Source: Algisphaera agarilytica
Lineage (GTDB): Bacteria; Planctomycetota; Phycisphaerae; Phycisphaerales; Phycisphaeraceae
Direction: 5' to 3'
DNA: 64,000 bases
NCBI RefSeq assembly: GCF_014207595.1
Contig: NZ_JACHGY010000001.1
Location: 3,354,836 to 3,418,835 of the forward strand
In this document: in pieces, positions 1-64,000 of the stretch
How the letters are laid out: each line of letters begins with the position of its first letter
Position numbering within the stretch: the stretch's first letter is position 1
The notes under the pieces: model-generated
What the model was told of the DNA's origin: nothing
Databases searched by the model: none
What the model saw: only the letters and a program-made list of their open reading frames with translations
Translations under genes and position numbers: made by a program

Positions 1-1
1 A

Positions 2-730
2 GATTCCCATGGTGACCGCTACCTGGCCGAGGCGGCGCGTCTGAACGAAGTCGTGCAGGACCGTTTCGCGGCTGCCAATGGCGGGTATTTCGACACGCTT
101 GAGGACCAGGCCGACTTGTTCGTGCGGACCCGCTCGACGTACGACGGGGCGATTCCGTCGGGCAACAGCCAGATGATCCACAACCTGCTGGCGCTGCACC
201 AACTCACGGACGACGAGGCCCACGCCCGGCGGGCGGTATTGGACCTGCGTAGCTTCGCGTCCCCTTTGGCTGAGAGCGGCTTGGGGATGACGCATATGCA
301 GCGGGCGGCGCTTCGGGCGCTCAGCGACCTGCCCGCGGAATGGGCGTCGGCCCTCGAAGAGGACGGCCCGGCCGAGGCGAGCGGCGGCCGGCCGGTCGTG
401 GTGCAGGTCCGGCCCATCGAGGGCGAGGCGAATGCCTACCGCGTGGTGCTGTCGATCGTTGAGGGGTATCACATCAATGCCAACCCCGCGTCGATGGAGG
501 GGCTCGTGTCCACCGCGGTTTCCGCCGAGGGCGTGGAGTTGGAGGTCACCTACCCGTCGCCGATGACCGAGACGTATCTGTTCACGGACGAGCCCTTGTC
601 GGTTTACGAGGGCAGGGTGGAGATTATCGTGCGGGCGGATCAGCCGATCGAAGCGTTGACGCTGCAATACCAGGCCTGCACCGACTCGGCTTGCCTCGAG
701 CCGGTGACGCGGTCGATCAAACTGCGGTAA
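2..730 (+). CDS. YyaL-type thioredoxin-domain protein, C-terminal part, fused to a DsbD-like domain (5' truncated)
   Basis: The reading frame is open from the first bases of the window, so the N-terminus lies outside it. The first ~110 visible residues match the C-terminal helical part of YyaL/DUF255 proteins: a GGYFDT segment, then DGAIPSGNS, which is typical of that family. After a linker, about the last 110 residues form a separate beta-rich domain ending with YQACTDSACLEP. This resembles the N-terminal DsbD domain, which takes part in periplasmic disulfide exchange; two Cys are visible there. The fusion suggests an exported redox or thioredoxin-like protein. The family assignment of both halves is by recognition only; the thioredoxin half is not visible. 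Confidence 0.75.
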   Translation, partial: DSHGDRYLAEAARLNEVVQDRFAAANGGYFDTLEDQADLFVRTRSTYDGAIPSGNSQMIHNLLALHQLTDDEAHARRAVLDLRSFASPLAESGLGMTHMQRAALRALSDLPAEWASALEEDGPAEASGGRPVVVQVRPIEGEANAYRVVLSIVEGYHINANPASMEGLVSTAVSAEGVELEVTYPSPMTETYLFTDEPLSVYEGRVEIIVRADQPIEALTLQYQACTDSACLEPVTRSIKLR

Positions 731-770
731 AGTCCCGGCTCGGCTCCGCTCCTAACGCGTTCACCCGATC

Positions 771-1571
771 ATGATCGACACCCACTGCCACCTGACCTAC
801 GACGGCCTGCACGAGCGCGTTGATTCCGTCATCGAAGCGGCTCAACGCAACGGCGTCGATCGCATGATCACCGTCGGCACCACCCCGAACGACGCCGCCA
901 AGGCGGCGGCGCTGGCCGAACGCTTCGACAACGTGTTCTTCACCGCGGGGCTCCACCCCGGCTACAGCGGCAATGTGACGGACCACGCTGCGTTGAAAGA
1001 CGGCCTGCGGCAGCTGCTGGCCCACCCACGCGTCGTCGCCGTCGGCGAGATGGGGCTGGACCAGCACTACCCCGACCCGCCGATGAGCAGCCAACGGCCC
1101 GCGTTCGCGGCGCAGCTCGAGCTCATGAACGAGCATGCCGAGCAAGGCAATCCGTTCCCCGGCGTCATCCACAACCGCAAGGCGACGGACGAAACCCTGG
1201 CGATGATCCACGACCACGGGGTGCCCGGAGAGCGTTTGGTGTTCCACTGCTTCACCGGCTCGGTCGAGGAAGTCGAACAGATCCTGGCGATCGGGGCGAT
1301 GGTAAGCTTCACCGGGATCACGACGTTCAAGGGCGCCGCAAGCGTGGCCGAGGCGTCGGACCGCGTGCCCCTGGATCGGCTGATGATCGAGACCGACAGC
1401 CCGTACCTGACGCCGGCGCCGTACCGCAAGGTGAAGACCAACGAGCCGAAGTTCGTACGCCACGTCGCGGAGTTTTTGGCCGAGCGGCGTGGGCTGTCGC
1501 TGCGTGAATTCGTCGCGGCGGTGGATGCCAATGCCGAGCGTTTCTTCCGCCTGCCTGAAGTCACTGCATAA
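771..1571 (+). CDS. tatD: TatD family metal-dependent hydrolase (3'-5' DNase/RNase)
   Basis: The 266-residue length is standard for TatD (about 260). The metal site is complete: DTHCHL at residues 3-8 supplies the HxH pair, VGEMGLD carries the conserved Glu, single His residues lie in the HNRKA and FHCFTGS segments, and IETDSPYLTP near residue 206 supplies the Asp. TatD enzymes are cytosolic TIM-barrel nucleases linked to DNA repair and RNA quality control. The gene starts 40 bases after the preceding stop and ends directly against a strong hairpin terminator, so it is the last gene of its transcription unit. Confidence 0.93.
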   Translation: MIDTHCHLTYDGLHERVDSVIEAAQRNGVDRMITVGTTPNDAAKAAALAERFDNVFFTAGLHPGYSGNVTDHAALKDGLRQLLAHPRVVAVGEMGLDQHYPDPPMSSQRPAFAAQLELMNEHAEQGNPFPGVIHNRKATDETLAMIHDHGVPGERLVFHCFTGSVEEVEQILAIGAMVSFTGITTFKGAASVAEASDRVPLDRLMIETDSPYLTPAPYRKVKTNEPKFVRHVAEFLAERRGLSLREFVAAVDANAERFFRLPEVTA

Positions 1572-1605
1572 AAACGCCCGGCATGCACTTGCACGCCGGG
1601 CGTTT
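1572..1605. terminator. Hairpin terminator between tatD and the PilZ gene
   Basis: There is a perfect 11-bp stem (1572-1582 with 1595-1605, core GCCCGGC/GCCGGGC) with a 12-base loop. Its outer pairs are A/T runs on both sides. It sits right after the tatD stop codon and 28 bases from the end of the convergent PilZ gene, so it could serve both directions. Confidence 0.8.
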
Positions 1606-1632
1606 GGTAAGGAGTAATATTGGGGTGTCGCT

Positions 1633-2049
1633 TTACGCGGCGATCTTGAGGCCGTGGTTGCCGAGGTAGCCGAGGAGGCGGTCCTGATCGACTTCGCTGT
1701 GGAACTGCTCGAAGACCATGCCCATACGGGTGGGGCCGAGTTCGGGTTCTTCGTCGTGGAAGCGGACGATCTTGCCGGTGGCCTGGAAGGTGACGTGTTC
1801 CTGCCCGGGGAGGATGCCGCGGACTTCGATGTCGGTGCCGGGCTCAAGGGGCTGGTCGAGTTCGAAACGCATGCCGCTGAGGCTGACGTCGTAGATGTGG
1901 CCGGTCCAGCAGTAGCGGTCGGCCCCGGCGGGGCGGACGCGGACGAGGCTGTACATCGCGGGGATCTTCAATCGGGGCTGCCGCCGCGCTTCGGTCTTAC
2001 GGTCCGTGGAAGGGGTGGTGTCAGACGCAGGCAGGCGGAAGTCGGTCAT
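1633..2049 (-). CDS. PilZ domain protein (predicted cyclic di-GMP receptor)
   Basis: This is a single-domain 138-residue protein. The c-di-GMP binding signature is present in both parts: the arginine motif RRQPR near residues 22-26 and DVSLSGMRF (D/NxSxxG) about 30 residues later, followed by the beta-barrel strands of PilZ. Nothing else is attached, so it probably acts as a stand-alone adaptor that binds a partner when c-di-GMP rises. It is transcribed towards tatD; the next gene upstream is divergent and encodes a polysaccharide dehydratase, which makes a link to surface polysaccharide control attractive but unproven. Confidence 0.87.
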   Translation of the reverse strand: MTDFRLPASDTTPSTDRKTEARRQPRLKIPAMYSLVRVRPAGADRYCWTGHIYDVSLSGMRFELDQPLEPGTDIEVRGILPGQEHVTFQATGKIVRFHDEEPELGPTRMGMVFEQFHSEVDQDRLLGYLGNHGLKIAA

Positions 2050-2189
2050 GAGTCATCTCCGAGGGGCGATATGGTTTGAGCTACATCAACGACATCGACC
2101 CCCCGCATGACGGACTTAACCGTTGCAGACGGAAAAACTCGCCCACCCCAGTTTGGAGGCGCAGTCCGCCTAATGCCGATAACCCCAAC

Positions 2190-3731
2190 ATGGACCATAC
2201 CGGCCGTTCCAACCCGCGAAGCCCGCTTTTTGCTGCGAAAAACAGCTCCATCAGCGCTCGAACGCCCCGTGAACGGCGCACCGGCCCGGGCACACTGCTC
2301 GTCGGGACGGCGCTCTGCGTCCGACAACTCCTGCCCAGCCTCCTCACCCTCGATCCGGCCCCGTCGTTATTGGGCTGTCTCCTGCCCAAGCCCGCGATCT
2401 TGCCGCTGCCGGTCCTGGGCGGATTCGACCAGCTTGAAGCCATGGCCCAGCGCCCCGAGGTGCAGCAGGTCCTCGTCAGCCTGCCCGCGGTGATGGACGA
2501 TCAATTGCGGACCATCGCGGCCACGCTCGATCGCCTCGGCGTGACCTGGCGATACCTCCCGCCCCTGGCCGACCAACTCGCCGGGCACTCCACCCCCCGC
2601 AACCCCAAGCGTCGGACCGGCGGCGTCGATCCGACCCAGCTCATTGACCGTCAACCCCGGCCGCTCGACGAGCCCGCCATCCGGGCCGGCGTCACCGGCA
2701 AGACCGTGCTCATCACCGGAGCGGGGGGGTCCATCGGCTCGGAGTTGGCCCACGTGGTCGCCCGCTTCAACCCGTCGCGGCTGGTGCTGGTCGAACGCTC
2801 CGAAAACTCGCTCTTCGAGATCGACCGCCAGATCGCTCGCCGATACCCCGGCCTCGTCCGCGAGACGGTGCTGCACGACGTGACCCAGGCCGAGCGCACG
2901 CTGGACCTGGTCGAACGCATCGCCCCGGCGGTGATCTTCCACGCCGCGGCGCACAAGCACGTGCCCATGATGGAGAACCACCCGGCGGAGGCGGTGGAGA
3001 ACAACTTCTACGGCACGCGCAGCATCGCCGACGCCGCCAACCAGGCGGGCTGCGAGCGGTTCGTGATGATCTCGACCGACAAGGCGGTCAACCCTTCGTC
3101 GGTCATGGGCGCCAGCAAACGCCTCGCCGAGCTGTACATCCGCCACCTCGACCAGGGCAGCGACACGACGTTCTGCATGGTGCGGTTCGGCAACGTGCTC
3201 GGCTCGGCCTGCTCGCTCATCCCGATCTGGACCGATCAACTCGGCCGCGGCGGCCCGATCACGGTGACCCACCGTGAGATGACCCGCTACTTCATGACCA
3301 TCCCCGAAGCGGCGGGGCTGGTGCTCCAGGCCGGGGCGTACGCCGAGGGCGGCGAAGTCTTCCTGCTCGATATGGGCAAACCGATCCGCATCCTCGACAT
3401 GGCCGACCGGTTCCTGCGGCTGCAGGGCTTTGCGCCTGATGTGGATGTGAAGATTGAGATCACCGGCCCGCGTCCCGGGGAAAAACTCTTCGAAGAACTC
3501 GCCTACACCGGCGAAGACATGCTGCCCACGCCGCACGAGTCGATCCGCATCTGGCGTGCCGCTCAGCCCGAGCCGGCGCAGATCCAGCAGATCATCTCGA
3601 CCTTCGATCGCTTGCGTGACAAGTCCAGCGACGGGTCACGCCGGTGGCGCGACACCAACTCCGAGGCCATCGTCACGGCGCTGCGGTCGCTGCTTCCGGA
3701 GATGGTGAAAGCGGCGTCGGCGGCGGGTTGA
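2190..3731 (+). CDS. CapD/PglF-like nucleotide-sugar 4,6-dehydratase (extended SDR), without membrane anchor
   Basis: The catalytic part begins near residue 160 with the NAD-binding ITGAGGSIGSE and continues with HAAAHKHVPMMENHP, STDKAVNPSSVMGASKR and RPGEKLFEEL. These are hallmarks of UDP-GlcNAc 4,6-dehydratases of the FlaA1/PglF/CapD group, in which the usual YxxxK is replaced by MxxxK, as seen here. Products feed rare-sugar or polysaccharide synthesis. Large members carry four N-terminal membrane helices and a CoA-binding-like domain. Here only a remnant of that domain is visible (about residues 45-130) and there is no convincing set of helices. The ATG at 2190 was chosen; the frame is open to a TTG at 2076. 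The last 59 bases overlap the convergent gene. Confidence 0.85.
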   Translation: MDHTGRSNPRSPLFAAKNSSISARTPRERRTGPGTLLVGTALCVRQLLPSLLTLDPAPSLLGCLLPKPAILPLPVLGGFDQLEAMAQRPEVQQVLVSLPAVMDDQLRTIAATLDRLGVTWRYLPPLADQLAGHSTPRNPKRRTGGVDPTQLIDRQPRPLDEPAIRAGVTGKTVLITGAGGSIGSELAHVVARFNPSRLVLVERSENSLFEIDRQIARRYPGLVRETVLHDVTQAERTLDLVERIAPAVIFHAAAHKHVPMMENHPAEAVENNFYGTRSIADAANQAGCERFVMISTDKAVNPSSVMGASKRLAELYIRHLDQGSDTTFCMVRFGNVLGSACSLIPIWTDQLGRGGPITVTHREMTRYFMTIPEAAGLVLQAGAYAEGGEVFLLDMGKPIRILDMADRFLRLQGFAPDVDVKIEITGPRPGEKLFEELAYTGEDMLPTPHESIRIWRAAQPEPAQIQQIISTFDRLRDKSSDGSRRWRDTNSEAIVTALRSLLPEMVKAASAAG

Positions 3732-5118
3732 TCTCGCGGTCCGCGGTCGCCGTATCCTCAACCCCGGTTTCCGGATTCTCTTCGATCAACGGGTAGTACC
3801 GCTCGGCGATCTGTCGGACCGCCTCGCCGTAGCCCTTGGGGAAGCCCCAGACGTTGGTCTCGGGGGTGATCGCCAGCCCGCGTTCGGAGGGCGTGAGGTC
3901 GTGGGCGAGCAGGAGGAACAGGTCCGACGCCACGCCCGGGTTTTCGGTGTGGTGCGAGTGTCCGAGGCCGTAGGTTTTTTGGCCGGTGATATCGATGATC
4001 GAGACGTGGGGGTGGGACTTGAGCCACAGCCGCTGGGTTTCGTCGAGGTAGTCGCCGGTGATGCTGCCCGCCCGGATGATGCCGAAGAGCAGTCGCGTCG
4101 CCCAGGCCAGGGCTTTGTCGTCCGGCGAGGTGTAGATGGTCATCTGCCGGGGGATGTCGTGGAACCCCTCGCGGAAGAACCGTTTCTGCAGCACGTCCAC
4201 GTCGATGTCGGGCGCGACCAGCACGACGTTGTCGATGCGGAAGCGTTGGTGGAGTTGCTCGGGCGACTTGTCGTAGCCGATAAGACGCATCTCCCGCAGC
4301 GTGTTCGAGGTGAGGAACGTGCCCATGGAGTGCGCGACGATGTTGATGCGCTCGGCGTCGGTGTGGTCGGCCAGGAAGACCAGCAGCTGGCGCAGGTCGC
4401 TCACGGCATACGTCGCCGACTCGCGGTCTTCCAGGTAGTCCAGCAGGTGTTTCTGCGAGGGCCAGGCGAAGGTGATGACCGCGCCGCGTCGGCCGTTGTA
4501 GTGGTGCAGGCTCGCGGCGGACTCGATGGCGTCGATAAACGAGTTGCGGTAGCCGTGGATGTAGACGTAGACCTCTTTGTGATTGGTGGCCTGCATCTCG
4601 GCGTTGAGGGCTTCGGCGAAGCGGAACGCGCCCCGGCCGGGGTCTTTGCGGTTGAGGAACCGGACTTCGATCTCGTCGCGATCGTCGCCGGTCGCATCCT
4701 TCACGACCCGGGGCGGGGCGGTGGTGAGCAGCGAGCCGTACTCTTCTGGGGGATCGACGGTGAGCGCCGGGCGTTTGCCGCCGAGCGGGCCGATGGTTTT
4801 CTCCATGAGCTCGTCCCAGGACAGGTCTTTGCCGAACTCGACGTTGAGCTGGCCGAGGATGAGCGAACTGGCGCGGGACCGGCCGTAGGGCCCCTCGGAG
4901 CTGCCGGGCGAGGCTTTGCGGTTGGTGGCGTAGAAGATCGTCGCGTTGCCGTGACGCTGGCTCTCGGGCAGGTTGCTGAACGGGTCGGCCCGCGACTGAT
5001 CGAACATGACCGGGGCCCGCATGAGCGAGCGTTGGCATCCGGTCAGGACGAGTGGCAACACGACAAGGCCGAGCAGGAGTAACCGTTTGCCCCAAAAAAT
5101 CGTGAAAGCGTGCGTCAT
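3673..5118 (-). CDS. DUF900-type alpha/beta hydrolase lipoprotein
   Basis: This 481-residue protein begins with a lipoprotein signal peptide (KR, then a hydrophobic stretch, then LVLTGC with Cys at about residue 28), so it should be membrane-anchored and periplasmic. IFYATNRK and VYVYIHGYRNSF are typical of DUF900 esterases; the oxyanion-hole HGY is followed by AHSMG with the nucleophile Ser. The C-terminal 40 residues are Pro/Ala-rich and lie in the region that overlaps the convergent dehydratase. The substrate is unknown; a lipase or esterase acting on envelope material is plausible. Confidence 0.82.
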   Translation of the reverse strand: MTHAFTIFWGKRLLLLGLVVLPLVLTGCQRSLMRAPVMFDQSRADPFSNLPESQRHGNATIFYATNRKASPGSSEGPYGRSRASSLILGQLNVEFGKDLSWDELMEKTIGPLGGKRPALTVDPPEEYGSLLTTAPPRVVKDATGDDRDEIEVRFLNRKDPGRGAFRFAEALNAEMQATNHKEVYVYIHGYRNSFIDAIESAASLHHYNGRRGAVITFAWPSQKHLLDYLEDRESATYAVSDLRQLLVFLADHTDAERINIVAHSMGTFLTSNTLREMRLIGYDKSPEQLHQRFRIDNVVLVAPDIDVDVLQKRFFREGFHDIPRQMTIYTSPDDKALAWATRLLFGIIRAGSITGDYLDETQRLWLKSHPHVSIIDITGQKTYGLGHSHHTENPGVASDLFLLLAHDLTPSERGLAITPETNVWGFPKGYGEAVRQIAERYYPLIEENPETGVEDTATADREINPPPTPLSPSPEAATAAP

Positions 5119-5213
5119 GAACCGGCTCCGGCACCGTCTAGTAGAAGAAGATGGATTCTACCAATCAATCACGTGGGTTTGCGTTGGTCGGCGATGCCGG
5201 TTACCAATCCGGC

Positions 5214-5921
5214 ATGAACCAACGCCCCGCCAACGAACTGCGTCCCACCACCATCGAACCCTTCCCCGCCGGTGCCCCCGGCAGCGTGGTCATCACCGCG
5301 GGGAAGACCAAGGTGCTATGCACCGCCAGCGTGCAGGCGGATGTCCCCCGGTGGATCAAGAAAGACCCCGAGACCGGCCTGCCGACCCACGGCTGGGTGA
5401 CGGCCGAGTACTCGATGCTCCCGGGCTCCACACCCGACCGCAAGCGTCGCGGCACCGACGGCCGGAGCACCGAGATCCAGCGCCTCATCGGCCGGGCGCT
5501 GCGGGCCGCGGTCGACCTAGACAAGATGCCGGGCCTGGCGATCACCTGCGACTGTGACGTGTTGGTCGCCGACGGAGGCACGCGGACCGCGGCCATCACC
5601 GGGGCCTACGTCGCCCTCGGTCAGGCGCTCAACTGGGCCCGGGAGCAGGGCCGACTCGAGGGCGACCCCGTGGTCAGCCCGATCGCGGCGATCAGCGTGG
5701 GCATCATCGACGGCGTCCCGACGCTCGACCTGGATTACCCGCTGGACGTCCGGGCCGAGGTGGACATGAACGTGGCGATGAACGGCGAGGGCCAGTTCAT
5801 CGAAGTCCAGGGCACCGGCGAGCAGGGCACCTTCGACCGGGTTCAACTCGACGCCCTGCTTGATCTGGCTCAGGACGGAATCAAAAGTCTCATGGCGATA
5901 CAACAACAGGCTCTTTCATGA
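5214..5921 (+). CDS. rph: Ribonuclease PH
   Basis: This phosphate-dependent 3'-5' exoribonuclease trims the 3' ends of tRNA precursors. The 235-residue product from ATG 5214 fits the family (about 238). Conserved segments include the N-terminal RPTTIEPF, the KTKVLCTASV strand, AEYSMLPGSTPDRKRR, DGRSTEIQRLIGRALRA and CDVLVADGGTRTAAITGA with the phosphate-site residues. An in-frame upstream ATG at 5151 would add 21 residues without family support. The stop codon overlaps the next start by four bases (ATGA), which implies translational coupling to the sugar dehydrogenase-like gene. Confidence 0.95.
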   Translation: MNQRPANELRPTTIEPFPAGAPGSVVITAGKTKVLCTASVQADVPRWIKKDPETGLPTHGWVTAEYSMLPGSTPDRKRRGTDGRSTEIQRLIGRALRAAVDLDKMPGLAITCDCDVLVADGGTRTAAITGAYVALGQALNWAREQGRLEGDPVVSPIAAISVGIIDGVPTLDLDYPLDVRAEVDMNVAMNGEGQFIEVQGTGEQGTFDRVQLDALLDLAQDGIKSLMAIQQQALS

Positions 5922-7450
5922 ATCACATCTCCAACTGGGTCGCGGTCGGTGTCGGATTGTGGGCACTGACCGTGGGCGGGACGGCTCGGGCCGACGACGA
6001 CGGCGTCGACGGCCAGGCGTTGATCCAGCAGGCCATTGAGCTTGGTGGACGAGAGCTCCCCGCCGACGCGGTCGAGGTGGAGATCTGGATGAAAGAGCCC
6101 ATCGCTGCGCAGCGCGTGATCCAGCTGGGCAGCCAGTATTTCGTGTTGGAGGAAAGCACGGGCAAGGTCCGCCCGGGCTGGTCGGAGTCGCCGGGGAAGA
6201 TCGAGGTGAGCAGCTGGTCGTCCGCGGAGAATCTGCTGGCGCAGCTGGCGCTCCCGCCGATGCCCGAGGCGCCGGAGGGGGTGGAGGTCCGCTCGATCTT
6301 CGTGCCGCAGGACCAGGGCATCCGCGTGACCGGCGACCCGACGGGGCGGTGGCTGTATGTGCTGGGTTTGAAAGGTGCCGTCGAGCGGTACGACACGGAT
6401 ACCGATCGGGTTGAGCTATTTGCCGACCCGAAGGTCTACCTGGCCGATCTCGATGAAGAGGTCAGTGTGATGGGCCTGTGCTTCGACGAGCAGCAGCGGA
6501 TGTACCTTGTGGTGAACACCCGCGACGAGGATGTCGACCCGATCATGCACCACGTGGCGATCTACCGCAGCGCCCCGATCGAGCACGGCGGCGTACTCGG
6601 TCCCGAGCTCACGCCCTGGGTTGAGGTGTCCTACCCTTGGGGCGGCCACCAGTTCAACCACGGCGTCGCCCACATCCGGCAGGGGCCCGACGGGATGATC
6701 TACGTCGGCAGCGGTTCTCGCACGGATGCGGATGAAGATTTCGACGAGCCGAACATCGCCGACGGCGGCGAGGTCGAACTCACGTCCTGCATCTGGCGGA
6801 TCGATCCGGCTAGCGACGAACCCCAAGTCGAGGTCCACGCGCAGGGCCTCCGCAACGCGTTCGGGTTTGATTGGGACGCCCAAGGCACCCTGTGGGCCAG
6901 CGAGAACGGGCCCAACAAGAACCCGCCCGGCGAATTGAACGTGATCGAAGCAGGCAAGCACTACGGCTTCCCGTACCGCTATTCGGATTGGGAAGAGAAC
7001 CCGTATGAGCACGTCGCGGAGCCCCCGGCGGGCCTGAGTTTCGAGCCCCCGGTGATCAACCGTGGGCCAGCGGGGATGGGCGAGGGCTCGGAGTCACTCG
7101 CGACGTTTGATGCCCACTCGTCTCCAGCGGGTGTCGCATATCTGGGAGAGGCGTTCGGCGAGAAGTGGCGGGGCGCCTTGGCGGTGGCACGGTTCGGCAA
7201 TATGATCCCCGGCGAGACCGTGGGCTACGACCTGCTGCTGGTCCGTCCGCTTCCTGCAGAACAGGCGGGAGGGCCGCGTGAGGTGCAGACCACGGTCTTG
7301 CTGGAAGGATTGGCCCGGCCGCTGGGCGTTTACGCGGCACCGACGGGGCGGTTGTATGTCCTGGAACACTCCCGCCAGGCGCCGGGGCGTCAGAGCTGGG
7401 CCGCAGCGGGCGCGGCGGGGCGGTTGTTGGAACTCCGGTTGCTGGACTGA
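5918..7450 (+). CDS. Secreted PQQ-dependent-type sugar dehydrogenase (Glucose/Sorbosone dehydrogenase-like propeller)
   Basis: The protein has 510 residues with a signal peptide (start to about residue 25, ending GGTARA). The body shows beta-propeller features of the glucose/sorbosone dehydrogenase group: FNHGVAHIRQGPDGMIYVGSGSRTDAD, HAQGLRNAFGFDWDAQGTLWASENGPN, then ELNVIEAGKHYGFPYRYSDWEENP and a late GLARPLGVYAAPTGRLYVLEHS. Enzymes of this type oxidise aldoses in the periplasm using PQQ and calcium; many planctomycete members are uncharacterised and may only bind. The first ~90 residues match no domain I recognise. It is coupled to rph by a four-base overlap. Confidence 0.78.
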   Translation: MNHISNWVAVGVGLWALTVGGTARADDDGVDGQALIQQAIELGGRELPADAVEVEIWMKEPIAAQRVIQLGSQYFVLEESTGKVRPGWSESPGKIEVSSWSSAENLLAQLALPPMPEAPEGVEVRSIFVPQDQGIRVTGDPTGRWLYVLGLKGAVERYDTDTDRVELFADPKVYLADLDEEVSVMGLCFDEQQRMYLVVNTRDEDVDPIMHHVAIYRSAPIEHGGVLGPELTPWVEVSYPWGGHQFNHGVAHIRQGPDGMIYVGSGSRTDADEDFDEPNIADGGEVELTSCIWRIDPASDEPQVEVHAQGLRNAFGFDWDAQGTLWASENGPNKNPPGELNVIEAGKHYGFPYRYSDWEENPYEHVAEPPAGLSFEPPVINRGPAGMGEGSESLATFDAHSSPAGVAYLGEAFGEKWRGALAVARFGNMIPGETVGYDLLLVRPLPAEQAGGPREVQTTVLLEGLARPLGVYAAPTGRLYVLEHSRQAPGRQSWAAAGAAGRLLELRLLD

Positions 7451-7504
7451 CGCACCCCGGCCAACCCCGCATAACGCCGGTCTGCGGTAAACTGTGGCGT
7501 ACGG

Positions 7505-9166
7505 ATGCCCTGGACGCTTTACAAATACATCTTGCGTGAATTGATCAAGCTGCTGGCATTGACCACGGTGGTGTTGGTCATCGTCATGAGTTTTGCGGCG
7601 GCGGTGCAGCCGATGAGCGACGGCAAGCTCTCGGCCAGCCTGCTGGTGAAGTTTGTGATGTTCATCGCCCCGACGGTGCTGGGCTTTGCTCTGCCGTTTG
7701 CCGGGGCGTTTGCCACCACACTGGTCTTCATCCGTATGGCCAGTGACAACGAGATCCTGGCGTGCTCGGCTTCAGGGATCAGCTACATGCGGGTCCTCGC
7801 TCCGGTGGTCGCGCTCGGCTTGGTACTCACCGGCGGCATGATGTATCTGTCGAACTACGTGGTGCCCAGCTTCCACCGCATGGCCGAGCGGACGCTGCAG
7901 AGCAACGTGATCAGCGCACTAGTGACCCAACTCAATCAGCAGCAGGCCTTCCAGTTCCCCGGGGAAGACATCGTCGTGTATGCCGACTCGGCGGTCGAGT
8001 TCGCCCCTTTGCCCACGCCCGACTCGGTCCTGCCCATGACCCAGCTCGTCCAGCTCAAGGGCATCGTGGTCGGAGAGACCGACGGAGACGGCCGCATCCT
8101 GCAGGACACCACCGCAAGCAACGCCGTGCTGCATATCTACGGCAGCAGCGAGACTGAGGATTCCTGGGGGGTGTTCGAACTCGAGGACGCCGTGCGCAAC
8201 TCTCCGGCGACCGGCGTGATGATGTCGTCGGGCTTCTTCAAGATCGGGCCGGTGAAACTTGAGAGCCCGTTTGGCGACGACCCCGCCTTTCTCTCGGCCA
8301 AGGACCTGCGCAAGTACGAACGCGAGCCCGAACGTTCCAGCCAAATTCGGACGCGGATCCAGGGGCTGGCCTCGGCGATGGCGACCGAAAGCCTCCGCAA
8401 GGCGTTTGTCGTGGTCAAAGACCGCGCGGTGCTGCACGGCGCCCTCGACGGCGACCGTTACGTGCTCTCGGTCCCGAGCGTGGAAGAAGACGGCGAGATG
8501 CTTCGGCTCTCGTCGCAGATCGACCGACCGATCCGGGTGGAGTACTTCTCCAATGGCCTGATCGAGGGCACGCCTTCTCGAAGCTACGAGGCCGACTCGG
8601 CGTTGGTCCGCGTGAGGACCAACGCTTTGACGCTGGAGCCGTCGATCGACATCGTGCTCAACGATGTTCAGGTCAGTGCGGTCGGCGGCGGGCCGGCGAT
8701 CGGCAACCCGACGGTGCGGTTCCGTCAGCTCACCTGGCCGGAGTTCCTGCCGGCCGACTTGAAAGAACGGCGGGCGGCGGAGCTGTTGGCCGAAGCGGGT
8801 GGTGAAGAATACGGCGCATCCAAATCGGTGGGCTACGCGGTGAACCTCTTGGAGAAGTCGCTCATCATCCTCCGCCGAAACATCGTGGGCCAGCGGCACG
8901 AACGAGCGGCCTCGGCGGTGTCGTGCTCGCTGCTCTTGCTGCTTGGCTCGGTCTTGAGTATCCGCCTCAACGGGCAGTCCCCGCTGGTGGTCTACTTCTG
9001 GAGCTTCCTGCTGGCGATCGTCACGCTGATCATCATCAACAGCGGGTTGAATCTTGCCGCAGGCAGCAAGGGGTCGCTGGTTGTGGGGATGTCAGTGGTG
9101 TGGTCGGGCAACGCGTTGCTGCTGGTGGTGTTGGTTTTGTCGTACCTGAAAATGTCCCGCAACTGA
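7505..9166 (+). CDS. lptF: LptF/LptG family permease (first of pair)
   Basis: This inner-membrane subunit of the LptB2FG ABC transporter extracts lipopolysaccharide-like lipids towards the outer membrane. The 553-residue chain starts WTLYKYILRELIKLL, followed by three N-terminal helices and the motif ASDNEILACSASGISYMRVLAP, which matches the YjgP/YjgQ signature. A long periplasmic beta-jellyroll region follows, and three C-terminal helices come after residue 470. It is longer than typical LptF (about 365), with the extra length in the periplasmic domain. The next gene is its partner; no LptB ATPase lies nearby. Confidence 0.87.
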   Translation: MPWTLYKYILRELIKLLALTTVVLVIVMSFAAAVQPMSDGKLSASLLVKFVMFIAPTVLGFALPFAGAFATTLVFIRMASDNEILACSASGISYMRVLAPVVALGLVLTGGMMYLSNYVVPSFHRMAERTLQSNVISALVTQLNQQQAFQFPGEDIVVYADSAVEFAPLPTPDSVLPMTQLVQLKGIVVGETDGDGRILQDTTASNAVLHIYGSSETEDSWGVFELEDAVRNSPATGVMMSSGFFKIGPVKLESPFGDDPAFLSAKDLRKYEREPERSSQIRTRIQGLASAMATESLRKAFVVVKDRAVLHGALDGDRYVLSVPSVEEDGEMLRLSSQIDRPIRVEYFSNGLIEGTPSRSYEADSALVRVRTNALTLEPSIDIVLNDVQVSAVGGGPAIGNPTVRFRQLTWPEFLPADLKERRAAELLAEAGGEEYGASKSVGYAVNLLEKSLIILRRNIVGQRHERAASAVSCSLLLLLGSVLSIRLNGQSPLVVYFWSFLLAIVTLIIINSGLNLAAGSKGSLVVGMSVVWSGNALLLVVLVLSYLKMSRN

Positions 9167-9212
9167 TGAGCGATTGGATCATTCGGCGATCCGCCGAAGC
9201 ATTGAAGATGTC

Positions 9213-10355
9213 ATGAAAACCCTGGACCTCTACATCATCCGCCAGTTTTTAACGAACTTCATCATGTTGTTCGTGGTGGTGATGTTGTTATTCGTCGTCG
9301 TCGATTTCATTGTCGATGTGGACGAGTTCGTCAAAGCGGGTCAGGTCCACAAAGACTCGTGGTACGGCATCCCCGCGCTGGCGACGGTCGGGACCATCGT
9401 GGATTACTACGTCCCCGTGGTCTTGCTGGTCTACGTGTTCTTCAACGGCCTGATCGTGGTTGGCGCAATGGGGTTCACGATCGTCGGGCTTCAGCGTAAG
9501 CGCGAACTCACCGCCGTGATCGCCAGCGGGGTGAGCCTGTACCGCGTGGCGGCCCCCGTGCTGATCGCGGGGATGGTGCTCAGCGCGGTCACGCTCCCCG
9601 TGCAGGAATTTATTCTGCCGCCTTTGGCGCCGAAGTTGGTTCGGCCTAAATCGGCACTCAGTCAACCCAAGAAGGGGCTGGAGAGCAAAGAGGTGTTTTT
9701 CGCGCAGGCGGGCGGGGGTGACCTGCTCAGCGCGTCTCGTTTCGATGCCAATCGTGGTGAGCTTTCGGGGCTGCACATCATCATGCGGGACGAGACCGGC
9801 ACGAAACACACGGAGATTAAAGCCGAGTCGGCGCTGTGGGACGACGCCCAGGCGGCTTGGGTATTCAATGAGGGGTTTGCCGAGAAGCCGCTGTCTCAGG
9901 CCGACGCGGAGCGAGCCACCACTCGGACGAAGTACCCCGTGGAGTCTTACGCCACGGACCTCTCCCCGACGGTGATGCTCGCGCGTCGGAACGCGTTGTT
10001 CGCCAGCCTGCTGTCGATCCGGACCCTCGAGGGGTTGGCCGACAACCAGGCGGTCAGCCCGGCCCAACGGGACAAAATCTCGCAGATCATTTCCAGCCGA
10101 TTCAGCCTGATGGTGTTGAACGTCTTGTTGCTGGTCATGGCCCTGCCGTTCTTCCTGAAACGGCTGCCGGGAGACACGCTGAGTTCGTCGCTGAAGGCCG
10201 CGGGGCTGTGCATCGGTGCGTGGGGGGGCGGCCTGATGATGTTGCAGCTCTCGCCCGGCTCACTGCCGGTGGGTGGGGCGGCGTTGGTGGCGTGGTTGCC
10301 GGTGGCGATGTATCTGCCGGTGGCGGCGTGGCTGCTGCAGTCGGTGAAAACGTAG
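9213..10355 (+). CDS. lptG: LptF/LptG family permease (second of pair)
   Basis: This 380-residue permease starts MKTLDLYIIRQFLTNFIML at ATG 9213. It has an N-terminal helix cluster, GLQRKRELTAVIASGVSLYRVAAPVL (the family signature), a periplasmic domain and three C-terminal helices. It lies 46 bases after lptF in the same direction and should form the heterodimeric channel with it. The presence of both subunits argues for an outer membrane with LPS-type lipid. Assigning F to the first gene and G to the second rests on order and is provisional. Confidence 0.85.
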   Translation: MKTLDLYIIRQFLTNFIMLFVVVMLLFVVVDFIVDVDEFVKAGQVHKDSWYGIPALATVGTIVDYYVPVVLLVYVFFNGLIVVGAMGFTIVGLQRKRELTAVIASGVSLYRVAAPVLIAGMVLSAVTLPVQEFILPPLAPKLVRPKSALSQPKKGLESKEVFFAQAGGGDLLSASRFDANRGELSGLHIIMRDETGTKHTEIKAESALWDDAQAAWVFNEGFAEKPLSQADAERATTRTKYPVESYATDLSPTVMLARRNALFASLLSIRTLEGLADNQAVSPAQRDKISQIISSRFSLMVLNVLLLVMALPFFLKRLPGDTLSSSLKAAGLCIGAWGGGLMMLQLSPGSLPVGGAALVAWLPVAMYLPVAAWLLQSVKT

Positions 10356-10485
10356 CGAGGGATCGGCTCAAATCCTGAGAACTCGGTTGGCTGAATCGCC
10401 TCGCCATCCAAAGCGGGGCGAGCCGTGTTATCGGTCGGTGAGGGCGCCCGTTTCGATTGCGGGGGGATAGCGGGGGGCTTAAGCT

Positions 10486-11313
10486 ATGGGGCTCATGCAA
10501 GCGAACCGGATCGACACCATTTTCACTGATTTACGGGCTTCGGGCGGGAAAGCGCTGATGCCGTTTTTGACCGCGGGCGACCCCGACCTCGCGACGACCA
10601 TCCGTATGCTCGAAGCGGCACAGGAAGCCGGGGCGTCGATCTGCGAGATTGGCATCCCCTTCAGCGACCCCATCGCCGATGGACCGGTGATCCAGGCCTC
10701 CATGTCCCGTGCGCTGGATCAGGGATTGAAGGTTGAAGAGGTTTTCGCCGCCGTGGCCGAGGCCCGTCCGCGTCTGTCGATCGGGCTGGTGGCGATGGTG
10801 AGCTACTCGATCGTCCACCGCATGGGTTTGAAGCAATTCATCGGGCGCGCTAAGGAGGCAGGCTTCGACGGGTTCATCTTCCCCGACCTGCCGCTGGCCG
10901 AGTCGGGTCCCGCCCGCGCCGCCGCCGCCGAGGCGGGGCTGATCCTGAGCATGCTGATCGCCCCGACCACGCCGATCGAGCGGGCCGAGCAGATCGCCGC
11001 CGCGAGCACCGGGTTTGTGTACGTCGTCTCGCGCCCGGGCATCACCGGCGCCCGGGCATCGCTTCCCCCCGAACTCCCGGCCCGCCTGGAACGGCTGCGG
11101 GGGGTGACCGACCTGCCCATGGCGGTGGGCTTCGGGATCAGCAGTGCCGAGCAGGTCCGCGAGGTGGTCAGCGTGGCGGACGCCGCGATCGTGGGCTCGG
11201 CCCTGGTCGCCCAGATCCACGAATACGCCCAGGAATCAGCCGACGCCGCGGTCACCGGTGCCGGATCGACCATCGCCCAACTCACACAGGGACTCACCTC
11301 CAACGCCCCATAA
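10486..11313 (+). CDS. trpA: Tryptophan synthase alpha chain
   Basis: TrpA cleaves indole-3-glycerol phosphate to indole and glyceraldehyde 3-phosphate and passes indole to TrpB. The length of 275 residues is standard. CEIGIPFSDPIADGPVIQ carries the catalytic Glu and Asp; GFIFPDLPLAE, VYVVSRPGITGA and AVGFGISSAEQV form the remaining barrel strands and phosphate site. A G-rich stretch about nine bases upstream supports ATG 10486; a second ATG at 10495 is possible. Neither trpB nor other trp genes adjoin it, so the pathway is split in this genome. Confidence 0.95.
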   Translation: MGLMQANRIDTIFTDLRASGGKALMPFLTAGDPDLATTIRMLEAAQEAGASICEIGIPFSDPIADGPVIQASMSRALDQGLKVEEVFAAVAEARPRLSIGLVAMVSYSIVHRMGLKQFIGRAKEAGFDGFIFPDLPLAESGPARAAAAEAGLILSMLIAPTTPIERAEQIAAASTGFVYVVSRPGITGARASLPPELPARLERLRGVTDLPMAVGFGISSAEQVREVVSVADAAIVGSALVAQIHEYAQESADAAVTGAGSTIAQLTQGLTSNAP

Positions 11314-11462
11314 AAAACCGGCAGCGGACTTAACCGGCCAAGCGGTCGATGAGGATTGCATGTTGGCTCGCCCAACGATCCCCGACGGCCAAACCCGCGT
11401 ATGACTCTCGGCCCGAGCAACGATCCGCCAGCCCGAATCCAATACCCAAAGGTCTGACCGTA

Positions 11463-13817
11463 ATGAAAATGAGCCTACGACGAACCGCCTCGCCCGTCCG
11501 GCAGTTTTTCCTGACCGCGATCATTGCCGCGGTCTTGCTCGCCAGCTTCGCCTCGACCCACGCATCCGCCCAGCTGGCCAGCGACGAAGTCACGGGTGAG
11601 CAGCTCGTCGCCGACATGCTGCTGCGTTTGGCGATGCAGACGCTGAGCGACCCGCGTAATACTGGCGAAGAACTCCGGGAAGATCAGCTCGCTCAGTCTC
11701 AGGTCATGATGGACTTGGCGTTGGAACTGTCACCCGATGACGCCGATCTGTGGGCCAAGCAGATTTATCTGGCTGAGCTCGTCGGCGATAGCTCCGCGGT
11801 GCTGACGGCACTGCGTCGTTATGTCGAGCTGAAGCCAGAGCACGACGCGTTCCGCCTCCGCCTCACGCTGGCCGAGTTGTCCGAGGTCGAGACGCTCGAC
11901 GGGCGGCTGGCGATCCTCGAAGACAAGCTCGCCGAGGCGCGGACCTTCGATTATTCCGATGCCTATGTGTCCCGCCTGGCTTCGGCGGCCGCTTCGATTG
12001 CCCGCGAGATCGGGAACAACGACGCCTTTCTGAAAAACCTCAAGACCGCCGTCCGGGCCGACTCGGCCAACGGCGAAGCCGCCATGCTCACTTATGAGCT
12101 CGCCCTCGAACGCGGGGCCAAGCCGTTGAACATCGGCGCCGCCGCGATCAACCTGGTCCGGGCGCGTCCGCTGGATTCCGACTCGCGATTGCTGCTGGCT
12201 GACGCGTTGTACAACCTCGGGGTCTACGACCGGGCGGTGCGTCAGTTCGAGGTCGCGGCCGAACTCCCGCGCGGCACACCGATCCCCCCCTCGGTCTGGT
12301 CCACGTGGTCGAGCAGCCTGATCGCTTCGGGGCAGACACGTGAGGCGGAAGACTTCATTGAACAGGTCGAGCAGGAACTCGCCAGGCCCGCCGAAGAGGG
12401 CGGGGCCGAGGCGGCCTTACCGCTTGAACTCGAATTGCACCGGCGCATCCTCCACGGCGATACCGAGCCGGGGCAGGCGGCGTTGAAGAGTGTGATGGAT
12501 CAGCTTCAGGCCCGCATCGACGCGGGAGACAACGAGGCGAAACTCGAGCTGGCGTGGATCACTGCTTTGTTCGGCGAGGACACCGAGCCGGTCGGCCCGA
12601 TGCTCGAGGGACAGGACCGCAACGATCCGCGTTACATCCGCGCGACGGGTTTCATGTTCATGCGTGAAGGCGCTGAGCGTTGGGCCCGCAACGCCTTCGA
12701 GCAGGTATCCGAAACCGACCCGATTTCCGCGTACGGCCTGGCGTTGCTGATGGGCCGTGACGACGCCGGACGGGCCCGCTTTGTCCGCAGCGTGGTTCAC
12801 GACCACCCCGGCACCCTGGGCGGCCTGCTCGCAGCGAGCATGCTCCACGAGCTGCGTCGTGACGTCATGCCGGGCCCCAACGGCAAGGCGGTCGTCGATG
12901 CGATGAACCGGCTGCCCATCGCCCTCTGGCGTTTCGACATCGATCGCAACCCCTGGGTTTCCATGCGGGCCAACTTCGACTCGTCCCGGAGCCAGTTCCT
13001 GGAGACGATCGATGCGGAGCTCATCGTTCAGAACGGGTTGGATATCCCGCTGCCGATCGACCCGGCGGTGGGGCTGGGCAACCAGGCGTATATCTCGTTG
13101 TCTGGTTTTATTGCCGGACAATCCATCGGGCAGTTCCCGCCGATGATCATCGACATGCGTGGCCGGCTGACGCTCAACCCGCGTGAACGCTTGATTACCG
13201 ACATCCGGATCGACCGCTCGATCTTCGGCTTGTTCCTCACGCGGTCCACGCCCACCACGCTGACTTACAACACGACCTTTACCACCGATCCCCGTTTCCT
13301 GCCCAACGGTGCGCTGGTGCCCGGCACGCTAGGTGGGATCGACACCGTGCGTTCGCTGCAGGCCTTCGTGCCCGCGATGGCGGCAGAGAACCTGACCAAG
13401 TGGGCCAGTGACGTGGCTTCCGGGGTTGGCTTGCCGCGTTACGTGGGTTTGAACCGCTTGGCCCGCGCGGGTGATGCGCTGGCGCCCAGCGCTCAAGTCG
13501 ACCGCGAGCTTTCTCAGCTTTGTATCGAGACACTAAAAACCGCTTATGAAACGTCGGGACCCGTCGATCAGGCCTGGATCCTGCTGATGCTGACACCCGA
13601 CGCGAACAACTCCCAATTCCAATCCATCCTGGATGAGGCCAAGCGTAGCGAGAGCGATCTGGTCCAGGTCGCCTTCCTCTCCGCGCACGCCAGCGGACCG
13701 GACGACACCGCACTCACCACCGCGATCCGCGACGGCTCGCCACGGGTGCAGCGCTTTGCCCAGGGTCTGCAGGAATTCCTGCGTCTGCCACCTGCCGAGG
13801 CGCCCGCCGCCCCCTGA
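11463..13817 (+). CDS. Large exported TPR-like protein of unknown function
   Basis: The chosen ATG (11463) gives a clear signal peptide: MKMSLRRTASPVRQ, a hydrophobic core, then THASAQ. The frame is open further upstream, but without such a start. The 784-residue body is rich in paired helices with spaced Ala/Leu/Tyr positions (residues about 40-450), like tetratricopeptide repeats. The later part (about 500-660) looks more beta-like, with repeated reference to ideal or limiting strands such as FIAGQSIGQFPPMIIDMRG. I do not recognise the family. It is probably periplasmic, acting as a scaffold or in envelope assembly. The next gene follows after a short gap in the same direction. Confidence 0.75.
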   Translation: MKMSLRRTASPVRQFFLTAIIAAVLLASFASTHASAQLASDEVTGEQLVADMLLRLAMQTLSDPRNTGEELREDQLAQSQVMMDLALELSPDDADLWAKQIYLAELVGDSSAVLTALRRYVELKPEHDAFRLRLTLAELSEVETLDGRLAILEDKLAEARTFDYSDAYVSRLASAAASIAREIGNNDAFLKNLKTAVRADSANGEAAMLTYELALERGAKPLNIGAAAINLVRARPLDSDSRLLLADALYNLGVYDRAVRQFEVAAELPRGTPIPPSVWSTWSSSLIASGQTREAEDFIEQVEQELARPAEEGGAEAALPLELELHRRILHGDTEPGQAALKSVMDQLQARIDAGDNEAKLELAWITALFGEDTEPVGPMLEGQDRNDPRYIRATGFMFMREGAERWARNAFEQVSETDPISAYGLALLMGRDDAGRARFVRSVVHDHPGTLGGLLAASMLHELRRDVMPGPNGKAVVDAMNRLPIALWRFDIDRNPWVSMRANFDSSRSQFLETIDAELIVQNGLDIPLPIDPAVGLGNQAYISLSGFIAGQSIGQFPPMIIDMRGRLTLNPRERLITDIRIDRSIFGLFLTRSTPTTLTYNTTFTTDPRFLPNGALVPGTLGGIDTVRSLQAFVPAMAAENLTKWASDVASGVGLPRYVGLNRLARAGDALAPSAQVDRELSQLCIETLKTAYETSGPVDQAWILLMLTPDANNSQFQSILDEAKRSESDLVQVAFLSAHASGPDDTALTTAIRDGSPRVQRFAQGLQEFLRLPPAEAPAAP

Positions 13818-13861
13818 TCGTTCATAAGGGGTTGTGTGACGACGAACTTGATGGTGTTTGT

Positions 13862-15184
13862 ATGAAACTACCGTGGTCGCCTGGAGTGGGGGAGGGTCTG
13901 AAGAAGCACCTGCGTGCTTGGGTCGGGCGCGATGCGATGGCTTTTCGGCTGTGTCGACAGAGCTTCCGTAATGAATCGGTCTTCCGGGATCAGACCAAGG
14001 CTTACGAAGACGCCGAGCTCAGCCAGCTCGAGGATTTTCTGCTTTGCGCCCACGGGCAAACGCCCGAGCCCGCGGATGTCTTCAAGCGGCTGCAGTGGGG
14101 CGGGCAGATACTGGCGATCGGCTCGGATGCCGAAGCGATCCGTCAATACGCCCGGGTCTTTGCCGCGCACGATTCTTTTGAGTTGGAAACCGCGCCGCGT
14201 TCGACGTTGGCGCAGGTCTGGGGGGTGCCCCTGCCCGGGTTGGGGCGCAAGCTGCACTACTTCGTAGTCCGCAAGGTGACGCTGATCCTTCCCAACGAGG
14301 ACACCGTTCGCTTCACCTTCGACGTGCGGCTGGTGAAGAAGCCCGAGCTCGGCGACGAGTATGTGGTCATGAAGCAGGTGCCGCGTTACCGCAACGTCGT
14401 GAGCCGCCTGCACAGCCGGTTCCCCGAAGCGACTCAGCAGGTGTTGCTGACGCGGGCGGAAAAGTTGGTCAAGCGGGTGTTCCCCGTGTTCCTGACGCGT
14501 GAGGCGGGCTTTCTGCAGCTGCTCCATCGCGACCTCCCCGATGAGTTCAAGCAACGGATGCCGCAGGCGCTGGGCTTCGAGAAGGCCCCGGACGGAACCA
14601 TCAAGCGGCTGTACATGTCCTGGCTACGTCTGGGCGGTGAGCCGTTGTCTCACATGGAGTTCGCGCAGCAGGCGGCGGAACTGCTTAGTGTGCTTCACGA
14701 CAAGGTCGGCGTGATTCACCTCGACCTGCGGCTCGACAACATGGTCATCAGCGAGGGCAAGGTCTGTTTCCTGGACTTCGGCTCTTCGGTGCGGGTCGGC
14801 GAGAACGTGCACGAGAGCCCGCTGCTCAGCTCGCTCTTCGACGAGATGATGAACACCAGCCAGATCCAGCGCACGATGGGTAAGATGCGCGACGCGGGGC
14901 GGTTGACGTCGGATGTACTGGTCGCGGCCCAGGGCAAGATCGACCGCGGGGTCGACATGTTTTATCTGTCGCTGCAGATCAGTAAGCCCGTGAGCAACCC
15001 CGAATTGCTCCCGCTCATCCGATACGACGCGCTATCGCCCACCGCCAAGCGGATTAAGTTGCTCACCGACTCGATCCTGCGCCCGAGTAATCCCAACCGC
15101 CCGCACTTCATCTCGGCACATGATGTCTTCCTGGGGCTGCAGAAGATTGAGCAAAAGCTGGTCGAGGCCGGCGAGGCTGATTGA
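13862..15184 (+). CDS. Protein-kinase-fold phosphotransferase (lipopolysaccharide-kinase-like)
   Basis: The 440-residue protein has a kinase-like C-lobe: VIHLDLRLDNMVI supplies the catalytic Asp and metal-binding Asn, and VCFLDFGSSVRVG is the DFG segment. The N-terminal ~200 residues contain a possible N-lobe (VKKPELGDEYVVMKQVP with a Lys), but the glycine loop is not obvious. It resembles LPS core heptose kinases or RIO/Kdo kinases more than Ser/Thr kinases with receptor domains. ATG 13862 was preferred over a GTG 30 bases earlier. It is followed closely by the sppA-like gene. Confidence 0.72.
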   Translation: MKLPWSPGVGEGLKKHLRAWVGRDAMAFRLCRQSFRNESVFRDQTKAYEDAELSQLEDFLLCAHGQTPEPADVFKRLQWGGQILAIGSDAEAIRQYARVFAAHDSFELETAPRSTLAQVWGVPLPGLGRKLHYFVVRKVTLILPNEDTVRFTFDVRLVKKPELGDEYVVMKQVPRYRNVVSRLHSRFPEATQQVLLTRAEKLVKRVFPVFLTREAGFLQLLHRDLPDEFKQRMPQALGFEKAPDGTIKRLYMSWLRLGGEPLSHMEFAQQAAELLSVLHDKVGVIHLDLRLDNMVISEGKVCFLDFGSSVRVGENVHESPLLSSLFDEMMNTSQIQRTMGKMRDAGRLTSDVLVAAQGKIDRGVDMFYLSLQISKPVSNPELLPLIRYDALSPTAKRIKLLTDSILRPSNPNRPHFISAHDVFLGLQKIEQKLVEAGEAD

Positions 15185-15273
15185 ATCTCGGGTTTGCGGA
15201 ATTTAGGGCGGGCTTCTGCGGGACATCCTGTGCGCCTATGGTTAAGCTGAGCGAATATCAATTGGAGCACGCG

Positions 15274-17133
15274 ATGACAAATGCAGGTTGTTGGAAATGG
15301 GTGGCGGTTCTGGGGATGTGTTTCGCATCTTTTTCGGCGTCGGCAGACGAATCTGAAGCTGCAGCGGGTCAAGTCGAGATCCATGTCGAAACCGATGCAA
15401 CGAGCGACGCGTCGGAAACCACGCCGATCGTGGGCTGGATCGAACTGAACGGGATGTTGCGAGAGAGTCCGGTGCCGTTCGCCTGGGTGGCCGAGTCCGA
15501 TGCGGGCCCCTCGCTGCAGAGCTTACTCGACCAGATCGCCGCGGTCCGTGACGGCGAAGAGCACAAGGGCCTGGTGCTCTTCCTTGATCAACCCGAGCTG
15601 TCGTTGACCCAGTGCACCGCGATCGCGGACGCCCTGATTGAGCTGCGGGCGACCGGGAAAACCGTGATGACCTTCGCCGAGGCCTATGACCTGCGCGACT
15701 ACATCATCGCCAGCGCGGCCGACATGGTCCTGCTCCAGCAAAAGGGTTCGGTGGAACTGATGGGCATCGCCGTCGAGGAGATGTACCTGGCGGGCATGCT
15801 GGAGAAGATCGGCGTCAAGCCCGATCTGTTGCAGGTCGGGAAATACAAAGGGGCCGACGAAACGCTGATGCGTTCCGAGCCGAGCGAGGCCTGGGACGAG
15901 AACTTCGATGCGCTGCTCGACGGCTTGTACGAGCAATCGATTTCGCGGATCGCCGAAGGGCGGGGGATGACCCGCGAAGAAGTCGAGTCGCTGATGGCCG
16001 ACTCGTGGACGCTGACGGATCAAGAGCTTCTCGCTCGCCGCGCGGTGGACCAGGTCGTCGATCGTGATCTGATCGAGGTCACCGAGGTCAGCTTTGGCGA
16101 GTACTTTGAGTGGGACACCGAACTCGGGCTCTACGCCACGACGATGGACACCAGCAACCCGTTTGCCATGTTCAGCGTATTGTTTGCCGAACCGACGGTG
16201 CAGACCGATCGGCCGACGCTCGCCGTGATCCACGCCGACGGCCCGATTATGTCCGGCGATTCGTCGTACGGCGACGGTCTGTTCTCCGAGGAGTCCATCG
16301 GCAGCCGTACGCTCGTGTACGCCCTTGAAGATGCGCTCTACGACGAGAACATCATGGGCGTGGTTCTGCGTCTGGATTCGCCCGGCGGCTCGGCACTCGC
16401 CTCGGAGGTGATCTGGCAGGCCGTGCGTGATGTCGCTGCAGAAAAACCGGTCTTCGCAGTCGTGGGGTCCATGGCCGCGTCTGGCGGGTACTACATCGTG
16501 TCGGGGGCCGATCAAATCTACGTGCAGCCGCACTCGATCCTCGGGTCCATCGGCGTCGTCGGCGGCAAGATCACCCTAGGCGGGTTGTATGACTGGGCCG
16601 GTGTCAGCATCACCCGTCGTAGCCGCGGCCCGGGGGGCGATCTGTTCAACTCGGTTGAGCCGTTCACGACCGAGCAGCGTGTGACCGTCCGTAAGGCTTT
16701 GCAGGTGGTTTACGACCAGTTCATCGATCGTGTCGAGATCGGCCGAGGCGATCGCTTGCCGGATGTAAGCACCGTGGCAGAGGGACGATTGTTCGTCGGC
16801 ACCACGAGTATCGAAAACGGCATGGCTGACCGATTGGGCGGCCTCGACCAGGCGCTGGCTGACCTCGCGGAGCAGATCGGTCTGGACGAAGGGGAGTACG
16901 ACGTGGTCAACCTGCCCGGGCCGATGTCGCTCAACGAATACCTCAACAGTCTGTTTGGCGTCAGCAGCCCCGCGGTGGCGATGGATTCGGATCTTCCGGC
17001 CTTCATGGGGGCCGCGAAGCAATTGCTCGGCCCGGTGGCCTGGCGGAACATCAGCCGGTCTATGCAGGGCATGATGTTGCTCCAAGACGAGCCGGTGTTG
17101 ATGATGATGCCAACCGCTATCGTGGTGAAGTAA
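15274..17133 (+). CDS. sppA: Signal peptide peptidase SppA, long two-domain S49 protease
   Basis: ATG 15274 follows a GGAG site at 15264-15267 and yields a signal peptide (WVAVLGMCFASFSASA), so I prefer it to the open frame from 15181. The product has 620 residues, the length of E. coli-type SppA with two tandem S49 domains. LLQVGKYKGADETLMRSEPS in the first half supplies the catalytic Lys; VVGSMAASGGYYIVSGADQI in the second half supplies the Ser nucleophile. SppA degrades released signal peptides in the membrane. It lies between the kinase-like gene and ispD on one strand. Confidence 0.92.
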   Translation: MTNAGCWKWVAVLGMCFASFSASADESEAAAGQVEIHVETDATSDASETTPIVGWIELNGMLRESPVPFAWVAESDAGPSLQSLLDQIAAVRDGEEHKGLVLFLDQPELSLTQCTAIADALIELRATGKTVMTFAEAYDLRDYIIASAADMVLLQQKGSVELMGIAVEEMYLAGMLEKIGVKPDLLQVGKYKGADETLMRSEPSEAWDENFDALLDGLYEQSISRIAEGRGMTREEVESLMADSWTLTDQELLARRAVDQVVDRDLIEVTEVSFGEYFEWDTELGLYATTMDTSNPFAMFSVLFAEPTVQTDRPTLAVIHADGPIMSGDSSYGDGLFSEESIGSRTLVYALEDALYDENIMGVVLRLDSPGGSALASEVIWQAVRDVAAEKPVFAVVGSMAASGGYYIVSGADQIYVQPHSILGSIGVVGGKITLGGLYDWAGVSITRRSRGPGGDLFNSVEPFTTEQRVTVRKALQVVYDQFIDRVEIGRGDRLPDVSTVAEGRLFVGTTSIENGMADRLGGLDQALADLAEQIGLDEGEYDVVNLPGPMSLNEYLNSLFGVSSPAVAMDSDLPAFMGAAKQLLGPVAWRNISRSMQGMMLLQDEPVLMMMPTAIVVK

Positions 17134-17155
17134 GAGCTTTCAGCGAGTCATCGAA

Positions 17156-17974
17156 ATGAATATTTGTGTCATCCTTCCCGCTGCGGGGGTCGGACAACGC
17201 TTTGCGGCGGGCGGCAGCGCCTCGGCCAGCAAGATCGAGTTTGAACTCGATCACAAGCCCGTGTTCGTTCACGCGATCGAGGCGTTTCGGGCGGTGGGTA
17301 ACGTCGGGCAGATCATCCTCGCGGTCCATCCCGAGCGGATCGATGATTTTCGATTTCGCTGGGAGGACAAACTCGCGTTTCTTCAGGTCGATTTGGTGGC
17401 GGGGGGCACGGTGGAGCGGTGGGAGACCGTGAAGCTCGCGCTCGATGCCGTACGCGATGGTGCGACGCACATCGCGGTGCACGACGCGGCCCGTCCGGTG
17501 GTTTCGCCGAAGATGATCGAACGCGTGTTTACGGCGGCCGAGCGATTGCCCGCCATCATCCCGGGTTTGCCGGTCAGCAGCACGCTGAAAAAAGTCGGCG
17601 ATGCCGCATCGTCAGCACCGTCTGATCCGCTTGATGCGATTCTAGGTGATGCGCTCAGCCCGACCACGCAAGCCCGGCCGGTTCACGGCACCGTGTCACG
17701 CGAGGGGTTGGTGGCGATCCAAACCCCTCAGGTCTTTGAGGCCGAGTTGCTGCGCCGGGCTTATGCCCAAGCGCAAGACACCGAAGGCATCACCGACGAC
17801 GCAGGCCTGGTCGAGGCGTTGGGTGAGGCGGTCCACGTGGTTGAGGGCGACCCGGGCAACATCAAGATTACCCATCCCGGTGATGCGGAGTTGGCCCTGG
17901 CGTTAATCGCTCACCGCAAGCAGGCCGTTGCCGAGAAGAAGGTGATCGATCTGTTCGGCGATGACGACGATTAA
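17156..17974 (+). CDS. ispD: 2-C-methyl-D-erythritol 4-phosphate cytidylyltransferase
   Basis: IspD catalyses the third step of the MEP isoprenoid pathway (CTP + MEP to CDP-ME). ILPAAGVGQRF is the nucleotide-binding loop, although the usual Lys-containing part is displaced (ASASKIEFEL). HDAARPVVSPKMI, GTVSREGLVAIQTPQVFE and TDDAGLVEALGEAVHVVEGDPGNIKIT are classic. At 272 residues it is about 40 longer than usual; the extra sequence lies around residues 140-175 between the VSSTLKKV strand and the GTVSR loop. It starts 22 bases after the sppA stop. Confidence 0.92.
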   Translation: MNICVILPAAGVGQRFAAGGSASASKIEFELDHKPVFVHAIEAFRAVGNVGQIILAVHPERIDDFRFRWEDKLAFLQVDLVAGGTVERWETVKLALDAVRDGATHIAVHDAARPVVSPKMIERVFTAAERLPAIIPGLPVSSTLKKVGDAASSAPSDPLDAILGDALSPTTQARPVHGTVSREGLVAIQTPQVFEAELLRRAYAQAQDTEGITDDAGLVEALGEAVHVVEGDPGNIKITHPGDAELALALIAHRKQAVAEKKVIDLFGDDDD

Positions 17975-18125
17975 GCAAGCAGCACTGGTTTCATGGTTCG
18001 GTTGATTTCACACGCGCTTCAGTTCTGGGTGAGATGAGGTGGCGAGTCGCACGCATGGAGCGCCGGGCGCGTTTAGAATTTGTGGGTCGCATACTTTTGT
18101 TTTCTAACACATCAAGGGGTTTTCT

Positions 18126-19571
18126 ATGCCAGCCATCTGCCGTCGTTCTTTCGCTTGTCTCTGGGTTTTAGTCCTCGCGCTGGTGTTGGCGGGATGCTAC
18201 GAAGACGAGGCCGAGGTCACGATCAACGCCGACGGCAGCGGCTCGTTTGTGCAGACCATCCTGATTTCGGAGCAGATGGTGGTGGCGATGATGTCGGAAG
18301 ACGAGAGCATGGGTGTCAGCAGTGACGCGCCCTTCGACGTGTCTCGTGAAGAACTGGAAGCCAAGCTCGGCGACGCGGGGAAGATCACCGCGTTTGAGAC
18401 CGAAGACCTGGACGACGGCAGCATGCGGATCACCGTGCAGGGCACCTTCCAAGACGCCGCAGTGTTTTTCGGCAGCGAATACGCCCTCGACTCCCTCCAA
18501 CTCGGCGTCGAGGCCACCGAGGACGGTCAGGCCGAAGTGATCTGGGTGGCCCAGGACGAATCCAGCCAGAACGGCCCATCGCTCGACCAGCTTTACGGCA
18601 TGGCCAAGGGGCTCAAGATCGTGCGTGCCGTTAATCTTCCCTCTGCTCCCGTTGCCGAGCTGGGCGAAGTCGTGGGCAACCGCATCGAGTGGGCGATGGA
18701 TCTGTCCGACCGCGTGGCCCTTGAGTCGACCAAGGCCATGATCGAAGCGTCTGATGACGGCGTTCTGGTGGCCAGCTTCGATCCTGTAGGCATCGATTTC
18801 GGTGTGGTGGAGGAGATGCCGGTTGTCGAACATGAGGCCAGCGGTCAAGACCAGCCGGCGAAAGCTGCGGCGCCGGTTGATACCTCGGGGATGGAAGTGG
18901 TAATCAACACGGTGGGCTGGACACGCTACGTCACGCTGAACGAAAACGCCTTCGCCCAGGACCACACCCTGAGCCTGGATATGGAACTCAAGTGGCCCGA
19001 GGGCAGCCGGCCGATCGCGGTCTACCCGGCGACGCTGACTTCGCTAAACGATGACCTGGGTAACAACCTGGTCCGTGAAGTGGACAACACGTTTGGCCAA
19101 AACCGCAGCGAAATCTGGGAACACTCCGATACGCAGATGATCCGTCTCGACGCCGACGGCCCGGACCGTGATGCACGGGCGTTGCTTGGGCTGTCGGGTG
19201 AGGTCCGGGTGGTCACGCAGGTGAACCTCGAGGCCGCGAGCCTGGACAACCCTACCAGCTTGGTGGGTAAAGCCAAAGTCGGCAACACCACGCTCGACGG
19301 CATGGGCTTCAAGATCAAAGCGATCAAAGACATGTCGCTGGAGCTCACGTTCAACGAAGGCGTCGAAGCTACCGAAGTCATCGAGTCTTTGACCGCGACC
19401 CTGCCAAACGGCAGCGTGGTCGAGAGCAACGGTTGGGGCGGTTGGGCGAACAACATGAACTACAGCTTCCCCGAAGATGTTTCGGGGATGAAGAACCTGA
19501 CGGTCAATGTGCTCACCGGTGAAACGGTCGTGGCGGTGCCGTTCTCCCTGGAGAAGATCGAGCTGCCCTGA
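18126..19571 (+). CDS. Predicted lipoprotein of unknown function, LppM-like N-terminus
   Basis: The 481-residue protein has a signal peptide ending LVLAGC, so Cys at about residue 21 should be lipidated. Right after it comes a strand pattern YEDEAEVTINADGSGSFVQTILI that resembles LppM/DUF3153-type lipoproteins, where polar repeats of TI/DGSG occur. The rest is beta-rich with no catalytic motif. The last part (about 380-480) looks like a second beta-sandwich. The function is not recognised; it is likely an envelope protein. The following metalloprotease gene is convergent, with its stop only 27 bases away. Confidence 0.7.
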   Translation: MPAICRRSFACLWVLVLALVLAGCYEDEAEVTINADGSGSFVQTILISEQMVVAMMSEDESMGVSSDAPFDVSREELEAKLGDAGKITAFETEDLDDGSMRITVQGTFQDAAVFFGSEYALDSLQLGVEATEDGQAEVIWVAQDESSQNGPSLDQLYGMAKGLKIVRAVNLPSAPVAELGEVVGNRIEWAMDLSDRVALESTKAMIEASDDGVLVASFDPVGIDFGVVEEMPVVEHEASGQDQPAKAAAPVDTSGMEVVINTVGWTRYVTLNENAFAQDHTLSLDMELKWPEGSRPIAVYPATLTSLNDDLGNNLVREVDNTFGQNRSEIWEHSDTQMIRLDADGPDRDARALLGLSGEVRVVTQVNLEAASLDNPTSLVGKAKVGNTTLDGMGFKIKAIKDMSLELTFNEGVEATEVIESLTATLPNGSVVESNGWGGWANNMNYSFPEDVSGMKNLTVNVLTGETVVAVPFSLEKIELP

Positions 19572-19598
19572 TTGGCGGAGTCGCCAGGACGGTAAGGC

Positions 19599-22304
19599 TT
19601 ACTCAGTGGGCTCGGCCTTGAGGAAGTTCTGCACCTTGGCGTTGGGGTTGAGTTCAAGAGCCCGTTGCGCTGCGTCGTGTGCGTCGTCGGGTCGGTTCAG
19701 TCGGCTGTAGATCACCGCCAGTCGGGTGGGGTGTTGAGCCCGATCGGGTTCGAGGATGGCTAACGCCTCGACTTGGAAAGCTGCGGTTTCGAGGTCACGC
19801 CGCTGGATGGCGATGGTGGCCGCGAGCTCACGGTAGGGGGCGTGGTACGGCTCGCAGTAGAGCGCGCGGGTGATCGAACGCTGAGCGGCGTCGAGTCGGC
19901 CAGCGCTTCGGTGGATCTCCGCAAGCTGGTGAGACCACGTCGAGGTATACGTGTCGCTACGTTCGAGCAGCTGCAACGAGCCGAGGGCTTCTTCGGGACG
20001 GCCCAAGTCGAAGGCGAGTTGGGTCAGCACTTTGTGGGGCCAGGGATCGACCGGCCGGGCCTGGGCGTAACGGTTCAGCCAGAGGCGGGTTTGCTCGGGG
20101 TCCACGCCATCCGCGGCACGTTCGGCGACGAGTTTGAGCAGGTCGGGGTGGTTGTTGCCGTGGGCCTCGAGTAGCTCGACGAGTTGGCTGGTGGCGATGC
20201 CCTGGCCGCCTGACGCGAGTACCGCGGCGGCCTCTTCGCTGGTTTCAACACGACCCAGTCCCCAGGCTTGGACCTGGCCCTCGGCCCACACACTGAATGC
20301 ATCCATGAACGCGTCGGCGGTGTAGCCGGTGACTTGTTTCAGAGCATCGGTGTCGGAGACGCCTTCCCGGTAGAGATCCAGCAGGTCGACGACAGCCTGG
20401 TGCGACCAATGGATGGCGATGAACTCGAGCATCCAGTCGGATTGAGCGTAGGCCAGCGGGCGTTCACGGTCGGTCTTCGGGCGGACAAATCCCCAGTTGA
20501 TCTGGTCGTATTCGAACAGCTTGTCGTTGTGGACGGCCCAGGCGAGCAGCTGGCAGCTGTCGAAGGTCCGCCCGGTGGTTTCGGAGGACACTGCGCACGC
20601 TTCGGTGAACCAGTGGGGCACGCGGTTCTGGGTCTGCGCGAGGTTGACGGTGTGCACGAATTCGTGCCGCATCACGTTGACCCAGTTGTACGGGTCGAAC
20701 TGATCGGGGCCCGAGCGGGGCGGGGTCATGGAGATCACATCCCCCGTCGCGGCGGCGATGGTCCAGATGTCGGGCATGCCGGTGATGCGGACGGCAAAGG
20801 TGGACTGATCGGGCATCAGGTCGATCTGGGTTTTGTTGGCGGGGCGGTGCTGGAAGACGGCGGTGAGCTCGTCGTAAAGCTCTTCGAGCGGGCCGGGCAT
20901 GTCGCGGGCCAGGACTTCATCGATCCCGGGGCGGTAGCGGATGACGAAGTTCTCGGTTTCGATGGTCTCGTATTCATCCAGCAAATCCTCGACGAGGCGG
21001 AGCTGGTTGTTGATCCGTTGGTGGAACGGGTCGAGGCGTTGGGCGTGGGCGAGTTCGAGGCGGGCGCTTTTGAGGTCGCCCGACTGCATCAACAGGAGCC
21101 CCAGTTCGAGGCGGGGCGCGGGCCAGTTGGGTGAGCGCTCTATGGCTCGACGCAGCAGGTCTTCGGCCGGGATGTACTGGCGGTCGAGGCTCATGTACTC
21201 GCCAGCGATATACAGCGCCAAGGGCGAGCCCACGGCGTCTTCCCGGCCGCCGGTGCTGATTTGATCGAATCGGTCCAACGCCGACGCCAACGCCGAATCG
21301 TCGTACGCCATCGCTTCGGTCGCCGCGGCGAGGGCGAGGAGTTCGCGGTTTTTGGGGAAACTCTTGAGTGCGGGTACGAGCACCTTCCGGGCGGAGGCCA
21401 CGTCGCATTGGCGAAGGAACGACCGGATGTCGATCACGTCCGCCAGCGGATGGATCGGGTTGATCGTTCGGAGTTGGTCGGACACCTCGGCTGCGGCGTC
21501 GAAGTTATAGCTGTCCACCCAGAGCCGTCCGAGTTCGTACCAGGCGATGCCGGCCTTGGGGTTGAAGCTCAACGCTTCTTGCAACGCATCGCTCGCCTCG
21601 GACCAGTTGTCCTTGCTCATGAGCAGCTGCGCTTCAGCGACGCGGGCGGGCCAGTACAGCGGGTCGAGCTCTTGGTAGGCCCGGGCATACATCCCCAGAG
21701 CGAGTTCGTAGTCTTGTGAAGGTCGGCCTTCAAGATGGGCCAGCAACACGATCGCGTTTGCCCCAGCGGTCAGCTCTGCAGGATCCGTCAGGGTTTCGTG
21801 CTGGAAGCGCTCACGCAGCGGGGTGAGCAGAGCCACGGCCTCGCTCAGCCGACCGAGGTCTTCCAACGCACGCCCACGCAGAAAAGCCGCGGCGACCGTT
21901 ACCTCATCTTGCAGCAGACGCAGGACTTCCCCGGCGTCGCCACGGAACAGCGCGACTTCGGCCCGCAGCGTAAGGTCGGACGACGCTTCAAAAGTGGACG
22001 GGTCCGACAGCCGGTAGCTGGCCCAGGCGAGGGCCGCCTCTTCGTCGGGTGTTTCGGCCGTGAAGTCGTCCCACTGGCCGTGGAACAGCTTCAGGGCTTG
22101 TCGACGCGTTTCGTCGATGGCGGGGCTGTCGAGGATGCGGGTCAGGGTCGCCGACAACTCGACCTCGGGGTGCTCGTGCCCGTCGGCTTGGGTTTCGATC
22201 AGGCCGTCGATCACGGTGGTGTCTTGTAGCGACACCTGAGTGGTGGGGACGAGGGCGGTGGCTCCCAGCAGCAAGAAAACGGCATAGCGTTGGAGAGACA
22301 TCAT
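19599..22304 (-). CDS. Secreted TPR metalloprotease of the peptidase MA type
   Basis: The 901-residue product starts with a signal peptide (MMSLQRYAVFLLLGATALV). Residues about 60-430 and 680-890 are helical repeats with TPR spacing. In between sits a gluzincin-like domain: VMRHEFVHTVNLAQ contains the zinc motif HExxH (HEFVH), and PHWFTEACAVSSE supplies the downstream Glu, as in peptidase MA family proteins. Placing a protease between TPR blocks suggests a periplasmic protease that recruits substrates or partners. It is divergent from the aminotransferase gene, with just 25 bases between the two start codons. Confidence 0.83.
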   Translation of the reverse strand: MMSLQRYAVFLLLGATALVPTTQVSLQDTTVIDGLIETQADGHEHPEVELSATLTRILDSPAIDETRRQALKLFHGQWDDFTAETPDEEAALAWASYRLSDPSTFEASSDLTLRAEVALFRGDAGEVLRLLQDEVTVAAAFLRGRALEDLGRLSEAVALLTPLRERFQHETLTDPAELTAGANAIVLLAHLEGRPSQDYELALGMYARAYQELDPLYWPARVAEAQLLMSKDNWSEASDALQEALSFNPKAGIAWYELGRLWVDSYNFDAAAEVSDQLRTINPIHPLADVIDIRSFLRQCDVASARKVLVPALKSFPKNRELLALAAATEAMAYDDSALASALDRFDQISTGGREDAVGSPLALYIAGEYMSLDRQYIPAEDLLRRAIERSPNWPAPRLELGLLLMQSGDLKSARLELAHAQRLDPFHQRINNQLRLVEDLLDEYETIETENFVIRYRPGIDEVLARDMPGPLEELYDELTAVFQHRPANKTQIDLMPDQSTFAVRITGMPDIWTIAAATGDVISMTPPRSGPDQFDPYNWVNVMRHEFVHTVNLAQTQNRVPHWFTEACAVSSETTGRTFDSCQLLAWAVHNDKLFEYDQINWGFVRPKTDRERPLAYAQSDWMLEFIAIHWSHQAVVDLLDLYREGVSDTDALKQVTGYTADAFMDAFSVWAEGQVQAWGLGRVETSEEAAAVLASGGQGIATSQLVELLEAHGNNHPDLLKLVAERAADGVDPEQTRLWLNRYAQARPVDPWPHKVLTQLAFDLGRPEEALGSLQLLERSDTYTSTWSHQLAEIHRSAGRLDAAQRSITRALYCEPYHAPYRELAATIAIQRRDLETAAFQVEALAILEPDRAQHPTRLAVIYSRLNRPDDAHDAAQRALELNPNAKVQNFLKAEPTE

Positions 22305-22319
22305 CAGTTAGTTTAGGAT
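22290..22319 (+). promoter_or_regulatory. Candidate sigma70-type promoter of the aminotransferase gene
   Basis: TTGGAG (22290-22295), an 18-base spacer and TAGGAT (22314-22319) precede ATG 22330. The -35 lies inside the divergent protease gene. If it is used, the leader would be only a few bases long. Confidence 0.4.
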
Positions 22320-22329
22320 CGGTACCGCC

Positions 22330-23484
22330 ATGAACCAACCCTTTCCCGAGTTTGCCGGCGATTTCCCGATTCTGCGGAAGCTCGATTTTTTCAACCACGC
22401 GGGGGTCGGTCCGATCAGCGGGCCTGCGGCCCAGGCGATCCGTGACTACGCCGAGCAGGCCCAGTCGGAGGCCTACGTCGGGGCGGACTGGTACCGCCGG
22501 GCGAATCAGACCAAGAAGCTCGCGGCCCAACTCATCAACGCCAAGGGCGGCCACGAGATCGCCTTTGTTCCGAACACCTCGACGGGCTTGTCGCTCGTGG
22601 CCAAGGGGCTGACGTTTCATCCCGGCGATCGCGTGATCATCACCAACGTGGAATACCCCGCCAACCGCTATCCGTGGGAAGACCTGAAACGCTTGGGCGT
22701 GGAGCTTTTCGAAGTGCCCCAGTCGGCCGACGGACGGATCGATGTCGAACAGGTGTGCGACGCGATCAACGACCGGACGCGGGTGGTGTCGCTGTCGCAT
22801 GTGCAATACGCCTCGGGTTTCCGGATCGACCTCAAGCCGATCAGCGACATGGTCCACCGGGCGGGTGGGTATCTGTGCGTCGATGCGATTCAGAGTTGCG
22901 GGGTGCTGCCGGTGGATGTGGAGGCGATGGGGATCGACTTCCTTTCGGCCGACGGGCACAAGTGGATGCTTGCCCCAGAGGGCGCGGGGATTTTTTATTG
23001 CCGTGAAGCGTTGTGTCCGTTGCTGCATCCCAACGTGGTCGGCTGGATGAATATGGTCGACGCGGGGAACTACGGCGACTACCAATTCCGGTTTCAGGAT
23101 GACGCCCGTCGTTTCGAACCGGGCAGCTGGAATATCCCGGGGATCGTGGCGCTGGGCGCGAGCCTTGAGTTGTTGCTTGGGGTTGGCGTCGAAGGCATCT
23201 GGTCACGGGTTGAAGGTTTGACTCACCAGTTATGTGAAGGGTTGGAGGCGAAGGGGTATTCCGTATTCACTCCTCGGGCTTTGCCTGAGGAACGTAGCGG
23301 GATTGTGATTTTTGATCTGCCGCAACGCTTGCGCGATGCCTTGGACCCCAGGCAACTCGTGGCCGAACTGCAGAAGCAAGGCATCGTGATCGTGGTCCGA
23401 GAAGGCCGACTCAGAGCGAGTCCACATTTCTACAACACGCCCGCACAGATCGATCGGCTGATCGACGCGTTACCCGCGGGTTAA
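22330..23484 (+). CDS. Class V aminotransferase (cysteine desulfurase / isopenicillin N epimerase-like)
   Basis: This PLP enzyme has 384 residues. NHAGVGPISGPAAQAI at the start, VPNTSTGLSLVAKGL, ITNVEYPANRYPWEDL, VSLSHVQYASGFRIDL and SADGHKWMLAPEGAGIFYC (with the PLP-binding Lys) are typical of the class V group. The Asp of VDAIQSCGVLPVD pairs with the pyridine nitrogen. No Cys loop of the type used by SufS/IscS desulfurases is evident late in the chain, so an epimerase, lyase or selenocysteine-lyase-like role is as likely as sulfur transfer. It stands alone between a divergent protease and mscS. Confidence 0.85.
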   Translation: MNQPFPEFAGDFPILRKLDFFNHAGVGPISGPAAQAIRDYAEQAQSEAYVGADWYRRANQTKKLAAQLINAKGGHEIAFVPNTSTGLSLVAKGLTFHPGDRVIITNVEYPANRYPWEDLKRLGVELFEVPQSADGRIDVEQVCDAINDRTRVVSLSHVQYASGFRIDLKPISDMVHRAGGYLCVDAIQSCGVLPVDVEAMGIDFLSADGHKWMLAPEGAGIFYCREALCPLLHPNVVGWMNMVDAGNYGDYQFRFQDDARRFEPGSWNIPGIVALGASLELLLGVGVEGIWSRVEGLTHQLCEGLEAKGYSVFTPRALPEERSGIVIFDLPQRLRDALDPRQLVAELQKQGIVIVVREGRLRASPHFYNTPAQIDRLIDALPAG

Positions 23485-23491
23485 ACTCGTC

Positions 23492-23520
23492 TTGGCGTAT
23501 CGTGTCGGTTTGTTTAGACT
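23492..23520 (+). promoter_or_regulatory. Candidate sigma70-type promoter of mscS
   Basis: TTGGCG (23492-23497), a 17-base spacer and TAGACT (23515-23520) lie in the gap after the aminotransferase stop. They would give a leader of about 65 bases before ATG 23594. Confidence 0.5.
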
Positions 23521-23593
23521 TTGAAGTGCCGTGTCGACGTTGCACGACATGGCATGATTCAACCGCCATGTTCAAATCTCAGGAAGGTCTCGA

Positions 23594-24550
23594 ATGTCGA
23601 TTTCCCAACTCTTTTCGCTACCGTTAACGCTCGCGCAAGACGAACCGCCAGCCGAAGACGCCGCCTCCGAAATTGAGGCCGTGCAGGCCAGTGCGAAGGA
23701 GGACGCCCAGCAGGCGCTCGACGGCGTGATGAGCGGCGACGTGGGGGCCGCGTGGCCGTTGGTCGAAAAATATCTGTTGCCGCTGGCGCTGGCCATCGTC
23801 ATCCTGATCGCCGCGATTATCGTGGGCAAGATCATCGCCAAGATCGTGTCGAACTCCACACGCAAAGCCAACGTCGATGAAACCCTGGCCCGCTTCTTCG
23901 GCAAGCTGGCGTTTTATGTCGTGGTCATCCTGGGTGTGATCGCGGCGCTGGGGCGGGTCGGCATCGAGGTGACCGCCTTCGCCGCCATCCTCGCCGCGGC
24001 GGGCTTTGCCGTGGGTATGGCCCTGTCGGGAACCCTGAGCAACTTCGCGGCCGGCGTGATGCTGTTGATCTTCCGCCCATTCAGCGTCGGCGATGTGGTC
24101 TCCGCTGCGGGCATCACCGCGAAGGTGAACGAGATCGAGCTTTTCACGACCACGTTCGACACCCCCGACAACCGCCGCATCATCGTGCCCAACTCGTCTA
24201 TTTTTGGTGGCACCATCGAGAACATCACCCACCACACGGACCGACGCGTCGACGTGGCGGTGGGCTGCGATTACTCGGCTGACATCGACAAGACCCGCGA
24301 AGTCCTAACCGCGGCCGTGGAATCGGTCGGCGGCCGGATCGATGGAGACGGGCGTGGCTATCAAGTCTTCCTGTCCGGGCTCGGCGCATCGTCGGTCGAC
24401 TGGGCGGTCCGCGTGTGGTTCCCCGCGGCGGACTACTGGGGCAAGTACGAAGAGCTGACCCGTGCCGTCAAGGTGCATCTGGACGAAGCGGGGATCGGCA
24501 TCCCGTTCCCGCAGATGGATGTTCACGTCGACGGCAAGCTCGGCGACTGA
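23594..24550 (+). CDS. mscS: Small-conductance mechanosensitive channel, MscS family
   Basis: The 318-residue length is near that of E. coli MscS (286). Hydrophobic segments at about residues 55-80, 105-125 and 130-160 form the three helices. The pore-lining TM3 is AAAGFAVGMALSGTLSNFAAGVMLL, with the Gly/Ala packing of the family; the following beta domain includes VGDVVSAAGITAKVNEIELFTTTF and VPNSSIFGGTIEN. The first ~50 residues are an acidic periplasmic extension following a short hydrophobic start. The channel protects against hypo-osmotic shock. The gene has its own promoter candidate and terminator. Confidence 0.92.
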   Translation: MSISQLFSLPLTLAQDEPPAEDAASEIEAVQASAKEDAQQALDGVMSGDVGAAWPLVEKYLLPLALAIVILIAAIIVGKIIAKIVSNSTRKANVDETLARFFGKLAFYVVVILGVIAALGRVGIEVTAFAAILAAAGFAVGMALSGTLSNFAAGVMLLIFRPFSVGDVVSAAGITAKVNEIELFTTTFDTPDNRRIIVPNSSIFGGTIENITHHTDRRVDVAVGCDYSADIDKTREVLTAAVESVGGRIDGDGRGYQVFLSGLGASSVDWAVRVWFPAADYWGKYEELTRAVKVHLDEAGIGIPFPQMDVHVDGKLGD

Positions 24551-24569
24551 TCGCACAACACCAATTCAC

Positions 24570-24603
24570 AACAGCCGAGCCTTTGCGGGCTCGGCTGTTT
24601 TTT
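24570..24603 (+). terminator. Intrinsic terminator of mscS
   Basis: A perfect 12-bp stem (24570-24581 with 24588-24599; core AGCCGAGCC/GGCTCGGCT) with a six-base loop is followed by a T run to 24603. It has no T run on the other strand, so it serves mscS. Confidence 0.9.
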
Positions 24604-24637
24604 GCGCGTTTTCACGGGGAATCGGGGCGTGTGGGTC

Positions 24638-25498
24638 TCAGTCCAGGGGGACGACTTGCAGCTCCCAGCCGGGCTCGGTGGGCAGGCTGGTTTCAAAGGT
24701 GTCGTCCGAAATCTCGGCGTTGGCTTCAAGCTGAAACAGGTCCACGATCGTCTGGTCGTCGTCGGCCTCGAGGGTTGCGGCGCGGAGCGGCAGCAACGTT
24801 TCGCGATCAAACCACAGGTCGATCCGCTGGGCGTCGGTGCCCGCGGCCGGCTTGGGGGTCAGCCGGAGGTGAAAAGTCCCGGCGTCCGATTTAGGGTCGC
24901 CCTCTGCGGCATCGATCAACTCGACGTCAAACTTCTGCAGCACCCGGTCCTTGCGTAGATTTAACGGCAGCAGAAACGGCCCATCGCCGAGCTCGAGATT
25001 CGCCTGCTCGCCTTCGGGAACCAGTTCGCGTTGCGTGGCGGTTTTATCGATGGCGTCCATGTCCAGCAGCCAGCGTCCGTCGTAGATGTAGCTCTGATCG
25101 ATGTCTTCGATGAGGTCCTCGATCTTCATGCGGGTGAACTGAACGGCGAACCGCATCGAAGGGTTTTGGTCATCCGCGGCAGCGTACTTCAACGGCCCGA
25201 AACGCTGTGTCTCTTCTTCGAGCAGCGAAGCGATGGTGGTCATACGGACCCGCGCGGTGAGCGTAAGGGTTTCGCTGGCGCTGCTTTCCAGCAGGGTCAG
25301 CCAGCCCTCGGCGGTGGGTTCAACGGGCTGAACCACCACGGGCTCGATCGTGTCCGGAGCGACCGGTTGGACCGGCGTGTTGGGGGCAGGCTCAGCGGGC
25401 GCCGCGGTGCACCCGACCGCAATCAATGAGAAACCGATCGCGCAGGACAACGAATGCCAAGCGCCGCTTTTTCGGGTCGGATCAAACGGGGTCTTCAT
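24638..25498 (-). CDS. LolA-like lipoprotein
   Basis: The product has about 286 residues from ATG 25498. A signal peptide ends in LIAVGC, so it should be lipidated. A Pro-rich linker is followed (from about residue 65) by beta strands resembling the LolA / lipoprotein-carrier fold: YIYDGRWLLDMD, then VELIDAAEGD, FHLRLTPKP, IDLWFDRETLLPLRAATLEADDDQTIVDLF. Such proteins carry lipids or lipoproteins across the periplasm. Its start codon shares one base with the stop codon of the preceding small ORF (TGATG), which implies coupled translation. Confidence 0.75.
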   Translation of the reverse strand: MKTPFDPTRKSGAWHSLSCAIGFSLIAVGCTAAPAEPAPNTPVQPVAPDTIEPVVVQPVEPTAEGWLTLLESSASETLTLTARVRMTTIASLLEEETQRFGPLKYAAADDQNPSMRFAVQFTRMKIEDLIEDIDQSYIYDGRWLLDMDAIDKTATQRELVPEGEQANLELGDGPFLLPLNLRKDRVLQKFDVELIDAAEGDPKSDAGTFHLRLTPKPAAGTDAQRIDLWFDRETLLPLRAATLEADDDQTIVDLFQLEANAEISDDTFETSLPTEPGWELQVVPLD

Positions 25499-25680
25499 CA
25501 ATGGATTTTATCAGCGGGATCGAGAAGGGCGGGCGTGTCTGATAGATCAGTCACCGGGGCGCAGTGCACCACTTCCGGCTGACCATCGGTCGCACGCGCG
25601 GGGGGTTGTCCGATAGGCAACACCAAGGGCACCATGAAGATCAGGACTTTCGCCCTGAACATCTCATCTCTCATTCCCAT
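25498..25680 (-). CDS. Small predicted secreted protein, coupled to the LolA-like gene
   Basis: This 60-residue frame has a signal-peptide-like stretch (MFRAKVLIFMVPLVLPIG, then PPARA) from an internal ATG at 25662 and a short mature part with one Cys. Its TGA overlaps the ATG of the LolA-like gene by one base. This tight arrangement and the plausible export signal are the reasons to keep it. The start could be 25680 or 25662. No family is recognised. It could also be a leader ORF that only sets translation of the next gene. Confidence 0.45.
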   Translation of the reverse strand: MGMRDEMFRAKVLIFMVPLVLPIGQPPARATDGQPEVVHCAPVTDLSDTPALLDPADKIH

Positions 25681-25697
25681 GATGAGAGTGTACCCCC

Positions 25698-25757
25698 TTA
25701 TCGGCCGTATGAGAAGAGCGGTGACCCTTGTTCAGGGCATATTTTCACGACCGATAA
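25698..25757. promoter_or_regulatory. Spaced inverted repeat upstream of the small ORF and LolA-like gene
   Basis: TTATCGGCCGT (25698-25708) and ACGACCGATAA (25747-25757) are inverted copies matching at 10 of 11 positions, 49 bases apart. They lie in the 142-base gap before the coupled pair, where an activator or repressor site would be expected. The regulator is unknown. Confidence 0.35.
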
Positions 25758-25822
25758 CGTTCCGTGGGAAATCTTTCGGGGTATACCGGTCAGGTAATTT
25801 GGGGAGGTCCAAAACGGGGGGC

Positions 25823-26593
25823 TCAGGCGACCTCGGCCAGGGGGAAGCGTCGGAAGACCATCCGGGTCGGATCGATCTGACGCAGCGCCTCGGCGACGCG
25901 ATCGCTCAACGCGCCCAGGTGGCCCACGAAGTAACCCGCCAGGCTGGGGTGGGACGAGAGCCGTGAGACCTGCGCGGCCACCGACGACTCGACTTGTGCT
26001 TCGGGGTCGATCGGAACGCACTGCACCAGCAGGATCCCGGCGCGGTCGGCGGCGTCGTAGAGCAGCTCCGGGCCGAAGTGGTCCCGCACCAAAAGCAACG
26101 ACTCGCCGGTTGCGGGCAGGAGCTGATTGGCATCGGTGCGATCGATCACGACCACGGAATCAAAGTCGCAGATCCGGCCGTTGACCAGCAGCGATTCGTC
26201 GAATTCCTCGCCTAGGACACGGTCTCGCCGGACGCTGGTGAGGCCGAACGTCACGGACTGCTCGGCGTATCCCAGGCCAGGTTCCTGCACTGTGACCGAA
26301 AGGGTGTACAACGCCTGCTCACCCATCCCCGCGGGCCACCAGCGTTGTGGACGAACGATCTCGAAGCGTACGCTGCCCGAATGATCGGTGAGTTGGACCC
26401 GGGCACTTCCTTCGTCGTGGAAACCGTCGCTGCCGTCGATCTCGATCTGGACATCAACCGCACCCCCGGGGGGTTGGCTGATCGAGCCCGTGACCGCGGG
26501 CAACGTGGTGAAGTGGGCGTCGATCACCGCCTGGTCGCGATCGACGTAGCGGACGAGCGGGCGGATGGATTCCAGACGAACACCGTGATGCAT
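25823..26593 (-). CDS. GH2-fold protein, non-catalytic or degenerate
   Basis: This 256-residue protein resembles the immunoglobulin-like sandwich and the start of the barrel of glycoside hydrolase family 2: RPQRWWPAGMGEQALYTLSVTV is a strong GH2/beta-mannosidase-type signature. A barrel-like tail follows with LLVNGRICDF, LLVRDHFGPELLYDAADRAGILLVQCVP and HPSLAGYFVGHLG. No Asn-Glu catalytic pair follows; the protein ends before it. No signal peptide is seen at the chosen start. It may be a carbohydrate-binding remnant or a shortened lineage-specific protein. It is divergent from the DUF1570 gene. Confidence 0.65.
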   Translation of the reverse strand: MHHGVRLESIRPLVRYVDRDQAVIDAHFTTLPAVTGSISQPPGGAVDVQIEIDGSDGFHDEGSARVQLTDHSGSVRFEIVRPQRWWPAGMGEQALYTLSVTVQEPGLGYAEQSVTFGLTSVRRDRVLGEEFDESLLVNGRICDFDSVVVIDRTDANQLLPATGESLLLVRDHFGPELLYDAADRAGILLVQCVPIDPEAQVESSVAAQVSRLSSHPSLAGYFVGHLGALSDRVAEALRQIDPTRMVFRRFPLAEVA

Positions 26594-26649
26594 GGCGTAC
26601 TCCCAAAGGGCGTGACGCAGGCCGAACCTAATGTATGATCGGATGAAAG

Positions 26650-26666
26650 ATTTGTGAACTACAAAT
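26650..26666. promoter_or_regulatory. Short palindrome in AT-rich divergent intergenic region
   Basis: ATTTGT (26650-26655) and ACAAAT (26661-26666) form a perfect 6-bp inverted repeat around a 5-base centre, inside an AT-rich stretch unusual for this genome. It lies between the GH2-fold gene and the DUF1570 gene, about 50 bases before ATG 26716. Confidence 0.35.
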
Positions 26667-26715
26667 TTTAGAGGTTACGATTCCGTATTCTTTCTCCCAT
26701 TTCCGGAAACCCGTC

Positions 26716-27999
26716 ATGACCAGGTTCGCCTCTCCATTTTCGCTTCTCCGGGCCCAACGCCAAACCCTCCATGGCCTCGCCGGTGTAGGGATGCTTGTCC
26801 TTGGTGCGCTGTTGGTGTTTGGTACAGCCCCCGAAGCGACCGCCCAGCCCCGCGGCTTGTCCAAGTTCGAGAGCCGGGCCTACGTCATCCACACCAACCT
26901 GACGAAAGAGGAGGCGCTCGAATACGGGGTCCACATGGACCTGATCTACAAGGAGTACAGCAAACGCTTTTCGGTGCTCGAAGGAAAAGGGCGGGGCAAG
27001 CAGGACCTGTACCTCTTGCGTACCCGGCAGGACTACATCCGTGCGATGGCGGCGTTTGGGCTACAGGCCGAGGCGTCCGGCGGGATGTTCTTTTGGGGGC
27101 CGGGCATTTCGGGGCTGGCGACCTGGGTCGAAGGACTGTCACGCGATCAGGTGTTCTCCACGCTGCAACACGAAGGGTTCCACCAATTCGCCTACACCAA
27201 GATGGGCGAGAACTTGCCGCTGTGGGTTAACGAAGGACTGGCCGAATACTTCGGCGCGGCGATCGTCGTCGAAGGCAAGGTGCGGATGGGTATCGTCGAT
27301 GAAGACCGCGTCGAGCGGGTGCGGCGGGCGTTGGAAGCCGGGCAGGCGCTGACGTTCCGCGAGTTGCTGGGCATCCAATCCAATCAGTGGCACCAGAACA
27401 TGCTGAGCGGATCGCACAAGGGGTATCTGCAATACGATCAGTCCTGGGCGGTCGTGCACTTCCTGGTTCACGGCGACAAGGGGCGCTACAAGAAAGCCTT
27501 CGGCAACTACCTCGTGCTGATCAGCCAGGGCGCGACCCACGACCAGGCCTTCAGCCGAACCTTTGGCGACGACACGCGCAAGTTCGAAGCGCGTTGGGAA
27601 AACTTCATCGAGAAGGTGGAGCCCGATCACTACAGCATGGCCCTCAAACGCATGCAGTTCCTTGGCGAGGGGCTGCGTTTTCTCGAATCACAGAACGTCG
27701 ACACGCCCAAGACAACACGCGACCTGCGGAAGGCGTTGCAGGCCCGCGGGTTCCGCCTGACCTGGGTCACGCAAGCCGGCAAAAAGGTGGTCGATTCAGA
27801 CGACAGCTCGCTGTACAGCTACAAGGACAGCAAGGGCAACACCCAGCGATTCGAGATCATTCCCGCGGAAGAGGACTCGGAACTGCCGCCGTCGATGAGC
27901 GCGCCCAAGCTCAAGCCCGTGGTGTCGCTTACTTGGATCAAAGACGACCAGGGCAACCTCCGCTCACAGCTCGAATACGGCAAGAAGCGCCGCCGGTAG
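26716..27999 (+). CDS. DUF1570 secreted metalloprotease
   Basis: The 427-residue protein has an N-terminal export signal (long positive/polar start, then MLVLGALLVFGTAPEATAQ). The DUF1570/peptidase MA-like zinc site is complete: TLQHEGFHQFAY (HExxH), then LPLWVNEGLAEYFGAA with the third ligand Glu. The region after about residue 310 continues with a basic helical tail ending KKRRR. DUF1570 proteins are common and multi-copy in planctomycetes; the substrate is unknown. A strong terminator follows. Confidence 0.85.
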   Translation: MTRFASPFSLLRAQRQTLHGLAGVGMLVLGALLVFGTAPEATAQPRGLSKFESRAYVIHTNLTKEEALEYGVHMDLIYKEYSKRFSVLEGKGRGKQDLYLLRTRQDYIRAMAAFGLQAEASGGMFFWGPGISGLATWVEGLSRDQVFSTLQHEGFHQFAYTKMGENLPLWVNEGLAEYFGAAIVVEGKVRMGIVDEDRVERVRRALEAGQALTFRELLGIQSNQWHQNMLSGSHKGYLQYDQSWAVVHFLVHGDKGRYKKAFGNYLVLISQGATHDQAFSRTFGDDTRKFEARWENFIEKVEPDHYSMALKRMQFLGEGLRFLESQNVDTPKTTRDLRKALQARGFRLTWVTQAGKKVVDSDDSSLYSYKDSKGNTQRFEIIPAEEDSELPPSMSAPKLKPVVSLTWIKDDQGNLRSQLEYGKKRRR

Positions 28000-28040
28000 G
28001 GCGGTGGCGAGGAAAGCAAGCCCGAAAGCAATCGCCAGCA

Positions 28041-28072
28041 AAAAACGCCCGAGGTTGACCTCGGGCGTTTTT
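28041..28072. terminator. Bidirectional terminator between the DUF1570 and sdhB genes
   Basis: A perfect 14-bp stem (28041-28054 with 28059-28072; core CGCCCGAGG/CCTCGGGCG) with a TTGA loop has A runs on one side and T runs on the other. It lies between two convergent genes. Confidence 0.92.
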
Positions 28073-28096
28073 ACGTGTTTCAAAATGAGTCGGGCC

Positions 28097-28876
28097 TTAC
28101 GAACCGGTGAAGAATTTCTTCACCGCGTGGACGGTCAGCTGCCGGCCCGCCTTGCCGATCGCTTCGGTCAGCGGGATTTCCTTGGGGCAGACCTGCACGC
28201 AGTTCTGGGCATTGCCGCAGTCGCTAACGCCACCGGGGCCCATCAGCACGTCCAGGCGCTCTTTCTTGAGCTTCTTGCCGGTCTCGTGTTCGTTGAAGTA
28301 GTACGCCTGAGCGATGGCCTGAGCGCCGAGGAAGTCGTTGTCCTTGGTGAACTGCGGGCAGGCTTCGAGGCAGCAGCCGCAGGTCATGCAGCGGCTGATG
28401 GCGTAGCGTTCTTCTTGTTTCTCGGGCGACTCGGTCGGGCCCGCTCCGAGGGAGTGCGTGCCGTCGATCGGCACCCAGCCCTTGACCTTGATCAGGTTGT
28501 CGAACATCCGCTGGCGGTCGACAAACAGGTCGCGGACCACGGGGAACTTGGTCATCGGTTCGAGGGTGATCGGCCCGCCGTTGGCCTCGGCCAGCAGCTC
28601 GGGAACGAGGGCCGAGCAGGACTGCCGGGCCCGGCCGTTTATCACCATCGTGCACGCGCCGCAGACTTCTTCGAGGCAGCCCGCGTCCCAGACGACCGGC
28701 TCGACGTCTTTGCCGTCGGTGGTGGTGGGGTTCGCCGCGATGTACTGCAGCACGCTGATGACGTTCTGCGACGGACGGACGGGCACTTCGAATTCCTGCC
28801 AATAGGCGGGCTGGCTTTCGCCGTCTTGACGCTTCACACGGACGAGGAATTTCTGGTCGGGGTTGGGTGCAATCAT
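28097..28876 (-). CDS. sdhB: Succinate dehydrogenase / fumarate reductase iron-sulfur subunit
   Basis: SdhB passes electrons from FAD to the quinone. The 259-residue chain contains the 2Fe-2S segment CLEEVCGACTMVINGRARQSC, the CMTCGCCLEACPQ cluster motif and a further CGNAQNCVQVCPKEIPL for the 3Fe-4S and 4Fe-4S centres. It is the last gene of an sdhC-sdhA-sdhB order, as in Bacillus and Wolinella. The gap to sdhA is about 60 bases, and transcription ends at the nearby terminator. Confidence 0.96.
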   Translation of the reverse strand: MIAPNPDQKFLVRVKRQDGESQPAYWQEFEVPVRPSQNVISVLQYIAANPTTTDGKDVEPVVWDAGCLEEVCGACTMVINGRARQSCSALVPELLAEANGGPITLEPMTKFPVVRDLFVDRQRMFDNLIKVKGWVPIDGTHSLGAGPTESPEKQEERYAISRCMTCGCCLEACPQFTKDNDFLGAQAIAQAYYFNEHETGKKLKKERLDVLMGPGGVSDCGNAQNCVQVCPKEIPLTEAIGKAGRQLTVHAVKKFFTGS

Positions 28877-28935
28877 GGGGTGCTTTCGAGTAGTCAGGGC
28901 GATCTTCGATCGCCCGCTAAACGTTGTGAACGAAT

Positions 28936-30855
28936 TCAGCTAGCTGCGGCTTCTTCTTTCTTCTCGGGGCTCGCATCAACCTTACCGTAGGTCCGTGCAC
29001 GCAGCGGGACCAGCGGGCTGGGGATGTCTTCCCATTCGATGATCGGCTTGTCCGCGTCGGCGTCGTACTTCACCTTCGTGGTCTTGTGGAACTGGTCGTC
29101 AACCCGCTCGGTGTAGTCGCTACGGTAGTGGCTGCCGCGGGATTCTTTGCGGGCGATCGAGCCTTCCATAAGGGCGTCGCTGTAGACGATCATGTCGCCG
29201 AGGGCGCGGGCGAAGCTCACGTTCTGGTTGGTGTAGACACCGGTGTCGCTGATCTTGAGGTCTTGGTACTTGGCCTTAATCTCGGCGAGTTTCTCCCGGC
29301 CCTGCAGCAGCCGCTGCTCTTCCTTGACCACGGTGCAGGTTGCGGTCATCTCCAGGCCCAGCTCCTGGTGGATCTCGTAGGGGTTGTTGGCCCCGGTGGA
29401 TTCAGTGAGTTTCTGGACTTTGGCTTTTTCCTGCTCGACGTACTTGTCGAACAACGCGTCGGGCAGCTCGCCGGCCGGGGTGCCCTGCGGGGCGTGGGCG
29501 TAGTTGTGGACCGACAGGCCGTTGTAGAGGCCGTCGAAGATGCAGGACAAGAGGGCGTTGGCGCCCAGGCGGGTTGCGCCGTGGTAGGCGTAGTTGGACT
29601 CCCCGAAAGCGTAAAGCCCGGGGATGTTGGTCATCATGTTCTTGGGGTCGCCGTAGAGCAGGCCCTCGTTGGGCTGACGCTTGGGCTCCGAGGCGGGGGT
29701 GTAGGTGTCCCGCTCGGGGTCGTAGGGCTCGTAGATCGTGTAGAGCCCGCCCATGGTGTAGTGCACCGCAGGGAAGATCTTCATCGGGACTTCACGCGGG
29801 TCGTCGCCGGTGAACTTCTCGTAGATCTCGAGGATCGCGGCGAGCTTGTTCTTGGTGGCGATGGGCAGGTGGGTGATGTCGAGGTAGACCTGGTTGGCCC
29901 CGCCGATACCCAAGCCTTCCTGACAGACCCAGAAGATCTCACGGGTGGCGATGTCGCGGGGCACGAGGTTGCCGTAGCCGGGGTACTTCTCTTCGAGGAA
30001 GTAGTAGCGTTCTTCCTCGGTGATGTCGAGGGGGTGCCGGTCGTCGCCCTTCTTGCGGGGGACCCAGACGCGTCCGCCTTCGCCGCGGGCCGACTCGGAC
30101 ATGAGCCGGCACTTGTCTTCGCCGGGGATGGCGGTGGGGTGGACCTGGATCATCTCGGGGTTGCCGAGGTAAGCGCCGGCCTGGTAGCAGCGGGCGACCG
30201 CGGCGCCGGTGCAGATCACCGACATGGTCGACTTACCGAACATCAGGCCGTTGCCGCCGGAGGCCATCACGACCGCGTCGCCGCGGAAGGCTTTGATCTC
30301 CATGCTGCGGACGTCCTGGGCGACGATGCCCTTGCACACACCCTCGTCATCGATGATCGGCCAGAGGAACTCCCAGAACTCGTACTTGTTGATCTTGCCC
30401 TCGGCCTCGTAGCGACGGGTCTGTTCATCCAACCCGTAGAGAAGCTGTTGGCCGGTCGAAGCGCCCGCAAAGTGCGTCCGCTTGAACAGGCTGCCGCCGA
30501 AGAGGCGTAGGTCTCGCATGCCCTCGGAGGTGCGGTTGAACGGCACGCCCATGCGGTCGAGCAGGTCGATGATCTTGGGCGCCCAGTGGGTCATCTCGTA
30601 GACGGGCGGCTGGTGGTTGAGGAAGTCGCCGCCGATGAGCGTCTCGTCCATGTGCTGCCACTCGGAGTAGCCCTGCTGGCGGGCGACGTCGTTGCAGGCG
30701 TTGATCCCGCCCTGAGCACACACGCTGTGGGAGCGTTTGACCGGGACCAGAGAGAACAGGTCGACCTTGGTACCCGACTCGGCCACACGGACCGCGGCGG
30801 AGAGTCCCGCCAATCCGCCGCCGACGACGATCACTCGGGGTTCTGCTTTTGCCAT
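28936..30855 (-). CDS. sdhA: Succinate dehydrogenase / fumarate reductase flavoprotein subunit
   Basis: The 639-residue length fits the B-type SdhA family. VVGGGLAGLSAAVRVAESG binds FAD, and SHSVCAQGGINA carries the His that forms the covalent flavin bond. IQVHPTAIPGEDKCRLMSESARGEGG and later THLGANALLSC-like segments complete the dicarboxylate site. Succinate is oxidised to fumarate on the cytoplasmic side. It lies between sdhC and sdhB on one strand. Confidence 0.97.
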   Translation of the reverse strand: MAKAEPRVIVVGGGLAGLSAAVRVAESGTKVDLFSLVPVKRSHSVCAQGGINACNDVARQQGYSEWQHMDETLIGGDFLNHQPPVYEMTHWAPKIIDLLDRMGVPFNRTSEGMRDLRLFGGSLFKRTHFAGASTGQQLLYGLDEQTRRYEAEGKINKYEFWEFLWPIIDDEGVCKGIVAQDVRSMEIKAFRGDAVVMASGGNGLMFGKSTMSVICTGAAVARCYQAGAYLGNPEMIQVHPTAIPGEDKCRLMSESARGEGGRVWVPRKKGDDRHPLDITEEERYYFLEEKYPGYGNLVPRDIATREIFWVCQEGLGIGGANQVYLDITHLPIATKNKLAAILEIYEKFTGDDPREVPMKIFPAVHYTMGGLYTIYEPYDPERDTYTPASEPKRQPNEGLLYGDPKNMMTNIPGLYAFGESNYAYHGATRLGANALLSCIFDGLYNGLSVHNYAHAPQGTPAGELPDALFDKYVEQEKAKVQKLTESTGANNPYEIHQELGLEMTATCTVVKEEQRLLQGREKLAEIKAKYQDLKISDTGVYTNQNVSFARALGDMIVYSDALMEGSIARKESRGSHYRSDYTERVDDQFHKTTKVKYDADADKPIIEWEDIPSPLVPLRARTYGKVDASPEKKEEAAAS

Positions 30856-30942
30856 CGTTGCTTCAACTCACTTTCACTACGCGGAATCGATCCGCATTTC
30901 ATCATCGAGAAGTCTAGGTCCCCACCCACGCCACGGCCGCGA

Positions 30943-31788
30943 TTATTTGTTCACCGGGATCGCCACCGCGGGGTCTTCGACGATCAGGAGGAACAGCTCG
31001 GTTTGCTCAGGGGTCATATCGGAGAAATCGAAGATCAACGCCGCCACGATCGCGATGCTGAAGAACGCCGTGAGGGCGATGAACATCGCGATGCAGACGT
31101 AGCCCCAGCGTTTCATCGAGGACGTGGTAATCGTCAGGCCCCAACTGATAGCGGCGGTCCACAGGCCGTTAGCCCAGTGGAAGACCGCCGAGAGGGTGCC
31201 GACTACGTACAGGACCACGACGATCCAGCTGTACTGCAAGGCATACGCCGTCAGTGGCAGCGACATCGGCACATCTTTCAGGTGCTTGGGGATCCCGCCG
31301 TCAACCGCTCCTGCGGCCTGGTAGCCCTCGCCGTAGAACGGGGTGAACCAGCCAAAGATATCCCACCGCCACCGCAGGGTCGCGATGTGCAGGAAGATGA
31401 AGATCAACGCGATGATGCCGGTGACGCGCTGGAGCGTGTAGCGGACATTGCTGCCGTAGCTGTAGTGGGTGAGGTTGCCCTTGCCGGTGAAGGTGTACCA
31501 CAGGCCGAGCACGGCGTGGAAGCCGATTGCGCCCCACAGGCTCATCTCGATGAAGAGCAGGAAGGGCATGCTGTGGATGAAGTCGACTTCGTGCTGGAAC
31601 TCGCCCTTGCCGGTCGCCGGGTCCTGGCCCCAGATCATCTGGGCGTTCGTGAACAGGTGGACGCAGACGAACAGGCCGATGGGCACGATGCCCGACAACG
31701 AGTGGAGCCGCCGCAGCAGGAAGTGGTTCTTGCTCAGCAGGGCGGAGGGGGAGAGCTGACTTCCAGAGGGGGCATCAATGGCGGTCAC
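30943..31788 (-). CDS. sdhC: Succinate dehydrogenase cytochrome b subunit
   Basis: This is a single membrane subunit of 281 residues, consistent with the Bacillus/Wolinella type, which uses one five-helix cytochrome b instead of SdhC plus SdhD. The N-terminal HFLLRRLHSLSGIVPIGLFVCVHLF has the His of the first helix; further His residues lie in YTFTGKGNLTHYSYG and FIFLHIATLRWRWD. It anchors SdhAB and reduces menaquinone, which fits the ubiE/menG gene at 61.5 kb. It is longer than the ~200-residue Bacillus protein. The spacer upstream of the gene is G/C-rich (separate entry). Confidence 0.93.
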   Translation of the reverse strand: MTAIDAPSGSQLSPSALLSKNHFLLRRLHSLSGIVPIGLFVCVHLFTNAQMIWGQDPATGKGEFQHEVDFIHSMPFLLFIEMSLWGAIGFHAVLGLWYTFTGKGNLTHYSYGSNVRYTLQRVTGIIALIFIFLHIATLRWRWDIFGWFTPFYGEGYQAAGAVDGGIPKHLKDVPMSLPLTAYALQYSWIVVVLYVVGTLSAVFHWANGLWTAAISWGLTITTSSMKRWGYVCIAMFIALTAFFSIAIVAALIFDFSDMTPEQTELFLLIVEDPAVAIPVNK

Positions 31789-31804
31789 GGTCGTGAACCT
31801 TTCA

Positions 31805-31840
31805 GGGCGGGGCGGGGGTTGGGAGGTTTAGGGCTTTAGG
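31805..31840. repeat. G-rich stretch upstream of sdhC, telomere-like CCTAAR pattern on the coding strand
   Basis: On the + strand this spacer holds four or more runs of three to five G within about 30 bases, a G-quadruplex-type pattern, followed by TTTAGGGCTTTAGG. Read on the sdhC strand it resembles the C-rich arm before accC (CCTAAGC..CCCAACCCCC). It lies in the 63-base gap between the DUF1844 gene and sdhC. Confidence 0.5.
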
Positions 31841-31851
31841 CCAATCATCGG

Positions 31852-32268
31852 CTAGGCACCACGCTGAGCATTGGCAACCTGCACGTAGCGGGTGCGCAGC
31901 TCGTACATCGTGCCGGCGAGCATCTTCTCTTCGTCTTCGGTGAGGTTGCCTTTGGTTTTTTCTTCGAGCACGCCCAGCATGTCGATCTGGTAGCGGGCCA
32001 GGTCGAGGTGCAACGCGGGCTGGCCGGTCTGCGGATCGGGGATCGCGCCCATGGCAAACAAGGCCTGGGTGACGAACGAGCTCAGCAGTGTTTCAAAGTT
32101 GGCGGGGGGCAGTGCTTCGCCACCGGGGCCGCCGAAGTCGGTGTTCTCGGGGGAGTCTCCACCCGGCTCGGCTTTGGAGGCGGCGGCGAGCTTTTCCTTC
32201 TCGGCCTGGGCCTGGGCTTTCCAGTCGCTGTCGATCTGAATCTTGGGTGTGTCGTCCGTGTCACTCAT
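31852..32268 (-). CDS. DUF1844 domain protein
   Basis: The conserved domain spans about residues 55-125: NFETLLSSFVTQALFAMGAIPDP, HLDLARYQIDMLGVLEEKTKGNLTEDEEKML and a final LRTRYVQ. This matches DUF1844, a small helical family found next to varied housekeeping genes. The first ~50 residues are charged and low-complexity. It is 63 bases upstream of sdhC in the same direction and may be co-transcribed with it. No biochemical role is known to me. Confidence 0.85.
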   Translation of the reverse strand: MSDTDDTPKIQIDSDWKAQAQAEKEKLAAASKAEPGGDSPENTDFGGPGGEALPPANFETLLSSFVTQALFAMGAIPDPQTGQPALHLDLARYQIDMLGVLEEKTKGNLTEDEEKMLAGTMYELRTRYVQVANAQRGA

Positions 32269-32456
32269 TAATCAGCCCTTTCGTAAGCATGACTATAGAT
32301 TCCCTGCGGCGACATGCCAACCGCACCTAAAACGTATGGTTTTCAAGGCTTCGAGGCGAGACTTCGTCTCAACGGGTGACTTGGAACTCGCCGTGGTTTC
32401 GCGCACAATATCGAGCCTTCAGTCAGTCAACCACCACCTTCAAGAGTTAGGAATCC

Positions 32457-32858
32457 ATGTCCGATCCCGCCCGCGAAACCGGTACCCTCCTCGATGTGAA
32501 ATACGACGCCAACGGCCTCGTCCCCGCGATCGTGCAGGACCACGAGTCCGGCGAAATCCTCATGATGGGCTGGATGAACGAAGGCGCCCTGAAGCAAACG
32601 CTCGAGACCAAGCTCGCCAGTTTCTACTCCCGGTCACGCCAAAAATTCTGGATCAAGGGCGAGAGCTCAGGTAACACCCAGGAAGTCGTCGAGGCCCGGA
32701 TCGACTGTGACCAGGACACGATCATCCTCAAGGTCAAATCCAACGGCCCATGCTGCCACGTCGGCTACAACAGCTGCTTCTACCGCAAGATCACCGGCCC
32801 CGAAAGCCTCGAAACCGTGGATGAAAAAGCGTACGACCCCAGCGAGGTCTACAAGTAA
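32457..32858 (+). CDS. hisI: Phosphoribosyl-AMP cyclohydrolase
   Basis: HisI opens the purine ring of PR-AMP in the third step of histidine synthesis. The 133-residue product is the single-function form (no HisE fusion). MMGWMNEGAL, FYSRSRQKFWIKGESSGNTQ, IDCDQDTIILKV (Asp/Cys metal site) and GPCCHVGYNSCFYR are standard. ATG 32457 is the first codon of the match. It is a lone his gene between divergent DUF1844 and the convergent AraC regulator, so the pathway is scattered. Confidence 0.95.
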   Translation: MSDPARETGTLLDVKYDANGLVPAIVQDHESGEILMMGWMNEGALKQTLETKLASFYSRSRQKFWIKGESSGNTQEVVEARIDCDQDTIILKVKSNGPCCHVGYNSCFYRKITGPESLETVDEKAYDPSEVYK

Positions 32859-32879
32859 GGCGAATCACTACGTGGCGGG

Positions 32880-33740
32880 TTAATGCAGGCTGGCGCGGAA
32901 TTGGCTCGGTGTGCGGCCGACCAGTTGCTTGAAGCGTCTTGAAAAGTGTTGTGCGTCGGTGAAGCCCAGGCGGACGGCGATTTGTTTGTCGTTCATCGTG
33001 GTGTCGCGCATCCACTGCCGAGCCTGATCGATCACTTGCCCCGAACGATAGCGCCCCGGTGATACACCAAAGGTTGGGGTAAACGCACGCCGGAAGGTGG
33101 TGTAGGACACGCCGAGTTCGTTGGCTAGCGAGTCCCAGTCAACGGGTTTGTTGAGATGCTCAGCGAGTCGTTGCTTCGCTTGACTCAACCAGCGTGGAGC
33201 TTGGGCGTCGGGTGGGGCTGGTGAAAGCTGAGCGTTCGCGATCAACCGGCTGAGCACGGCCTGCCAACGGCCCAGACGGAGCAACCCTTCCTTGGTGGAG
33301 CGAGATGGATCATCTGCACCATGGACAGCTTGATAGAACTGCGCGGGCCAGTCTTGTGGTGATTCGATAGTCGTGACCGGCGGGTCGGTGTGGAAGATGC
33401 CGTGCTGCTGCCAGAGTTCGAAGAGTGGTCCTTCGAACACAACGTAGGTTTGTACCCACCCGTCGGTGCCCGGGCTGTAACGGTGGCCCAGTTCGGGAGT
33501 CAGCTTGATGAGGCTGCCGGGGCCAAGGTCTGCCTCGTATCCGTTCTCGTCGAGGTAGGTGCCCTCGCCGTTCACGACCACGACGACTGCGTAACTCCCC
33601 AGTCGACGCCAGCTCGGCCAGGGCATCTCGCGGGCTCCGTCTTGCCTGACGGTCGCCGCCTGACTTACCCGCCCCAAGGGGTGGGGTGGCTCGCTGGCGG
33701 GGCACGACCAGTACCAGGATTCGGGGAGCGCTAAGGCCAT
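32880..33740 (-). CDS. AraC family transcriptional regulator
   Basis: ATG 33740 gives 286 residues. The N-terminal half (about 30-150) has the cupin-like ligand domain of AraC sensors (YLDENGYEADLGPGSLIKLTPELGHRYSPG). The C-terminal ~100 residues carry two helix-turn-helix units: WDSLANELGVSYTTFRRAF and MNDKQIAVRLGFTDAQHFSRRFKQLVGRTPSQFR. The gene is divergent from a PhyH dioxygenase gene, and three GGTCAAA boxes lie between them, the first overlapping its own start. Regulation of both genes by this protein is inferred. The inducer is unknown. Confidence 0.88.
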   Translation of the reverse strand: MALALPESWYWSCPASEPPHPLGRVSQAATVRQDGAREMPWPSWRRLGSYAVVVVVNGEGTYLDENGYEADLGPGSLIKLTPELGHRYSPGTDGWVQTYVVFEGPLFELWQQHGIFHTDPPVTTIESPQDWPAQFYQAVHGADDPSRSTKEGLLRLGRWQAVLSRLIANAQLSPAPPDAQAPRWLSQAKQRLAEHLNKPVDWDSLANELGVSYTTFRRAFTPTFGVSPGRYRSGQVIDQARQWMRDTTMNDKQIAVRLGFTDAQHFSRRFKQLVGRTPSQFRASLH

Positions 33741-33823
33741 GGTCAAAATATACGACAGATGGTCAAATGAGCTATCGACAGCTGAATTTTTTGGGAGAAA
33801 ATCCCAGTCCGCCTTCGGTCAAA
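33739..33823. promoter_or_regulatory. Direct-repeat operator candidate between araC-type and phyH-type genes
   Basis: GGTCAAA occurs at 33741-33747, 33761-33767 and 33817-33823. The first two are in the same orientation exactly 20 bases apart, about two helical turns, and each is preceded by AT and followed by CGACAG 12 or 15 bases later. An inverted repeat TGGGA/TCCCA (33792-33796, 33802-33806) lies between the second and third. AraC-type dimers commonly bind such direct repeats. Confidence 0.55.
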
Positions 33824-33840
33824 TGATGAATGGAGTTGCC

Positions 33841-34728
33841 ATGAGGACCCGGTTTTGCCTTGATGAATTCGAACTCGACAGCCCCGAACTCGGTCGGCTG
33901 CAGGACAGTTCTCCGATCGTGGGCGATCCGGAGGCTTTGCGTGAGCGCCTTCGAGTACAGGGCTATTTGTACATGAAGGGCTTTTTCGATCGTGAGGCAG
34001 TGCTCGGGGCTCGTGAGGTGATCCTTAAGCATATGGCGGAGCACGAAGGGCTCGAGCCCGGTTCCCGTCCGCTGGACGGGGTGATGGGTCGGTACGGCAA
34101 GAGCGTCGGGATGTTGGGCAGACGCGCGATCACCCACCACCCTGCGGTGAAAGCGGTGCTCGAAGCCCCGGGCCTGTTTGATTTCTACCGCGGGCTGTTC
34201 GAGGAATCCGCCTCGACATTCGACTTCAAATGGCTCCGGGCGATCGGGGTGGAAGAAGCCACGGGCTGCCACATGGATCACGTCTATATGGGGCGGGCAT
34301 CGCAGCGGGTGATGACGTGCTGGGTGTCGTTCGGGGACATCCCGGTCGAGCAGGGAACTCTGGTGGTCTGCGAGGGGTCCCATCGTGGTGAACGTTTCGC
34401 GAAGCTGCGCGACACCTACGGCAGGATGGACGTCGATCGCGACGGCATCGAGGGCTGGTTCACGATGCATCCGCGTGAAGTGACCGGGGCTTTCGGCGGG
34501 CGATGGCTGACCGACGATGTCGAGGCGGGCGACTTCATCACCTTCGGCATGCATCTGATGCACGCCTCGACCACCAACACGACCGACCGCTGGCGTATCT
34601 CGTGTGATGTGCGTTTTCAGCCCTCGGCCGATTCGATGGATGAGCGATGGCTCGGCGAAGAGCCTCCCGGCCACTCGGTAAAGCAGCACACCTCCATGAA
34701 GCAAGCTCGGGCGGCGTGGGGGGTGTGA
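33841..34728 (+). CDS. Phytanoyl-CoA dioxygenase (PhyH) family protein
   Basis: A GGAG site five bases upstream favours ATG 33841 (295 residues) over the open frame from 33739. The Fe(II)/2-oxoglutarate site is visible: CHMDHVYMG gives the HxD pair, and MHLMHASTTNTTDRWRIS gives the distal His and the Arg that binds 2-oxoglutarate. PhyH proteins hydroxylate lipids, ectoine or secondary metabolites; the substrate is open here. It faces an AraC regulator across a repeat-bearing 100-base spacer, so it is probably induced by a specific compound. Confidence 0.87.
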   Translation: MRTRFCLDEFELDSPELGRLQDSSPIVGDPEALRERLRVQGYLYMKGFFDREAVLGAREVILKHMAEHEGLEPGSRPLDGVMGRYGKSVGMLGRRAITHHPAVKAVLEAPGLFDFYRGLFEESASTFDFKWLRAIGVEEATGCHMDHVYMGRASQRVMTCWVSFGDIPVEQGTLVVCEGSHRGERFAKLRDTYGRMDVDRDGIEGWFTMHPREVTGAFGGRWLTDDVEAGDFITFGMHLMHASTTNTTDRWRISCDVRFQPSADSMDERWLGEEPPGHSVKQHTSMKQARAAWGV

Positions 34729-34766
34729 TCCAGACCGGCGGGCGTGAATTTTTTTAGAATGCCTGC

Positions 34767-35876
34767 ATGTCTAAATCCAAACCAACAGAAACGCTTGATT
34801 CTCGGCTGCGTAAGCTCCGCGGTCGGTTACGCGATGCCGGGCACGACGCTTTGCTCGTCACCAACCCTGTCGATACCCGCTACCTCACCGGCTTTGTCGG
34901 CGACGATTCGTGGACGCTTGTCCCGGCCAAGCGTGGGCAGCCGATCGTGCTCAGCGATAATCGGTTCGAGGAGCAGATCAAGCAGGAGGCGCCGCACGTC
35001 AAGGCGGTGATGCGAAAGCAGAGTTTGGCCGACGAACTCGCCAAGCTCGCGGATCGGCGGAACCTGCAGCGTATTGCCGTGCAGTGCGGGCACCTCACCC
35101 TGGCCCAATACGACGCGATTGGGAAGAAGGTCGGTAAGCGACGGCTTCAGGCTTTCGAGGATGGCTTGCTCGAGCAGCGGGCGGTCAAGACCGATGACGA
35201 GGTCCGCCTGATCCGCAAGGCGGGGAAGATCCAGCAGGAGGCGTTTATCGAGCTGCTGGATTTCATCGAGCCAGGCCAACGTGAGTCGGAGGTGGCGGCG
35301 TTTCTCGAGTACCGGATGCGGGCGCTCGGGGCCGACGGGGTGAGCTTCCCGTCGATCGTGGCGGCGGACGCCAACGCGGCGCTGCCCCACGCGATCCCGG
35401 GCAACCGCAAGCTCAAGAAGGGGGGCATCGTGCTCATCGACTGGGGCGCGAAATACAAGGGCTACTGCTCGGACATGACCCGCGTGATCGGGCTGGGCGG
35501 GATGAAGCCGAAAATGCGGGAGATCTATCAGGTTTGTTTGGAGTCTCAGTTGGCGGGGATCGACGCGATCAGGCCGGGCGTGAAGTTGACCGACGTCGAT
35601 GCGGCGGCCCGCAAGGTGATCGACGACGCGGGCTACGGTGATTTCTTCGGGCACGGCCTGGGCCACGGCATCGGTCTGGACATCCACGAGGCCCCGCGGC
35701 TTTCGCCTCTGGCGGGCCCCGGCGTGCTGGAGCCGGGTCACGTGGTGACGGTCGAGCCGGGCATTTACCTGCCGGGCGTGGGCGGGGTGCGGATCGAGGA
35801 CGATGTGCTGGTCACCGCTCGGGGCAAACAGGTGCTGACCGACTTGCCCAAATCGCTAGAATCCGCGATCATCTAG
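34767..35876 (+). CDS. M24 family Xaa-Pro aminopeptidase
   Basis: This cytosolic 369-residue metallopeptidase removes N-terminal residues before proline or dipeptides. The N-terminal domain covers about residues 1-130 and the pita-bread domain the rest. Metal ligands: VLIDWGAKYKGYCSDMTRVIG (two Asp), GHGLGHGIGLDIHEAP (His), VTVEPGIYLPGVGGVRIEDDV (two Glu). A TAGAAT box at 34755-34760 ends only seven bases before the ATG, so the mRNA could be nearly leaderless. accB follows 81 bases after; the pepP-efp-accB order of other bacteria is broken because efp is missing. Confidence 0.92.
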   Translation: MSKSKPTETLDSRLRKLRGRLRDAGHDALLVTNPVDTRYLTGFVGDDSWTLVPAKRGQPIVLSDNRFEEQIKQEAPHVKAVMRKQSLADELAKLADRRNLQRIAVQCGHLTLAQYDAIGKKVGKRRLQAFEDGLLEQRAVKTDDEVRLIRKAGKIQQEAFIELLDFIEPGQRESEVAAFLEYRMRALGADGVSFPSIVAADANAALPHAIPGNRKLKKGGIVLIDWGAKYKGYCSDMTRVIGLGGMKPKMREIYQVCLESQLAGIDAIRPGVKLTDVDAAARKVIDDAGYGDFFGHGLGHGIGLDIHEAPRLSPLAGPGVLEPGHVVTVEPGIYLPGVGGVRIEDDVLVTARGKQVLTDLPKSLESAII

Positions 35877-35957
35877 GGTTACGAGAGGGTTAATCTCTAT
35901 ATTGCTGCGGGGTGTTGGAACCCCCAGTCCGAATCAAAAACCAACGAGACGGCTTCT

Positions 35958-36446
35958 ATGAATGACCTCAAAACGATCCGCCAGCTCATCAAGATGATGG
36001 TCGACAACGACATCTCCGAGATCGATCTGGAGGGCGAAGGCGAAAAAATCAAACTCAAGCGTGGTGGTGTCGGCGGCGTGGGCGGGCCCAACAACGTCCA
36101 ATACGTCAGTGCCCCGGCCCCGACCGCTTCGGCTCCTGCCGCCCCGGCTCCCTCAGCCGCAGCGGGCGACGCCGGTGACGCCGCCGCCGCGGATGCCGAA
36201 GACGACAGCCTGATCACCATCGATAGCCCGATGGTCGGCTCGTTCTACACCGCCTCGAACCCCGACGCCGACGCCTTCGTGAACACCGGCGACAGCGTGA
36301 GCGAAAATACCGTGGTCTGCATCATCGAGGCGATGAAGGTCTTCAACGAGATCAAGGCCGAGGTTACCGGCACGATCGTCGAGGTGCTGGTCAAGAACGG
36401 CGACGCGGTCGAGTTCGGCCAGCCGCTGTTCAAGATTAAGCCGTGA
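35958..36446 (+). CDS. accB: Biotin carboxyl carrier protein of acetyl-CoA carboxylase
   Basis: The 162-residue protein has a charged N-terminal helix region, an Ala/Pro-rich linker (about residues 50-75) and a biotinyl domain from about residue 85. CIIEAMKVFNEI carries the biotinylated Lys in the EAMK motif. With AccC it performs the first half-reaction of fatty-acid synthesis. It is followed by a 152-base structured spacer and then accC, so the two genes may be expressed in unequal amounts. Confidence 0.96.
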   Translation: MNDLKTIRQLIKMMVDNDISEIDLEGEGEKIKLKRGGVGGVGGPNNVQYVSAPAPTASAPAAPAPSAAAGDAGDAAAADAEDDSLITIDSPMVGSFYTASNPDADAFVNTGDSVSENTVVCIIEAMKVFNEIKAEVTGTIVEVLVKNGDAVEFGQPLFKIKP

Positions 36447-36448
36447 TA

Positions 36449-36598
36449 GGGGCTTGGGTGTTGGGGGCTTAGGGGCTTAGGACCCTAAGGGCGAGTTTTC
36501 TGAAACTCACTCCAACACCCAAGGGTTGCGCCGTTTCATCAGGCGTGATTTTCCCTCCTAAGCTCCCAAGCCCCTAAGCCCCCAGGCCCCCAACCCCC
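36449..36598 (+). repeat. Structured accB-accC spacer with nested and competing inverted repeats
   Basis: The G-rich left arm (from 36449) and C-rich right arm (to 36598) share a perfect 17-bp inverted repeat: 36462-36478 with 36568-36584 (TGGGGGCTTAGGGGCTT and its complement). A different 12-bp pairing uses 36453-36464 with 36522-36533, overlapping the first arm, so the two cannot form together. A small hairpin GAGTTT/AAACTC (36493-36498, 36503-36508) sits inside. Four runs of three to five G in the left arm also fit a G-quadruplex. Confidence 0.75.
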
Positions 36599-37942
36599 AT
36601 GTTCTCACGCATCCTCATCGCAAACCGTGGCGAGATCGCCGTCCGCATCATCCGCGCCGCTCACGAGCTGGGCGTCGAAGCGGTGGCGGTTTACTCCGAA
36701 GCCGACGCCGAGTCGAAGCACGTGAAGATGGCCGACCACGCCGTGTGTATCGGCCCGCCCGCGCCCAACGAGTCGTACCTCAACATCCCTCGCATCATCG
36801 CCGCCGCGGAAGTCACCAACGTCGACGCGATCCACCCGGGCTACGGCTTCCTCGCCGAGAACGCCCACTTCGCCGAGGTCTGCCGGTCCTGCAACATCGA
36901 GTTCATCGGCCCCTCGGTCGAAGCCATGCAGACCCTCGGGGACAAGGTCGCCTGCAAGCAGCTCGCCATCAAGAACAAAGTCCCCACTTCGCCCGGCTCC
37001 AAGGGCGCGGTGGAAACCGAGGCCGAGGCGCTCAAGCTCGCCAAAGAGATCGGCTACCCCGTGATGATCAAGGCGTCGGCCGGCGGCGGCGGACGCGGGA
37101 TGCGGGTCGCCCACAACGACGGCTCGCTCCGCAGCGGCATGAAGGCCGCCAAGGCCGAGGCGGAAAACGCCTTCGGTGACGGCACGGTCTACCTCGAAAA
37201 ATTCATCGAGAACGCCCGCCACGTCGAGGTCCAGGTCATCGGCGACCAGCAGGGCAACGTCTGCCACCTCTATGAACGCGACTGCACCATGCAGCGCCGC
37301 AAGCAGAAGTTGATCGAAGAAGCGCCTTGTCCGGTGCTCACCCGCGGCGAAGCCGAATCGCTCTGCAAATCGGCCGCCCGCCTGGCCAAGGCCGCGGGCT
37401 ACCACACCGCCGGCACGGTCGAGTTCCTCATGGACTCGAAGAAAAACTTCTACCTGATGGAAGTCAACACCCGCGTCCAGGTCGAGCACCCCGTGACCGA
37501 GATGATCACCGGCGTCGACATCGTCAAGACCACCATCGAGGTCGCTGCGGGCAAGCCCCTGTCCTTCAAGCAGAAGGACATCAAGGTCAACGGCCACGCC
37601 ATCGAGGTCCGCATCAACGCCGAGGACCCGGAAAAGGGCTTCATCCCCTCGGCCGGCCTCGTGCAGGAGTTCGATCAGCCCGGCGGCCTAGGCGTTCGCA
37701 TGGATACGCACTGCCACGCCGGCTATCGCATCCCCCCGAACTACGACTCGATGATCGGCAAGCTCATCGTCCACCGCAAGACCCGCGACGCCGCGATGGA
37801 TGCGCTGCTGGGCTCGCTCAACGAGTTCCACATCGCCCCAACCAAAACCACGATCCCGCTGCATATCCGCCTGCTGAAGAACGGTAACTTCCGCAAGAGC
37901 GACGTGGACATCAACTTTGTTGAGCGCCTGCTGGGGCTGTGA
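36599..37942 (+). CDS. accC: Acetyl-CoA carboxylase, biotin carboxylase subunit
   Basis: AccC carboxylates the biotin of AccB using ATP and bicarbonate. The 447-residue length is standard. [24 protein letters not shown] opens the chain; [12 protein letters not shown], the ATP-grasp glycine loop [46 protein letters not shown] and [18 protein letters not shown] complete the active site. The start codon directly abuts the C-rich arm of the spacer repeat, and no standard Shine-Dalgarno is evident there. The accA and accD genes are not in the window. Confidence 0.97.
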
Positions 37943-37954
37943 AACCGTCTGGTT

Positions 37955-38377
37955 TTACTGTTGGGCACCCGGCTCAAGCGTGACCATCAATTCCAGCTCG
38001 TTGTCCGGGCGGAGTTGGTACTTGCGTGAGTTGGTGCCCTTGAGCCATTGGCCTGAGGGGAAGAAGCCGTCGAGGTTCGGCAGGTCGAAGGTGATCAGGT
38101 CGTACTGCGGGGCGTCGACCGTGACCTGATATTTGGTTTGCCCGGTGGCGAGCCGGAGGCGGGCGGTGCCGAAGCTGTTGCCTTGCTCGGTCACGGCAGC
38201 GCTGGGCTTACCCAGAGAGCCGCTGCGGGGGGTGATGGTGATCACCGGCTCGGCGACGGGCGAGCGGTCCAGCCGATCCCGGACCGAGACGATCACCCAC
38301 GCCTCGGGCGAGGCGCACCCCGCCAGGGTGGAAAGCGTGATCAGGACGGCGAGGATGGCAGAGACACTGAGCTTCAT
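37955..38377 (-). CDS. Small lipoprotein of unknown function
   Basis: Starting at ATG 38377 the product is 140 residues with a lipoprotein signal (LAVLITLSTLAGC). The mature part is a predicted beta-sandwich: WVIVSVRDRLDRSPVAEPVITITPRSG and YQVTVDAPQYDLITFDLP, similar in outline to carboxypeptidase-regulatory or transthyretin-like domains often found on envelope proteins. No motif is specific. It lies between the convergent accC and the same-strand dapF, from which it is separated by about 50 bases. Confidence 0.7.
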   Translation of the reverse strand: MKLSVSAILAVLITLSTLAGCASPEAWVIVSVRDRLDRSPVAEPVITITPRSGSLGKPSAAVTEQGNSFGTARLRLATGQTKYQVTVDAPQYDLITFDLPNLDGFFPSGQWLKGTNSRKYQLRPDNELELMVTLEPGAQQ

Positions 38378-38425
38378 CACGTGGTTGCTAGCTGGGTTAC
38401 CGCAGGCCACAGCCCGCGGGTGGGG

Positions 38426-39271
38426 TTATCCGTTGTCCGGCCACTCGCCGGTAAACACCTCGACGGCCGGGCCGGTCATGATGACCTGGCCGTCCTTGGA
38501 GCCTTCGTCACCTTCCCAGTGTAACTTGAGCGGGCCGCCGGGCAGGTGGGCGGTTAGGGTCCGCCCAGTCCGGCCCGATAACACCCCCGCCACGCAAACC
38601 GCACACGCCCCGGTGCCGCAGGCCAGCGTCGCGCCGCTGCCACGCTCCCAGTGGTACACCTCGACCTCTTCCGGGCTCTTCACCCGCACAAAGTGGACGT
38701 TGATGCGATTCGGGAACGCGGGATGGCGTTCGAGCTCGGCCCCGAGATCGGGCTGCACGAGGTCCGAGTCGTCATCGATATAGATCACCACGTGGGGATT
38801 ACCCATACTGACGAAGACCGCGTTATCGAGACGGGCATCGAGCTTGGATTCATCGACGGGGATAGCGGGCAAGTCCAGGATGGGGGCACCCATGTCCACG
38901 GCCACCGTTTCGACCTGGCCTTCGCCGTCCAGCGTGTACTCCAGCGAGAGCACGCCGTTGCCGGTCTGGATACGCATCGGGTTGGCGGTGGGGTTGGGGC
39001 CCAGGCCGTGGTCGTGGACGAGCTTGCAGACGCAGCGGATGCCGTTGCCGCACATCTCGGATTCGCTGCCGTCGGCGTTGAACATGCGCATCCGGGCGTC
39101 CGCCTCGACGCCGTCCTCGGCGGGCATCGCCAGGATGAGCCCGTCGCCGCCGACACCGAAGTGGCGGTCGGCGATCTTCACGGCAAGGGCCGCGGGGTCA
39201 TCGATCGTGTTGGAGAAGCCATCGACGTAGACGTAGTCGTTGCCGAGGCCGTGCATCTTGGTGAATCGCAT
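38426..39271 (-). CDS. dapF: Diaminopimelate epimerase
   Basis: DapF converts LL-DAP to meso-DAP for peptidoglycan and lysine. The length of 281 residues is standard. The two catalytic cysteines are in MCGNGIRCVCKLV and GATLACGTGACAVC, and GLGNDYVYVD and GNPHVVIYID are also conserved. Its presence supports a DAP-type peptidoglycan wall. The gene is transcribed away from the M48 protease; a palindrome lies in the spacer upstream. Confidence 0.96.
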   Translation of the reverse strand: MRFTKMHGLGNDYVYVDGFSNTIDDPAALAVKIADRHFGVGGDGLILAMPAEDGVEADARMRMFNADGSESEMCGNGIRCVCKLVHDHGLGPNPTANPMRIQTGNGVLSLEYTLDGEGQVETVAVDMGAPILDLPAIPVDESKLDARLDNAVFVSMGNPHVVIYIDDDSDLVQPDLGAELERHPAFPNRINVHFVRVKSPEEVEVYHWERGSGATLACGTGACAVCVAGVLSGRTGRTLTAHLPGGPLKLHWEGDEGSKDGQVIMTGPAVEVFTGEWPDNG

Positions 39272-39342
39272 CGTGGGGTCTCGTTCGGGGAAAGCGTGGG
39301 ATTATAGGCGAATCTCGCAACATCCCAACCTTCCCACTTTAG

Positions 39343-39363
39343 CCCCGGGTCAATGACCCGGGG
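39343..39363. repeat. REP-like palindrome CCCCGGGTCA-A-TGACCCGGGG
   Basis: A perfect palindrome with 10-base arms and a one-base centre sits between the 3' end of the M48 gene and the start of dapF. As RNA it would form an 8-bp stem with loop CAATG. It has no T run, so it is not a typical terminator. The form is that of short repetitive extragenic palindromes; only one copy is in the window. Confidence 0.5.
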
Positions 39364-39388
39364 TGCCGCGGCTTCCCACAAACAGGTT

Positions 39389-40849
39389 TCAACCCACCAC
39401 CCCCCAAACGATCACCCCCACCAGCAAGAGCAAACTGACCGCATTGATCTTCCACATCATCCGATCGATCGGCGGCCGGTCCAGCGGCTGTCCGATCAGA
39501 GAGCTGAGGTACGCCTGTCGCCACGCGATCGAGCCGTGCCGCCAGCTCCGTCGGTTGGTGGCGATGTGGTTCAGGTCCGCGACGCGTTGCAGGGCGCCGA
39601 TCATCGAAGCCACGCCGAACTCGTCAAAAAGTGTCGCGGGGGCTCGGGAGGGCAGCTCGGCTTCAACCGTCGTCTCCCCCGGGGTGGCCCGCGTCCGCTC
39701 GTCATGGACCACGGTCATATGCCGGGCTCCGAAGGTGTCCGCCTGCCGCTCGATCCGTCGCGACACCCAGCCGAACTGCAACGCCCACAACACCAAGCCC
39801 ACGACCGACAGGCCCGCCTGAACCCATGCGGGCCAATCGCCGCCGAGCTTCAACAACGTCTCGCCCAACACGGACAACACCCCCACACCCGCCGCCGCGG
39901 AAATCAGCAGCCACCACAGGTGACGCATCCGAACGTGGGCCAACTCGTGGGCCATGACGGCCTCCACCTCACGCTCGTTGACCTGGTCCAGCAGCCCGTC
40001 GGACAGCAGGATGAATCGCACCCGGCCGAACAAGCCCATGACCGCCGCGTTGATCATCCCGCCGAAGGTCCGCCACAGCAGCAGGTCGCTCACCCGGACG
40101 CGGTGCCGATCGCACATCGACAGCAGCTTGTCGCGGATCGGCCCCGGCGGCAACGGCACCGTGTCCCACAGTTTCCGGATCATCAGCGGGGCAAACAAAA
40201 AAGCCACGCCCGCGCCAACGGGCATCAGCCAGAGCTGGGTGGTGCCGGTGATGTGGCCCGCGGTCTGGAGTTTCACCAGCGTCTCGCTCCAGGCCATGAT
40301 CACCAGCAGCGGGCCGAGGATCATCGCGAAGTGGTTGCGGATCTGGGCGGTGACGTACTGGCGTCGGGTCCAGACCGGGTAGAGCGGAAGGCCCTGGTCG
40401 GCCCGGGTGAGCAGCGTCGCCTCACGCAGCCGGCGGTCGATCGGGTAGTACACCCAGTACGAAAACACCAGCAGCCCCAGCGTCGGCAGCATCACCACGA
40501 GTTCATCAATCAGCACCCAGTCTCGCGGGCCCGTGGTGCCGGGCGTGTCCGCGCCACGCAGCCAACTCGGCAGACCCGCCCAGAGGTCGAGGACAAAGCT
40601 GGCCAGCGCGAACAGCGGGAAAAGGGCGGTGAAGCGATTCAGGCGGTTGATGCTACGCATGCCCCCGGCTTTGCCCAATCGCCGTGTAGTTCGACGGCAA
40701 GCCCACGCATAGCCCAAGGCGAGAATCGCTTTCGGCACCAGGACACAGACCAAGAGCCAGCCCAACGGCAGAACAACACCCAGTCCCGAGAACTCGGGGG
40801 TGTCGTGCATGAAGATGGCGAGCGCAAGCCCCAACAGGATCAGTTGCAT
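39389..40849 (-). CDS. Membrane M48 family metalloprotease
   Basis: The 486-residue protein has several predicted helices (about residues 1-20, 25-50, 75-105, 120-150, 195-235, 300-345). The zinc site is VMAHELAHVRMRH (HExxH), and RRIERQADTFGARHM supplies the third ligand Glu after the following helices. This resembles HtpX/Ste24-type proteases that clear damaged membrane proteins. It starts 19 bases after larC on the same strand, suggesting one transcript. A second, soluble-type M48 lipoprotein is at 60.5 kb. Confidence 0.88.
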   Translation of the reverse strand: MQLILLGLALAIFMHDTPEFSGLGVVLPLGWLLVCVLVPKAILALGYAWACRRTTRRLGKAGGMRSINRLNRFTALFPLFALASFVLDLWAGLPSWLRGADTPGTTGPRDWVLIDELVVMLPTLGLLVFSYWVYYPIDRRLREATLLTRADQGLPLYPVWTRRQYVTAQIRNHFAMILGPLLVIMAWSETLVKLQTAGHITGTTQLWLMPVGAGVAFLFAPLMIRKLWDTVPLPPGPIRDKLLSMCDRHRVRVSDLLLWRTFGGMINAAVMGLFGRVRFILLSDGLLDQVNEREVEAVMAHELAHVRMRHLWWLLISAAAGVGVLSVLGETLLKLGGDWPAWVQAGLSVVGLVLWALQFGWVSRRIERQADTFGARHMTVVHDERTRATPGETTVEAELPSRAPATLFDEFGVASMIGALQRVADLNHIATNRRSWRHGSIAWRQAYLSSLIGQPLDRPPIDRMMWKINAVSLLLLVGVIVWGVVG

Positions 40850-40867
40850 GGGTCGGCGATCCCGTCG

Positions 40868-41716
40868 TTAACCCCGGGGCGAAGCGTGGGTGTTTGAAGC
40901 AGCATCCTCGGGAGTCAGCGGGCCGAGGTCTCCGGTGTCTAGCGATTGACCCAAGAACAACCGCAGGAGATTGGGCACCTTGGGGTCGGTCCGGTCGCCC
41001 GCGCCGTAGCCGACGCCGAGCATGGTCATGGCCGGCGGCGGCCCGACGCGATCGCACAACGCCTTGACCAAGGCGGCGCCGGTGGGCGTGATGAGCTCGC
41101 CACGCCGATCCACGCCGAGGGTGGGCAGGTCCTGGAGCAGGTAGGCGGTGGCGGGGGCGGGCACGGGCATCAGGCCATGGGCGCATTTCACGAATCCGCT
41201 ACTGATCGGCAGCACGCCGCAGGAGAGCGTGTCGATCTCCATGAGTTCCAGGGCCACCACCGAGCCGAGCATGTCCACGATCGAGTCGACCGCGCCGACC
41301 TCGTGGAAATGGATGTCATCGAGCGTCTTGCCGTGCACCCGAGCCTCGGCCTCGGCCAAGACCGTCACGACCTCGCCCGCCCGTTGTCGACCGCGCGGAG
41401 AGGTGTCGAGCTGTTCTACCATCGCCATGATCTCCCGGTAGCCGGTGTGATGGTGGTGGTGATGGTCGTGGCTATGCGAATGGTCGTGGTCGGCGTGGTG
41501 GTGGTGATCCTCGTCTTCGAGGACGACCTTGAGGTCCACCGCTCCGATGCCGTGGCGTTCCACGCGGTCGGTGGTGATGCGGTAGGGACGCTGGACGGGC
41601 AGGTCCCCCAACGCGGCACGGACCGCGTTCAGGTCAAGACCGAGGTCGACGAGAGCGCCCAGAAACATGTCGCCAGCAATACCGCTGAACGGATCGATAT
41701 GCAGGTGTTTGGCCAT
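40868..41716 (-). CDS. larC: LarC-like nickel insertion protein, N-terminal (LarC1) part only
   Basis: LarC inserts nickel into the pincer cofactor of LarA-type racemases. The start matches well: HIDPFSGIAGDMFLGALVDLGL, IHFHEVGAVDSIVDMLGS, PAPATAYLLQDLPT and TPTGAALVKAL. A His-rich stretch (about residues 70-95) is typical of nickel handlers. The protein ends at 282 residues after VPNLLRLFLGQ, the point where the C-terminal LarC2 (cyclometallase CTP-binding) half begins in full-length ~400-residue proteins. No LarC2 continuation is seen in any frame before the M48 gene. No larA, larB or larE is present nearby. Confidence 0.85.
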   Translation of the reverse strand: MAKHLHIDPFSGIAGDMFLGALVDLGLDLNAVRAALGDLPVQRPYRITTDRVERHGIGAVDLKVVLEDEDHHHHADHDHSHSHDHHHHHHTGYREIMAMVEQLDTSPRGRQRAGEVVTVLAEAEARVHGKTLDDIHFHEVGAVDSIVDMLGSVVALELMEIDTLSCGVLPISSGFVKCAHGLMPVPAPATAYLLQDLPTLGVDRRGELITPTGAALVKALCDRVGPPPAMTMLGVGYGAGDRTDPKVPNLLRLFLGQSLDTGDLGPLTPEDAASNTHASPRG

Positions 41717-41924
41717 CGTAACCGATGATAACCCTCTGAAGACGCGCGGGCCACCGCCGCGGTGAATCGGGTTTCCTGGCGACTTGGGTTGCTGTGTGTG
41801 GGCTTGAAAGAAACAATTGGGCCCGTGCGCTCGTAGATGTAGCGGGCGGCAGGGGCCGCATTCAAACCAATTTACAAAGCGGGTCTATGATGTTTGTTGA
41901 CGAACCCGCACGGAGTCTGAATCG

Positions 41925-43058
41925 ATGAATGAATCCAACACGCCACCTTCGCCCAACGACATGGGCCGGCCGCCCGTCTCCACCCAGGCCATGAGCAGCC
42001 CGCCGCCGCCGCCCCCGGGCTACCTCCCCCCGGCCTACCCCGCGCCGCCCGCTCAGAAAGGGGTGGTCACCAAGGTGCTGACCTCGGTCGTGGCGACTTT
42101 GTTCATCCTCTCGATCCTGGCCAATATCTACTTGGCCTTCATCGTCTTCTCGCTGACTGCCGGGGCGAGCGAAATGGAGTACCGATCCGGTTCGAGTGAG
42201 CAGCGTGTGGTCATCGTCCCGATCGAGGGCGGGATCGATGCGGTCATGGAAGACTACGTCACCAAGTCTTTTAAGGCGCTCAAGAAGTCACCGCCCGCGG
42301 CGATCGTGCTACGCATCGACTCTGGCGGCGGCGGGGTCACCGCCTCCGATCAGATCTGGCACACGATCAGCCAGTTCAAAACCGACCACCCCGACACCAA
42401 GATCATCGCCAGCTTCGGCGGCGTCGCAGCCAGCGGCGGTTACTACATCGCCACCCCCGCGGATTACATCTTCTGCGAGCAGACCGGGATCACCGGCAGC
42501 ATAGGCGTGATGGCACAGATCCCCGCGCTCGAAGACATGATCGGCCTGATTGGTGTTGAGATGAACACCCTCGTGGCCGACGGCTCGGACCGTAAAGCGG
42601 TCGCGAATGACCTGTTCCAAAACTGGACCAATGAAGAAGGCGAATTGACCCAGGCCGGCGAGATGAACCAGCAGGTCCTCAAAAACCTGCTCAACAGTGC
42701 GTGGGACCGTTTCGTGCAAGTGGTCGATGAGGGCCGGGACACGCTCGACCTCGACCAGGTCCGGGAGCTGGCTTCGGGCGATATCTTCACCGCTCAGGAG
42801 GCCCTGGACAATCAGTTGATCGACGACATCGGCTACCTCGACGACGCCGTGGACAAAGCGATCGAGATGGCGGGGCTGCCCGCCGAGGACACCCGGGTGA
42901 CGGAGGTCCGCCGCGGCGGCGGGGGGCTCTTGGGCTTGCTGGGAGCCTCGACCTCCAATGATGGAATTGACGTAACCGATCTGTCTGCCGAGGGCGTACG
43001 CACCTGGATGCAAGAGCTCGGAGAAGTGAAGCTGTCGTACCGCGTACAGTATGAATAA
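41925..43058 (+). CDS. S49 family serine protease, short SppA-type
   Basis: This 377-residue protein has a Pro-rich cytoplasmic N-terminus (about residues 15-45), one membrane helix (about 48-80) and a single S49 domain. SFGGVAASGGYYIATPADYI holds the Ser nucleophile, and DGSDRKAVANDLF holds the catalytic Lys. FCEQTGITGSIGVM follows, as in the family. As a single-domain protein it must form a multimer to build its active sites. A longer two-domain relative is at 15.3 kb. It may degrade signal peptides or act in stress. Confidence 0.88.
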   Translation: MNESNTPPSPNDMGRPPVSTQAMSSPPPPPPGYLPPAYPAPPAQKGVVTKVLTSVVATLFILSILANIYLAFIVFSLTAGASEMEYRSGSSEQRVVIVPIEGGIDAVMEDYVTKSFKALKKSPPAAIVLRIDSGGGGVTASDQIWHTISQFKTDHPDTKIIASFGGVAASGGYYIATPADYIFCEQTGITGSIGVMAQIPALEDMIGLIGVEMNTLVADGSDRKAVANDLFQNWTNEEGELTQAGEMNQQVLKNLLNSAWDRFVQVVDEGRDTLDLDQVRELASGDIFTAQEALDNQLIDDIGYLDDAVDKAIEMAGLPAEDTRVTEVRRGGGGLLGLLGASTSNDGIDVTDLSAEGVRTWMQELGEVKLSYRVQYE

Positions 43059-43197
43059 TAATTTTTACGACTCGCCCGTTAGATATTGAGCATGTCTGCT
43101 TTGTGCGTGCATGGGCAATTGCAATAACCTTGCGTGCGTTGCGTTTAATACCGGCACGCAAAAGAAGTCTGATTTCATAAGTCAAATTAGGAAATGC

Positions 43198-43767
43198 ATG
43201 GTTGCCGCAAAACTCCGCGGGTTCTTAAATCAGCACTCTGCGATCGCCACGATCGTCGCGGTGGCTCTGTTGGTTTTGGCCCTTGCAATCATTGTTTTGC
43301 AGAACAACAAGCAGATGGTTTTTGATTATGAAGTCTATTACTACGACCTGAACACCCAAAAGATTTTTGCCGCCCATGTAAGCCTATCAACTCCGTTTGA
43401 CAATGGTGCTGGCTTGTACGACTACGATGATGGTATGAAGGGCTCGGCGGTCCGCGCAACGGTTTTGACTTGCGGAGACCCCTCCCAGATTAAAGAAGGG
43501 ATGTCGTTAGCAGAGATCCGTGAAGTCGGTGGCGAGATCACGTATTTGGAGCGGCGATCGCCTCATGCACTTGCTCTCGAAGCCAAGGTCCAGGCTGGTA
43601 TCGAGCCGTCGATGGATGAGATGGGCTATGATTTTTTTGGATCGATTATTGCCAGCCCCGATGATTTGGTTTGGTATTCAATGGAATCTGAAGGCGGTAT
43701 GCGGATCTTTAGTGAAACGCCGCCGCATTGCGAAGCGGAGCAGGTGCCGCAGATTTGCTTCCCCTGA
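43198..43767 (+). CDS. Membrane-anchored protein of unknown function, lower GC
   Basis: ATG 43198 gives 189 residues with one N-terminal helix (IATIVAVALLVLALAIIVLQ). The extracytoplasmic part contains YEVYYYDLNTQKIFAAH and no enzyme motif; it ends with Cys and Pro-rich residues. Base composition is visibly lower in GC than the neighbours (about half in places), as in the 130 bases before it. The next gene overlaps its end. The family was not recognised; it is probably lineage-specific. Confidence 0.65.
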   Translation: MVAAKLRGFLNQHSAIATIVAVALLVLALAIIVLQNNKQMVFDYEVYYYDLNTQKIFAAHVSLSTPFDNGAGLYDYDDGMKGSAVRATVLTCGDPSQIKEGMSLAEIREVGGEITYLERRSPHALALEAKVQAGIEPSMDEMGYDFFGSIIASPDDLVWYSMESEGGMRIFSETPPHCEAEQVPQICFP

Positions 43768-45203
43768 ATCAATATTTCGAGAGTCAGCGAGTACGCTGGT
43801 TCTTTTGGTGCTTCCAGCTGTTTATCGTTGCGTGTCTTGGAGGATGTGGTGTTACGTCTGTGCCAATCAGCCATGGCTTGATCCTAGACCGAAGCCAGCC
43901 GATTCAACGCCGTGCTGAATCGGTGAGATCGCTTCCGATTCAGGGGCAGGAGAACGTGCAGAACCTGGCGGCGATGCAGGTGCTGGTGTGGTCCGATCGC
44001 CATCCGCTCGAACTTCGTCTGCTCGCGATGGGCCGGTTGATCGTAGAGGAGGAGACGGTTTTCTGGTGGTCCGCCAATCGTTGGTGGCCTCGGGTCGATG
44101 ATCCGGAGATGGCTGCCGCGATCGGAAAACGTGTCGTCGAGCATGGGCGCGTGGATGTGATTCCCGGGTTGCTGAATCGGTGGTCCCTGACTCCACCGAG
44201 TGATGCCGAGCAGGAGCGGATGGAGTTCCGGGTGTTCGAGCAACTTATGGCCCCGGAAACGGTCCGCCAATCGCTATGGCGATGTGTGGCGGATCAGGCG
44301 CACGAAACAAAAGGTTCGGCGGAGGTGGCGAGGTCCGCTTGGGTCGTCTTGTGCCGATTGGACGACGAATCAACGCGTCGAGCCGTCCTCGCGCAGCGCT
44401 CGGGAACCAGTGCGCTATGGACGGATTTGAATGCCGCTGCGGTTCTGTTGGATCAGCTGCCCGAGACGCATGAGGGGCTGCGGTGGTTGGCTGCCCTGCG
44501 TCAGCAGGAGCGCTATTGGCAGCAGTTGGAGGAAAGAAAGGATTCCCTGATCGAGGAAGCGGCGGCTGGGTGGCAGATCCGGCATCTGGGAATCTTGGCC
44601 AACGCTTCAGAAGAGTTACTCGCAACCGATCAGGATGAGTTGCAAGGCGAACTGGCGAGGGAGTGGTCTCAAGTCATCCGCGTTCCCCGGGAACAACCCG
44701 TGGGAGAGGAAGTTGCCATCGAACTGGGCGATCAGAGGACGTGGTCCTGGCCCGACTTGGCGTTGGTCTGGAACGTCATGCGAGCGATGGATGAGCCCTC
44801 GGTTGTCCGGGCCTGGTTCGATCAGGCCGATGCCGATTTGCTGGATACCGGCAGCGAATTCGGCGGGGTGCTGACTTGGAAACCCGATGGCTCATTCGTC
44901 GCGGTGGGTTTCACGCCCGAACAGCGGGAGGGCGATCGCAAGTTCTTTTCGTCTCCCGCATTGATCGAAGCGATGTACACCGGGCTGGCGCACTACCACT
45001 TCCACGCCCAGGAACACCACAATGCCGAGTATGCGGGGCCGGGGCGGGGCGACCTTGCATTCACCGCAAACCTCGAAACGCATACCCTGACGCTGACGTT
45101 CATCAACAGAGATCAGATCAACGTCGATCTGGCGTTCCCCGACGGGCGGGTGCTGGATTTGGGGCTTGTGACCCGTCCGCGGGGTGGAGCCGCGGGGCAG
45201 TGA
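43755..45203 (+). CDS. Predicted lipoprotein of unknown function, C-terminal beta region
   Basis: This is a frame of about 480 residues with no ATG near its start; TTG 43755 is chosen because an AGG-type site lies about ten bases upstream and it gives a lipoprotein signal (WFFWCFQLFIVACLGGC). A TTG at 43728 is the other option. The middle is alpha-helical and Trp/Arg-rich; the last ~100 residues (HYHFHAQEHHNAEYAGPGRGDLAF, LETHTLTLTFINRDQINVDLAFPDG) are beta-rich and His-rich. I do not recognise the family. It overlaps the preceding small membrane-protein gene, so both are probably expressed together. Confidence 0.65.
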   Translation: MLPLNQYFESQRVRWFFWCFQLFIVACLGGCGVTSVPISHGLILDRSQPIQRRAESVRSLPIQGQENVQNLAAMQVLVWSDRHPLELRLLAMGRLIVEEETVFWWSANRWWPRVDDPEMAAAIGKRVVEHGRVDVIPGLLNRWSLTPPSDAEQERMEFRVFEQLMAPETVRQSLWRCVADQAHETKGSAEVARSAWVVLCRLDDESTRRAVLAQRSGTSALWTDLNAAAVLLDQLPETHEGLRWLAALRQQERYWQQLEERKDSLIEEAAAGWQIRHLGILANASEELLATDQDELQGELAREWSQVIRVPREQPVGEEVAIELGDQRTWSWPDLALVWNVMRAMDEPSVVRAWFDQADADLLDTGSEFGGVLTWKPDGSFVAVGFTPEQREGDRKFFSSPALIEAMYTGLAHYHFHAQEHHNAEYAGPGRGDLAFTANLETHTLTLTFINRDQINVDLAFPDGRVLDLGLVTRPRGGAAGQ

Positions 45204-45212
45204 AGTTCTGGG

Positions 45213-46070
45213 TCAGGCCACGCCGAAAGTCGAGCCGAGGGTTTCTCGGATCACCTTGAATAGGTCTGCGGTTTGGGGAGGCAGCTGGTCCTCTGCGGGC
45301 AGGGGGTTCGGCGCGTTGAAGACGTGGTTGGCCGAGGAGATCGTGTGCGTGCTCGCGGCGGGGTTGGCCGCGGCGTAGCGGTTCAGGTCGTCTATTGAGA
45401 CGGTGGCGTCGTCCTCGCCGTGGAGGTGCGTGGCCCGAGCGCCGAGTTTGGCCGAGGCCAGCAGCGGATCGTGTTCTTCGGGGTCGGCCTCGATCTCGGT
45501 CAGCCAGTTTCGGCCGACGTAGAGCAGCTGCCCGGTACGCCCGGAGGGAGAAGCGATGCGTCCTTCACGCAGGAGTAGGTCACGCGCTTCGGGCTCAAGC
45601 CGACCCGCATCCGCAGGCGAGGCGGCGGTGATGACCCCCGCGATCAGGGCTTCGGGGAGGCGAGAAGCGGTGAGCAGGGCGGTGATCCCCCCGCGGCTGT
45701 GCCCGATGAGCACGGTCGGGAGCTGCTGTTTGCCGCAGATTTGATCGATCACCTGGCTCAGGTCGAAAACCTGGCGATTCCAGGTATCGCGCTCGAACAG
45801 CTCGGGTGTCGCGAAGGTTTCGTAGTCGCGGGTCATGCCCGAGTGGCTGAAGTTGAAGCGGTGGGCGACGATGTTTTGCTGGGCGAGGGTGTCCGCCAGG
45901 CGTGGCATGAAGCCGTAGTCCATGTAGCCCTTGAAGCCGTGGCAGATCACGACCTGGCCAATCGGTTGGGCCGATTGGGTTAGCGAATGGGTGCAGCCAT
46001 AGATCGGCTGGCGGTCGGAGCCCACCAGTTCCCATTCTTCGGTCGCGGTTTCTTGATCGGGCTGCGGCAC
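45213..46070 (-). CDS. Alpha/beta hydrolase
   Basis: The 285-residue cytosolic-type hydrolase has VVICHGFKGYMDYGFM (oxyanion side), then AHRFNFSHSGMTRDYE and LIGHSRGGITALLTAS with the nucleophile Ser in GHSRGG. LHGEDDATVSIDDL and HTISSANHVF supply the likely Asp and His of the triad. It resembles serine aminopeptidase or dienelactone-type esterases; the substrate is unknown. It is separated from the next gene upstream by only three bases. Confidence 0.88.
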   Translation of the reverse strand: MPQPDQETATEEWELVGSDRQPIYGCTHSLTQSAQPIGQVVICHGFKGYMDYGFMPRLADTLAQQNIVAHRFNFSHSGMTRDYETFATPELFERDTWNRQVFDLSQVIDQICGKQQLPTVLIGHSRGGITALLTASRLPEALIAGVITAASPADAGRLEPEARDLLLREGRIASPSGRTGQLLYVGRNWLTEIEADPEEHDPLLASAKLGARATHLHGEDDATVSIDDLNRYAAANPAASTHTISSANHVFNAPNPLPAEDQLPPQTADLFKVIRETLGSTFGVA

Positions 46071-46073
46071 GGG

Positions 46074-47258
46074 TTACTCTTCGACCTGCTTGAACGAGAT
46101 GCCCGTGGCCGGTGGTGGAGGCGAAGCCGGGTTGGCCGGTGCCGAGGCGGGCGGGATCGGGGCCGGACCTGCGGGCAGTTCGGTTTCGGAGGTGACCGGC
46201 GTGACCGGGGGCGCGGCGGCGGCCTGCTGCTGGCCGGCGGCGTTGGCGCGGAGATGATCGATCAGCGAACGTACCTCGTCGGCCATCCGCGTGTTGGGGA
46301 ACTGCTTGATGATCTGTTCCCCGGCCTGGACCGCGGCGGTCCATTCCTTGTCGTGAACCGCGAGCTTGAACTGCACGCCGAGGTTGTCCCGTTTCTTGCC
46401 CACCACCCCGCGGGCAACTTCGCGGAACGGCTCGGCCTCCTCGGGGGTGAGCATCTTGTCCAGCACCTTCATGATGTCCAACGCACGGTCGACTTCTTCC
46501 CGCTCGTTGGCCTGAAGGAAGGCACGCTCGAGTTCCTTCTTGTACTGCTCCTTGGCCGCGGCGACGCGTGGGGGGAGCTCTGCAACCGAAACCTCTTCGG
46601 GGTAGAGGCGTTGCAGGCGGGCCGCTTCTTTGTTGGCCGCATCGAAGTCGTGGGCCGCCAGGTGTTTTTCGAGTTGAGCGATGCCGGTGGCGATCTTCTC
46701 TTCCTGGTCTTTTCGGCGAGCCGCGTCGATCTCGGCCCGGAAGTTCTCGGCTTCTTCGAGTTGGCCGTAGGCCGCGGCGAGTTCGGTGACCAGAACCATG
46801 GCGGCGTCGTATTCGTGACGCTTGATGTCCTCACGCAGCGTGGTGCGGAGCACGGCCATGTCTTCGGTGCGGTAGGTGATCTTCTTGGCGGTTTCGCTGA
46901 GCAGCAGGCGCTGGTTGATCGACTCCAGCAGGGCGAGCTCACGGCTGGAGTTCAGGGTGGCCGAGGGCAACGCGCGTCGGCCGAAGATGGCCCAGCGGAT
47001 GGACCCGACGATGAGGAAGACCACGCTGAGGACGATCGCGATCGTGGACGGGCCGAAGGCGAGGTAGGTGATGAGCAGCTGCATCTGCTCGTTGGCAAAC
47101 TCCATGGTGGAGAGGATGCTGACCGCAGCGACCGCAAGCACGCAGGCCACCACCCACAGGATCACGGCAAGCGCCACCGTGCCGACGGGAGTGGTAAAGA
47201 AGGGCACGGGCTTTTTCGCGGAGGAGGCGTTGTCGATCGTGGCGTTGGCTTTGGTCAT
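46074..47258 (-). CDS. Membrane protein with TPR-like cytosolic region
   Basis: ATG 47258 gives 394 residues. Two helices near the N-terminus (about residues 20-45 and 65-95) are followed by a long alpha-helical region with TPR-like spacing (about 105-345: YDAAMVLVTELAAAYGQLEEAE, HDFDAANKEAARLQRLYP, VDRALDIMKVLDKML). The last ~50 residues are Pro/Ala-rich. It is likely a membrane-anchored scaffold. It ends three bases before the hydrolase start and so appears to form a transcription unit with it. Confidence 0.75.
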   Translation of the reverse strand: MTKANATIDNASSAKKPVPFFTTPVGTVALAVILWVVACVLAVAAVSILSTMEFANEQMQLLITYLAFGPSTIAIVLSVVFLIVGSIRWAIFGRRALPSATLNSSRELALLESINQRLLLSETAKKITYRTEDMAVLRTTLREDIKRHEYDAAMVLVTELAAAYGQLEEAENFRAEIDAARRKDQEEKIATGIAQLEKHLAAHDFDAANKEAARLQRLYPEEVSVAELPPRVAAAKEQYKKELERAFLQANEREEVDRALDIMKVLDKMLTPEEAEPFREVARGVVGKKRDNLGVQFKLAVHDKEWTAAVQAGEQIIKQFPNTRMADEVRSLIDHLRANAAGQQQAAAAPPVTPVTSETELPAGPAPIPPASAPANPASPPPPATGISFKQVEE

Positions 47259-47304
47259 GAGAACCCTTGGGGGCAAGCGTGGACAGAGAAACAGTAATAC
47301 GAAA

Positions 47305-47712
47305 TCAGGAACCCGGGGTCGGGGCGAACTCCGGCGTCGAGGTGTCGCTTTCGGGGGCACTGCAGTCGTAGGACGTGGGCACCATGCACATGAATCGCAG
47401 CGGAGCCTTGGACGTGTTACGGAACTGGTGGAGTTGATTGGCGGGGATGTACAGCACCTCGCCGGCGTTGGCGGGGCGCTCGCTATCGATCGTCGCGTCG
47501 AAGACCTGGGCCTGACCTTCGACGATCATGACCTCGTGTTCGTAGTTGTGGGCGTGTTTGGGCGTCTGCCCGCCGGGCTGGACGGTGAAGAGGCGCATCG
47601 CGAAGTTCGGCACGCCGTCGTCCCGGCCGACCATAAGCTTCATGGTCACGCCCTGGGCGCCGGGCATGGTCATGGCTTGGTCTTCAACTTCTTCCGGACG
47701 GCGAACAAGCAT
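47305..47712 (-). CDS. Cupin domain protein
   Basis: A clear GGAGG (47718-47722 on the minus strand) sets the start at ATG 47712, giving 135 residues. One cupin barrel is visible: PGGQTPKHAHNYEHEVMIVEG (HxH and Glu metal ligands), then AGEVLYIPANQLHQFRNTSK with the second His. Metal-binding cupins of this size act as dioxygenases, epimerases or sensors; the function cannot be set from sequence. A short Ser/Thr/Pro tail ends the chain. Confidence 0.82.
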   Translation of the reverse strand: MLVRRPEEVEDQAMTMPGAQGVTMKLMVGRDDGVPNFAMRLFTVQPGGQTPKHAHNYEHEVMIVEGQAQVFDATIDSERPANAGEVLYIPANQLHQFRNTSKAPLRFMCMVPTSYDCSAPESDTSTPEFAPTPGS

Positions 47713-47825
47713 GCGGGCCTCCTTGCAGCTCCAGCTTCCTTCCCTTCCTGACAAATCCATTATACGCCATGCCGATGGGGGCGCAACGATTAATCGATTC
47801 TGCTTCGTCGGTTACGATGATTGTG

Positions 47826-48734
47826 ATGAATGCTTCGGACCCCGAACGCCGTCCCTTGAACGTCCGACGTCTGATCGGCTTTCTGGTGGGTGTGGTCTTG
47901 CTGGGGTTGGCGATCGGTTTCGCTCTGCGGGGGGTGGAGCTTTCGGTTCTTGGGGAAGCGGCGGCTTGGGAGTTCGCGGCGCTTGGGGGGTTGGTGGTCC
48001 TCAATCTGCTGCTGACCTCGCTGTTGTTTTGGGGGGTGACGCGGCCGTTCGCTCCGGTGCCGGAGGTCGGGTGTCGAACGATGGCTGCTCTGCTCGCGGT
48101 AAGCGGGGTGCTGAATTACATCCCCGTGATCCGGGCGGGGCTGTGGGGTCGCGCGGCGTATCTCAAAAAGTTCCACGGTTTAGCGGTGAAGGATTCCCTG
48201 CTGATCCTCGGTGTGGTGTTGGGGTTGGCGGTGTCGGTGCTAGGCACGGTGTGTCTGGTGCTGCTCCTGCTGCCAGGGGAAACGGGCTGGTGGGCGTGTG
48301 TGGGCGCGTTGGCGGTTCAGACGTTCATGAGTGGCAGGGTTTGGGGCAAGGCGTTGCGTCGCCCGGCGGTGGGGGCGTGGATGTGGGTGCCGCTGCGCAC
48401 CCTTGATCTGGCGGCGGCGGCGGGGCGGCTTTGGTTGGCTTTTGGGATCGTGGGGGTCGAGCTCACCTGGACCGATGCGGTCCTGCTCGCGTCGGCGACG
48501 CTGGTCGTGAAGCTGGTGGGGCTGACACCCAACGGCCTGGGGCTCAGCGAATGGGTGGTCGCGGCGTTATCGGCGGCGATGATGCCGATCGGGACCGCGA
48601 CGGCCGCAGCGGCGGCGCTGGTCGATCGGACGGTGGAGGTGGGGGTGATGCTGCTGGCCGGGGCGGCGGGGGCGTGGTGGTTGAAACGTGAAGCATCCAA
48701 CCACGCGGAGGACAGCGCAGCGGCTTCGAGTTGA
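47826..48734 (+). CDS. Lysylphosphatidylglycerol synthase/flippase-like membrane protein
   Basis: About 302 residues from ATG 47826, with seven to eight predicted helices. The arrangement and the central IPVIRAGLWGRAAYLKKFHG segment, then LTPNGLGLSEWVVAALS, resemble the UPF0104/AglD-type flippase-like domain shared with lysylphosphatidylglycerol synthases. These move lipid or polyprenyl-linked substrates across the membrane. The catalytic aminoacyl-transfer domain of MprF is absent. It stands between divergent cupin and convergent RNase H genes. Confidence 0.72.
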   Translation: MNASDPERRPLNVRRLIGFLVGVVLLGLAIGFALRGVELSVLGEAAAWEFAALGGLVVLNLLLTSLLFWGVTRPFAPVPEVGCRTMAALLAVSGVLNYIPVIRAGLWGRAAYLKKFHGLAVKDSLLILGVVLGLAVSVLGTVCLVLLLLPGETGWWACVGALAVQTFMSGRVWGKALRRPAVGAWMWVPLRTLDLAAAAGRLWLAFGIVGVELTWTDAVLLASATLVVKLVGLTPNGLGLSEWVVAALSAAMMPIGTATAAAAALVDRTVEVGVMLLAGAAGAWWLKREASNHAEDSAAASS

Positions 48735-48755
48735 AATGCGTTTAGGTTGCCCGGG

Positions 48756-49184
48756 TCAGTCTTCGGAGGAGAAGCTCACGTCGGCGGCGGCGTCCATGGC
48801 ACGGTTGGCCAGTTGGTCGGCCAGCTTGTTGTTCTCGCGGCGGGTGTGGGTCATGTCCCACTTGCCGAAGCGGCCCAGCAGCGACACCGACTGCTGGTAC
48901 AGCGGCTTGAGGTTCTCGGCCTTGACGCGGTACTGCCCGTTGATCTGCTTGACCATGAGCTCGGAGTCGGAGACGACCAGCACCCGTTTGGCACCCAGCT
49001 CGCTGGCGACTTCGAGGCCCTTGATCAGGCCGGTGTACTCGGCGACGTTGTTGGTGGCTTCGCCGATGTAGTACCCCGCTTCGTGGAGGTATTTGTCGTT
49101 GGCGGTGTCCTGGATGACGACGCCGACGCCGGCCGGGCCGGGATTACCGCGAGCGCCGCCGTCGATGTGGATGGTGCAGTGCAT
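48756..49184 (-). CDS. rnhA: Ribonuclease H-like protein (RNase HI family)
   Basis: 142 residues. The four acidic active-site residues are at IDGGARGNPGPAG (Asp), NNVAEYTGL (Glu), VVSDSELMVKQI (Asp) and NNKLADQLAN (Asp). The family includes stand-alone RNase HI-like proteins that cut RNA in RNA-DNA hybrids. Lack of the basic protrusion of E. coli RnhA suggests a variant of the Sto/Bacillus YpdQ-like type. It is downstream of the zinc-ribbon gene on the same strand, about 80 bases away. Confidence 0.9.
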   Translation of the reverse strand: MHCTIHIDGGARGNPGPAGVGVVIQDTANDKYLHEAGYYIGEATNNVAEYTGLIKGLEVASELGAKRVLVVSDSELMVKQINGQYRVKAENLKPLYQQSVSLLGRFGKWDMTHTRRENNKLADQLANRAMDAAADVSFSSED

Positions 49185-49265
49185 GATGACTCGGATGTTG
49201 AGGGGGCGTTGCCGCAGGCCGTGCGGGGCCGGCTTGGAAGGGGCCGACTTTTTGCCCGTAGGTGT

Positions 49266-50018
49266 TTATTTGGGGATCAGAGCCTCTTTGAGCTCGGTCT
49301 TGGCGTAAAGGATCACGCCACAGTTGGGGCAGGTGACGGGCTTGTCGTTGGTCGTCAGCGTGGCGTTGACCACCTGGATCGGCAGGCTCATAAAACAAGC
49401 GCCGCAGGTGTACTCCATGCGGCGGCGGTCTTGTTCTTCGATCTCGCCGAGGGCTTCGCCTTCGGTGTCTTCGTCGAGCTTGTTGTAGAGGGCCAGCGTC
49501 TCGGGGTCGATGGGTTCGGCGGCGACGGCACGTTCCTTCTCGAGGTCGCCCAGCTGGTCGGCGATCTCGGCCTGACCTTCTTCGACTTCTTTCTCGGCTC
49601 CCGCGACGAGCTTGGATTGGGCTTCGACTTTGCCGGCGATCTCGTCAACGGTGGCCTGGAGCTCTTCGACCTTGCCGAGTTGTTCCAGGGCTTTGCCTTC
49701 GATCACGTCCTTCTCGGCCTTGAGCGTGTTGATCTCGACCAGCAACGCGGAATACTCCTTGTTGCTGCGGACGCCGGCCATGACTTTTCGGATTTTCTCG
49801 ATCCGCTCTTCCACTCCCTGGGAGTCGGATTCGAGGTTGCCAGCACTCGCCTTGGCGTGCATGTACTGGTCGTTGATCTCGCTGGCTTGACGCTGGAGCT
49901 GTTCGAGTTTGTTGCGTTGGGCGTTGAGGCGGCGGCTGGCTGCGTCGACTCGACTCCGCAGTCCGCGGACCTGTTGGTCGAGAGTGAACAGTTCTCGCAG
50001 TTGATCTTGGACGGACAA
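49266..50018 (-). CDS. COG1579-like coiled-coil protein with C-terminal zinc ribbon
   Basis: 250 residues. A long coiled coil (about residues 1-175: LRSRVDAASRRLNAQRNKLEQLQRQ and KVMAGVRSNKEYSALLVEINTLKAE) is followed by a C4 zinc ribbon (CGACFMSLP and CPNCGVILY). This matches COG1579/C4-type zinc ribbon proteins seen next to RNase H or FtsH-linked loci in many bacteria. It may bind nucleic acid or act in ribosome-associated processes; no assay-based role is known to me. It is divergent from the tRNA-Ala gene. Confidence 0.88.
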   Translation of the reverse strand: MSVQDQLRELFTLDQQVRGLRSRVDAASRRLNAQRNKLEQLQRQASEINDQYMHAKASAGNLESDSQGVEERIEKIRKVMAGVRSNKEYSALLVEINTLKAEKDVIEGKALEQLGKVEELQATVDEIAGKVEAQSKLVAGAEKEVEEGQAEIADQLGDLEKERAVAAEPIDPETLALYNKLDEDTEGEALGEIEEQDRRRMEYTCGACFMSLPIQVVNATLTTNDKPVTCPNCGVILYAKTELKEALIPK

Positions 50019-50108
50019 AGGCTCGGCTCCACTGGGGGGTTAATCGTCAACCCGTACTATACCAAAGCCCTCCGCGGGTACCGAGATTTCAGCCGCGGCA
50101 CGGTCGGC

Positions 50109-50137
50109 TTGATTCGCCCGGCGGGTTTCACTATACT
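50109..50137 (+). promoter_or_regulatory. Sigma70-type promoter of tRNA-Ala
   Basis: TTGATT (50109-50114), a 17-base spacer and TATACT (50132-50137) stand just before the tRNA. The match to consensus is good and the position leaves a leader of about seven bases. Confidence 0.75.
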
Positions 50138-50150
50138 CTTCGACCCCCAT

Positions 50151-50223
50151 GGGGCTGTAGCTCAGTTGGGAGAGCGTTTGTATGGCATACAAAAGGTCGC
50201 AGGTTCGATCCCTGTCAGCTCCA
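50151..50223 (+). tRNA. tRNA-Ala (anticodon GGC)
   Basis: A complete 73-base cloverleaf: acceptor GGGGCTG with CAGCTCC (G3-U70, the alanine identity pair), a 4-bp D stem, anticodon stem TTTGT/ACAAA with loop ATGGCAT, a short variable loop, and T arm GCAGG-TTCGATC-CCTGT. The discriminator is A and CCA is not encoded. It reads GCC, a frequent codon in this GC-rich genome. It has its own promoter and terminator. Confidence 0.97.
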
Positions 50224-50243
50224 CTCCCCGTGTAATACGGATT

Positions 50244-50270
50244 AACCCGCTGCCCAACAGCGGGTTTTTT
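50244..50270 (+). terminator. Intrinsic terminator after tRNA-Ala
   Basis: A 9-bp stem AACCCGCTG/CAGCGGGTT (50244-50252, 50258-50266) with a five-base loop is followed by a T run to 50270. Confidence 0.9.
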
Positions 50271-50323
50271 CGTACCTGACGTTTCCGGGACTCAGGGGTA
50301 CAATCTAAAATTGGTTGTGTCCA

Positions 50324-51337
50324 ATGACGATGAGAATCGGCCCCGGGGTGGGGTGGACGCGGGACGAAGAGGGATTGGCCTTGCTTAACGATTCATCCAG
50401 ACCCATACATCCTGGTAAACGCGGCTCCCGGATCGGGTTGGAGCAGGCCACGGCCATCGTGCGTCGGCACCTCGACCCCGAGCTGACCGTGACCGGGGCC
50501 CGGAAGCTGTACGGCGGCTCGATCAACCGGGTGGTCGAATGGAGCACGGACGGGGAGCCCAAATCCATCGTCGCCAAGCTGCACAACTCGCGGAACGTCA
50601 AATCGTTTGAGCGGGAGATGCTGTCGCTGATTACTTACCGTGAGCACACGACCCTGCCCGTGCCCGAGCCCTGGGCGGTGGTGGCCGACGATCCTGACTT
50701 CGACGGCGCCGGGCTCCTGATGGAGAAGATCCCCGGCATCACCCTGGCCGACGCCAAGGTCAGCCCACGCGGCACGGCTATTCTCCAGAACCAGCTCGCC
50801 CGGTATCTGGTCGACCTCCACTCCCACCACCGGTCCACCTACGGCAGTGCCCTGCAAGACCGCGGCGAGACCCGTTGGCTGGACAACTTCGGCCCGGTGA
50901 TCGAGAAAGAGTTCCACCACGTCCGCGAATTCCTCTCGTCCAACAGCCGGTGGTTCATCGACGACCTGCTCAAAAACCTCGAAGACTGGCTGCCCGAACA
51001 GTCCACCCCGACGCTGGTCCACGGCGACCTGTGGTCCAACAACATCCTCGTGGCGGACAACCACCCCGACGAGCCGCAGATCCTCGCCTTCATCGACGGC
51101 CTGGCGTCCTATTGCGACCCCGAATACGAGCTGGCGTACCTCCGCATGTTCCAGACCGCGGACGACAGTTTCTTCGAGCTGTACCGCCGTCGGCACCCGT
51201 TACGCCCGGGGTTCAGCCGACGCTGCCGGGTCTATTGGCTCAACACGATGATGATGCACATCCGCGTCTTCGGCGAACGCTACGTCCCGGCGTGCGAAGA
51301 GTTGGCCGGCCAACTCAAGACACTCGCCACCAAGTAG
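50324..51337 (+). CDS. Fructosamine-kinase-like / APH-fold phosphotransferase
   Basis: About 337 residues from ATG 50324 (a GTG at 50315 is possible). VHGDLWSNNILVADNH holds the catalytic Asp and Asn, and IDGLASYCDPEYELAYLRMF the metal-binding Asp. The C-terminal RRRHPLRPGFSRR, then VYWLNTMMMHIRVFGERYVP, resembles the fructosamine-3-kinase family, which repairs glycated amines, more than antibiotic kinases. The substrate is not proven. It lies between the two tRNA genes. Confidence 0.8.
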   Translation: MTMRIGPGVGWTRDEEGLALLNDSSRPIHPGKRGSRIGLEQATAIVRRHLDPELTVTGARKLYGGSINRVVEWSTDGEPKSIVAKLHNSRNVKSFEREMLSLITYREHTTLPVPEPWAVVADDPDFDGAGLLMEKIPGITLADAKVSPRGTAILQNQLARYLVDLHSHHRSTYGSALQDRGETRWLDNFGPVIEKEFHHVREFLSSNSRWFIDDLLKNLEDWLPEQSTPTLVHGDLWSNNILVADNHPDEPQILAFIDGLASYCDPEYELAYLRMFQTADDSFFELYRRRHPLRPGFSRRCRVYWLNTMMMHIRVFGERYVPACEELAGQLKTLATK

Positions 51338-51407
51338 TTTGCCCTGTACGCAGGCCCTGGCCTTGCAAGCCGATCCGATATCATCAATCATCCTTCAGAA
51401 TCACGTC

Positions 51408-51481
51408 GGCCCGGTAGCCCAATTGGCAGAGGCACACGACTTAAAATCGTGACAGTGTGGGTTCGAACCCCACCCGGGCTA
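51408..51481 (+). tRNA. tRNA with UAA anticodon (predicted Leu) but class I variable loop
   Basis: A full 74-base cloverleaf is visible. Acceptor GGCCCGG pairs with CCGGGCT, with G1-U72 at the end and discriminator A. D stem GCC/GGC has three pairs. Anticodon stem CACGA/TCGTG holds loop CTTAAAA, so the anticodon is TAA. T arm GTGGG-TTCGAAC-CCCAC is canonical. The variable region is just five bases (ACAGT), whereas bacterial tRNA-Leu normally has a long arm. CCA is not encoded. Amino acid identity is inferred from the anticodon. Confidence 0.8.
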
Positions 51482-51551
51482 TTCGATCGGTAAGAGATGC
51501 ACGCCGCATTGGATGCAGCGCAAACGGGTTGCTTCCGAACCAATCTCGCGA

Positions 51552-52925
51552 TCAATCGGCCTTGCCCACCATGACTTTCAGACGCGGGGCGTCTTCCAGT
51601 GCCTGGATGAGTTTGTCCATGTCGCCGCGGTGGATCTTGCCCGCTCGGGCCAGGCGTCCGCCAGACTCGAGGGTGATGCGGACGTACTTCCCGTCGGTAC
51701 GCAGGTGGAGGATCGCGTCCTGGTTGAGCGACAGGCTGCGGCTGCGGCGGAACTTGTGGTAGAGCAGCCGACGGTCGGTCACGACCACACCGCCCAGGCC
51801 CATGTCGGAGACGGTGAGATCGGCGTCGTTGAGGTAGAGCTTGAACCGCTCGCCACGCTCGAACTTGCACCAGGTCTCCAGGCGACGCTGCGTCTTCTCG
51901 GAAAGGCTGGTCCAGCCGTCGTTCTTGAGGTGGGCGACCGCGGTTTTGAGTAGCGCGTACTCGGGGCCGCAGCGTCCGTTGACGCGGCTGACCCACTCGA
52001 CCGCCACATCGCCGAAGGGGATCAGGACTTCGCAGTGGTCTCGGCCCATGGCGTCGGTGTGGGCGCGGCATTTGAGGGCCTCGCCGGCGTGGCCGTCGCA
52101 GGCGTAGTAGAGCAGGGGCCGGTCGTAAGGCTCGTAGAAAGCCGCCAATCGTCCGATGCCGCGGACGTGTTCGCGGGGCGAGTGTTTGGGGCCGACGGTT
52201 TGTTCGTAACGCATCTCGTAGCCGCGGGCCTGGGCGCTGCCCTCCTCGGTACTCCGGTTGAGGAAGATCATCGGGCGGCTGACCAGGTGGGTCTCCGGCC
52301 CTTTGCCGGTGAACGCGCAGCGGATCGGCATCGAGGTGCGGAAGACCTCGTGCTGCAGGAACTCGGTGGCGAACGAGAGGGCCACCCCGCGCATCGAGAC
52401 TTCGTTGATCACCAGATACGGACGTAGCTCGGTGGGGCGGAGCTCGGTGGGGTAGGTGCTCGCGGCTTCGGGTGCCGGGTCGGGCTGGGCCGAGGGCTCT
52501 TCGGATGGGCTCGAATCATCGTCATCGGATGGAGAGTCGGCGCCCTCCTCGGCGACGGCGGCGGGTGCGGCTTCGGGTTCGCTGAGGTGATCGACACTGA
52601 GCACCCCCGAGGCTTCGTTGGGCGCGGGCTCATTCGTGATCGCGGGCATACCGAGGATCGTCCCCGTGCTTGAGACCGGGTGCTCGGGACGAGCAGGGCG
52701 TCCGGCCGAAGACTGGACCTCCTCGTACAGCGGGTCCTCTTCGTGGTAGCGGTGGTCGAGTTCTTCGAGCGCCATCTGCGTGATGGTTTGTTCGAGCAGT
52801 TCCTCGCGTGAAGGAATGACGAACCGTGTGTTGCACGAGGTGCAGCGGGCTTTGCGGCCGACCGCCGCTTCGGGCACGAGAAGTCCTCGGCCGCAGTTTG
52901 GACAATCCAGCGTCATCGTACTCAT
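51552..52925 (-). CDS. Zinc-ribbon protein with acidic linker and PH-like C-terminus
   Basis: 457 residues. An N-terminal zinc ribbon (CPNCGRGLLVPEAAVGRKARCTSC) is followed by an acidic low-complexity linker (about 90-160) with a short internal repeat TELRP. A central region has no match to a family I recognise. The C-terminal ~90 residues (GVVVTDRRLLYHKFRRSRSLSLNQDAIL, then strands and a final helix) look like a bacterial PH domain. It is probably a cytosolic regulatory or scaffold protein. It is downstream of argJ in the same direction after a 164-base gap. Confidence 0.72.
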   Translation of the reverse strand: MSTMTLDCPNCGRGLLVPEAAVGRKARCTSCNTRFVIPSREELLEQTITQMALEELDHRYHEEDPLYEEVQSSAGRPARPEHPVSSTGTILGMPAITNEPAPNEASGVLSVDHLSEPEAAPAAVAEEGADSPSDDDDSSPSEEPSAQPDPAPEAASTYPTELRPTELRPYLVINEVSMRGVALSFATEFLQHEVFRTSMPIRCAFTGKGPETHLVSRPMIFLNRSTEEGSAQARGYEMRYEQTVGPKHSPREHVRGIGRLAAFYEPYDRPLLYYACDGHAGEALKCRAHTDAMGRDHCEVLIPFGDVAVEWVSRVNGRCGPEYALLKTAVAHLKNDGWTSLSEKTQRRLETWCKFERGERFKLYLNDADLTVSDMGLGGVVVTDRRLLYHKFRRSRSLSLNQDAILHLRTDGKYVRITLESGGRLARAGKIHRGDMDKLIQALEDAPRLKVMVGKAD

Positions 52926-53089
52926 GGCACACCCCTACGCCCGAAGGCGTGATTACGGCGCCGGCACCTGAACAGAAGAGAAATGAATCGCCGACGTGAT
53001 ACTCAAACATACCCCCAAGCCTAGCCAGGGGCAAGAGTTAATTTGCCTTTGGAACAAGGGTTTTAAGGGGCTTCCCGTAATCGGGGCGA

Positions 53090-54313
53090 TTAAGTGGTGT
53101 AGTCGGCGTTGATGTGGATGTATTCGCGGGTCAAGTCGCAGCCGAGCCACTCGGCCGAGGCTTTGCCCAAGCCTAAGTCCACCTCGATTTGGACTTCTTT
53201 CGCGGCCATGGCTTTGGCCAGTTTGGCGGGGGGCTTGAGGCCGAGCTTGGTGGGTTGGCCGTGCTCGTAGATGCTCATACCCGCGATGCGGATCGACAGC
53301 GTGTCCTTCTTCAGTTTCGCGTCGCTCTTCCCGGCGGCCATGGCGATGCGGCCCCAGTTGGGGTCGGCCCCGTGGAGCGCGGTTTTCACCAACGGGCTGT
53401 CCACCACCGAACGCCCGACACGGTCGGCGTCCTTGACGCTCGCGGCGCCGCTGACGCGCACCCGCATGATGCGTGTCACGCCTTCGCCGTCCCAGATGAG
53501 CTGTTCGCTGAGGTCGCGGCAGAGGTCGGTGAGGGTTTCGACGAAGCGATCAAAGACTCTGCCCGGTCCGGTGATGGCGCGGTTCTTGGCCTGGCCGTTG
53601 GCCAATACCATCACGCTGTCGCTCGTGCTCTTGTCCGAGTCGACCGACAGCCGGTTGAAGGTCTCGCTGGTCGCCGCACGCAGGGCGAGCTTCAGCGGCT
53701 TGGAATCGATCGCGACATCGGTGGTGATGAAGGCGAGCATGGTGGCCATGTTCGGGGCGATCATGCCGCTGCCCTTGCAGATGCCGCCGAGGGTGATGGT
53801 CTTGCCGCCGAGGGTGACGGTGCGAAGGGCGGTCTTGCGGACCAGGTCGGTGGTCAGGATCGCGTCCGCCGCGGCGTTGTCGGCCTTCTTGCCCTGGGCC
53901 AGCGTCGGGGCGAGTTGTTCGATGCCCGGCAGGACTTTGTCCATGGGCAGGCGGTGGCCGATCACGCCGGTGGAGGCGACCAGGACTTCGCTGGGGTAGC
54001 GCAGGCCCAGCGCCGCGGCGGTGGTTTGGCACATGGCCTCGGCGTCGCGCAGGCCTTGCTCGCCGGTGGCGACGTTGGAGGTCCCCGAATTGCAGACAAT
54101 TGCCCGGGCCTTGCCGTTGCGGACGTGCTTCTGGGAGACCAGGACGGGGGCTCCCTTGACCTTGTTGGTGGTGAACACCCCCGCGGCGGTGCAGGGCGTG
54201 TCCGAGACAATCAGGGCCAAGTCCGGCTTGCCGCTGGGCTTGATGCCACAGGTGCTGCCCGCGGCGCGGAAGCCGATGGGCCGGGTGATGCTGGTGGGGG
54301 AAGTTCGATCCAT
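53090..54313 (-). CDS. argJ: Arginine biosynthesis bifunctional protein ArgJ
   Basis: ArgJ transfers the acetyl group from N-acetylornithine to glutamate and also makes N-acetylglutamate from acetyl-CoA. The 407 residues include KGSGMIAPNMATMLAFITTD, where the chain self-cleaves before the nucleophile Thr, and NRLSVDSDKSTSDSVMVLANG and NWGRIAMAAG of the second subunit. It is divergent from fba. No other arg gene is in the window. Confidence 0.96.
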   Translation of the reverse strand: MDRTSPTSITRPIGFRAAGSTCGIKPSGKPDLALIVSDTPCTAAGVFTTNKVKGAPVLVSQKHVRNGKARAIVCNSGTSNVATGEQGLRDAEAMCQTTAAALGLRYPSEVLVASTGVIGHRLPMDKVLPGIEQLAPTLAQGKKADNAAADAILTTDLVRKTALRTVTLGGKTITLGGICKGSGMIAPNMATMLAFITTDVAIDSKPLKLALRAATSETFNRLSVDSDKSTSDSVMVLANGQAKNRAITGPGRVFDRFVETLTDLCRDLSEQLIWDGEGVTRIMRVRVSGAASVKDADRVGRSVVDSPLVKTALHGADPNWGRIAMAAGKSDAKLKKDTLSIRIAGMSIYEHGQPTKLGLKPPAKLAKAMAAKEVQIEVDLGLGKASAEWLGCDLTREYIHINADYTT

Positions 54314-54323
54314 TTGGTGCGGA

Positions 54324-54352
54324 TTGTACGGTTTTCGTGGTCTGGTTATAGT
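54324..54352 (+). promoter_or_regulatory. Sigma70-type promoter of fba
   Basis: TTGTAC (54324-54329), a 17-base spacer and TATAGT (54347-54352) lie upstream of the fba start at 54433, in the gap after the divergent argJ start. Confidence 0.65.
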
Positions 54353-54432
54353 CTCGACCTGCTGATCGGTTTTACGAGTGAAAATCTCGGCCGATGAATC
54401 GTCCCCACCACCCCCAGGAAGGCCGTAGAACC

Positions 54433-55470
54433 ATGCCCGTCGCCGATTACGCCACGTACGTCAAGATGCTTGACAACGCGTACCAGAACAACTTCGCCTA
54501 CCCCGCGATCAACGTCAGCTCGATGGTGACCGCCAACGCCGCCCTGAAAGCCTTCGCCGACCTCAAGAGCGACGGCATCATCCAGGTCTCCACCGGCGGC
54601 GGCAAGTTCGCTTCGGGCCTCGTGAACGGCGACATGGTCATGGGTGCGATCTCGCTGGCCGAGCACATCCACCGCGTCGCGGCCAAGCTCGACGTCAACG
54701 TCGCCATCCACACCGACCACTGCCAGCCCGGCAACGTTGACGACTTCCTGATCCCCCTGATCGAAGAGTCGGAGCGTCGCGTCGCCGAAGGTAAACTGCC
54801 GCTGTACCAGTCGCACATGCTCGACGCCTCGATCCTGCCCGTGAAGGAAAACATGGACCTGGCTGTGCCGCTGCTCGAGCGTATGACCAAGATCGGCCAG
54901 ATCCTCGAGGTCGAAGCCGGCGTCGTTGGTGGCGAAGAAGACGGTGCCGCCGGTTCGGACGACATGCCCGACGAAATGCTCTACACCACGCCCGAAGACA
55001 TGGTCTACGTCTACGAGCGTCTCTCGGAAGTCGAAGGCGGCCGCTACATGTTCGCCGCGACCTTCGGCAACGTCCACGGCGCCTACAAGCCCGGTGCGGT
55101 CAAGCTCAAGCCCGGCATCCTCAAAGAAGGCCAAGACGCCATCAAGGCCAAGTTCGGCGAAGACGCCTACTTCTGGCTGGTGTTCCACGGCGGCTCCGGC
55201 TCGGAGAAGCACGAGATCGAAGAAACCCTGGGCTACGGCGTCGTGAAGATGAACGTCGACACCGACTGCCAGTACGCCTTCACCCGTCCCGTCGCCGCTC
55301 ACATGTTCCAGAACTACGACGGCGTCCTGAAGATCGACGGCGAAGTGGGTGCCAAGAAGACCTACGACCCCCGCGCGTACCTGAAGAAGGGCGAAGAAGC
55401 CATGGCCGAGCGTGTGAAGGAAGCCTGCGAAGACCTCCACGCCGTGGGCAAGACGCTCGGCTCCGCCTGA
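54433..55470 (+). CDS. fba: Class II fructose-bisphosphate aldolase
   Basis: Zinc-dependent aldolase of glycolysis and gluconeogenesis; 345 residues from ATG 54433. Metal ligands: HTDHCQPGNV (His), GNVHGAYKPG (His), FHGGSGSEKHE (His), with EVEAGVVGGEEDG and NVDTDCQYAFTRPV nearby. The family is the FbaA type of about 345-359 residues. It has its own promoter and a strong terminator. The coding strand is strikingly rich in C-ending codons, consistent with high expression. Confidence 0.95.
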   Translation: MPVADYATYVKMLDNAYQNNFAYPAINVSSMVTANAALKAFADLKSDGIIQVSTGGGKFASGLVNGDMVMGAISLAEHIHRVAAKLDVNVAIHTDHCQPGNVDDFLIPLIEESERRVAEGKLPLYQSHMLDASILPVKENMDLAVPLLERMTKIGQILEVEAGVVGGEEDGAAGSDDMPDEMLYTTPEDMVYVYERLSEVEGGRYMFAATFGNVHGAYKPGAVKLKPGILKEGQDAIKAKFGEDAYFWLVFHGGSGSEKHEIEETLGYGVVKMNVDTDCQYAFTRPVAAHMFQNYDGVLKIDGEVGAKKTYDPRAYLKKGEEAMAERVKEACEDLHAVGKTLGSA

Positions 55471-55504
55471 GTTTCTGCACGACACGATTAAATCACAACA
55501 AAGC

Positions 55505-55540
55505 CAAAGCCCTGGGATGTTTATCCCAGGGCTTTGTTAT
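55505..55540. terminator. Bidirectional terminator between fba and the acidic protein gene
   Basis: A perfect 13-bp stem (55505-55517 with 55524-55536; core AGCCCTGGGA/TCCCAGGGCT) with a six-base loop is flanked by A/T bases on both sides. The two neighbouring genes converge here. Confidence 0.85.
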
Positions 55541-55563
55541 TTGGTGTTGGGTTTTGATGGGGT

Positions 55564-56097
55564 TTACTCGCCAGAGTTTGTGATGAGCAGCTTCAATTGT
55601 TCCAGCGATTTCTCGGGCTGATCCATATCGCCGTAGACGTCCACGAGTTTCAGGCGGATGGCCCGCTCGACCCGGGGGTTGGTGACTTGCGGGAGCACCT
55701 CTTCGAAGAGGGCGGCAGCCTCGGAGGCTTCTTCGACGTGTTCTTCAACGGCCATCACCGCGGCGACACCTGCGGTGCCGGGGTCGCTGGCGATCTCGTC
55801 GTAGGTGAGGACCAGTTGGAGCAGTTGGCCGTACATCTCCAGCTCGACCACGTACCACTCGAACTCTTCGATCTCTTCTTCCCAGTCTTCCTCGCCCCAC
55901 TCCTCATCTTCGTCGCCTTCCATGTCGTCGCCTTCGACCTCTTCGAGGTCATCGTCTTCGGCGGCCCAGGCGGTGGGCGCCACCGCGGTGGTGAAGACAC
56001 CGCAGGCGATGAGTAGCGCGAGCAGGGCGGCCCAGCGGGAGAGCCAGGTCAAGGGGGCGGGTTTGGAATCAGACGATTTCATCGGGTGCGTGTTCAT
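55564..56097 (-). CDS. Acidic secreted TPR-like protein, third gene of the sigma-factor operon
   Basis: 177 residues. A signal peptide (start to about residue 45, ending TAWAAE) is followed by a very acidic block of Asp and Glu (about 46-75). The remainder is helical with one TPR-like pair: AAALFEEVLPQ and ERAIRLKLVDVYGDMDQPEKSLEQLKLLI. It overlaps the upstream gene by 29 bases, and a second in-frame ATG at 56082 could be used. Its role is unknown; the acidic block may bind calcium or a basic partner. Confidence 0.72.
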   Translation of the reverse strand: MNTHPMKSSDSKPAPLTWLSRWAALLALLIACGVFTTAVAPTAWAAEDDDLEEVEGDDMEGDEDEEWGEEDWEEEIEEFEWYVVELEMYGQLLQLVLTYDEIASDPGTAGVAAVMAVEEHVEEASEAAALFEEVLPQVTNPRVERAIRLKLVDVYGDMDQPEKSLEQLKLLITNSGE

Positions 56098-56563
56098 GGC
56101 TTGGTCTCCGGGAAGAAGGGGGATTGGGTTTAGGGCGTTTGAAATCGACGCTCGGGAAACGCTTGGGCGTCGAACGGGGTTTGAACGAGGCGGGGCTGGA
56201 CGGCGGCGCGTATCGGCTGGGCCGATCGGTGACGCGCGACAAGCGGAGCGTGGGTACTTCGGTCAGGCGCACGCCGATTGTGGCGGGGTCGGCCGATTGA
56301 GTGGTGGCGACCGGCGGACGGGGCGGAGCATCAACAACGATTGGCCCGGGCTCCGGCCCGACCTCGGTGGGGGGCGCCGAGTTGAGCCACCACAACGCGG
56401 AGGCGGCGATCACCACCGAAGCCGCCAGCGCCAATGAACGCCAAGCCCACGGCGAGGCCGCGCTGGTTTCGCTCAATCCCAGGTCGGCCGCGAGGTCGCC
56501 GGGGTAGCGGTTCGCTTGGTGGCGTTCCCGCGCGGCTTGTTGGATGGGGGGTGGGGACTTCAT
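56069..56563 (-). CDS. Single-span membrane protein, likely partner of the ECF sigma factor
   Basis: 164 residues from ATG 56563, in the frame just after the sigma factor. One helix (SLALAASVVIAASALWWLNS, about residues 45-65) separates a ~45-residue cytosolic part from a Pro/Arg-rich outer part. There is no Cys-rich zinc anti-sigma motif. Its start overlaps the sigma stop codon by four bases (ATGA), which suggests tight coupling, as with sigma/anti-sigma pairs. The role as anti-sigma is inferred from position. Confidence 0.7.
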   Translation of the reverse strand: MKSPPPIQQAARERHQANRYPGDLAADLGLSETSAASPWAWRSLALAASVVIAASALWWLNSAPPTEVGPEPGPIVVDAPPRPPVATTQSADPATIGVRLTEVPTLRLSRVTDRPSRYAPPSSPASFKPRSTPKRFPSVDFKRPKPNPPSSRRPSHEHAPDEIV

Positions 56564-57114
56564 GATTCGGCGGCCTCCTCTCGGGCCCGGAGCGAACGCA
56601 GGGCCTGCGAGATCGTGGCCTTGGCGGTGCCTAGCGCACAACCCATCGCGGCGGCGGTGTCGCGGAGAGAAAGCTGTTCGAGGTATCGCAGGGTGATCGC
56701 CTCGCGTTGGCGTTCGGGCAGCGAGGCGAGCCGACGTTCCAGGAGGTCCAATTGCTCGGCGTGGGCCAGGGTGTCGGGCGTGGTCGTGGATTGCGGGATC
56801 ACGTCGGCATCGGCCAGAGCCAGGTGGGGCCGGTTGCGCCGCATCTCCCGGCAGACGTTCAGAGCGATGCCCAGCGACCAGGTCTTGAGTCGGCTCTCGC
56901 CGCGGAACTCGGGGAGCCCGCGCAGGAAGCGGAGGCCGGTTTCCTGCGCGGCGTCGCGGGCCTTGTCGCCATCGCTCAGCATTTTGTAGGAATACCGGTA
57001 CCACACGTCCTGCAACTCCCGCAGCAGCACCGCCTGGGATCCACGGTGCCCACGCTGGGCCTTGCGGATCACCCGAGGATCGATTTCTTCCTCGTTGAAG
57101 GCGGTCACATCCAT
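56560..57114 (-). CDS. ECF-type RNA polymerase sigma factor
   Basis: 184 residues with region 2 (DAAQETGLRFLRGLPEFRGESRLKTWSLGIALNVCRE) and region 4 (LPERQREAITLRYLEQLSLRDTAAAMGCALGTAKATISQALRSLR). Together they identify an extracytoplasmic-function sigma factor without extra domains. It heads a three-gene operon with the membrane partner and acidic protein. The gene is divergent from a secreted glycosidase gene, a plausible target, but no clear ECF promoter was seen in the spacer. Confidence 0.9.
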   Translation of the reverse strand: MDVTAFNEEEIDPRVIRKAQRGHRGSQAVLLRELQDVWYRYSYKMLSDGDKARDAAQETGLRFLRGLPEFRGESRLKTWSLGIALNVCREMRRNRPHLALADADVIPQSTTTPDTLAHAEQLDLLERRLASLPERQREAITLRYLEQLSLRDTAAAMGCALGTAKATISQALRSLRAREEAAES

Positions 57115-57404
57115 GAGTGGGGTTGAGGGGCGAAAGGTTTAGTCCTCGTCTGAGATTTCCCTGGTGAGGTGTTGAGACCGCTTCAAGTGTAAAGGCTCGT
57201 GGGGTAACAGCAGGCAAATTCATCAAGCCGATCGTCTGTGTGGTATAGTTCGGGTCAATAATTTCGACGGCAACCCGTCATCCTTCCCGCGTCAGTTCTC
57301 CACTTTCCTACCCATCCCGATGTGACCGATCACGGCTTGTTTCCCGCGAAGCCGATCGCCGTGGTGTTTCTTTGTTCTTCAGCCTGTTCAGGAGTTTTCA
57401 CGAC

Positions 57405-59243
57405 ATGATGTATTTGTTTAACCGTGTGCCTAAGCCGGATGTGTTGTCGCTTTGTGTTCTGGTGTCGGCCGTGGTGTTGGCATTGGCCACGACTTCCTCG
57501 GCCGGTGAAAACCGGGTCATGATCTGGCACGCGTTCTCCCAGGAATTCCAGGGCCCGGAGACCTCCGAGTCGGCCACGCCGAACCCGTTCACGGACTACC
57601 GGCTGGACGTGACCTTCACCAACGGCGAGGCGACTTACGTCGTGCCCGGCTATTTCGCGGCCGACGGCGATGCGGCCAACACCTCGGCAGACAACGGCAA
57701 CGTCTGGCGGGTCCACTTCCTGCCCGATGCGTTGGGCGAGTGGACGTGGTCGGCTTCGTTCCGCAGCGGCGAAGGCGTCGCGATGGCGGACGGCCACGAC
57801 GCCGGTGAGTCCGCGGGCCACTTCGATGCAGCCACCGGCTCGTTCACCGTGATCCCTTCGGACAAGACCGCCCCGGACTTCCGCGCCATCGGTCGCCTGG
57901 CTTACGTCGGCGAGCGCTACCCCCGCACGCTGGGTGACGGCAAGGTGTTCTTCAAAGCCGGGGCCGACTCGCCGGAGAACTTCCTGAGCTACGCCGACTT
58001 CGACGGCAACTTCAAGAGCGACGGCCACAAGGACCAGCTGGTCAAGACCTGGGAGCCCCATGTCCGCGACTGGAGCGAGGGCGACCCCTCGTGGCAGGAC
58101 GGCAAGGGCAAAGGCATCATCGGCGCGATCAACTACCTGTCGTCCAAAGGCCTCAACTCGGTGTCGATGCTCACCATGAACATCGGCGGCGACGACCGCA
58201 ACGTCTTCATGTACGTCGACTACGACGACTACACCCGTATCGATGTCTCGCGCGTCGAGCAGTGGCGCATCGTCGTCGAACACGCCGCCACCAAGGGGCT
58301 GTTCGTCCACTTCAAAACCCAAGAAACCGAAAACGAAACTCTGCTCGACAACGGCGAGACCGGGCCGGACCGCAAGCTCTACTACCGCGAACTCGTCGCC
58401 CGCTTCGCCCACCTGCCCGCGCTCAACTGGAACATGGGCGAAGAGAACGGCGAATGGGGCAAGCACCACCACAAAGAGAAGTATCAGACCACCGAGCAGC
58501 GTTTCGCGATGGCCCGCCACATCAAGTCCATCGATCCCTACCAGCACCCCGTGGTGATGCACAACGGCCAATGGCCCAACGATGTGGTCGGCGCCGACAC
58601 GCCCTACGACGGCTGGTCGCTCCAGACCGCCCAGCCCGACTTCCGCAATGTCCACAAGAGCACGCTCAACATCCTGAAATCGGCCGAGTCCAAAGGCAAG
58701 ATCTGGATGGTCGCCTGCGACGAGCCCGGCGACGCCATGCATGCAGTTAAACCCGACGACCTGGACCCCGACCACTTCGACGCCCGCACGAACGCACTCT
58801 GGGGTAACTTCCTCGCGGGTGGCTGGGGCGTTGAGTGGTACTACGGCTACAAGAACCCCCACTCGGACCTGTCGCTCCAGGACCACCGCAGCCGCAACAA
58901 CATGTACGAGCAATCGGCCCACGCGCTGCATTTCTGGTACAGCACCGACCTGCCGGTCAACGACATGAAGAACCACAACGCCCTGCTGCGGAACGCCGAC
59001 GGCTTCTGCCTCGCTCTGCCCGGTGTGGCGTATGTGGCTCTGGTCAAAGACGCGGGCAAGCCCGCGCAGCTCGACCTGACCGGCCAATCCGGCACTTTCA
59101 GCGTCCAGTGGTACAACCCCCGCGCAGGCGGCGCTCTCCAAGCCGGTAGCGCTGATTCGCTGAATGGCGGCGACTGGCGCGACCTCGGTGCCCCGCCTGC
59201 AGATGCGGACAAGGACTGGGTCGTGCTGATCAAAGCCGAGTAA
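57405..59243 (+). CDS. Secreted DUF5060-type glycoside hydrolase
   Basis: 612 residues from ATG 57405 after a GGAG site. A signal peptide (FNRVPKPDVLSLCVLVSAVVLALATTSSAGE) leads into a DUF5060 beta-sandwich (about 20-150: NPFTDYRLDVTFTNG, WRVHFLPDALGEWTWSASFR). A TIM-barrel domain follows with WNMGEENGEWGK and VACDEPGDAMHA as possible acid residues. The end (about 525-610) resembles the collagen-binding-like beta domain of such proteins. These enzymes attack plant or algal polysaccharide. It is divergent from the ECF sigma operon; a perfect terminator follows. Confidence 0.85.
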   Translation: MMYLFNRVPKPDVLSLCVLVSAVVLALATTSSAGENRVMIWHAFSQEFQGPETSESATPNPFTDYRLDVTFTNGEATYVVPGYFAADGDAANTSADNGNVWRVHFLPDALGEWTWSASFRSGEGVAMADGHDAGESAGHFDAATGSFTVIPSDKTAPDFRAIGRLAYVGERYPRTLGDGKVFFKAGADSPENFLSYADFDGNFKSDGHKDQLVKTWEPHVRDWSEGDPSWQDGKGKGIIGAINYLSSKGLNSVSMLTMNIGGDDRNVFMYVDYDDYTRIDVSRVEQWRIVVEHAATKGLFVHFKTQETENETLLDNGETGPDRKLYYRELVARFAHLPALNWNMGEENGEWGKHHHKEKYQTTEQRFAMARHIKSIDPYQHPVVMHNGQWPNDVVGADTPYDGWSLQTAQPDFRNVHKSTLNILKSAESKGKIWMVACDEPGDAMHAVKPDDLDPDHFDARTNALWGNFLAGGWGVEWYYGYKNPHSDLSLQDHRSRNNMYEQSAHALHFWYSTDLPVNDMKNHNALLRNADGFCLALPGVAYVALVKDAGKPAQLDLTGQSGTFSVQWYNPRAGGALQAGSADSLNGGDWRDLGAPPADADKDWVVLIKAE

Positions 59244-59270
59244 CAACACATCACATGATCGCCAAAACGC

Positions 59271-59302
59271 ACGAAGCCCGCATCAACCGATGCGGGCTTC
59301 GT
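59271..59302. terminator. Bidirectional terminator after the DUF5060 gene
   Basis: A perfect 14-bp stem (59271-59284 with 59289-59302; core AAGCCCGCATC/GATGCGGGCTT) with loop AACC lies between two convergent genes. T-rich bases follow on both strands. Confidence 0.92.
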
Positions 59303-59328
59303 TGCTTTTGGAGAGTTGTGGGTGTGGC

Positions 59329-60048
59329 TTACGCCGCGGCGCGTTTGCTCGACGGGCGACGCTTGCGGCCGACGGTGCGTTGGTCTTCGGTCATGCGGCG
59401 TTGGGTGTTCTCGGCGATGGTCTGCACCAGCTCGATCGGGTCGCTGGCCCAGAGGTCGGCGCCGATCTCTTCGGCCAGGCCCTCGGCCCGGTTGAACACG
59501 CCGCCGCCGACGATGATCTGCAGCTGCGGGCAGACGCCCAGGTCGTGCAGGCGGTCGATGAGCAGGCGGGTTTCCGGCACGGTCGCGGGGATGCTGCCGA
59601 AGACCACGAGCTTGTCGGCACGCAGGGTGGCGATCTGTTCGGTGATCTCGTCGTTGCTCACGCCGCCGCCGCAGTAGTACACGGTGTAGCCGTCGGCTTC
59701 GAGGAGGTCGGCGGCGAGTTGGCCGGTGAGCTCTTCAGATTCTTCGGGGCCGGACATGACCAGGACGGTCTGGTCGCGGCGGGCGTGCTGCTGGTAACGC
59801 ATCTGCAGCTGATCGGTGATGGACCGCATCAGGCGGGTGGCGTAGTGGTAGGCCAGCGAGCTGAGCTGGTCGGCACGGCGCATGTTCTGGATCTGGTTGA
59901 GCGTCGGCCAGATCAGGTTGCTGGCGATCCGCTCGGCGGGGACGTCGGCTTCGAAGACCTCGTCCATGATCTCGCGGGCGGTGTGACGATCACCGGAGAT
60001 CATGGCGGTGAAGTATCGTTCGAGAAGGGCGTTGCGTTGGCTGGGCAT
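59329..60048 (-). CDS. B12-binding-fold protein lacking the cobalamin signature
   Basis: ATG 60048 gives 240 residues (an upstream in-frame start at 60108 is less likely). A four-helix domain (about 1-85: LIWPTLNQIQNMRRADQLSSLAYHYATRLMR) is followed by a Rossmann-like domain (about 88-215: TVLVMSGPEESEELTGQLAADLLEADGYTVYYCGGGVS) as in CarH/MetH-type B12 proteins. The expected axial His segment is Ser/Glu (PEESEE), and the Trp of the helical domain is also absent. It may be a sensor that lost B12. The tail is basic (RKRRPSSKR). Confidence 0.78.
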   Translation of the reverse strand: MPSQRNALLERYFTAMISGDRHTAREIMDEVFEADVPAERIASNLIWPTLNQIQNMRRADQLSSLAYHYATRLMRSITDQLQMRYQQHARRDQTVLVMSGPEESEELTGQLAADLLEADGYTVYYCGGGVSNDEITEQIATLRADKLVVFGSIPATVPETRLLIDRLHDLGVCPQLQIIVGGGVFNRAEGLAEEIGADLWASDPIELVQTIAENTQRRMTEDQRTVGRKRRPSSKRAAA

Positions 60049-60506
60049 CGGTCTGGACTCCGTCGCCGTGGATGGTTCGGCGAGTATTGGTGTGTCGAGC
60101 TTCCACATCCCTTGTGGTCGCCTCGTTCAGGCTGTCTCGGCGAGTTGTCCTTCACTCGCAGGCTCGGGCTCCTGCCCGGCCTCACTGGCACACTGTTCAT
60201 CGTGAATCGGGTGAACCACGCTCCACCGCTCCCTCGGAAGGGGTCCGGAAGGGTCCGTATAGCGGAAAAATGCCATAAGTTGTTATTTTTCAATGTTCCG
60301 AAACGGTCTGGGTGGGTCCAATAACCGATTTGAGGGCAGGCCCGCCCGAGAGATAGAAAGCAAAATCAGTTATCGGCGGGGAGAGAAATCACCAATACGA
60401 AGCGGATCGAGGCAAATGAATTGCGGTTTTGGCGTCGAATGGGGGGGCAATCCTTTACGATGAAGCAGGCCGGGTACAAAGGATCGATTTCCGAAAGGTT
60501 TGCACG
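60049..60506. other. 458-base divergent intergenic region
   Basis: No gene was found here. The region contains a near-inverted repeat ATAACCGATT (60321-60330) and AATCAGTTAT (60364-60373), nine of ten bases matching, with a short GGGC/GCCC hairpin between them, and a tandem GGGTCCG at about 60241 and 60250. An AAAGG stretch before ATG 60507 is a possible ribosome site. Promoters for both flanking genes should be here, but no good -35/-10 pair was found. Confidence 0.45.
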
Positions 60507-61478
60507 ATGAGGATGTTCAACGGACTGAAATCACTGGCCGCTGCAGTGGTGTTGGGGGTGGGCGTGCTTGGCTCGTCCACGGGCTGTGTGACCAACCCGG
60601 CGACGGGGAAATCCAGCCTAAACCTGATCAGCGAAGAGAAAGAAATCGCCATCGGCACCGACGCCGAGCCGCAGTTCATCCAGGAGAACGGCGGGCTGGT
60701 CCAGTCGCAAGTCCTCACTGACTACGTCTCCAAGCTCGGCCACGAACTTGCGGCCGTCAGCGAACGGCCGCACCTGCCGTGGAACTTCAACGTCCTCGAC
60801 TCGGACCAGATCAACGCCTTTGCATTGCCCGGCGGCAAGGTCTTCATGTCCCGCGGCCTGCTCGAACGCATGACCAACGAAGCGCAGCTGGCCGGGGTGC
60901 TCGGCCACGAGGTCGGCCACGTCACCGCCCAGCACGTCAACTCCCGCATGAGCCAGGCCCTCATCATCCAGGGCATCGCCATCGGCACCGCCGTGGCGGG
61001 CGAGGTCACCGACGACGACACACTCCGTGTGCTCGGCGTCGGCGCGGGCGTCGGCGGGGGGGTGTACCTGCTGAAGTTCGGCCGCGACCAGGAGAGCGAG
61101 TCCGACATGCTCGGCGTGCGCTATATGACCCGCCTGGGCTACAACCCGTACGGCCAGGTGCAGGTCATGGAGATCCTCAAAGAAGCCCAGGGCGGCGGCG
61201 GTGGGGCGGAGTTCTTCTCGACCCACCCGCTCCCCCAGACACGGATCGATCGGCTCAACAAGCTGATCGCCGACCAGTACCCCGGGGCGGGCCGGTCCAC
61301 CGCACAGAACGATGCCTACGGCCAATCCGACCAGTTCCGCTTCGGCGAAGATTCGTTCAAGCGCAACGTGTTGGACGAGCTCAAGAAGCTGCCCGCTCCC
61401 AAAGCCGCTCAGATCGGGCCTAAACTCCGGGGGTACCTTGCTGCGGTCGAGTGTGGCGGCGAGGATCACGTGCACTGA
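60507..61478 (+). CDS. M48 family metalloprotease lipoprotein
   Basis: 323 residues from ATG 60507. A lipoprotein signal peptide ends GSSTGC. The zinc site is GVLGHEVGHVTAQHVN (HExxH), followed by QESESDMLGVRYMTRLGYNP with the third ligand Glu. This is the BepA/LoiP-like periplasmic group, which degrades misfolded outer-membrane proteins. It is followed after 15 bases by ubiE/menG in the same direction. Confidence 0.92.
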   Translation: MRMFNGLKSLAAAVVLGVGVLGSSTGCVTNPATGKSSLNLISEEKEIAIGTDAEPQFIQENGGLVQSQVLTDYVSKLGHELAAVSERPHLPWNFNVLDSDQINAFALPGGKVFMSRGLLERMTNEAQLAGVLGHEVGHVTAQHVNSRMSQALIIQGIAIGTAVAGEVTDDDTLRVLGVGAGVGGGVYLLKFGRDQESESDMLGVRYMTRLGYNPYGQVQVMEILKEAQGGGGGAEFFSTHPLPQTRIDRLNKLIADQYPGAGRSTAQNDAYGQSDQFRFGEDSFKRNVLDELKKLPAPKAAQIGPKLRGYLAAVECGGEDHVH

Positions 61479-61493
61479 ACACGCCGCTGAGTT

Positions 61494-62291
61494 TTGACGA
61501 GTAATCCATTGTCCACCGACACCGCGACCTTGCCGCCCCAGAACACCACCACCGAACCCGCGTGGACCGAGTCACGCCTGGACAACCCCCACGCCGAGCC
61601 GGACAAGGCCCGGCGGGTCGAGGCGATGTTCGCCGCGATCGCCCCGAGCTACGACCTCAACAACCGGGTACACTCCTTCGGTCGGGACCAGGCCTGGCGG
61701 CGCACCGCGGTGAAATTGGCCAACGTCAAACCCACCGACACGGTGCTGGATGTGGCTTGCGGCACGGGTGATCTGTCCATGGCGTTTTGCGACGGCGGGG
61801 CCCAACGCGTGGTCGGCGTCGACTTCACCGTGCCGATGCTCGACGTCGCGCAGACCAAAAAGCCCACGGGGGCGGAGCTCTCGTATCACGCGGGGGACGC
61901 GCTGCACCTGCCTTTGGCGGATCAGAGCGTGGACATCGTCAGCATCGCCTTCGGCATCCGCAACGTCACCGACCCGATGGCGGCGCTACGTGAGTTTCAT
62001 CGTGTGCTTCGGCCCGGCGGCCGGCTGATCGTGTTGGAGTTCACCGTGCCGGCGAACCCGGTTATGCGGATGGGCTACAACTTCTACTGCGGCTGGCTGA
62101 TGCCCAAGACCGCCACGCTGATCTCCGGCGACAAGAGCGGGGCCTACAAATACCTGCCCCGCAGCGTCAGCACGTTTACGGGCAAGGCCGAGCTGATCGA
62201 CGCGATGCAGCAGACGGGGTTCGGAGACGTGTCCGCCAAGAGCCTGACCATGGGCATCGCCGCGTGCTACCGCGGCGTGAAGCCCGGCTGA
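61494..62291 (+). CDS. ubiE: Demethylmenaquinone / ubiquinone methyltransferase
   Basis: Up to 265 residues. No ATG exists before the conserved domain; TTG 61494 or TTG 61509 must be used. VLDVACGTGDLSMAFCDGGAQRVVGVDFTVPML binds SAM, and FGIRNVTDPMAALREFHRVLRPGGRLIVLEF and YKYLPRSVSTF are UbiE/MenG signatures. It methylates demethylmenaquinone for the respiratory quinone pool used by the SDH complex. It converges on the Kef gene, with a gap of two bases. Confidence 0.92.
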   Translation: MTSNPLSTDTATLPPQNTTTEPAWTESRLDNPHAEPDKARRVEAMFAAIAPSYDLNNRVHSFGRDQAWRRTAVKLANVKPTDTVLDVACGTGDLSMAFCDGGAQRVVGVDFTVPMLDVAQTKKPTGAELSYHAGDALHLPLADQSVDIVSIAFGIRNVTDPMAALREFHRVLRPGGRLIVLEFTVPANPVMRMGYNFYCGWLMPKTATLISGDKSGAYKYLPRSVSTFTGKAELIDAMQQTGFGDVSAKSLTMGIAACYRGVKPG

Positions 62292-62293
62292 AT

Positions 62294-64000
<1,707 letters not shown>

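What the first reader, a model, noticed from the sequence alone, without database searches (positions are those of the whole stretch)
51408..51481. tRNA with UAA anticodon and a short variable loop
The fold is complete (anticodon loop CTTAAAA, T loop TTCGAAC), but the variable region has only five bases. Bacterial tRNA-Leu normally belongs to class II with a long arm, so this gene has the architecture of class I and the anticodon of Leu. G1-U72 at the acceptor end is also uncommon. It may be an atypical tRNA-Leu, a tRNA charged with another amino acid, or a tRNA with a regulatory task at the rare UUA codon.
Basis: partly seen in the sequence, partly recalled or inferred. Interest (0 to 1): 0.62.

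Follow-up and report, generated by a model that had tools for sequence, protein, structure and literature searches.

The report
Class I tRNA-Leu as sole UUA decoder
This bacterium reads the leucine codon UUA with a leucine tRNA that lacks the long extra arm bacterial leucine tRNAs are said to have; the same short form turned up in many actinobacteria and phages, so it is a real, functional, apparently undescribed architectural variant and not a re-coded or regulatory tRNA.

Summary
Bases 51408-51481 (+) encode a complete tRNA with anticodon UAA and a five-base variable loop. It is not a pseudogene or a miscall. In 22 orthologues all 21 tested pairs form in every sequence, 14 with two-sided changes, including the 15-48 tertiary pair. 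A class I Leu(UAA) model built only from other bacterial contigs and viruses ranks it first among its genome's tRNAs, 92.3 bits versus 71.6 for the next. The genome has class II tRNA-Leu for UAG, CAA, CAG and GAG but no second UAA tRNA, no group I intron, and one LeuRS. UUA codons in genomes with the short tRNA align with leucine as often as other Leu codons do (72%), and occur in leuS, dapF and argJ. So it is an ordinary leucine elongator and the only UUA reader. In its taxonomic family short and long forms are almost mutually exclusive and share a locus in some genera. The short form also occurs in 29 of 98 actinobacterial genomes with a hit and in many phages. "Other amino acid" is rejected; "regulatory" is not supported. 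Charging and origin remain open.

The parts
51408..51481 (+). tRNA-Leu(UAA), class I architecture (74 nt without CCA)
   Evidence: ARAGORN; Rfam RF00005 60.5 bits; class I Leu(UAA) model R1 92.3 bits; 22-sequence covariation
51408..51414 (+). acceptor stem 5' strand GGCCCGG (pairs with 51474-51480 CCGGGCT; G1-U72)
   Evidence: sequence; GGCC start shared with family class II genes (19/23) and class I genes (13/23), but 1/112 in other bacterial contigs
51417..51433 (+). D arm GCCCAATTGGCAGAGGC: three-pair stem G10-C25, C11-G24, C12-G23, unpaired C13/A22, A14, A15, G18G19, A20a
   Evidence: alignment
51440..51446 (+). anticodon loop CTTAAAA, anticodon TAA at 51442-51444
51452..51456 (+). five-base variable loop ACAGT; U48 pairs with A15 (G15-C48 in one relative)
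51457..51473 (+). T arm GTGGGTTCGAACCCCAC
51481..51481 (+). discriminator base A73 (leucine determinant); CCA not encoded
   Evidence: A73 in 23/23 family members
50151..50223 (+). tRNA-Ala(GGC), conserved neighbour marking the locus (Rfam span; ARAGORN gives 50151-50224)
   Evidence: synteny
53090..54313 (-). argJ, conserved neighbour marking the locus; contains one UUA codon
   Evidence: Pfam PF01960 478.5 bits; synteny

Best explanation
The gene encodes a working elongator tRNA-Leu(UAA) that has a class I body: a five-nucleotide variable loop and a remodelled D arm in place of the class II long arm. It is charged with leucine by the genome's single LeuRS, which would recognise A73, A14, the A15-U48 pair, G18G19 and A20a, all kept here, and which in E. 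coli does not need the long arm. It is the only tRNA that reads UUA. In an ancestor of part of this taxonomic family it replaced the usual class II tRNA-Leu(UAA) at the same chromosomal locus. The same short type is the sole tRNA-Leu(UAA) in many Actinomycetota and is common in phages and tRNA arrays. Shown: fold, covariation, absence of a second UAA tRNA by three searches, one LeuRS, UUA = leucine, shared locus. Inferred: charging by this LeuRS, expression, and the path of replacement.
For: Fold and covariation: 100% of 462 pair cells, 14 of 21 pairs with two-sided change, 0 of 500 shuffles as high. Model test with no family member in the training set: 92.3 bits, next tRNA of the genome 71.6 (an array tRNA-Leu). 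No other UAA tRNA: 73 RF00005 hits typed with ARAGORN; class II model over the whole genome returns only Leu CAA, GAG, CAG, UAG, plus one UGG tRNA, above the window gene; no group I intron. One LeuRS over the cut-off, confirmed as leuS_bact 955.8 bits. UUA aligns with L in 72% of 207 aligned cells in class I genomes, against 72% for CTG and 74% for CTC. Identity nucleotides: A73 23/23, 15-48 A-U 22/23 and G-C 1/23, G18G19-A20a 23/23 in the family; these, and the dispensability of the long arm in E. coli, are reviewed in PMC9976931. Family distribution: class I pattern in 24 of 51 genomes, class II in 19, both in one. Locus: class I beside argJ and/or tRNA-Ala(GGC) in most genera; class II in the same setting in G034, G023, G026. 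On a LeuRS tree the trait needs 3 changes against 10.2 for shuffled labels.
Against: No transcription or charging data. No sigma-70-like promoter or terminator was found around the gene, though the scan covers one promoter type only. The genome is in six contigs (99.75% complete), so a missed second gene cannot be wholly excluded. The UUA test pools several class I genomes and 41 sites, with few sites in this genome alone. The LeuRS tree has 14 open forks of 27 and its bootstrap had not settled.
Confidence: 0.92

Rival explanations
1. The tRNA is charged with another amino acid, so UUA is reassigned or ambiguous in this organism.
For: The body is class I, as in most non-Leu/Ser/Tyr isotypes, and no class II tRNA-Leu(UAA) exists.
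Against: UUA aligns with leucine 72% of the time in genomes with this tRNA, the same as CUG. Leucine identity nucleotides are all kept. The next-best scores in the genome with the class I Leu model are other leucine tRNAs.
Confidence: 0.02
2. The tRNA has a bldA-like regulatory task: it is limiting, and UUA is kept for special genes.
For: UUA is rare, 58 of 4032 Leu codons in the sampled genes of class I genomes, against 126 of 4870 in class II relatives.
Against: UUA occurs in leuS, dapF, argJ and probably ispD of this genome, so it is needed for housekeeping. Rarity is expected from high GC at third positions.
Confidence: 0.04
3. Origin by horizontal gain: a phage or tRNA-array class I tRNA-Leu(UAA) displaced the resident class II gene.
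For: The D arm and variable loop match phage and actinobacterial class I genes; at least 120 viral stretches carry the type; this genome carries a 28-tRNA array with three class I tRNA-Leu, and G019 has an array with a class I Leu(UAA).
Against: The gene sits at the same locus as class II genes in relatives. Its acceptor start GGCC is the family's class II one (19/23 class II, 13/23 class I) and is rare elsewhere (1/112 bacterial, 5/78 viral contigs). The D-arm match is partly forced by the search pattern used for the outside sets.
Confidence: 0.4
4. Origin in place: the resident class II gene lost its long arm and its D arm was remodelled (A9, C12-G23, C13), giving the same solution as in actinobacteria and phages by convergence or by gene conversion of the core.
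For: Same locus and same acceptor start as family class II genes; T arm GTGGGTTCGAGTCCCAC is the commonest in both.
Against: Needs several linked changes that reproduce the outside class I core; no intermediate was seen among 51 genomes.
Confidence: 0.5
5. Pseudogene, tRNA remnant at an integration site, or a false call.
For: No promoter or terminator match nearby; CCA not encoded.
Against: All pairs kept with compensation in 22 sequences; only UUA reader in the genome; no integrase among the neighbours examined.
Confidence: 0.02

Closest known systems
Bacterial class II tRNA-Leu(UAA) (as in E. coli, and in most of this taxonomic class)
   Same: Anticodon UAA, anticodon loop CTTAAAA, A73, A14, A15-U48, G18G19, A20a, three-pair D stem with unpaired 13/22, same locus and acceptor start as in relatives of the family.
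   Different: Variable loop of 5 instead of 15-18 nt; A9 for G9; C12-G23 for G12-C23; C13 for G13.
Class I tRNA-Leu(UAA) of Actinomycetota chromosomes (Mycobacterium, Nocardia, Corynebacterium, Microbacterium and others)
   Same: Whole architecture, D arm GCCCAA..GGCAGAGGCA, variable loop NCAGU, sole UAA tRNA matched in 27 sampled genomes from the global scan, mostly actinobacterial.
   Different: Acceptor stem (GCCCCC type) and often encoded CCA; acceptor lineage not shared with this family.
Phage and tRNA-array class I tRNA-Leu (cyanophage P-RSM6, Cronobacter phage S13, Myxococcus phage Mx1; short tRNA-Leu(TAG) of a Mycobacterium cluster, PMC6582537)
   Same: Same D arm and five-base variable loop, G1-U72 frequent.
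   Different: There they sit in tRNA clusters or phage genomes, in clusters as extra copies; here a single chromosomal gene is the only UUA reader.
Animal mitochondrial tRNA-Leu with short variable loop
   Same: Short variable loop with leucine identity from A73 and A14 (PMC9976931).
   Different: Organellar, with its own LeuRS; no sequence comparison was made here.

Membership tests
tRNA-Leu isotype (bacterial leucine identity set) | Discriminator A73 | tested here: met
   Base 51481 is A; 23/23 in family
tRNA-Leu isotype (bacterial leucine identity set) | A14, A15-U48 tertiary pair, G18G19, A20a | tested here: met
   one relative has G15-C48, a compensatory change
tRNA-Leu isotype (bacterial leucine identity set) | Codon read corresponds to leucine in proteins | tested here: met
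   UUA aligns with L 72% (207 cells), CTG 72%
tRNA-Leu isotype (bacterial leucine identity set) | Charged with leucine by the organism's LeuRS | not testable with these tools
   One LeuRS present; needs an aminoacylation assay
Class II tRNA | Variable arm of 10 or more nucleotides with a stem | tested here: not met
   Five nucleotides, ACAGT; 66.9 bits with the class II model against 92.3 with the class I model
Class I tRNA-Leu(UAA) of Actinomycetota and phages | Five-base variable loop, A9, C12-G23, C13, D arm GCCCAA..GGYAGAGGC | tested here: met
   Model R1 built from other bacterial contigs and viruses only: 92.3 bits, best in genome; A9 21/23 and C12C13 23/23 in family class I, 0/45 in class II
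bldA-type regulatory tRNA-Leu(UAA) | UUA absent from essential genes | tested here: not met
   UUA in leuS, dapF, argJ
bldA-type regulatory tRNA-Leu(UAA) | Growth-phase dependent tRNA supply | not testable with these tools
   Needs tRNA-seq over growth
Mistranslating or re-coding tRNA | Anticodon and identity of different amino acids | tested here: not met
   Anticodon and identity nucleotides are both leucine
tRNA-array member | Lies in a dense cluster of tRNA genes | tested here: not met
   Only two tRNA genes in 64 kb

The most novel reading that the evidence does not exclude
Class I tRNA-Leu(UAA) is a separate, widespread lineage of leucine tRNA that moves between phages, tRNA arrays and chromosomes and has displaced the essential class II gene at its own locus; the loss of the long arm may protect UUA decoding from enzymes that recognise the long arm of Leu/Ser/Tyr tRNAs. 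The displacement path and the protection are not tested here.
Probability: 0.2. Interest if true: 0.72.

Novelty: new variant of a known kind. Interest (0 to 1): 0.5.

Why it matters
[quoted passage not shown] Here one complete isoacceptor, the only UUA reader, lacks it, and the same holds for many actinobacteria. I found no paper in the searchable library that describes this for chromosomal genes; only a cluster-borne short tRNA-Leu(TAG) is noted (PMC6582537), and subscription papers and tRNA databases could not be searched. It gives natural material to test which parts of tRNA-Leu bacterial LeuRS needs, and it matters for tRNA annotation and tRNA-seq pipelines that sort bacterial Leu tRNAs as long-arm (for example PMC6297222).

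Tried and rejected
Group I intron hiding a class II tRNA-Leu(UAA): none found in the genome. Second class II UAA gene missed by ARAGORN: whole-genome search with a class II covariance model found none. Integration-site remnant: neighbours are an RNase H-like protein, a coiled-coil zinc-ribbon protein, a fructosamine-kinase-like protein, ArgJ and class II aldolase, no integrase. Reassigned UUA: rejected. Dedicated second LeuRS: only one hit over the cut-off. Promoter and terminator scan was uninformative. My first family pattern was set one base too long and returned class II genes only; a second pattern covered class I. Paper searches for a description of chromosomal class I tRNA-Leu found none.

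Full report
1. Observation. The window holds two tRNA genes, tRNA-Ala(GGC) at 50151 and the reported gene at 51408-51481 +. The sequence reads GGCCCGG TA GCCCAATTGGCAGAGGC A CACGA CTTAAAA TCGTG ACAGT GTGGG TTCGAAC CCCAC CCGGGCT A. The variable loop is five bases, the acceptor ends in G1-U72, the discriminator is A73 and CCA is not encoded.

2. Is it a real, selected tRNA? Relatives were taken mostly from other genera of the same taxonomic family. In an alignment of 22 sequences every one of 462 pair cells forms a standard pair; 14 of 21 pairs change on both sides in some relative; none of 500 shuffles reaches the observed pairing, two-sided changes or covariation score, and partners slid by one to three columns pair in 30-47% of cells. 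The 15-48 tertiary pair is A-U in all but one sequence and G-C in that one. This is a maintained class I fold.

3. Is there another UAA tRNA? Class II tRNA-Leu exist for UAG, CAA, CAG and GAG (84-86 nt). None has UAA. A group I intron, which interrupts tRNA-Leu(UAA) in some bacteria, was not found. A covariance model of class II tRNA-Leu(UAA), built from 26 relatives, was run over the whole genome: only the four known class II Leu genes and one odd class II tRNA with anticodon UGG score above the window gene. The short gene is therefore the only UUA reader found.

4. What amino acid? The genome has one LeuRS over the family cut-off (leuS_bact 955.8 bits). UUA codons in genomes with the short tRNA were compared with aligned residues of homologues: leucine in 72% of 207 cells (41 sites listed), against 72% for CTG and 74% for CTC in the same genomes. 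UUA thus means leucine. The leucine determinants reviewed for bacteria (A73, A14, A15-U48, G18G19, A20a; PMC9976931) are all present, in the window gene and across the family. The same review states that the sequence and folding of the long arm do not matter for E. coli LeuRS and that variants without it stay active. Charging by the single LeuRS is an inference from these facts.

5. Regulation? UUA is rare (1.4% of Leu codons in the sampled genes of class I genomes, 2.6% in class II relatives). But it occurs in this genome in leuS, dapF and argJ and probably ispD, which scores just under its curated cut-off. A bldA-like reserve of UUA for special genes is therefore not supported.

6. Distribution. 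In the window's taxonomic family (51 genomes) a pattern for class II UAA tRNAs matched 19 and one for class I matched 24; only one genome, G063, had both, and the class II copy there is of an odd type. In a sample of 298 genomes of the class, the class I form appeared among the listed matches only in this family and in one genome, G049, of another family of the order (the list was cut). In 27 genomes re-scanned for both forms no class II UAA gene appeared, although the pattern would not see an intron-split gene, as may exist in the cyanobacterium among them. In a sample of 149 genomes of the phylum of one Mycobacterium, 98 had a match and I count 29 of these as class I. The viral collection also stopped at its limit, with 120 stretches, and annotated phages carry such genes, for example cyanophage P-RSM6, Myxococcus phage Mx1 and Cronobacter phage S13. 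Because the scan pattern fixed CCCAA and GGYAGAGG, D-arm identity in these outside sets is partly by construction; A9, A73, U48, the acceptor stem and the variable-loop bases were free.

7. Independent assignment. A covariance model built from 32 class I Leu(UAA) genes of other bacterial contigs (mostly Actinomycetota) and viral contigs gives the window gene 92.3 bits; the next tRNA of the genome, the array tRNA-Leu(CAA), gets 71.6, and the four class II Leu genes 42.9-56.1. With the class II model the order reverses: class II Leu genes 72.9-87, the window gene 66.9.

8. How the replacement came about. ORFs around 41 loci were clustered. The class I gene lies beside argJ and/or tRNA-Ala(GGC) in most genera. 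In G034 the class II gene follows the same tRNA-Ala(GGC), and in G023 and G026 it lies beside the argJ cluster. The two forms thus alternate at one locus. On a tree of 30 LeuRS proteins the trait needs three changes against 10.2 for shuffled labels, none of 500 as low, though many forks are unresolved. The acceptor stem starts GGCC in 19 of 23 class II and 13 of 23 class I genes of the family, but in 1 of 112 other bacterial and 5 of 78 viral class I genes, which points to continuity with the resident gene; the D arm and variable loop look like the outside class I type. Displacement, remodelling in place, or a mixture by gene conversion all remain possible.

9. Known or new. Short variable loops on leucine tRNAs are known in animal mitochondria, and a cluster-borne short tRNA-Leu(TAG) was noted in Mycobacterium (PMC6582537). 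A 2023 review says the long arm is otherwise universal. I found no paper describing chromosomal class I tRNA-Leu(UAA) as the only UUA reader, within a library that lacks most subscription papers. I file it as a new variant of a known kind: functionally an ordinary tRNA-Leu, structurally outside the stated rule.

Noticed in passing
G000:C1:320837-320920 + (L078:101-184; L468): Class II (84 nt, long arm) tRNA with a Leu-like D arm and A73 but anticodon UGG (proline codon CCA) and C33; near recA, with an IS1595-type transposase gene just downstream; full-length identical match only in this genome among 51 of the family (weak 73% matches in two). Could be a dead copy or a mistranslating tRNA.
   Followed up: partly
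G000:C1:2815935-2816017 - (L077): The only chromosomal tRNA-Cys(GCA) found outside the array is class II: 83 nt with a long variable arm and U73, the reverse of the leucine case.
   Followed up: partly
G000:C1:2039855-2048441 (L061): Array of 28 tRNA genes including three class I tRNA-Leu (CAG, CAA, GAG) and a tRNA-Thr(AGT); a cstA-like gene lies just downstream.
   Followed up: partly
L158 (G019:C180): Relative with an array of 38 tRNA genes, holding class I tRNA-Leu for CAG, GAG, UAA and CAA and a predicted tRNA-Sec.
   Followed up: no
L085, L088, L047, L059 (G063, G068, G025, G010): A second, odd class II tRNA-Leu(UAA) type with anticodon loop YTTAAAC and a different acceptor stem in some family members, perhaps from arrays.
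   Followed up: no
L225 / G346:C1:76667 and 89594: Actinobacteria bacterium IMCC26103 carries two class I tRNA-Leu(UAA) genes about 13 kb apart.
   Followed up: no
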